Of a stretch of DNA of 24,203 bases, positions 1 to 24,203 are shown piece by piece. The notes under the pieces are model-generated. The model made no database searches and had not been told where the DNA came from. It was given only the letters and a program-made list of their open reading frames with translations. Source of the DNA: a virus. Numbering within the stretch: position 1 is the stretch's first letter; each line of letters begins with the position of its first letter. A program made the position numbers and the translations under genes. The stretch lies in the IMG/VR virus record IMGVR_UViG_3300049048_000059, positions 1-24,203 of that record. One strand, given 5' to 3'.

Positions 1-1
1 C

Positions 2-331
2 ATCACCCCCGAGCGCCTCGACTGGTGTGCGGAGAAAGAGCCGTGGGACGCGCTCGAATATGCCTCCTCACTGCTCACCCCCGAGCGCCTCGACTGGTGC
101 GCGGAGAAAAGGCCGTGGGAGGCGCTACAATTCGCCTCCTCACTGCTCACCCCCGAGCGCCTCGACTGGTGTGCGGAGAAAAGGCCGTTGGCGGCGCTCA
201 AATATGCCTCCTCACTGCTCACCCCCGAGCGCCTCGACTGGTGTGCGGAGAAAAGGCCGTTGGCGGCGCTCAAATATGCCTCCTCACTGCTCACCCCCGA
301 GCGCCTCGACTGGTGCAAGAAAAATCAATAA
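2..331 (+). CDS. 24-residue tandem-repeat protein, C-terminal part (5' end outside window)
   Basis: Frame 2 is open from the window edge to TAA at 329-331, with no start inside, so only the C-terminal ~109 residues are visible. The protein is a chain of 24-residue units, each reading roughly LTPERLDWCAEK followed by RPLAALKYASSL, and it ends with a short DWCKKNQ tail. Four full units and a partial fifth are present. Each unit has a Trp, a Cys and regularly spaced Leu/Ala, which suggests a stacked alpha-helical solenoid. The function is unknown; such repeats could serve protein binding. The 72-bp unit is divisible by three, so all three forward frames stay open. I choose this frame because it gives a balanced composition with a clear helical pattern, while the other two give Arg/Pro-rich low-complexity peptides. 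Confidence 0.75.
   Translation: MTPERLDWCAEKEPWDALEYASSLLTPERLDWCAEKRPWEALQFASSLLTPERLDWCAEKRPLAALKYASSLLTPERLDWCAEKRPLAALKYASSLLTPERLDWCKKNQ
4..316 (+). repeat. 72-bp direct tandem repeat array, ~4.3 copies visible
   Basis: Units start at 4, 76, 148, 220 and 292, exactly 72 bp apart, each beginning CACCCCCGAGCGCCTCGACT. The units at 148-219 and 220-291 are identical, and the first two differ from them at a few positions. The array continues past the left edge. It encodes the 24-residue protein repeat, and its near identity suggests recent expansion or homogenisation by recombination. Confidence 0.95.
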
Positions 332-370
332 CCCACCCCGTGGCGCAAGCCACACAAACCACTACACCAA

Positions 371-544
371 ATGAAACGCTCAAAAGTTTTCAATGATGCT
401 CACAGCGCAGCAAAATACACTATGTCTAACAAGCTAAATAAAGGCAAAAGCTATCTGCAGGTGTTTGCCGAAGGCCTTAAACAGGCTCATTGGCTTGCAC
501 AACAGGATAGTGCATGGATAGCACCAAATGGTGTAAATTATTAG
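371..544 (+). CDS. small basic phage protein, 57 aa
   Basis: ATG at 371 runs to TAG at 542-544 and encodes 57 residues beginning MKRSKVFNDAHSAAKYTM. The pattern of an N-terminal basic stretch, a Lys/Ser-rich middle and then SYLQVFAEGLKQAHW resembles small phage proteins with a K-x-S-Y/F-x-x-x-F-x-x-x-L-K-x-A-W signature, but I cannot name a function. It starts 39 nt after the repeat protein. The next ATG follows after TAG-CC, the same TAGCCATG junction seen at 1589-1596 and 1852-1859, which supports it as a translated member of this string of small early genes. Confidence 0.65.
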   Translation: MKRSKVFNDAHSAAKYTMSNKLNKGKSYLQVFAEGLKQAHWLAQQDSAWIAPNGVNY

Positions 545-546
545 CC

Positions 547-681
547 ATGTGCCCTCGCCTAGAAATTGACGCTATCCTCCGCCAATACGGCATGGATTGC
601 GCCCTACCGCTGGCAGTTGAGTGCCGCCTTATTCATTTAGTACACCTTATTACAATTGAAAACAATGGAAGAAGAAACTAG
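547..681 (+). CDS. small hypothetical protein, 44 aa
   Basis: ATG at 547 follows the preceding TAG by two bases (TAGCCATG), and the frame runs to TAG at 679-681. The product begins MCPRLEIDAILRQYG and is partly hydrophobic near its end. It overlaps the next gene's likely ATG (665) by 17 nt. The junction spacing supports translation, but the peptide is short and unrecognised and could be a chance frame. Confidence 0.4.
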   Translation: MCPRLEIDAILRQYGMDCALPLAVECRLIHLVHLITIENNGRRN

Positions 682-1591
682 AAAAGCGCTTGAAGTATTG
701 AATTTTCAAGTACAAGAAGAGGCAAGAGCCAAATTGACAAATTCGCTTGCAGCCCTCAAAATTGAGCGCCCTGCAAAAGTAGATGAAGGCTATGCGCTTG
801 GCGTGTATACCAATTACGCGCCTTATCTGATTAAACTGGCCGAGTTCAAAACCAAAATAGAGGCATTTGAACTTGCAGGCGACAGCGACTACCAAAGGGC
901 GCAGGACGCGGACGGACAGCAGAAAGCCAAACAGGCAAAAAGTGCCGTTGCAAAATTGCGCCTCGAATTGGTGGCACTTACCACAGCGCACAAGGAGGAT
1001 CCGTTAACTACACAAAAGTTAATTAACTCTATCGAAAAGCCTTTTGAGGCACTTTGCAAGTCGCTTGAAGGCAAGCTAGGCAAATTGGCAGACTATGCCA
1101 GCGCCTATGAGCAGTCAAAAATTGACGCGCTGGCAAAAGAGCGCCACGCAATGCTTGCCATTTACGGGGAGCATGTAGAGGGTGACCTCGGGCGCATGAC
1201 AGACGACCAATTCGAGGGCTACAGAATGGTTTTAGAAAAGAGGGCAAAGGTAAGTACCGAATTGCGCAGGCAGGAGGCCGAAAAGGCAGAAGCCGAGGCC
1301 AAGGCATTGCGAGAAAAGCAGGAGCAGGAACGCGCCGAAAACGAGCGCCTGCGTGCCGAAAATGCTAGGCTTCACAAGTTAGAAGAAGAGCGCAAAGCAG
1401 AGGACGCACTAGCTAGGCAGCAGGCCGCCGAATTGCTTGAGGCGGGGGACGCTGGCAGGTTTAAGCTAGTGCTTGCGCAATTGGAGGGCGTAAAGTTCCC
1501 CGATTTTGAAAGCGAAAAGGCAAAGACGGCGGCCGCTGGCATGAAGCAGCGCATTGATGCAATGATTGAATACATTAACGCAAATTGGTAG
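665..1591 (+). CDS. coiled-coil early phage protein, 308 aa
   Basis: The start is placed at ATG 665 rather than the in-frame TTG at 656. The protein is mostly helical: an N-terminal region with a KLRLELVALTTAHKED segment (about residues 93-108), a middle ending in ALAKERHAMLAIYGEHVEG (about 153-171), then a long charged coiled coil rich in Glu, Lys, Arg and Ala (about 196-250) and a globular C-terminus ending INANW. This layout resembles coiled-coil proteins that sit with recombination or replication genes in Bacteroidota phages and DUF1351-like proteins of other siphophages. No catalytic motif is visible. A role in recombination or replication is inferred from resemblance only; no RecT or Erf gene is visible next to it, though one could lie upstream of the window. 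Confidence 0.75.
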   Translation: MEEETRKALEVLNFQVQEEARAKLTNSLAALKIERPAKVDEGYALGVYTNYAPYLIKLAEFKTKIEAFELAGDSDYQRAQDADGQQKAKQAKSAVAKLRLELVALTTAHKEDPLTTQKLINSIEKPFEALCKSLEGKLGKLADYASAYEQSKIDALAKERHAMLAIYGEHVEGDLGRMTDDQFEGYRMVLEKRAKVSTELRRQEAEKAEAEAKALREKQEQERAENERLRAENARLHKLEEERKAEDALARQQAAELLEAGDAGRFKLVLAQLEGVKFPDFESEKAKTAAAGMKQRIDAMIEYINANW

Positions 1592-1593
1592 CC

Positions 1594-1854
1594 ATGAAAG
1601 TATTCTTTGACACCACCATAAAGCGCAACTACTTTTTGCTTGGGTATTTCAGCACAAGCGTAGCAGCGCAATATAAGAAAGCGCAAGAGATTGCACAATT
1701 AGTAAACGCAGATGTTGAAAGCATACATGTTTACAAAATACTTGAAAGCAGGAGCTACAAGTACAACGATGTAATGTATAGCGACAAAAAACAGCAAGAG
1801 CCTTTGCTGGGCGCTTTCTGCTTAGAGAATGTTCACCAATTTTTAACTAGTTAG
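1594..1854 (+). CDS. hypothetical protein, 86 aa
   Basis: ATG 1594 follows the upstream TAG by two bases (TAGCCATG); an in-frame TTG at 1585 is less likely. The product begins MKVFFDTTIKRNYFLLGYFS and alternates hydrophobic and charged residues without a membrane helix or known motif. It ends at TAG 1854, again two bases before the next ATG, so it is probably translated as part of the same operon. No function can be assigned. Confidence 0.65.
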   Translation: MKVFFDTTIKRNYFLLGYFSTSVAAQYKKAQEIAQLVNADVESIHVYKILESRSYKYNDVMYSDKKQQEPLLGAFCLENVHQFLTS

Positions 1855-1856
1855 CC

Positions 1857-2186
1857 ATGACAAGATACACATTTTACAGCGATGCAGGTTATCAAGACCT
1901 GCAAGGCGAATGGGTGAAGGCAGAAGAAGCAGATGCGGAGCTGGAAAAGCTCGATAATTTGTTGCATTCAGCGCATATAGCGCTTTCAGAAGCAAACGCT
2001 GAAATCGAAGCGCTGAAAAATGCGCAAGAGTGGCGCAATGATTGGGATTATGTGCAAAACTACAATGTAGCCATCTTGCTAGTTCAAGATGGTGGAGGTT
2101 CTTTAAGTCTTTACGAGCATATAACTATTGAAGAACTGGAAGAAATCAACATAGAAAACTGCACATTCAAAATCATTCAGCCATGA
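1857..2186 (+). CDS. small coiled-coil protein with GEWVKAEEA motif, 109 aa (paralogue at 23235)
   Basis: The product starts MTRYTFYSDAGYQDLQGEW. Residues ~17-25 are GEWVKAEEA, followed by a short coiled coil with EIEALKNAQEWRNDW at about 50-64 and a C-terminal FKIIQP. The same blocks occur in the gene at 23235-23570: GEWVKAEEA, EIEALKNSQEWRTDW and FKIIEP. The two are clear paralogues with a diverged middle. Proteins with a WV-x-x-E/D motif followed by a coiled coil are common small phage proteins, but their function is unknown. It overlaps the next gene by ATGA. Confidence 0.75.
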   Translation: MTRYTFYSDAGYQDLQGEWVKAEEADAELEKLDNLLHSAHIALSEANAEIEALKNAQEWRNDWDYVQNYNVAILLVQDGGGSLSLYEHITIEELEEINIENCTFKIIQP

Positions 2187-2419
2187 CCAGCGCAATGCTT
2201 TACTGCCTCACCCACATAGGGCGGGGCAACGCGGCAAACTGGCAAAAGGAGGCCGTCTACCAAGGCGGTTTCTCGCTTCCCGATAGATTAAAGCCCTACA
2301 CCCGCTGCGAATACAGCACCAAAGGTGTAAAAATTCACGCCACGGGGCAGGGTACTAAAATATTCACTGCGTCAATGTGTGATGCAGTGGCAAACACCAA
2401 GCAATTAACTTTATTATGA
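2183..2419 (+). CDS. hypothetical protein, 78 aa
   Basis: The start codon overlaps the previous stop (ATGA at 2183-2186), and the stop overlaps the next start the same way (2416-2419). The product begins MTSAMLYCLTHIGRGNAANW and looks like a small globular protein without a known motif. The tight overlaps are the main evidence that it is real. Confidence 0.65.
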   Translation: MTSAMLYCLTHIGRGNAANWQKEAVYQGGFSLPDRLKPYTRCEYSTKGVKIHATGQGTKIFTASMCDAVANTKQLTLL

Positions 2420-2736
2420 CCAACGAACAGAAAATTAAGCACATTGTACGATTGCTTGATGAGGCGGATGTGCTCGAAGCCAAGGCGCAACGGAAGCGCG
2501 CGGAGGCCGAAAGGCTGAAAAACAGCATGAACGATTTCCGCTGGGCGCAAAACAACGACCTATACACCTGCGAAGCGCTCAAAGACGGGGAGGTGTATAA
2601 AGCCAAATTGTTTGCGCCTTTCAGTTCTTTGAGCATATCCCACCGCGGCATCGAAAAGCCTTTGCCAGCTGCGTACACCACCCGGCAGGCAAGTGTTATA
2701 TTATTTCAAATGGGCTTCGTGCCCAAAAAACACTAG
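2416..2736 (+). CDS. hypothetical protein with N-terminal coiled coil, 106 aa
   Basis: The start overlaps the preceding stop (ATGA). Residues ~10-36 form a charged Ala/Glu/Lys/Arg helix (LLDEADVLEAKAQRKRAEAE). The C-terminus ends ILFQMGFVPKKH, closely matching the end of the following gene (ILHFGFVLKKH). The shared ending suggests the two carry related C-terminal domains from duplication. Function unknown. Confidence 0.7.
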   Translation: MTNEQKIKHIVRLLDEADVLEAKAQRKRAEAERLKNSMNDFRWAQNNDLYTCEALKDGEVYKAKLFAPFSSLSISHRGIEKPLPAAYTTRQASVILFQMGFVPKKH

Positions 2737-2740
2737 TACC

Positions 2741-2959
2741 ATGAAAGAAGATTTGAACTGGCAGGAAGTCGAAGGGCTTAAAACTGCCTACTTGTCTAAA
2801 TTAGGCAACAACTACATTGCAAGACTTACTAAGTGGGAGACCCACTTAACTATAAGCAATGCGGACACATGCGAGATTGTGCTGCAGATAGATGTAAAGG
2901 GCGTAGAGGAGGCCAATATGCATATTTTGCATTTTGGTTTTGTACTAAAAAAACACTAG
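2741..2959 (+). CDS. hypothetical protein, 72 aa, C-terminus related to the previous gene
   Basis: ATG 2741 lies 4 nt after the preceding TAG (CACTAGTACCATG). The product begins MKEDLNWQEVEGLKTAYLSK and ends GFVLKKH, like the upstream protein's GFVPKKH. At the DNA level both genes end with an A-rich run followed by CACTAG. It is the last gene before the promoter at 2966-2996 and so probably closes the first operon. Function unknown. Confidence 0.65.
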   Translation: MKEDLNWQEVEGLKTAYLSKLGNNYIARLTKWETHLTISNADTCEIVLQIDVKGVEEANMHILHFGFVLKKH

Positions 2960-2965
2960 CGCCCC

Positions 2966-2996
2966 TTTGCTTTTTCAGAGGCATTCGCTATATTTG
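2966..2996 (+). promoter_or_regulatory. Bacteroidota-type promoter, TTTG-N19-TATATTTG
   Basis: TTTG at 2966-2969 and TATATTTG at 2989-2996 are separated by 19 nt, matching the known Bacteroidota primary-sigma consensus (TTTG / TAnnTTTG). Transcription should begin near 3001-3003. It lies just after the stop of the preceding gene. Confidence 0.85.
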
Positions 2997-3000
2997 CAGT

Positions 3001-3122
3001 GTAGGTCGTCGCACACTTACAAGACATACAAAGACATTTGCCCCGTGATTTGGCAAGGGCGAAAGGTGTATTTATACACTGAGTAGGTGCGACCCCTTGC
3101 AAAATTGCGGGGCTTTTTTATT
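3001..3122 (+). ncRNA. structured leader or small RNA 1, ending in a terminator
   Basis: About 120 nt lie between a consensus promoter and an intrinsic terminator without a credible ORF. Pairings visible by eye: an outer stem GTCGCAC (3008-3014) with GTGCGAC (3087-3093), hairpin TTGCC/GGCAA (3038-3042 with 3052-3056), and hairpin GTGTA/TACAC with loop TTTA (3066-3079). Together they form a closed multi-branch fold. The next gene's ATG is only ~12 nt past the terminator and no second promoter intervenes. The element could therefore be a cis-acting attenuator or antitermination leader rather than a free small RNA. I do not recognise an Rfam family. Confidence 0.55.
3093..3119 (+). terminator. 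intrinsic terminator of RNA 1
   Basis: CCCC-TT-GCAA-AA-TTGC-GGGG (3093-3112) forms a stem with a small bulge, followed by C and a run of six T. It stands directly before ATG 3132, so expression of that gene needs readthrough. Confidence 0.8.
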
Positions 3123-3131
3123 TTTAATAAC

Positions 3132-3695
3132 ATGGAAGAGATTATAGAGGCGTTAATGAACGGAGCTGATGCAGACTGGTATCAGCAAATTGAAAAAGTG
3201 TACAATTGCAGGCTGGAAGTTTGGCACGAAAAACACCACCAACTGCAATATACTTACTATGCCAATATTTACGCCAATGGATATGTTTTAAGCGTCGAAA
3301 TAGAAGATGGCATAAACAACGGAACTCGGGTAAGAGATACATGGGAGTATGCAAATGGCTGGAGCAATACGAGAGAGCAAAGAGAACTGATTGATTTTGA
3401 GCTATCTTACACGCAAGAAGCAATGGCAAACCAAATAGCTATTGCAACAAATTGGGCAAAGAGCATAAAGCCTTGGCTATTTGAAAGATACAGACAGCAA
3501 GTATACGACAATTATGTCACAGGCGGCAATGCCAAGGCGCTGGGAGCTACAAATGATACCGACAGAATAAATCTGCATAGACTTCAAAAAATGCAGGAAC
3601 AAAGAATTTACCTAGAGCCTATTTATAAAGAGTTTGAGGTAAAAAAATCTTTTAAGCTAGTTTACAAAACACCTTTGCTTTTCAACAATCATTAG
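3132..3695 (+). CDS. hypothetical protein, 187 aa
   Basis: ATG 3132 is chosen because an upstream in-frame extension to 3087 would run through the terminator hairpin. The product begins MEEIIEALMNGADADWYQQI. It is soluble and rich in aromatic and charged residues (QLQYTYYANIYANGY at about 37-51; WEYANGWSNTREQRELIDFE at about 75-94). No known motif or membrane segment is visible. It is a single-gene unit between two promoter/RNA cassettes, and the promoter of RNA 2 overlaps its 3' end. Function unknown; early regulation by the upstream terminator leader is inferred. Confidence 0.75.
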   Translation: MEEIIEALMNGADADWYQQIEKVYNCRLEVWHEKHHQLQYTYYANIYANGYVLSVEIEDGINNGTRVRDTWEYANGWSNTREQRELIDFELSYTQEAMANQIAIATNWAKSIKPWLFERYRQQVYDNYVTGGNAKALGATNDTDRINLHRLQKMQEQRIYLEPIYKEFEVKKSFKLVYKTPLLFNNH

Positions 3696-3704
3696 CTATA
3701 TTTG
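3674..3704 (+). promoter_or_regulatory. Bacteroidota-type promoter, TTTG-N19-TATATTTG
   Basis: TTTG at 3674-3677 and TATATTTG at 3697-3704 with a 19-nt spacer are a full consensus match. The -33 box lies inside the end of the preceding coding sequence. The downstream TATATTTGCAGTGTAG is identical to that of the promoter at 2966. Confidence 0.85.
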
Positions 3705-3708
3705 CAGT

Positions 3709-3817
3709 GTAGTTGTGATGCGGCCCTACCGCGCACAAAGATTAGGTAAAGCCCTAGTTGCAGTGGCAATCTGTCGGACGGACATTTTGCGTAGGACGCT
3801 GTACTAGGGCTTTTTTC
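3709..3817 (+). ncRNA. structured leader or small RNA 2, ending in a terminator
   Basis: About 108 nt separate the promoter from a T-run. A long-range stem AAAGCCCTAGT (3748-3758) with ACTAGGGCTTT (3803-3813) closes a domain containing TGTC/GACA and GCGT/ACGC mini-stems; GCGG/CCGC (3720-3723 with 3729-3732) forms a separate 5' hairpin. The ATG of the next gene is at 3845 with no further promoter, so this may be an attenuator or antitermination leader. A 29-codon open frame (3718-3807, MRPYRAQRLGKALVAVAI...) crosses it and stops inside the 3' arm of the terminator stem. A leader-peptide mechanism is therefore an alternative, but a frame this short is also expected by chance. Confidence 0.5.
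3748..3817 (+). terminator. terminator-like closing stem of RNA 2
   Basis: An 11-bp stem AAAGCCCTAGT / ACTAGGGCTTT is followed by a run of T ending at 3816. The loop is long (44 nt) and itself structured, unlike a minimal terminator, which may mean regulated termination. Confidence 0.6.
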
Positions 3818-3844
3818 TATTTATAAACAAACCATATTCCTACT

Positions 3845-4045
3845 ATGGCAAAATCCAATTATTTAGACACAGAAAGAGCATCGTGCAATATGCCTCCTGA
3901 TGTCATTATTACCAAGAAAGACGGCTTTTGGGTTGCTATATACAACAGCGACACCTGTGTTTGGCAGGGCAAGACTGAGCCTTATGTTGAATTTTTCATA
4001 CGTGCAAGCAATGAACTACGGAAGATTCACACTGCAAAAGTATGA
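3845..4045 (+). CDS. small hypothetical protein, 66 aa
   Basis: ATG 3845 is the first start after RNA 2. The product begins MAKSNYLDTERASCNMPPDV and contains GFWVAIYNSDTCVWQG (about 27-42). It overlaps the start of the primase-like gene by 35 nt in another frame. No motif is recognised. Its position at the head of the replication operon suggests an accessory role, which is inference only. Confidence 0.6.
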   Translation: MAKSNYLDTERASCNMPPDVIITKKDGFWVAIYNSDTCVWQGKTEPYVEFFIRASNELRKIHTAKV

Positions 4046-4937
4046 AGGCAAGGCTACGCGCCACCAATGCCCTGCGTGCGGAGAGAAAAACGAGTTTACG
4101 CTCTACATAGACAATGAAACGGGGGAACTGCTTAGCCCTCCTTATGGGAGGTGCAACAGGCAAGTAAAATGCGGCTACCACCTGCGACCTGGTCAGGAAG
4201 TACTAACACATGAAAAGCATACTCCTACTATGCAACAGCAAAAAAACACCGATTACATACCGCTGCAAATTTGGGAGCGGACAATAAAAGGCTACCACAT
4301 AAACCCGCTATTCCAATGGGTTGCATCTACTTTCGGTACTCAACAGGCAATAGCCGCATTTGAGAGGTACAAAGTAGGCACGTCAAAAAAATGGGGGGGT
4401 AGCGCAATTTTTTGGATATTCGATGAGGCCGAAAGGTGCCGCAATGGGAAGATTATGGGCTACAATGCCCAAACAGGCAAGCGCATCAAAGAGCCGGCGC
4501 CACAGATTACATGGGTTCACTCCGAGTTAAAGCTAGACCCTTTCAATTTTTCGGGCTGCCTTTATGGCCTTCATCTTATTGACACAGATAAGGCAAAGCC
4601 CGTGTGCATTGTGGAAAGTGAAAAGACTGCTATTGTGTGCAATATACAAATGCCTGAATTTATTTGGCTGGCTACTGGCGGCATACAGAATCTTACATAT
4701 CAAAAACTCTACCCGCTCCGAAAAAGGAAGGTAACGCTATACCCTGATTTGGGGGCTTATGATGTATGGGCGTCAAAGATGCAGGAAATTGCTATTGAGG
4801 TTGAGATAAGCAAGTGCATTGAAATGCTTTCCGGCTCTATGCCTGCTGGGTTTGATATGTGCGATTTGTGCGCCAATGTAGCTAGGGAGCGAGAAAAGCT
4901 GAATGAGCATGGCTACCCTAAAGAATGGGATTTATGA
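4011..4937 (+). CDS. DUF6371-like primase: zinc finger plus Toprim domain
   Basis: Start ATG 4011 (MNYGRFTLQKYEG) is chosen because related proteins begin just before a Zn finger; the frame is open further upstream but that part overlaps the previous gene. Cys20, Cys23, Cys48 and Cys54 form the zinc-binding site (HQCPACG ... GRCNRQVKCGYHL). A Toprim-like fold follows: VESEKTA at 201-207 supplies the conserved Glu, and PDLGAYD at 245-251 resembles the acidic second motif. This layout matches the phage and mobile-element proteins annotated DUF6371 or PG0870-related, thought to act in DNA primer synthesis. The next gene, a RecA-like ATPase, overlaps by 4 nt, so a primase-helicase pair is likely. 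Activity is inferred from family and context. Confidence 0.85.
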   Translation: MNYGRFTLQKYEGKATRHQCPACGEKNEFTLYIDNETGELLSPPYGRCNRQVKCGYHLRPGQEVLTHEKHTPTMQQQKNTDYIPLQIWERTIKGYHINPLFQWVASTFGTQQAIAAFERYKVGTSKKWGGSAIFWIFDEAERCRNGKIMGYNAQTGKRIKEPAPQITWVHSELKLDPFNFSGCLYGLHLIDTDKAKPVCIVESEKTAIVCNIQMPEFIWLATGGIQNLTYQKLYPLRKRKVTLYPDLGAYDVWASKMQEIAIEVEISKCIEMLSGSMPAGFDMCDLCANVAREREKLNEHGYPKEWDL

Positions 4938-5992
4938 GCGATGCAATTTCAATGCTTGAAAAAGCCCTTGCAAAAGCCAAAGAGGAAGCTAAAGGCAGCG
5001 TGCAAGGCGGTAGCCTCCACGAGCTTGTAAAAAAGCACACATTCGACATTAACAGGAGGCCAGAAAAAGATACAAAGGTATGCTGGATAAATGGCGAATT
5101 GGTAGGCTCTAAGGGCAATGTAATTTCATTCACTGGAGGGGCGAAAAGCCGCAAGACCGTATTAGCTACGAGCCTTACCGCTTCTGCAATATGCGGCCGT
5201 GAAATTCTAGGCGTGCAATGCCTTTTGAATGAGAATGAGAAAGTATTGCACATAGACACAGAGCAGGGCTACGAAGACTATTATGAAACTGTAATGCGCA
5301 TTTTGCGAGTGGCAGGGAAAACAGAAGTCCCCGAAAATTTTGTGAGCGTGCATGAGCGGGCTTTCGATGTAGTGCAAAGATTCGATGCGCTTGAATACCT
5401 ATTTAAGCTGCATAAGCCAACCATGTGTATCATTGACGGCATCCGCGACCTGCTTATGGACTTCAACAGTAATGAAGAAACAAGCAAGGTCATTAGCAAT
5501 GTTATGCGCTTGTCTTTTGAATATAACGCGCTGATTGTCTGCGTTATACACGTTACAAAGAGCCACGGCAATATGCGCGGGGCGCTGGGCACGGCACTTG
5601 AAGACAAGAGCGAAACGGTTATTAAGGTAGAGAAGGACGAAAAAGACAAAAATAAGTCAGCCGTGTACCCGCTCTATTCGAGGCACAAGGACTTCGAGCG
5701 CTTTGAGATTGAATGGAGCGATGAAGCCAACGGCTATGTTAAAGTTGACCTGAACGCCAACGAAGGAGGCAGGCCGAAAAAGGGAGAAATGCCTATAGAG
5801 ATGCACCGCGAAAAGGTGTATAATATCTTTGCAGGCAGGAAGCTTGGCTACAAAGCAATGATTGACGGGCTTAAAGCCTGCTACGAATGCGGCGACAATA
5901 AGGCCAAAGAATTGGCTAAAATGCTTATTGAGCATGGCGTTATATATAATGACAGTTATGAACGCACATATCAATATAGTTCCCCTGTTTGA
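4934..5992 (+). CDS. RecA/RepA-like AAA ATPase, probable replicative helicase
   Basis: The start uses the ATGA overlap at 4934; an earlier in-frame ATG at 4925 is less likely. The 352-residue protein carries a P-loop variant GGAKSRKT (68-75), HIDTEQ (106-111), the Walker B strand CIIDG (165-169) and IHVTKS (205-210) followed by GNMRGALGT, all typical of RepA-type RecA-fold ATPases. The C-terminal ~65 residues (from about 290) look like a winged-helix domain. The missing second glycine of the classical GxxGxGKT is common in this family from Bacteroidota elements. It probably works with the Toprim protein upstream as the phage replicative helicase or loader, and it lies next to a candidate origin at 5996-6107. 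Confidence 0.85.
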   Translation: MSDAISMLEKALAKAKEEAKGSVQGGSLHELVKKHTFDINRRPEKDTKVCWINGELVGSKGNVISFTGGAKSRKTVLATSLTASAICGREILGVQCLLNENEKVLHIDTEQGYEDYYETVMRILRVAGKTEVPENFVSVHERAFDVVQRFDALEYLFKLHKPTMCIIDGIRDLLMDFNSNEETSKVISNVMRLSFEYNALIVCVIHVTKSHGNMRGALGTALEDKSETVIKVEKDEKDKNKSAVYPLYSRHKDFERFEIEWSDEANGYVKVDLNANEGGRPKKGEMPIEMHREKVYNIFAGRKLGYKAMIDGLKACYECGDNKAKELAKMLIEHGVIYNDSYERTYQYSSPV

Positions 5993-5995
5993 CGG

Positions 5996-6107
5996 TTTAG
6001 AAACTAGTTATTAAACCAGTTTAGAAACCCAGTTTAGTTTAAACTAGTTTAGTTTAAAAACCCCTATATATATAAGGGGTTTTCTAAACCAGTATTAAAC
6101 CAGTTTA
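5996..6107 (+). repeat. six AAACYAGTTTA iterons around a hairpin; candidate replication origin or operator
   Basis: Near-copies of AAACYAGTTTA start at 6001, 6013, 6025 (one extra C), 6041, 6086 and 6097. The copy at 6040-6051 (TAAACTAGTTTA) is a perfect palindrome. Between copies four and five lies AAAACCCC-(TATATATATAA)-GGGGTTTT, an 8-bp perfect stem at 6057-6083. Iterons, an AT-rich core and direct adjacency to primase and helicase genes fit a phage replication origin. Operator sites for a repressor are the main alternative. No TAnnTTTG promoter is seen within. Confidence 0.6.
6057..6083 (+). terminator. perfect inverted repeat, possible terminator of the helicase operon
   Basis: AAAACCCC (6057-6064) pairs with GGGGTTTT (6076-6083) around an 11-nt TA-rich loop. 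The terminal T4 could act as a weak intrinsic terminator on either strand. It sits inside the iteron cluster, so it could instead be part of an origin. Confidence 0.45.
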
Positions 6108-6131
6108 ACCACCCAAACCGACACCAAGACA

Positions 6132-6632
6132 ATGAAAAACAACAAATGGGTGAAAGACCTGCTGGCCACGCAGAAGGCCAAGCCCCCCAAAAAAAAAGCG
6201 GTCATCCCCGAGCATGAACGCGCAATGTTCAAGCAGTGGCAACTTGCTGAATACAAAGCGAAGTACGCCCACATGGCCGAGCACTTGCGCCCCAAGCCCA
6301 AGGCAAAGACTTGGACGCGGTACAGCAACTTTCTTGAAGAAGGCATACAGCAGTGGGCAAGGACTTTCGGCTATACCGCAAACAAGGTAAGCACGCAGGG
6401 CACTTACAGGCCGGGCATCGGCTTTACTTTCGGCGGCGCTACCAAGGGCGTGGAAGACCTGCAATTGTTCATACAAGGCAAGATGTATGCGCTGGAGGTC
6501 AAAGTAGGCAAAGACGTGCAAAGCGATGCACAGAAGGCAAGGCAGCAGGCATTAGAGGCTCAAGGATTTGAATACCTTATCATTGCCCACTTGGAGCAGT
6601 TTGCGAAGTGGGCAAAGCAGTTTGAGTTTTAA
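6132..6632 (+). CDS. VRR-NUC-type nuclease
   Basis: A 166-residue protein with a basic N-terminus (KKKAVIPEHER at about 20-30). The nuclease core lies at about residues 95-155: GVEDLQLF gives Asp109, YALEVKVG gives Glu122 and Lys124, and SDAQKARQQALEAQGFEYLI gives Gln134 and the final strand. This D...ExK...Q order matches the VRR-NUC branch of the PD-(D/E)XK superfamily, which includes phage proteins proposed to process branched DNA. It begins just after the iteron region, placing it with the replication and recombination genes. A run of nine A at 6189-6197 encodes Lys codons. A Holliday-junction or flap function is inferred, not shown. Confidence 0.8.
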   Translation: MKNNKWVKDLLATQKAKPPKKKAVIPEHERAMFKQWQLAEYKAKYAHMAEHLRPKPKAKTWTRYSNFLEEGIQQWARTFGYTANKVSTQGTYRPGIGFTFGGATKGVEDLQLFIQGKMYALEVKVGKDVQSDAQKARQQALEAQGFEYLIIAHLEQFAKWAKQFEF

Positions 6633-6645
6633 CCAACCAAAAAAA

Positions 6646-7071
6646 ATGAGAATAACACCCGAAAAAGTATATTGTGCCTTTTATGGGCATAAATACAGCG
6701 AAATCGGCAAACCTTGGTTTTTGACGGCATACCCGCACTTTGATGCACCAGCTAAAAGGGCTATCGAAATGGCAAAAGCCATACAGGAAAAGCATAATAT
6801 TGTTATGAGCGTGAAGCAGGTGGCGGCGCTGTGCGGTCAGAAAACTCCCAACTTTGTGAAGGTTGAAGGGCGCGGCAAAATACTGCTAAAGCTCATAGGC
6901 TGGAAAAAGAAACGTGTTTTTCTTGATATGAAGCCCGCAGTAATTTCATTCGACATTGACGGCTGGCAAAGCTACGAAGATGCGGAGGAGGAATATACAA
7001 AATGGAGGCAGGCGTCAATTGAAGAGATAAACGCGACAATCAAAAAGAACATGCAAATCATGTTCGGGTAG
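6646..7071 (+). CDS. hypothetical protein, 141 aa
   Basis: ATG 6646 follows the nuclease stop after 13 nt of A-rich leader; the open frame extends upstream into the nuclease gene but that part is probably not translated. The product begins MRITPEKVYCAFYGHKYSEI and includes a basic centre (KILLKLIGWKKKRVFLD, about 78-94) and an acidic helical C-terminus. No family is recognised. The basic patch would suit nucleic-acid binding, but this is weak. It is the last gene before the promoter at 7095. Confidence 0.7.
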   Translation: MRITPEKVYCAFYGHKYSEIGKPWFLTAYPHFDAPAKRAIEMAKAIQEKHNIVMSVKQVAALCGQKTPNFVKVEGRGKILLKLIGWKKKRVFLDMKPAVISFDIDGWQSYEDAEEEYTKWRQASIEEINATIKKNMQIMFG

Positions 7072-7094
7072 TCTGCAAATAATTTTGCAAAAAG

Positions 7095-7125
7095 TTTGCA
7101 GTTAATTAGCAAAGCGCTATCTTTG
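7095..7125 (+). promoter_or_regulatory. Bacteroidota-type promoter, TTTG-N19-TATCTTTG
   Basis: TTTG at 7095-7098 and TATCTTTG at 7118-7125 have a 19-nt spacer. Just upstream is TTTGCAAAAAGTTTGC (7084-7099), which also precedes the promoter at 23184-23213. It probably drives the eight overlapping genes from 7148 to ssb. Confidence 0.85.
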
Positions 7126-7147
7126 CAGTACACCAAAATTCTATAGA

Positions 7148-7651
7148 ATGACAACCAAGAAATTGAACCACCTAGGCAACTGGCTGGCCGTGCTTATGTG
7201 GATGCGTGACCACACGCCTATTATTAGGGGCAATAAACTATTTGCGCCCGTTGCCGAAAACGCAGAGCGTGCGGAGGCAATTATTAAGATGCACGCCGCT
7301 TACCTCGAAAGCGCGTCAAACGCTACTCTTGACAAATTCGAGAAAGGAAGTAAAAAGATGAGCAGCACAGAAGAAAGTAATATAGCGCTTTCAGAGCTTT
7401 TCAACCTTTCGCGCATCATTGACCACACTTTGAGCGCTCTTGCCGAAATTGAACCCAAGCATTACGAGGCAATAGGCATTGATTTTAGTGCCGTGCTTGT
7501 GCATTACAGGGAGCAGCCAAACAAGCTGATTCTTTCGCAGAAGATTTCAAGCGCACACAGGGAAAGGCTTAAATCTCACCCTACTTGTTCGGCGCATTCT
7601 TATGAACTAGGATGGTTAGACTGTATAAACGATGCAGGCAATGAAAAATAG
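7148..7651 (+). CDS. hypothetical protein, 167 aa
   Basis: First gene after the promoter, with a leader of about 16-20 nt. The product begins MTTKKLNHLGNWLAVLMWMR and is mostly helical, with NAERAEAIIKMHAAYLESA (about 38-56) and LFNLSRIIDHTLSALAEIE (about 85-103). It is predicted soluble and lacks a recognised catalytic motif. It overlaps the next gene slightly. Function unknown. Confidence 0.7.
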   Translation: MTTKKLNHLGNWLAVLMWMRDHTPIIRGNKLFAPVAENAERAEAIIKMHAAYLESASNATLDKFEKGSKKMSSTEESNIALSELFNLSRIIDHTLSALAEIEPKHYEAIGIDFSAVLVHYREQPNKLILSQKISSAHRERLKSHPTCSAHSYELGWLDCINDAGNEK

Positions 7652-7973
7652 CATGATGTTCGAGGGCGCTTGGGTACAGGTGTACACGTGGCAAAATCAA
7701 GTAATTGCAATATACACTGACTGCATTGTGCTTGATGACAGGTCAACACTTGTAAGGGAGGTAATCAAGCCCATACCCTACACACCCGAATGGGCAGAGA
7801 AGGTAATGCCCGAAGGGTGGAGCAAGCATTTTTATATTGAGAAATCTGTAATGCGCCCCGGCTGGTGCTTGGAAGCAAGGGGTACAGACTTGTATTTCGA
7901 GTTTGTGCATGAGCTGCAATTACTCGTTGCGGCACTGCGATTGGAGGAGGAAATGAAAATGTTAATAGCATGA
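7641..7973 (+). CDS. small phage protein with C-terminal VHELQ motif (tandem family member 1)
   Basis: In-frame starts lie at 7632, 7641 and 7653; 7641 (MKNSMMFEGAWVQVYTW) is a compromise giving an 11-nt overlap with the previous gene, and 7653 is also plausible. The protein has a small beta-rich N-terminal half, then IKPIPYTPEWAEKV (about 43-56) and a C-terminal FEFVHELQLLVAAL. The IPLTxEW ... YVHxLQ pattern is typical of small proteins repeated in Bacteroidota phage genomes. The next two genes share parts of it, so these look like a tandem paralogous set. Function unknown. Confidence 0.7.
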   Translation: MKNSMMFEGAWVQVYTWQNQVIAIYTDCIVLDDRSTLVREVIKPIPYTPEWAEKVMPEGWSKHFYIEKSVMRPGWCLEARGTDLYFEFVHELQLLVAALRLEEEMKMLIA

Positions 7974-8326
7974 ATAGTGAAGATCTGAGGCCAGGGGATT
8001 TTGTACTTGCCCCGAAAGGCGACACACTTGTGGTTGCAAAAGTTTTTGAAGTGCAAACAGGAAGATTTGCAAGTAATAAGCCTATAACCGTAGAAATAAA
8101 CGGGCATAGGCACGCTTTTGCAATAGATGAATTAGCCCCAATACCTGCGACAAAAAGCACGCTTATAGCGCTGTTTGATGCTGAAATAATTAGCAATTTC
8201 AAACTAAAAATAGGCACGGAAGAAGTTTTCTACCAAGACAGGTGCTGGAATTTGCCTTTCCCTACTCTTGGGGGATCCAAACCATTCAAATACATACACG
8301 AACTGCAAAGATTAGTTACATTATGA
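7970..8326 (+). CDS. small phage protein with C-terminal YIHELQ motif (tandem family member 2)
   Basis: The start overlaps the previous stop (ATGA). The 118-residue product opens MNSEDLRPGDFVLAPKGD, a beta-barrel-like start in which a small domain follows L-R-x-G-D. It continues with FAIDELAPIPATKSTL (about 50-65) and ends FKYIHELQRLVTL. The order (R-x-G-N/D, P-I/L-P, then HELQ) matches its neighbours on both sides. Function unknown. Confidence 0.7.
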   Translation: MNSEDLRPGDFVLAPKGDTLVVAKVFEVQTGRFASNKPITVEINGHRHAFAIDELAPIPATKSTLIALFDAEIISNFKLKIGTEEVFYQDRCWNLPFPTLGGSKPFKYIHELQRLVTL

Positions 8327-8646
8327 ATCCTAAAACCCTAATGATTGGCAACCTTGTGATGTGCGAAGGCAAAGCAAGGGAAGTAATTGGCCTTACTGCA
8401 AGCTCTATTACTTTGGATGGATACGATGTATTTGAAAGCGACGCACAGTTACGTCTTATTGAGCCGCTGCCCATCACTGCAGAAAACTTAAAGCTCGCTG
8501 GGGCTGTGTTTTCAAGTTGGAAATGGTTTCTTAATTGCAGTATCATTGAAGTTGTCGGCAATATAGCATTTGTTGATGCAAACACACCAATACAGCGCTC
8601 TTTCAGGTCTATACACAAACTACAAAACTACATAACCGAATGCTAG
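8323..8646 (+). CDS. small phage protein with C-terminal IHKLQ motif (tandem family member 3)
   Basis: ATGA overlap at 8323-8326 sets the start; the frame is open upstream but that part lies within the previous gene. The 107-residue product contains MIGNLVMCEGKAREVIGLTA (about 7-26), RLIEPLPITAENLKLAG (about 48-64) and a C-terminal SIHKLQNYITEC. It matches the general pattern R/M-I-G-N-x-V ... E-P-L-P-I-T ... H-x-L-Q of this small phage family best of the three. Function unknown. Confidence 0.75.
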   Translation: MNPKTLMIGNLVMCEGKAREVIGLTASSITLDGYDVFESDAQLRLIEPLPITAENLKLAGAVFSSWKWFLNCSIIEVVGNIAFVDANTPIQRSFRSIHKLQNYITEC

Positions 8647-8807
8647 GAGCGGCAGTATTCGCAGGGGCGGTGCTTATACTACTCCTGTATTCGATGAGCA
8701 AGGAAATGTCTAGGGTGACCAAGTGCCCCCACTGCAATCGCAGTGTTACGGTTGGCGATTTCGTAAGCCACGGGTGCAAGCATTGCGGGGAGGGCAAACC
8801 AAGATGA
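8640..8807 (+). CDS. small membrane protein with a zinc ribbon, 55 aa
   Basis: ATG 8640 overlaps the end of the previous gene by 7 nt, and TGA 8805-8807 overlaps the next start (ATGA). Residues ~2-17 (LGAAVFAGAVLILLLY) form one transmembrane helix. The rest holds two CxxC pairs, CPHC (about 30-33) and CKHC (about 47-50), a compact zinc ribbon. With no positive charges before the helix and KEMSRVTK after it, the zinc ribbon probably faces the cytoplasm. The role is unknown. The ATGA coupling and intact motif make translation likely. Confidence 0.75.
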   Translation: MLGAAVFAGAVLILLLYSMSKEMSRVTKCPHCNRSVTVGDFVSHGCKHCGEGKPR

Positions 8808-9025
8808 ACAATTTCAAGGCAATAAACAGGCTAATCAAAAAAAGATTGGCTTTAGAGCGCAAAATACAGGCCATACACGCCGAAATCGAAAGGAATGGTG
8901 AGGGCTTTGAAAAACTTGGCGATGGAATATATAGGCTTAGTTATGACAAAAGCACTGGAATAGAAAAGCGTGTAGTATGCTACCCAATAGTTAGAACAAT
9001 TGAAGTTAAACACAAACCAAGATGA
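8804..9025 (+). CDS. hypothetical protein, 73 aa
   Basis: Coupled by ATGA to the genes on both sides. The product begins MNNFKAINRLIKKRLALERK, a basic helical or coiled-coil segment, followed by a short region with GIYRLSYDKSTGIEKRVVCY. No known family is recognised. It belongs to the ssb operon. Confidence 0.65.
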   Translation: MNNFKAINRLIKKRLALERKIQAIHAEIERNGEGFEKLGDGIYRLSYDKSTGIEKRVVCYPIVRTIEVKHKPR

Positions 9026-9267
9026 CAGGCTACTTACTTAGCATAGACGGGCAAGAAATTGGCGTGTATGCAAATTCAAGCATTGACGCCGAAAACTATG
9101 CCCGTGAGCATTTCCCGCAGGGGAAGCGCTTTCGGGTGCTTGATGGAGGCGCGCCGCGAGATTTCGAGCTTGACGCATCCACGCGGAGCAAGTGCGAGAG
9201 TTCACGGCCTGAGTACAGGAAAGAGTATAAAATTACGTATAATTCACAAAACCGTTTTAAGGCATGA
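9022..9267 (+). CDS. hypothetical protein, 81 aa
   Basis: ATGA overlaps with the upstream gene and with ssb downstream. It begins MTGYLLSIDGQEIGVYANSS, followed by AENYAREHFPQGKRFRVLDG, an alpha/beta pattern. It is unrecognised and probably translated by coupling with ssb. Confidence 0.65.
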   Translation: MTGYLLSIDGQEIGVYANSSIDAENYAREHFPQGKRFRVLDGGAPRDFELDASTRSKCESSRPEYRKEYKITYNSQNRFKA

Positions 9268-9671
9268 ACACGATTCAGATTATGGGCAACGTTGGCAAAG
9301 ACCCCGAAATTAGCCACACAGCAGGCGCAACGCCTTTAACCGTTGCCAAATTCACGGTAGCGGTAAGCGTAAGCAAAGACGTTACCGACTGGCACAATGT
9401 GAAGGTTATCGGCAAGCAGGCGGAGTTTGTGGAGAAGCATATACGCAAGGGCTTCACCGTGGCCGTGACAGGCGCGCAGCGCAATGAGCGATACACCAAT
9501 AAGGATGGCCAGCCTGCAACCGCCTACTATGTAATGGCCGACCGCGTGCATATTGCCAAATGGGCGGAGGCAAAAGAGGAAGCCCCCAAGCAGGAAGCGC
9601 CAAAGCCTGCCACCAAGCCTGCACCCGCGCCAGTTGTGAATACCGAGGCAGAAGATGACCTGCCTTTTTAA
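9264..9671 (+). CDS. ssb: single-stranded DNA-binding protein
   Basis: A 135-residue SSB. The OB-fold starts NTIQIMGNVGKDPE, then VAKFTVAVSV (about 27-36), DWHNVKVIGKQAEFVEKHI (about 42-60) and KGFTVAVTGAQRNERYT (about 62-78). It has a Pro/Ala/Lys-rich linker and the acidic C-terminal tip DDLPF, which in SSBs recruits replication and repair proteins. The OB domain is slightly short, as in phage SSBs. It binds single-stranded DNA at the replication fork, beside the primase, helicase and nuclease modules. It is the last gene of its operon, and a terminator follows within 10 nt. Confidence 0.95.
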   Translation: MNTIQIMGNVGKDPEISHTAGATPLTVAKFTVAVSVSKDVTDWHNVKVIGKQAEFVEKHIRKGFTVAVTGAQRNERYTNKDGQPATAYYVMADRVHIAKWAEAKEEAPKQEAPKPATKPAPAPVVNTEAEDDLPF

Positions 9672-9672
9672 T

Positions 9673-9701
9673 AACCCGCCCCTAGCAATAGGGGCTTAAT
9701 T
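9673..9701 (+). terminator. intrinsic terminator after ssb (GNRA loop; copy at 18299)
   Basis: The stem GCCCCTA/TAGGGGC with loop GCAA (9678-9695) is followed by TTAATTTTT. The 23-nt block 9673-9695 is identical to 18299-18321, so this terminator occurs twice. Confidence 0.85.
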
Positions 9702-9712
9702 TTTATAGCCTA

Positions 9713-9743
9713 TTGCAAGCGGCACAAACATTAGCTATATTTG
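9713..9743 (+). promoter_or_regulatory. Bacteroidota-type promoter, TTG-N20-TATATTTG
   Basis: TTG at 9713-9715 and TATATTTG at 9736-9743 with a 20-nt spacer. TTAGCTATATTTGCA is also found at the RNA 2 promoter (3692-3706). It drives the RNA 3 region. Confidence 0.75.
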
Positions 9744-9751
9744 CATCATAT

Positions 9752-9794
9752 ACACAGGGCGAACGCTTAGGCATCGTACCAGCCTGTGTTTTTT
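9752..9794 (+). terminator. first RNA 3 terminator
   Basis: A 7-bp stem ACACAGG/CCTGTGT (9752-9758 with 9783-9789) with a 24-nt loop, followed by six T (9789-9794). Confidence 0.6.
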
Positions 9795-9862
9795 GCCACA
9801 GCATTATTTTCTGTTCGATTTTTCATCTTTTCGATTGTTTTGGTATACTGATTACACAAAGA

Positions 9863-9888
9863 CCCCGCAAATTTTGCGGGGTTTTTTT
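9863..9888 (+). terminator. strong intrinsic terminator, CCCCGCAAA/TTTGCGGGG
   Basis: A 9-bp GC-rich stem with a one-base loop (9863-9881) and a run of seven T. It separates the early/ssb side from the structural genes. Confidence 0.9.
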
Positions 9889-9904
9889 CTTGCATAATTT
9901 TTGC

Positions 9905-9912
9905 TAACTTTG
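9905..9912 (+). promoter_or_regulatory. possible late promoter, -7 box TAACTTTG
   Basis: TAACTTTG matches TAnnTTTG, and transcription would begin near 9917-9920, just before ATG 9930. The expected -33 position (about 9882-9885) is only TTTT inside the terminator T-run, so the match is half-complete. It could be an activator-dependent late promoter; no such activator is identified. Confidence 0.5.
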
Positions 9913-9929
9913 TGGGAAACTACGAAGCA

Positions 9930-11363
9930 ATGGGAGCAAATACAAAAGTTAACGGAGTGACGCGCACGGTGCAAGATGACGGCGCTATCACTTGGGACTT
10001 CCCCAAGGGCATTGTGGAGGTGAAGCCGAACGCCACACAGTACCAAATATATAAGCCAGGATCGCCCGATACCCCTGCATACACGCAGCCGTTTGCTACA
10101 ATAGCCGATAAGCTGGGCGCTGAAAACATTGTAGACTATGTAGACGCGGCCGCAGAAGAAGGGCTTTTTTTTGATGCAGGCATTGAGAAGCTACGCGCCT
10201 CTATTCCCAGTGCCATTATCAACGTAGAGGAGGCCAGCCAGCTTGCAGGCGCATTGAGGAGCGATGTAGTGTACCACATTGGCAAGGCCGGAGGCATAGA
10301 CATGGGCAGCCAGTCTATTACGGTGCCTGCTGATGGGCTTTATATCGAAGGGCTTTCAATAAAGCTGACTGCACTTTACAGCAGTGAGCCGAACTACACC
10401 ATGTTCGTGGGAGGCGGGGACTTCTTCCCAAAGAACATGCAAATAGAGGTGACTGGGAGCAATAGCAAGGTGCATGATTTGACCGACCCTGACGGCACGC
10501 ATTCGGCAGAATATAATGACGTTATTTTTTTAGGCTGTACAAGTTTAGGCAAATTAACAAATTATGCTCAGGGGCTTTACAACAATGTAGGCGGTTTTTC
10601 ATACGGCGAAGGGCTTGGCCTATTCGGCGCATGGGCAGGAGGTTTCACGACACGCACTGCAATCGTAAGGGGTGGCGCTTCTGGCTCAAAGTGGCTTTAC
10701 GCTGACCCTCTCGCTACATTCAACAGCCATATCGCATCGAATGCTAACATAGTAGTTCCAAGCGGGGCAATAGGCTACGAGTTCATTCCTGCAAACTTCA
10801 CCTTTGACCAGCAATTCGAGTTGGTAGGTGGCATCTTTGCAGGCCCCGGCACGTATGTAAGCGGAATAACAGTTCAAAGCACTCGCTGCAAGTGGCTTTC
10901 TACCAACTTGCCAGAAACAACCCCCGGCGCAAAGTGGGAGGTATTGACCGAAAGCGCAACGGCAATAGCCAACACAGCCGACTACTTCAAGCTATCTGTG
11001 GGGAGTGTGACGGCAAGCGCCGAAATTTGGGCGCAAGTAAGCGGCAACCGCATCACATGGCTTTCGAGCGTGAGCGCTACGATTGATGTGCTTGGGACTA
11101 TTAGCCTTATCGCTGGCAACAACAACCAGCTTATAGTAAACCTACGCCAATGGGACGCGAGCGCTAGTGCATGGATAGACCATATATTGCCTGCAATCAC
11201 AAGCAACGGGGCAGGGCGTGCTGAAAATCTTGCAATACTTGACAAATTCGAGGTAGCGGAGGGCGATTACATCGAAGTATGGGCGCGTAACACCTCCGCC
11301 ACTTCTGCGATAACTATGCTGAACAATTCGCGTTTATTCATTGAGATAGTAAAAAGCGTATAA
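9930..11363 (+). CDS. probable virion surface or tail-fibre-like protein, 477 aa
   Basis: ATG 9930 is preferred over GTG 9912, which lies inside the putative -7 box. The protein is almost entirely beta-rich. The N-terminal ~75 residues include a DDGAITWDFPKG segment; a middle region (about 105-300), with VVYHIGKAGGIDMGSQSITV and later LFGAWAGGFTTRTAIVRGG, resembles the right-handed beta-helix of phage adhesins. The C-terminal ~150 residues (FKLSVGSVTASAEIWAQVSG ... NNSRLFIEIVKSV) look like a jelly-roll or carbohydrate-binding tip. No enzyme motif is visible. It lies upstream of the terminase genes, away from the tail module. A receptor-binding or decoration role is inferred from composition and known phage examples. 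Confidence 0.65.
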   Translation: MGANTKVNGVTRTVQDDGAITWDFPKGIVEVKPNATQYQIYKPGSPDTPAYTQPFATIADKLGAENIVDYVDAAAEEGLFFDAGIEKLRASIPSAIINVEEASQLAGALRSDVVYHIGKAGGIDMGSQSITVPADGLYIEGLSIKLTALYSSEPNYTMFVGGGDFFPKNMQIEVTGSNSKVHDLTDPDGTHSAEYNDVIFLGCTSLGKLTNYAQGLYNNVGGFSYGEGLGLFGAWAGGFTTRTAIVRGGASGSKWLYADPLATFNSHIASNANIVVPSGAIGYEFIPANFTFDQQFELVGGIFAGPGTYVSGITVQSTRCKWLSTNLPETTPGAKWEVLTESATAIANTADYFKLSVGSVTASAEIWAQVSGNRITWLSSVSATIDVLGTISLIAGNNNQLIVNLRQWDASASAWIDHILPAITSNGAGRAENLAILDKFEVAEGDYIEVWARNTSATSAITMLNNSRLFIEIVKSV

Positions 11364-11364
11364 G

Positions 11365-11478
11365 ATGGAAGAAATAATTTATACCTGCATTAGCATCATT
11401 GCCGTGCTGGCTATTGGCGCCGCCTTGGTGGCCTTCTTTGACGATACCGATTACATGGGCGGAACTGGTGAGCTATGA
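11365..11478 (+). CDS. small single-pass membrane protein, 37 aa
   Basis: ATG 11365 lies one nt after the previous stop, and TGA 11476-11478 overlaps the next start by ATGA. The peptide MEEIIYTCISIIAVLAIGAA continues with LVAFF and an acidic tail (DDTDYMGGTGEL). It has one transmembrane helix (about residues 4-24). The coupling at both ends supports expression. Function unknown; it is too short for a typical holin. Confidence 0.6.
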   Translation: MEEIIYTCISIIAVLAIGAALVAFFDDTDYMGGTGEL

Positions 11479-11684
11479 CAAAGCCCGAATACTACAAGGC
11501 AGGGGCTTTCGATGTGATTGCATTCTGCCAGCACCACGGCATAGGGTTCTGTGAGGGGAATGTAATAAAGTACGTGACCCGCGCCGGAAAGAAGGGCGAC
11601 CGCCTAGAGGACTTGAAAAAGGCGCAGGAGTATTTGCGCCGTATGATTGAGCAGGAAGAACAACAAGAGAAACCGCTATTTTGA
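11475..11684 (+). CDS. DUF3310 family protein
   Basis: A 69-residue protein with the DUF3310 signature: PEYYKAGAFDVIAFCQHHG, then GFCEGNVIKYVTRAGKKGD and LEDLKKAQEYLRRMI. The domain is found alone in many phages and as part of the T7 gp1.7 nucleotide kinase, so a role in nucleotide metabolism is possible for this stand-alone copy. It is coupled to its neighbours by ATGA upstream and TGATG downstream. Confidence 0.85.
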   Translation: MTKPEYYKAGAFDVIAFCQHHGIGFCEGNVIKYVTRAGKKGDRLEDLKKAQEYLRRMIEQEEQQEKPLF

Positions 11685-12880
11685 TGGAACTAATCACTAT
11701 ACCCATATCGAAGCTGCAAAGCAATACGGGGCAGCTTGAAGCGCTTGGAGTGCCAAAGAACCCGCGCCTTATCAAAGACGCAAGGTATAAGGCTTTATTG
11801 AAGTCCATTCAAGACCACCCACAGTTCTTGGAAGCCCGCGAAGTTGTCGTATATCCGCACGGCAAAAAGTACGTAGTGCTGGGAGGCAATATGCGCCTGC
11901 AGGCGTGCAAAGAATTGGGGTATAAGGAATTGCCCTGCAAAGTGTTCCCTGAAAGTGCAACACCCGAAGAAATTCGCGCATTCATAATCAAAGACAATGT
12001 GGGCTTCGGCGAATGGTCAGAGGACTTAGGCAACTGGGACGCGCTCGAATTGCAGGACTGGGGCTTGGAGCTGCCCGATTTTGGGGAGGTGGTTGAGGCC
12101 GAAATAGAAGAGCACGAGGCAGAAGAGCCTAGCGAAAGTATGCAGGTTGATGTAGTGCTAGGCGATTTGATAGAGATAGGAAGGCATAGGCTTGTTTGCG
12201 GTGACAGCACCACGGTGGAGGCAGTGGATAAAGTGCTGGGAGGGGCAAAGCCATTTTTGATGATTACCGACCCGCCTTATGGTGTGGAGTATGATGCGGA
12301 ATGGAGGAATGAGGCTGGATTAAATAATGGAGGTGCTTTCGGAAAAGTTCTGAACGACAACCGAGCCGACTGGACGGAGGCATGGGCATTAAGTCCTGCA
12401 AGCGTTGCGTATGTATGGCACGCTCAATGGTTTACTGACATTGTAAAGCAATCCCTCCAAAACGTTGGCTTTGATTTGCGCTACTTAATTATTTGGGCAA
12501 AGCAACATTTCGCAATAGGCCGAGGCCACTACCACCCAAAATATGAGCCTTGCTGGATGGGCGTGCGCAAGGGCGCTACAGCCGATTGGATTGGCGACCG
12601 AAAGCAGACCACCGTTTGGGATATTGACAAGCCCACAAAAAGCGAAACAGGCCACAGCACCCAAAAGCCTATCGAGTGCATGGCCAAGCCCATGCGCAAC
12701 CACGGCGGTGACGTGTACGACCCTTTCGGCGGGAGCGGAACGACAATGGTTGCGGCGGAACAACTGAATCGCACCTGCTACATGATAGAGCTTAATCCGC
12801 TGTACTGCCAAGTCATTATCAACAGGATGCGCAAGGCGTTCCCCGAACTGCCGATAAAAATAAACGGCAGCCCTTACTAA
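11684..12880 (+). CDS. ParB-like domain fused to a beta-class DNA methyltransferase
   Basis: The start is ATG 11684, sharing one base with the previous stop. Residues ~1-110 form a ParB/Srx-like domain: ITIPISKLQSNT at the start, VLGGNMRLQACKELGY at 65-80, and FIIKDNVGFGEW at 100-111. An acidic linker (about 135-152) follows. The methyltransferase domain has CGDST (172-176), catalytic motif IV TDPPYG (195-200), STQKP (325-329) and the AdoMet-binding motif I DPFGGSGTT (346-354). Motif IV before motif I marks the beta class; DPPY indicates N6-adenine or N4-cytosine transfer. Such fusions are common in phages and usually have no cognate nuclease, as here. Likely roles are protecting phage DNA from host restriction or marking DNA for packaging; the terminase follows directly. 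Confidence 0.92.
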   Translation: MELITIPISKLQSNTGQLEALGVPKNPRLIKDARYKALLKSIQDHPQFLEAREVVVYPHGKKYVVLGGNMRLQACKELGYKELPCKVFPESATPEEIRAFIIKDNVGFGEWSEDLGNWDALELQDWGLELPDFGEVVEAEIEEHEAEEPSESMQVDVVLGDLIEIGRHRLVCGDSTTVEAVDKVLGGAKPFLMITDPPYGVEYDAEWRNEAGLNNGGAFGKVLNDNRADWTEAWALSPASVAYVWHAQWFTDIVKQSLQNVGFDLRYLIIWAKQHFAIGRGHYHPKYEPCWMGVRKGATADWIGDRKQTTVWDIDKPTKSETGHSTQKPIECMAKPMRNHGGDVYDPFGGSGTTMVAAEQLNRTCYMIELNPLYCQVIINRMRKAFPELPIKINGSPY

Positions 12881-12902
12881 TTGTAACGAAATGTAACACT
12901 AT

Positions 12903-13241
12903 ATGAAAAAGCAAGATGTACAAAAAAAAGCTATGCTTGAAGCCCTGAAAAAGTCGCTGGGCATAGTTGCACATGCTTGCGAAAGTGTAGGCATTGCAAG
13001 AAAAACACACTACGAATGGCTAGACAGTGACCCTGCATATAGGGCCGCAGTAGATGACATAGGAGAGCTGCAAGTGGACTTCGTAGAAAGCGCATTAATG
13101 AAGCGCATAAAGGAGGGCGACACGACAGGAATAATATTCTACATGAAGACGAAGGGGCGCAAGCGCGGGTATAGCGAGCGCATCATAAACGAAGTACAGA
13201 TTAAGCAACTGCCTGACTGGGCTAAAGAAGACCCTGAGTAA
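12903..13241 (+). CDS. terminase small subunit candidate (phBC6A51-type HTH)
   Basis: A 112-residue protein with an N-terminal helix-turn-helix: LGIVAHACESVGIARKTHYE (about 19-38) and WLDSDPAYRAAVDDI. The layout matches the phBC6A51-type DNA-binding domain of small terminase subunits, and the helical region DFVESALMKRIKEGDTTGI (about 60-78) suits oligomerisation. It lies one base from the large subunit (TAATG), the canonical order. It would bind the packaging site and present DNA to the large subunit. Confidence 0.85.
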   Translation: MKKQDVQKKAMLEALKKSLGIVAHACESVGIARKTHYEWLDSDPAYRAAVDDIGELQVDFVESALMKRIKEGDTTGIIFYMKTKGRKRGYSERIINEVQIKQLPDWAKEDPE

Positions 13242-14413
13242 TGCCGTACAAGTTCAACCCCAACCTAGCACACCTTATCAAGCGCATAGGCCATGCGCGT
13301 ATTTTTCTTTTGCAGGGGGGGACGCGTTCCGGCAAGACATACAGTTCACTGCTTTTCATCATACGGCTGTGCCTGCAATCGAAAGGGCTATTGATTGAGA
13401 TTGCCCGAAAGACTATGCCAGCGCTAAAAGCAAGCGTGCTGTATGACTTCAAAGAGATTATGCAACTGCATGGCTATTGGAGTGAGGACGACTGGAACAG
13501 CACAGACAAGATTTATACTTTCGAGGGCAACGAAATACGCTTTGTAAACCTAGACGATGAGCAGAAAGTAAGGGGGCGAAAGCGGCACCTGATTTACATA
13601 AACGAAGCAAATGAAAATGATTGGCCTATCATTCAGCAACTGCTAGTGCGCACAAGCGGGAAAATAATAATGGACTATAACCCGTCTTTTGATTGGGGGA
13701 CTCACTGGCTTTCGGACGTTGCAAAGCGTGCGGACTGCGAGCGCATTGTTACCACCTACAAAGACAATCCACACTTGCCAAAAGCACTGATTGAAGAGAT
13801 AGAGCTATATCGACATGATTCCGATTGGTGGAGGGCTTTCGGCGAAGGCATAGAGGGCGAAGGCATAAAAGGGCTTATATTCCCAAAATGGCAAATAGGC
13901 TGGGAGGCAGTAAAGCAACGTGCTTTCGGTCTTGACTTTGGTTTCTCGCAAGACCCTACCGCATTGGTAGAGGTAGGCATAAGCGGAAGCAATATGTTTA
14001 TGAAAGAGCATATCTATTCAAAGGGCTTGACAATACCCGATTTAGCAATGCTAATAAAGCATGTAGGCACAGCGCCAATTTATGCGGATAGCGCACAGCC
14101 TGCAATGATTGAGGAGTTGAGGCGCAAGGGATTCAATATTATTCCTGCTGAAAAGGGCGCTGGGAGTATAAAGCATGGCATTGAAACAATAAAGCGTTTT
14201 TCTTTATACGCCGAGAAAGATAGCGTAAATTTGCATAAAGAGTTAAGGTCTTACAAATGGCTTGAAGATAGGCAAGGCAACAGCCTGAATGAGCCAGTAG
14301 GCTACCTTAATCACGCAATAGATGCAATCCGCTATGCAGTTGCAGGGCTTGTTCGCAACCCTTCAACACGTGCGGAAAGCGTAGCAGGCATAAGGGCTAA
14401 AACACCAAAGTGA
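13241..14413 (+). CDS. terminase large subunit (PBSX/Terminase_3 type)
   Basis: A 390-residue packaging motor. The ATPase domain has Walker A GGTRSGKT (26-33) and a Walker B-like LIYINEA with Glu122, preceded by RFVNLDDEQKVRGRK (100-114). The nuclease domain has acidic residues in GLDFGFSQDPTAL (Asp232), YADSAQP (Asp283) and HAIDAIRYA (Asp361), the RNase H-like arrangement of large terminases. Length and motifs fit the PBSX-like Terminase_3 family. The small subunit is directly upstream. No portal gene follows, which is unusual; tail genes come next instead. Confidence 0.95.
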   Translation: MPYKFNPNLAHLIKRIGHARIFLLQGGTRSGKTYSSLLFIIRLCLQSKGLLIEIARKTMPALKASVLYDFKEIMQLHGYWSEDDWNSTDKIYTFEGNEIRFVNLDDEQKVRGRKRHLIYINEANENDWPIIQQLLVRTSGKIIMDYNPSFDWGTHWLSDVAKRADCERIVTTYKDNPHLPKALIEEIELYRHDSDWWRAFGEGIEGEGIKGLIFPKWQIGWEAVKQRAFGLDFGFSQDPTALVEVGISGSNMFMKEHIYSKGLTIPDLAMLIKHVGTAPIYADSAQPAMIEELRRKGFNIIPAEKGAGSIKHGIETIKRFSLYAEKDSVNLHKELRSYKWLEDRQGNSLNEPVGYLNHAIDAIRYAVAGLVRNPSTRAESVAGIRAKTPK

Positions 14414-14691
14414 TGGACATGTACAATCTGATTAACGGCCAAATGGTTTTGGCAGAGGAAAAGCAGTGGGGCGAATGGGTGACGGCGGAGCAGTACACGC
14501 GTGCTGTTAATGCGGTTGCACATAATTCGCGCCGTTTCTGGTCTTCGCACTACAGGCGGCTATACAGAAAAAGGCTAGGGCTTTTGACGGAGGCGCAAGC
14601 AAATTACATACAGATTGCCGAAGAACTGGAGCGCACAAAGGAGCTGCTTAATATTGCAATACTCAATACACCAATAAAAGACCTGATATGA
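14413..14691 (+). CDS. hypothetical protein with EWVTAEQY motif, 92 aa
   Basis: ATG 14413 shares a base with the terminase stop (TGATG); a GTG one codon upstream is less likely. The product begins MDMYNLINGQMVLAEEKQWG, and GEWVTAEQYTRAV at about 20-32 resembles the GEWVKAEEA motif of the genes at 1857 and 23235. The C-terminal half is helical or coiled coil. Function unknown. Confidence 0.7.
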   Translation: MDMYNLINGQMVLAEEKQWGEWVTAEQYTRAVNAVAHNSRRFWSSHYRRLYRKRLGLLTEAQANYIQIAEELERTKELLNIAILNTPIKDLI

Positions 14692-15317
14692 TAAAAGTAA
14701 CAATCAACGGCACTCCCCACTATTGCCCCTCACACGCGGGGGAGGCGCAGCTATGGTTCTATGAGCGCGTGCGCAAGATAGAGCAAGACCGCATTGAGAT
14801 TATGGACTTAGCGGCTATCCTGCTGGGCACTGAAAAAGCCAGTATTGAGCGAATGAGTATGGGCGAAATAGGCAAGCTGTATGCGGTTGCCAACTCCGTA
14901 ATGGCATGGATGCCCGATTGGATTAGGCAGATGGAGAAAGCGCCCGTGCCCCGCCATTTCAAGATTGGCGACCGCGAATACAAGCGCCCAAAGTCATGGG
15001 TTGGCCACCAATACCGAGCGCATATCTATTTGGAGCAGTACCTAGCCTCGCAAAGCCCTACGCTTGTGCGGGACGTGGTTGCGCTGTATATGATTGAGGA
15101 GGTAATCGGCCCCGGCTGGAATGATGACGACCTTCTGCACCTTGCCGCATTTGTGGACACAATGCCAGCAATGGAGGCTTGCCCTCTTTTTTTTTATGCC
15201 TGCAGGAGTTTGGAAACCACCAAGCCAAAATATCTCGCACAGTTCATTGGCCAGCTTCTAAGTTCAAAGTTGAATACCCTAGCTACTTGGGTTCGTTCCC
15301 CGTGGTCGACTACCTAG
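14688..15317 (+). CDS. probable tail assembly chaperone, zero-frame product
   Basis: The zero-frame product is 209 residues (MIKVTINGTPHYCPSHAGEA ...), helical, with a small N-terminal beta element. A T_TTT_TTT heptamer in the zero frame at 15188-15194 lies within a run of nine T, after codon 169. A -1 slip there leads into an 83-codon extension ending at 15445 (see separate entry). A short and a longer product sharing an N-terminus are the hallmark of tail assembly chaperones (lambda gpG/gpGT), which coat the tape measure protein. The gene is ATGA-coupled to its upstream neighbour. The role is inferred from this arrangement; here the tape measure gene is 5 kb downstream rather than next door. 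Confidence 0.65.
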   Translation: MIKVTINGTPHYCPSHAGEAQLWFYERVRKIEQDRIEIMDLAAILLGTEKASIERMSMGEIGKLYAVANSVMAWMPDWIRQMEKAPVPRHFKIGDREYKRPKSWVGHQYRAHIYLEQYLASQSPTLVRDVVALYMIEEVIGPGWNDDDLLHLAAFVDTMPAMEACPLFFYACRSLETTKPKYLAQFIGQLLSSKLNTLATWVRSPWSTT

Positions 15318-15445
15318 CAGGGGGCGATTTTACCAAGTGGGAGGCCGTGCTAAAGATGAGCATTGCCGATGTGTTTACTAAGTTGATAATAGACAGCACT
15401 TACCAACGTGCGGAGCATAACTATACAGAATCATTAAAAAAATAA
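15194..15445 (+). CDS. -1 frame extension of the tail assembly chaperone (frameshift product ~252 aa)
   Basis: After slipping -1 at T_TTT_TTT, translation would continue TTA-TGC-CTG to TAA at 15443-15445. The extension contains KVEYPSYLGSFPVVDYLAGG and DFTKWEAVLKMSIADVFTKL, which reads as a natural folded domain. The zero-frame tail, by contrast, ends in a less convincing LATWVRSPWSTT. CCTGCAGG, a few bases after the slip site, is palindromic but weak as a stimulator. A single T missing from the assembled homopolymer would give the same picture, in which case the intact gene would be one 252-residue ORF. Confidence 0.6.
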   Translation, partial: LCLQEFGNHQAKISRTVHWPASKFKVEYPSYLGSFPVVDYLAGGDFTKWEAVLKMSIADVFTKLIIDSTYQRAEHNYTESLKK

Positions 15446-15449
15446 AACT

Positions 15450-15605
15450 ATGGCTTGTGGAGAATTAAACAATGGCTTTGTAATACCTGTAAAGCCAATA
15501 GTCGCAAAAAATAATATTGTATTTATTGAGGAAATTAAACCTCCACTAATATACGATATTATTCCTAGCAAAAAAGGGGTAAAACACTTGTCAATAAGAA
15601 AATGA
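15450..15605 (+). CDS. small hypothetical protein, 51 aa
   Basis: ATG 15450 lies four nt after the frameshift extension's stop, and TGA 15603-15605 overlaps the next ATG (ATGA). The product MACGELNNGFVIPVKPIVAK continues with a Pro/Ile-rich stretch (EEIKPPLIYDIIPSKKG). No domain is recognised. The sequence is AT-richer than its neighbours. The tight junctions on both sides support translation. Confidence 0.6.
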   Translation: MACGELNNGFVIPVKPIVAKNNIVFIEEIKPPLIYDIIPSKKGVKHLSIRK

Positions 15606-16057
15606 CAACAATACAAGAACTATACAGTGAGATAGCCAACGAAATGGAGTTAGCTATTTGGGAAATGCCGATAGTGGATGCGTCTGAGCTGAACACTATG
15701 CTAAGTAAAAAGGATGGCGATTGCATTGCGTGGTTTACTGCCATGAGCGGTACGCTTTCAAGCACTATTGCAGGGGGTCGCACTTACGACACGCCAGGCG
15801 ACAGCGTTTATTTCCTTGCTCGCCCTGCAAGCACTGACCCCGATTCGATAAAGGCCACCAAGCAACACCTGCTCGCACTTGCAGACGAGTTCCGGCAACG
15901 CTTGCAAGGGAGCACAGCGTTTACCAATGTGGAGGCGAACACGGTGCTAAGCATGAACTACGTAATTAGTTACCCCGTATTCAATTCGCGCTACATGCAG
16001 TGCGCTGTTAGCTTTAACGCGCCTTTCGATTTGGGCTATAAAGTTTATTGCGTATGA
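15602..16057 (+). CDS. hypothetical neck/tail protein, 151 aa
   Basis: ATGA-coupled upstream and downstream. The product starts MTTIQELYSEIANEMELAIW and has an alpha/beta pattern: a helical start, SVYFLARPASTDPDSIKATK (about 63-82), LLALADEFRQRLQ, and a C-terminal strand-rich region (NSRYMQCAVSFNAPFDLGYK). Size and position between the chaperone and the following tail-completion-like gene suggest a tail terminator or head-tail connector. No specific motif confirms this. Confidence 0.65.
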   Translation: MTTIQELYSEIANEMELAIWEMPIVDASELNTMLSKKDGDCIAWFTAMSGTLSSTIAGGRTYDTPGDSVYFLARPASTDPDSIKATKQHLLALADEFRQRLQGSTAFTNVEANTVLSMNYVISYPVFNSRYMQCAVSFNAPFDLGYKVYCV

Positions 16058-16536
16058 GCCTAACAATACAGCAGGCGCTTTTGGCCTACAATTCGCGCCT
16101 CACAAACGAAATACTGGCCGACCCCGATTTTATCGAGGCCACTGCCAGCGGGAACTTTGCCAACTTCATAAACACGGCGCAAAGCATACAGCTAAGCGAA
16201 GGCAATCTAGTGAAGTACGGAACGCCCTACACCACGGCACTCGACCAAGGCACGCCACCCGGAGCAAGGCAAGGGCTGGAGGCGGATATTTACAAGTGGC
16301 TCAAATACAAAAAGTACGGCCTGCAATGGGAAACCGACAAAGAGCGACAGTTGCTTGCTGGCAGGATAGCGCGAAAGATTGAGCGCAAAGGATCGTTAAA
16401 GCATAGAGAGCCAAGCGCACGCACTAGGATTATAGCCAACGCGCTTGATAAGGCCTATCCGACCCTTATCGAAAAGATGAGCGAGGCGTATGTAAGCAAA
16501 ACAGAAGTACAGATACAAAATGCTATAAATATATAG
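16054..16536 (+). CDS. probable tail completion / HK97 gp10-like protein, 160 aa
   Basis: ATG 16054 (ATGA overlap) is preferred over TTG 16048. It begins MSLTIQQALLAYNSRLTNEI. A central segment with GTPPGARQGLEADIYKWLKY (about 70-89) leads to basic helices containing RIARKIERKGS. A GxP loop before an Arg/Lys-rich ARxIARxIxRxGS element recalls HK97 gp10-like or virion-morphogenesis proteins at the head-tail junction. The match is by pattern only. Confidence 0.6.
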   Translation: MSLTIQQALLAYNSRLTNEILADPDFIEATASGNFANFINTAQSIQLSEGNLVKYGTPYTTALDQGTPPGARQGLEADIYKWLKYKKYGLQWETDKERQLLAGRIARKIERKGSLKHREPSARTRIIANALDKAYPTLIEKMSEAYVSKTEVQIQNAINI

Positions 16537-16541
16537 CCAAT

Positions 16542-17753
16542 ATGCCAACATTGACCTTTTCAGAAATAGCAAGCAAGGTGCGCGGGGCGTTCACCTCCTA
16601 TGCACTATTTGCCACAAACCCATTCCGCTACCTAGTGACGCGCTCGCCTTCTTCCGGACGCGATGCGGTCGATAGCGTAATTTACGACAGCACAGGGGCA
16701 ACGGAATTGACAAGCCCATTGCGCTCCATATTCGCGCCGTCAACACCGCCACTATACATTGACCTTGCGCCGATTTGCGAGGGGCTTTTCGATATTGACC
16801 CCGCAACCATTGACGAGGCCACGCCCGTAGCCTATGCTGCGGGAAATTATAGGAACGTGCGCATCGGTTGGAAGGACGCCACGGCTGGCAGTTACACGGT
16901 AGAAAGCGAGGTTTACACGCTGATAGCCGGGGCGGTGCAGATTGGCGAAGATACTACGTATGGCCAAAACGCGGCCGCCTATTGCCCAGCGCCTACGGTG
17001 CCGCTCACTGGCAAGTTCCTTACAATGTTTGCAAAGCCGAAAGTTTACTCGCTTGATGGGGAGGTGTTCGCCCCGCAATTGTTCGCTATCATTACTCAAG
17101 ACGTGCTAGACTATTTGACTGCCAACCCGGGCTACTCGGTAGCGATAAGGCAGCGCTTTGACGGCGGGGCATGGCAGTATGATTTATTCAATGCAAATGC
17201 TGTGGGCGTGATAGCTTGCACTTTGTTTGACGATGGAGCGGGCACGGCTTTTTACACGGAGGTAGAAAACGCAAGCAGTATAGAGTTTCAGCTGGTTGTT
17301 GTAGATGCAGTCAATGCTTTTGACATTGCTTTGACAGATGCGATTACACTCGAAAAATTGGAGGTGTGTATTAACCCTTACGTACTTCGATGGAAAAACA
17401 GCAAAGGCGGCTTCGATGTTTGGTGCTTTGAGGGCGACAACGAAGAGAGCCACAGCGCCACCACGGACGGCTACACAAGCGTAGCGCCTGCGGATTTTGC
17501 CACACAGCAGTCATTGAAGCGGAGTTATGGCAAGCGTGCCGAAAATGAATTGAGCGCAAGGGCTGTTAACATAAAAACTGCGGATGCACTTGCTTTGCTT
17601 GAAATAGCCCAAAGCCCCTGCGTTCAGATTTGGAAGGGCGGATTTTGGATTTATTGCGATGTGGAGGGCGACAACGCAATTAACAGGCGCTTGCCTTTGC
17701 AGTCCCTCGAATTTGATGTAATTTTGCAATATACAATAACTGTTAACTCTTAA
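16542..17753 (+). CDS. tail/baseplate structural protein, 403 aa
   Basis: A beta-rich protein. The N-terminal half has repeated short beta blocks (LFATNPFRYLVTRSPSSG at about 22-39). The C-terminal half contains INPYVLRWKNSKGGFDVWCF, then KRAENELSARAVNIKTADAL and VQIWKGGFWIYCDVEGDNAI, with a final PLQSLEFDVIL. The LRWxNxxGGxDxWxF ... SPxVQxW ... LxxLEFxIxL order is one I associate with Bacteroidota phage tail proteins. No enzyme motif is visible. Its position before the hub-like 653-aa protein and the tape measure supports a tail tube or baseplate role. Confidence 0.7.
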   Translation: MPTLTFSEIASKVRGAFTSYALFATNPFRYLVTRSPSSGRDAVDSVIYDSTGATELTSPLRSIFAPSTPPLYIDLAPICEGLFDIDPATIDEATPVAYAAGNYRNVRIGWKDATAGSYTVESEVYTLIAGAVQIGEDTTYGQNAAAYCPAPTVPLTGKFLTMFAKPKVYSLDGEVFAPQLFAIITQDVLDYLTANPGYSVAIRQRFDGGAWQYDLFNANAVGVIACTLFDDGAGTAFYTEVENASSIEFQLVVVDAVNAFDIALTDAITLEKLEVCINPYVLRWKNSKGGFDVWCFEGDNEESHSATTDGYTSVAPADFATQQSLKRSYGKRAENELSARAVNIKTADALALLEIAQSPCVQIWKGGFWIYCDVEGDNAINRRLPLQSLEFDVILQYTITVNS

Positions 17754-17757
17754 TGTC

Positions 17758-18063
17758 ATGGCAAAGAAAGAAAAGAAATTGACGGAGGATGCACAGCCCG
17801 AAACGGCACAGCCCGAAGCACCCGAAACGGCACATCCCGAAACTGAGCATAAAATTTTTGTAGAAGGCGGCTATACAGGCGCGGCCGCTGATGGTGGCGA
17901 CCCGAAGCAATACCTAATACATGAAACAATTATGCCTCCAAGTAAAGACAAGCACCCCGGCTTTGTAAAGCTAGGCGACTACTGGCACAAGCTCAACACG
18001 GCCGGCAACCCAATGAAGCAACGCTACATTGAAGTGGAAGGCAAGCTGTGCCAAATAAATTAA
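17758..18063 (+). CDS. hypothetical protein with Pro/Glu/Thr repeats, 101 aa
   Basis: ATG 17758 is four nt after the previous stop. Residues ~1-32 are basic then low-complexity, with three imperfect PETAQ/PETAH/PETEH units. The rest is a small globular domain (IFVEGGYTGAAADGGDPKQY; GDYWHKLNTAGNPMKQRYIE). The repeat part may be a flexible linker. Function unknown; it lies between two structural genes. Confidence 0.65.
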   Translation: MAKKEKKLTEDAQPETAQPEAPETAHPETEHKIFVEGGYTGAAADGGDPKQYLIHETIMPPSKDKHPGFVKLGDYWHKLNTAGNPMKQRYIEVEGKLCQIN

Positions 18064-18085
18064 CAAGTTAAACTCGTAAAAAAAC

Positions 18086-18298
18086 ATGGCAGAGAACCCC
18101 AAAACAGTAGGAGAACAACGCGTGCGTATTACGTTCAATCCTAGCAATGATGATTTGGTTAGTAAAATCAAATCAAAAAGTGCGGAGCTTATCAATCTAT
18201 GTGAAGAACTGAAAAGCAAAGACCCTCGTTTGGCATCACTTGCGCAAACTTCTTATGAAGAGGCTGCAATGTGGGCATTAAAAGCAGCGACAACCTAA
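18086..18298 (+). CDS. Acb2/Tad1-hairpin family protein, putative anti-CBASS cyclic-nucleotide sponge
   Basis: A 70-residue protein with the Acb2/Tad1 hairpin (DUF7681-type) signature: QRVRITFNPSNDDLVSKIKS at 11-30, SAELINLCEEL at 32-42, and LASLAQTSYEEAAMWALKAA at 49-68. The R-V-R-x-x-F-N-P-S start and the final YEEAAMWAxKAAT block are very characteristic. Characterised Acb2 proteins of phages bind cyclic di- and trinucleotides and so stop CBASS immune signalling; the Tad1 side sequesters Thoeris signals. The helical hairpin suits oligomeric assembly. It lies at the end of a long structural-gene transcript, just before a terminator. Family membership is strong by pattern; ligand and function are inferred. 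Confidence 0.82.
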   Translation: MAENPKTVGEQRVRITFNPSNDDLVSKIKSKSAELINLCEELKSKDPRLASLAQTSYEEAAMWALKAATT

Positions 18299-18327
18299 AA
18301 CCCGCCCCTAGCAATAGGGGCATTTTT
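18299..18327 (+). terminator. intrinsic terminator after the Acb2-like gene (copy of the one after ssb)
   Basis: GCCCCTA-GCAA-TAGGGGC (18304-18321) is followed by ATTTTTG. The 23 nt 18299-18321 repeat 9673-9695 exactly. ATG 18333 lies just after it with no promoter seen, so the baseplate and tape measure genes would need readthrough or antitermination. Confidence 0.8.
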
Positions 18328-18332
18328 GCAAT

Positions 18333-20294
18333 ATGCCCATGAACCGCACAGAACTATATTTAGGCGCGTCAAAACTTGAAACGAAGGACGGCGAAAAGGT
18401 GGCAATCACCTTGACGGCAAATTCTTTCGAGAAGCCAGAAACCCTGCAAAGCAGTTTCACAAACACATTCGATGTGCCATGGACACGCGCCAACCTCGAT
18501 GCAATAGGCGCTATCATGGCAGGGGAGCGCACGCGCAAGCAGTATGTGCCGGGCGATGCTCTTTTGAAAGTGGCAGGGCTTTACGATGTTTGGGGGAGGC
18601 TGGCAATATTGAGGGGCGACCAAGACCGCGCAAGCTGTGCCTTCATTTCGGGCGTTGCATCGCTGTTTGACGATTTGGGCGACAGTTCATTGCATTGCCT
18701 GTTTACAAATTTGACTTTTGCCAATGACCGTGCTGGGTTTATTACTGAGCTAATCAACGTTTACACGGACGGCTTCACAACGGCGGTTGCAAACTTTTCG
18801 GGGCTGGCCACAACGGCAACAACTATTGATATAGGCCGCATGTTCCCTTTCCCTTTCTTTTGGAAGGTCTTGCAGGACTGCGTGAACTTTGCCGGGTGGA
18901 CTTGCAGCACGGACGGGCTATTGCAGGATGCGTTTTTTAGGACGGTAGCGTTTGCCCATAATGGCGACCCGTACAACGAAGATTTGTATTTCAGCTACCT
19001 TGGTGCAAGCTGGAGTTTGACGGCAGGCGCGGCCCCGGGAAACTATGTAACTGCCGCGCCTTCTTCTACAACTGCACTTGTATTCAATTCTAGGTTTACA
19101 ACAATCCCGCCAGCCCCTGGCTCTACAAGTTTCCAATATAATTCTACGCAGGATTGCGGCGGCCGAGTGTATGAGCTTTATATTGATTCCATTGCTGTAA
19201 CAACAGATGCAGGGAGCTACGATTTCGATATAAGAATTGCTGCATTTGACGGCTTTACATACATAAGCACGCTGGCAACCTATTCGAGTGGGCTAGTGAC
19301 GGGTGCAGGTGCAAGCGTTACGCTTCCAAGCCTTACACTGCTTACTGCTTGGAATGAGGAGCAATACACTATACATGCCCAAATGAAAGTTAATGTAGGG
19401 CTTAATGTAGTTTGGCAGGATTTCACTTTCCGCTTCTGCGATGGGCGAGACGGCAATAGGGATTTGATTTGGGGCGCTGATAACATAATGCCCTACGCAG
19501 CATTGCCCGAAATGAAGATGAGCGACTTTATTAAGGACGTTTGCAAGATGTTCGGCGCTATCCCAAAGACTGACCCGTTTTTGAAAACAGTGGAGTTCGT
19601 AAAGTTTGAGGACATAGCAGGTGCATACACAGATGCACAGATTTGGAGCGGCAAGCTGGCAGGCGGTGAGGGCATAGAGTTTGAGTTCAGCTACGGCGGC
19701 TATGCAAAGAACAACCTGCTAAGCTATGACAATGACAGCGAACTGCCACCTGGCTATGGGCAAGGCGTTTTGAGTATTGACAACACGGCGGTAAAGGAAA
19801 GTTACAACTGGCTAAAACTGCAATTTTCTGCCAGCCTTAACGTAGCGCTTGCCGATTCCCGCGTTCAATGCTTGGGCGTGCCATTATTTGACGGGGCTGA
19901 AAAAGATAAGGTAAAGCCCCGCGTTTGCTATATGGTAAGCCAGACCGACAGCCCCGGCTTTATGAGTATTTCGGACACGGGAGGCAGTACGGCAATAACT
20001 GCATACAATATTGCCCGTTTCTTCCTGTTTGACGGGGAGCAGTCATTGCATGGCACCAGCCTTATCGATGAGTTTCATAATGCTTTTGGCATCATGCTTG
20101 GCGACATGCAGAAAGTTACCGCCTACTTTGCGCTCAATGGGAGCGACATTGCAGGCATAGACTTCTTCAAGCCTGTTTACATTGATGAAGTTTACAGGGG
20201 CGTTCGCATCCATGGCTACTTTATTTTGCAGGAAGTAAAGGAATGGGACGGAGGCAGTATAGTAGAGGTTGAATTGTTGAACCTTAACCAGTAG
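18333..20294 (+). CDS. large tail/baseplate hub-like protein, 653 aa
   Basis: The start may be ATG 18333 or 18339. The N-terminus reads MPMNRTELYLGASKLETKDG, then FEKPETLQSSFTNTFDVPWT (about 32-51), a pattern (F-T-x-T-F-x-V-P-x-T) common at the start of Bacteroidota phage tail proteins. A middle beta-rich region (about 230-370) with repeated Thr/Ala/Ser strands and a C-terminal SDFIKDVCKMFGAIPKTDP (about 395-413) follow. The protein ends ILQEVKEWDGGSIVEVELLN. A baseplate hub or distal tail role is inferred from size, composition and position upstream of the tape measure gene. Part of the central insert looks like a carbohydrate-binding beta-sandwich. Confidence 0.7.
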   Translation: MPMNRTELYLGASKLETKDGEKVAITLTANSFEKPETLQSSFTNTFDVPWTRANLDAIGAIMAGERTRKQYVPGDALLKVAGLYDVWGRLAILRGDQDRASCAFISGVASLFDDLGDSSLHCLFTNLTFANDRAGFITELINVYTDGFTTAVANFSGLATTATTIDIGRMFPFPFFWKVLQDCVNFAGWTCSTDGLLQDAFFRTVAFAHNGDPYNEDLYFSYLGASWSLTAGAAPGNYVTAAPSSTTALVFNSRFTTIPPAPGSTSFQYNSTQDCGGRVYELYIDSIAVTTDAGSYDFDIRIAAFDGFTYISTLATYSSGLVTGAGASVTLPSLTLLTAWNEEQYTIHAQMKVNVGLNVVWQDFTFRFCDGRDGNRDLIWGADNIMPYAALPEMKMSDFIKDVCKMFGAIPKTDPFLKTVEFVKFEDIAGAYTDAQIWSGKLAGGEGIEFEFSYGGYAKNNLLSYDNDSELPPGYGQGVLSIDNTAVKESYNWLKLQFSASLNVALADSRVQCLGVPLFDGAEKDKVKPRVCYMVSQTDSPGFMSISDTGGSTAITAYNIARFFLFDGEQSLHGTSLIDEFHNAFGIMLGDMQKVTAYFALNGSDIAGIDFFKPVYIDEVYRGVRIHGYFILQEVKEWDGGSIVEVELLNLNQ

Positions 20295-20298
20295 GGAA

Positions 20299-20589
20299 AT
20301 GGGCAATAACGAAACACTGCAAAGCGCATTCAGCAAGGAATATGAAGAATACCAAAACGATGTTTTCTCGTATTATTTGGATGAAGTGCTTGAAATGGCT
20401 AAAAAGATAGCGCATGAAAAGATATTCATTGAGGAGCAGTCAGAGCATGGCAACTTTATGAATATGAAGTTTTGCCTATTCTTTTGCTGGCTAATCAAAA
20501 CAAAGCGCTTGGAGCTTGAGCAAAGGTGGCCTTTTGAAAAGTCTTTGCTGGAAAAATCTTTCATTGTTTTGGGCTATTCATATCAATAA
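20299..20589 (+). CDS. small hypothetical protein, 96 aa
   Basis: ATG 20299 is four nt after the previous stop. The product MGNNETLQSAFSKEYEEYQN is helical, with EMAKKIAHEKIFIEEQSEHG and an aromatic, Cys-containing segment (CLFFCWLIKTKRLELEQRW) too short for a clear membrane protein. Its stop at 20589 is one nt from the tape measure ATG. Function unknown. Confidence 0.6.
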   Translation: MGNNETLQSAFSKEYEEYQNDVFSYYLDEVLEMAKKIAHEKIFIEEQSEHGNFMNMKFCLFFCWLIKTKRLELEQRWPFEKSLLEKSFIVLGYSYQ

Positions 20590-20590
20590 C

Positions 20591-22849
20591 ATGGCTAAGA
20601 ACGAAATTATAGTTGAGGTAACAATCGACAGCAAGCAGGCGGAGGCCAATGCGGCCAAACTTGCGCAAACGCTATTCGAGCAGCGCAAGGAATTGGCTGC
20701 GGTACGGGAGGCATTCAAGGCATCCAACGGCACGAACTTGGAGGCGTCCAAGCGCATGAACGCGCTGGAGGAGGCAGTAAAGGCTACCACTACGGAGCTG
20801 AACCAAGAGCGCAAGGCAATGGTAGCCAATGCAAACAGCTTGGAGGCACTGCGAGCCATTACCAACCAAATGACGCGGGAGCGCAACGGTCTTAACACAG
20901 GAATAAAGGAGCAGGCCGATCGGTACAAGGAACTTACCGAGCAAATCAAAGCGAACAATGAGCTGATAAACGAGCAAAGCAAGGCAGCTGGCAGTTTCAA
21001 AGACAATATAGGCAACTATGCAGGCTCAATAAAGGAGGCGATTGCTGGCAATATGGCTTTCGGAGGGAGCTTTACGCAGTTCATTGAGATTACGCAAATA
21101 GCCAACACGACATTTAAGGCTTTCAATATTACCCTAGCTTTGAACCCTATCGGCGCTATCATTGCCGCCGTTGTGCTTCTTACCGCTGCGCTTTATGCCT
21201 TTTTCACACAGACAAAGGAGGGGCGCGTAATTATAGAGAAAGCATTTGCTGGCATTATGGCCGTTCTTAAAGTTGTGCTAAACCTATACGCACAGCTAGG
21301 CAAAGCAATATTTGAGTTTATAGTTGACCCCGTAAAGACTGCACAGAAGGCATGGGAGAACTTGAAAGCCCTTTTCAAAGACGGCATACCGAGCGCAATA
21401 AACAAAAGCGCGGCGGCAATGGGCAACTTTGCAAAGGAGGCCAAAAAAGCAGCCGATGAAGCAATGCGACTTGCAGAGCTTCGCAATATTTGGCAGGAGC
21501 AGGCACGTGATGCAGAGGTAGCAGCTGCAAGGGCGCAAAAGCTGGCCGAGCAGTACCGCAAATTGCGCGATGATGAAACGCTTTCTTTCAAAGAAAGGCA
21601 GGAGGCAAACAAGCAGGTGGCCATTGCTGAAAAGGAAAGGGCTGCGCAATTAAGGCAGGTACAGCTTTTGAAGGAGCGAGAAATAGAATTAGAGCTTAAA
21701 GCAAAGTACGGCGTTCAAGATATGGCAGCCGTTCGCAAGCAGGCGACACAAGACGAATTGCAGGCTCTTTCCGACATACGCAAAGAGCTGGAACTTATTG
21801 ATGAAGACTATGCAGGGCGTACTACGGAGGTGGTGACGGAGGGCGTTTCTTTGCAGAAGGAGGCGGAAACGGCACGCTTGGAGCTTAAAAAGAAAAGGCT
21901 GGAGGGCGAATTGATAGGCACGCGAGAAACCTCTTTGGAGGCATATAGGCTAAGGCAGGAAATACTTGAAATAGAGCGCAAGCAGGCGCTAATAAACTTG
22001 CAGGCTTCAAGCGATGAGCGCTTAGCAGTCATTCAGGACTTCAATAACAAGCGGAAGGAGCTTGAACTGGAATACAGGGCAAGCATTGACGAAATAGAAG
22101 CCACGGACGCGGAGCAGGATGAGGAAGAATATAGCGATGCGGTTTCATGGGAAATTGAGATGAAGAAAATGCTTGCCGTCGAATTGATGCAAATTGAGCG
22201 CGAAGAGCAGGAGCAGAAAGAAGAAAATGCTAGGCAGGAAGAAGAGCGCTTTGCTAGGGAGCTGGAACGAGACATGCTTATTGCCGAATCAAAAAAGACG
22301 CTGGCACAGGCTGGCATGGATGCGACACGGGCGGCGCTTGAATTTACTTTGCAGGCGTTCGGGAAAGAAAGCAAGGCGTACAAGGCTTTGCTTGCCGTTC
22401 AACGCGCGGCCACTATTGCAAGCATGACTATCAAGCTGCAAGAGCAATTGCAGAACATACGCACACGGGCGGCAGAACTAGGCTTGCCATTAGGGCCGAT
22501 TTATGCAGGCGTGAACACAGCAAGCGCTATCATTCAGTACGTAGCAGGCACGGCCAAAGTAGCGGCGGCTGGCTTCCAAAAAGGTGGCTATACAGGTGCC
22601 GGCTCGGACGATGAAGTAGCGGGGCAAGTTCACAAGAATGAAGTAGTAATACCCGCGCCCGTAGTGCGCAAGTACGGCGTTGACTTCTTCACCTCCTTCA
22701 TTGACGGAGCGCCAATGAGGCCGTCCCCTACGGCGGCAATAGCGGAGCAGGGGCGCATTTCGAGGGAGCAAAGTATTTATGTAGCTGTTACCGACATAAA
22801 CAAAGGGCAGCAGCGTTACGCACAGGTGGCCGAACTTGCAAACAGCTAA
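20591..22849 (+). CDS. tape measure protein, 752 aa
   Basis: The start is ATG 20591 (MAKNEIIVEVTIDSKQAEAN); upstream in-frame codons overlap the previous gene. Residues ~12-135 form a helical coiled coil rich in Ala, Glu and Lys. A hydrophobic segment follows at ~180-205 (LNPIGAIIAAVVLLTAALY), typical of tape measure proteins, then long coiled coils (about 290-580). The C-terminal part has AGTAKVAAAGFQKGGYTGAG and a small domain with VHKNEVVIPAPVVRKYG (about 680-700). Tape measure length sets tail length, so a modest siphovirus tail is expected. The C-terminal KGGYTG...NEVVIP block is common in such proteins. Confidence 0.9.
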   Translation: MAKNEIIVEVTIDSKQAEANAAKLAQTLFEQRKELAAVREAFKASNGTNLEASKRMNALEEAVKATTTELNQERKAMVANANSLEALRAITNQMTRERNGLNTGIKEQADRYKELTEQIKANNELINEQSKAAGSFKDNIGNYAGSIKEAIAGNMAFGGSFTQFIEITQIANTTFKAFNITLALNPIGAIIAAVVLLTAALYAFFTQTKEGRVIIEKAFAGIMAVLKVVLNLYAQLGKAIFEFIVDPVKTAQKAWENLKALFKDGIPSAINKSAAAMGNFAKEAKKAADEAMRLAELRNIWQEQARDAEVAAARAQKLAEQYRKLRDDETLSFKERQEANKQVAIAEKERAAQLRQVQLLKEREIELELKAKYGVQDMAAVRKQATQDELQALSDIRKELELIDEDYAGRTTEVVTEGVSLQKEAETARLELKKKRLEGELIGTRETSLEAYRLRQEILEIERKQALINLQASSDERLAVIQDFNNKRKELELEYRASIDEIEATDAEQDEEEYSDAVSWEIEMKKMLAVELMQIEREEQEQKEENARQEEERFARELERDMLIAESKKTLAQAGMDATRAALEFTLQAFGKESKAYKALLAVQRAATIASMTIKLQEQLQNIRTRAAELGLPLGPIYAGVNTASAIIQYVAGTAKVAAAGFQKGGYTGAGSDDEVAGQVHKNEVVIPAPVVRKYGVDFFTSFIDGAPMRPSPTAAIAEQGRISREQSIYVAVTDINKGQQRYAQVAELANS

Positions 22850-22853
22850 GCAC

Positions 22854-23066
22854 ATGGGAAAGACGCCATACCAAATATTGAAGCAGCTGCAGGAAAGCGG
22901 AGAGCTTAACACGCTTGTTCGGGCAGGGCTTATGCCTCCTTATGCTCATGCTATCATTGCGGCCAATGAGCGCGACACCTCCAAGCGTGGGGCGCTGACC
23001 AAGGCGGCGAAGGAATTAAACGTGAGCAAGTACACCTACTGCCGCTATAAAAAGATGGGCAAGTAG
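22854..23066 (+). CDS. small HTH-like protein following the tape measure gene, 70 aa
   Basis: ATG 22854 lies four nt past the tape measure stop; an earlier TTG at 22836 is less likely. The product reads MGKTPYQILKQLQESGELNT, then LVRAGLMPPYAHAI (about 22-35) and a C-terminal helix-turn-helix-like ALTKAAKELNVSKYTYCRYK (about 47-66). Proteins of this plan often follow tape measure genes in Bacteroidota phages. DNA binding is plausible. Function unknown. Confidence 0.7.
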   Translation: MGKTPYQILKQLQESGELNTLVRAGLMPPYAHAIIAANERDTSKRGALTKAAKELNVSKYTYCRYKKMGK

Positions 23067-23096
23067 TTGCATATTGATGTTTATGTGTTACATTTG
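23067..23096 (+). promoter_or_regulatory. Bacteroidota-type promoter, TTG-N19-TACATTTG
   Basis: TTG at 23067-23069 and TACATTTG at 23089-23096 with a 19-nt spacer, directly after the preceding stop codon. Confidence 0.8.
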
Positions 23097-23101
23097 CACC
23101 A

Positions 23102-23172
23102 TGGCGATTGCTTACACAGTAGGCGCGACACTTATAAGCCCGGCAAGGTGTTAACTTGTTCGGGCTTTTTTA
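23102..23172 (+). ncRNA. small RNA 4, ~70 nt, ending in a terminator
   Basis: This short transcript lies between promoter 23067-23096 and the terminator at 23136-23171. AGTAGGCGCGAC (23118-23129) matches AGTAGGTGCGAC (3082-3093) of RNA 1 at 11 of 12 positions; CACTTATAAG (23129-23138) resembles CACTTACAAG (3014-3023) of RNA 1. A separate promoter follows at 23184, so this is more likely an independent small RNA than a leader. A 17-codon frame from ATG 23101 exists but is probably chance. Confidence 0.55.
23136..23171 (+). terminator. intrinsic terminator of RNA 4
   Basis: AAGCCCG (23136-23142) pairs with CGGGCTT (23161-23167), with an inner CAAG/CTTG stem (23144-23147 with 23155-23158), then a T-run. 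Stop-free but gene-free sequence follows up to the next promoter. Confidence 0.85.
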
Positions 23173-23183
23173 TGCCCTCCCCC

Positions 23184-23213
23184 TTGCGCTTTGCAAAAAG
23201 TTTGCTATATTTG
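23184..23213 (+). promoter_or_regulatory. Bacteroidota-type promoter, TTG-N19-TATATTTG
   Basis: TTG at 23184-23186 and TATATTTG at 23206-23213. TTTGCAAAAAGTTTGC (23190-23205) also occurs at the 7095 promoter. It should drive the gene starting at 23235. Confidence 0.85.
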
Positions 23214-23234
23214 CACACGCCAAAACTTAAAGAG

Positions 23235-23570
23235 ATGAAGAAGTATAATATTATTGTCGAGGCCAATGAGATAAATGCGTGGCTAGATGTAACCGCATCC
23301 GATAATGGCGAATGGGTGAAGGCAGAAGAAGCACAGGCCGAAATAGACCGCCTGCAAGCGGAAATTGAGGCGCTGAAAAATTCGCAAGAATGGCGCACGG
23401 ACTGGGAGAATGTAAAAATCGGCACTGTAATAGTCACAAGAGAGCCGTTCAGGATTATAAACGGTGTATTAAATTACACTTATGACGGCTTTGTTACTCA
23501 AAGGCTTTACAGCTCTATTGGCTTTGGTTTAAGAGCCGAAAAAAGAGAGTTCAAAATAATTGAGCCGTAG
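23235..23570 (+). CDS. small coiled-coil protein with GEWVKAEEA motif, 111 aa (paralogue of 1857-2186)
   Basis: ATG 23235 is set by the promoter 20-50 nt upstream; the open frame extends further but through a terminator. The product has MKKYNIIVEANEINAWLDVT, GEWVKAEEAQAEIDRLQAEI, ALKNSQEWRTDWENVKIGTV and ends FKIIEP. The shared blocks mark it as a paralogue of the early gene at 1857. It stands alone with its own promoter and two downstream terminators within the late region, so it may be a moron-type gene. Function unknown. Confidence 0.8.
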   Translation: MKKYNIIVEANEINAWLDVTASDNGEWVKAEEAQAEIDRLQAEIEALKNSQEWRTDWENVKIGTVIVTREPFRIINGVLNYTYDGFVTQRLYSSIGFGLRAEKREFKIIEP

Positions 23571-23575
23571 CCCCC

Positions 23576-23599
23576 GCCCTCCCAACGGAGGGCTTTTTT
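23576..23599 (+). terminator. intrinsic terminator 1 after the 23235 gene
   Basis: GCCCTCC (23576-23582), loop CAAC, GGAGGGC (23587-23593), then six T. Confidence 0.9.
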
Positions 23600-23627
23600 A
23601 TTCATTGTCATTCTTACGCAAACGATA

Positions 23628-23652
23628 GCCCGCCTAATTGGTGGGCTTTTTT
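23628..23652 (+). terminator. intrinsic terminator 2 after the 23235 gene
   Basis: GCCCGCC (23628-23634) pairs with GGTGGGC (23640-23646) with one G-T wobble, followed by six T. Two terminators in a row insulate the 23235 gene from the protease gene. Confidence 0.85.
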
Positions 23653-23667
23653 CGTTCTTTGCAGTAT

Positions 23668-24203
23668 ATGAGAGCGACAATAAACATAACAGGCGTAATC
23701 GGCTTCAAAAAAGCATTCGTGGACACTTTTTACGAAGCCCAGGAGTTTTATGGCGTTGCTGATTTCATAGCTGCGGTAAAGAATGCAGGCGAAGCGGAGG
23801 GCTATGATATTTACATAGACAGCCCCGGCGGATTGGTAGACGAAGGCTTTCGCATTGCCTCCCTTATCGAAGGTTTGAGCAATACAAAGACAATAGCTAT
23901 AAATGTCGCCTCCATTGCCAACGTGATATTTTTTGCAGGGCAGGAGCGCATTGCAGAAGAAGGCGCTGAATTTATGCTGCATACTGCAAGCGGCGGAACT
24001 TTCGGCAATGCGCAGCAGATGCGAGAATACGCTGCGGAACTGGAGCAGGTAGACAGGCGCATAGCCTCCTACATTGTGCAGCGAACCGAAATGAGCGAAG
24101 AGCAAGTGCTTTCGCTCATGGCAATAGACAGGTATTTGGATGCGGAGCAGGCTACGGCGCTGGGCTTTTTCAATAAGGCACGCAAGGCCAAAAAGGCTTA
24201 TGC
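23668..24203 (+). CDS. ClpP-like prohead protease (3' end outside window)
   Basis: The frame is open from ATG 23668 to the window end (178 residues visible). It reads MRATINITGVIGFKKAFVDT, then YIDSPGGLVDEGFRIASLIE (Asp51-Gly55 loop at 51-55), NVASIANVIFFAG with nucleophile Ser82, EFMLHTASGGTFGNAQQM with His105, and AIDRYLDAEQATALGFF with Asp154. These match the ClpP/S49-like head maturation proteases that cleave scaffold or capsid proteins. Upstream, GTTCTTTG (23654-23661) only loosely resembles a -7 box, so the promoter is unclear. Protease, portal and capsid genes usually cluster, so head genes probably continue beyond the right edge. The C-terminus is basic (ARKAKKAY) at the cut. Confidence 0.9.
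   Translation, partial: MRATINITGVIGFKKAFVDTFYEAQEFYGVADFIAAVKNAGEAEGYDIYIDSPGGLVDEGFRIASLIEGLSNTKTIAINVASIANVIFFAGQERIAEEGAEFMLHTASGGTFGNAQQMREYAAELEQVDRRIASYIVQRTEMSEEQVLSLMAIDRYLDAEQATALGFFNKARKAKKAY

Follow-up and report, generated by a model that had tools for sequence, protein, structure and literature searches.

A putative Acb2-type nucleotide-signal sponge in a moron-like unit within the structural gene cluster of a phage likely to infect Bacteroidota

A 70-amino-acid protein encoded at 18086-18298 (+) in the window, an entire IMG/VR virus record 24,203 bases long, adds a new member, short and stand-alone, to the known Acb2/Tad1 sponge family. Our preferred reading, to which we assign a probability of roughly 0.7, is that its gene (acb) specifies an Acb2-type sponge and belongs to a moron-like unit that has a promoter and a terminator of its own, so that early expression is possible. 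The family, the predicted monomer fold, the promoter and terminator motifs, and the atypical GC3 are directly supported. The features on which the argument draws are as follows:

9673..9695, + strand, copy identical to the 23-nt terminator at 18299..18321, after the ssb stop codon
13241..14413, + strand, terminase large subunit (TerL; PF17288, PF04466, phrog_2)
17696..17728, + strand, Bacteroidota-type promoter TTTGC-N18-TAATTTTGCA, 29 nt before the orf101 ATG
17758..18063, + strand, orf101, 101-aa protein that opens the putative two-gene unit
18086..18298, + strand, acb, putative cyclic-nucleotide or ADPR-type signal sponge, Acb2/Tad1 hairpin, 70 aa
18299..18321, + strand, intrinsic terminator AACCCGCCCCTAGCAATAGGGGC abutting the acb stop codon, then ATTTTTG
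20516..22849, + strand, tape measure protein (phrog_1506, E 8e-17)

Family assignment and predicted fold

The acb product (MAENPKTVGEQRVRITFNPS...TSYEEAAMWALKAATT) matched the Pfam family PF24729 (Acb2/Tad1 hairpin) over residues 17-69 with 46.9 bits (cut-off 27; E 3.2e-12; genome-scale E 1.2e-13), and the Pfam search returned no other family. The first-pass annotation had called the protein Acb2/Tad1-like on account of RVRxxFNPS and YEEAAMWAxKAAT signatures and had proposed a profile search and a structure prediction as checks: both signatures are found in the 70-aa open reading frame, PF24729 scores above its curated cut-off, the AlphaFold2 model shows the Acb2 layout, and membership of the family is backed by profile, model, and relatives alike. 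T4 Acb2 (Vs.4) also matches PF24729 (E 7e-20) and was the top-scoring chain, at a weak E of 0.05, when the PDB was searched with a profile. A single-sequence PDB search with the acb protein gave chance hits and was set aside, and a PDB query with one short sequence found no match.

The Acb2 protomer consists of a short N-terminal helix and two long antiparallel helices (PMC10419184, PMC12043709), and Tad1 adds an N-terminal four-strand beta-sheet before the hairpin (PMC12043709). The AlphaFold2 monomer model of the acb protein (pLDDT 89.8, pTM 0.74) has helices at residues 8-13, 23-42, and 47-69, i.e., a short N-terminal helix and then a hairpin of two antiparallel helices, with no predicted strand and only 22 residues preceding the hairpin (helix 2); since helix and hairpin occur without the Tad1 beta-sheet, the layout is that of Acb2. 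The Acb2-like part of the earlier label thus holds, while the Tad1-like part falls with the beta-sheet that the model lacks. That the protein is nevertheless of the Tad1 (Thoeris anti-defence 1) type could be argued from the C-terminal helix hairpin that the two have in common within one Pfam family, but this is largely refuted by the short length and the strandless predicted fold, and we regard it as highly improbable. In a Foldseek search of BFVD (predicted viral proteins), two Acb2/Tad1 hairpin proteins ranked first, with TMq values of 0.81 and 0.75, a probability of 1.00 and E-values of only 0.003-0.009; against the PDB, Foldseek returned neither Acb2 nor Tad1, only unrelated small helical proteins.

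Relatives and putative ligand-contacting residues

Among viral contigs, 187 relatives of the acb protein were detected and 80 kept, and 49 were aligned together with the window protein (n=50). PF24729 was matched by 50/50 of the aligned proteins, 21 columns are invariant, and the consensus reads SIGExRVRxSFNPSxDxxVDxIKxxTAxLIDLCExLKxxDPRLASLAQTAYEEAAMWAVKAAT. The closest known Acb2 counterparts are Vs.4 of phage T4 (the one for which PF24729 was tested) and gp24 of Pseudomonas phages PaMx33/PaMx41. In the alignment, T4 Acb2 is 24% and PaMx41 Acb2 12% identical to the acb protein, which at 70 aa is shorter than the Acb2 proteins of T4 and PaMx41 (88-94 aa). An MWA..A motif is common to T4 Acb2 and the acb protein, whereas the N-terminal GExRVRxxFNPS block, strongly conserved in the window branch, is absent from both T4 and PaMx41 Acb2. 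Closer to the window protein (35-56% identity) are uncharacterized hairpin proteins of DSL-LC05, FCL-2, elemovirus, EcP1, and PS3, which have the FNPS ... MW.VKA core; the hairpin loop is longer in the FCL-2 and elemovirus proteins than in the acb protein.

Residue roles were taken from PMC12657218 and reviews. T4 Acb2 needs Tyr8 to bind dinucleotides, and its Phe82 stacks against the ligand (PMC12657218). Phe17 of the window protein and Tyr8 of T4 occupy Pfam profile position 2, and Thr69 and Phe82 occupy position 57, a matching of residues by Pfam coordinates that assumes no gap at the match ends. For the C-terminal part the alignment agrees; the MAFFT alignment misplaces the N-termini of T4 and PaMx41 Acb2, so the Tyr8-Phe17 match rests on the Pfam coordinates. 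The acb protein thus has an aromatic residue where known Acb2 proteins have Tyr8/Tyr11, and one half of the aromatic clamp appears to be kept (Phe17) and the other not (Thr69). All 50 aligned sequences carry the Thr that corresponds to Thr69, and the PS3 and FCL-2 proteins have Phe at this position. Because T4 Phe82 is replaced by an invariant Thr, dinucleotide binding may be lost in the acb protein. The difference makes ligand specificity within the sponge family directly testable.

Genome context and placement among structural genes

The late cluster extends from a TerS-like gene and TerL through to the tape measure gene, and acb lies 3.7 kb downstream of TerL and about 2.2 kb upstream of the tape measure gene, which bears out its reported position inside the structural gene cluster. 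No functional annotation was found for its immediate neighbors (16542-17753, 17758-18063, and 18333-20294), and for orf101 neither Pfam, PHROG, and NCBIfam nor phages and viral contigs yielded a relative. The nearest matches to TerL are terminases of Bacteroides phages (about 38% identity), and relatives of the acb protein are carried by Chitinophagaceae and Dyadobacter contigs; these similarities, together with the Bacteroidota promoter motif described below, make a Bacteroidota host likely. Just upstream of the terminase genes, 11681-12880 encodes a C-terminal N6/N4 DNA methylase domain with an N-terminus that is ParB-like by eye. The tape measure gene is followed by a Clp-protease-fold gene (PF00574; 23638-24201) that is truncated where the record stops; it may encode a prohead protease located behind the tail genes.

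The first-pass annotation had treated the location between structural genes as anomalous for an anti-defence gene, a view that does not survive comparison, since many relatives are placed in the same way. A TerL or portal gene lies within five genes at no fewer than 34/80 of the relatives' loci; because the neighbors at these loci span at least three TerL and at least two portal clusters, the loci represent more than one lineage, yet they are not mutually independent. The neighbors of the remaining relatives include major head, tail sheath, portal, and internal virion proteins. By raw count, structural-cluster placement is therefore common in the acb branch. Two of the five relatives from isolated phages are also set among structural genes: that of DSL-LC05 lies between terL and portal, and that of Providencia phage PS3 has a gene for an internal virion protein on either side. 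Those of elemovirus and EcP1 lie among small early or replication genes. T4 vs.4, unlike acb, sits in the regB-vs-tk region, and PaMx41 orf24 closes the replication-gene strand, next to the structural cluster. Putative anti-defence sponges are thus not confined to early regions, and screens restricted to such regions will overlook them.

Promoter, terminator, and composition of the moron-like unit

Bacteroidota promoters carry a -33 TTTG and a -7 TAnnTTTG element (PMC2483708). With a 19-nt spacer, the strict consensus has four exact matches in the window, every one on the + strand, where 0.19 would be expected; an extended form, TTTGC-N18-TAnnTTTGCA, chosen after the sites had been seen, recovers the same four sites and none in 100 shuffles. 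Three of the four precede early genes, and the late half has a single exact match, the site at 17696-17728. Two features of this site weigh against the preferred reading: it lies within the 3' end of the preceding gene, and its -7 box, TAATTTTG, is not the GCTATATTTG found elsewhere in the phage. Sigma-70-type promoters occur in the window at chance level only. Bacteroidota-type promoters with a common -7 box (GCTATATTTGCA or close) were noted at 2966-2998, 3674-3706, 7095-7127, 23183-23215, and 9709-9745, before early and right-end genes, and this GCTATATTTGCA-type family looks like the host-sigma promoter set of the phage.

A hairpin terminator adjoins the acb stop codon, as had been claimed. 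It forms a perfect 7-bp hairpin (18304-18321) followed by ATTTTTG and folds at -13.8 kcal/mol (z -2.5). Under a strict definition, four terminators lie on the + strand of the window versus 0.18 in shuffles (both strands together), whereas loosely defined ones are at chance level. The 18-nt hairpin alone occurs in 59 viral contigs, with a T-run next to it in 39/59, and is not diagnostic by itself. Whether members of the branch are generally followed by a terminator was tested, and the idea gained no support (3/59 relatives versus 12/644 control genes, p 0.12); since terminators are not enriched after acb in the relatives, the promoter-terminator bracket is a feature of the window phage and not of the acb family.

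The GC3 of acb is 0.338, a noisy value from only 70 codons, whereas the remaining genes read in frame have values of 0.47-0.65, a comparison that leaves out the tape measure gene; orf101 (0.52) does not differ in composition from its neighbors. The gaps flanking acb are 22 and 34 nt, compared with -10 to +5 at most other late-operon junctions (one exception of 284 nt). Morons are accessory genes between structural genes with their own promoter and terminator and a differing composition (PMC4378225). With promoter, terminator, and atypical acb GC3, orf101-acb fits this definition at the level of motifs and acb composition, the composition of orf101 being the part that does not differ. Promoter, terminator, structural-gene setting, and atypical composition are thus common to the unit and the morons of lambdoid and Mu-like phages, here as motifs only; unlike those morons, the window unit has two genes behind its promoter. 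Viral, genome, and phage collections yielded no relatives of the flanking tail proteins or orf101 and no syntenic relative with an empty site (orf101-acb absent), and with no empty site known, insertion of the unit is a proposal.

Proposed function and alternative explanations

By analogy with the family, we infer signal binding, hexamer formation, and anti-defence activity for the acb protein. The proposed sequence of events would be as follows: (i) orf101 and acb would have been inserted into the tail operon as a moron-like unit, complete with a host-type promoter and a terminator; (ii) the private promoter would let host RNA polymerase transcribe acb early; (iii) the product, a stand-alone Acb2-type hairpin, would probably assemble into a hexamer; (iv) the hexamer would bind, uncut, a nucleotide alarm signal, be it a cyclic di- or trinucleotide or a cyclic signal of the ADPR type; and (v) this capture would keep CBASS, Thoeris, or a similar host defence untriggered. 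Early expression and the insertion history are likewise inferred. Late synthesis or partial early transcription had been suggested for acb, and a dedicated promoter upstream with a terminator downstream is the better-supported alternative. The bracket offers a concrete, testable way for a gene with a late address to act early.

It may still be that the sponge is just transcribed late along with the tail genes and counters a late alarm, e.g., one raised by a capsid or tail sensor, the promoter match being due to chance. Late defence triggers do exist (Thoeris senses phage capsid proteins; PMC12578639), and the recurrent placement of relatives beside terminase and portal genes, and between internal virion proteins in PS3, would suit such timing. 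An exact promoter match of a kind absent from the shuffles, with a terminator directly downstream, argues against it, and we consider it unlikely, albeit deserving of weight. The same proximity of TerL or portal genes could be read to mean that the stand-alone hairpin branch took on a role in the virion or in packaging and lost immune-signal binding, as could the branch-specific conservation of the GExRVRxxFNPS block that T4 and PaMx41 Acb2 lack. With neighbors from several unrelated TerL and portal families, however, the protein has no fixed partner, and the elemovirus and EcP1 relatives sit in early regions, which leaves this improbable.

Within the preferred sponge reading, we tentatively propose, as a possibility short of an even chance, that the short GExRVRxxFNPS branch, in which Phe17 is kept and an invariant Thr (Thr69) stands at the position of T4 Phe82, is a widespread sponge subfamily with a ligand preference of its own, that its genes typically reside in packaging and tail gene clusters, and that in the window phage a private promoter drives early expression.

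Repeats at the ends of the record

At 1-362, a 72-bp tandem repeat of about five copies encodes a 24-aa repeat (TPERLDWCAEKRPLAALKYASSLL); the repeat protein is cut by the window start and has no Pfam match above cut-off. Two stretches toward opposite record ends, 1905-2069 and 23307-23429, contain related coding sequence (91% identical over 35 nt, 78% over 72 nt), which suggests paralogous small genes.
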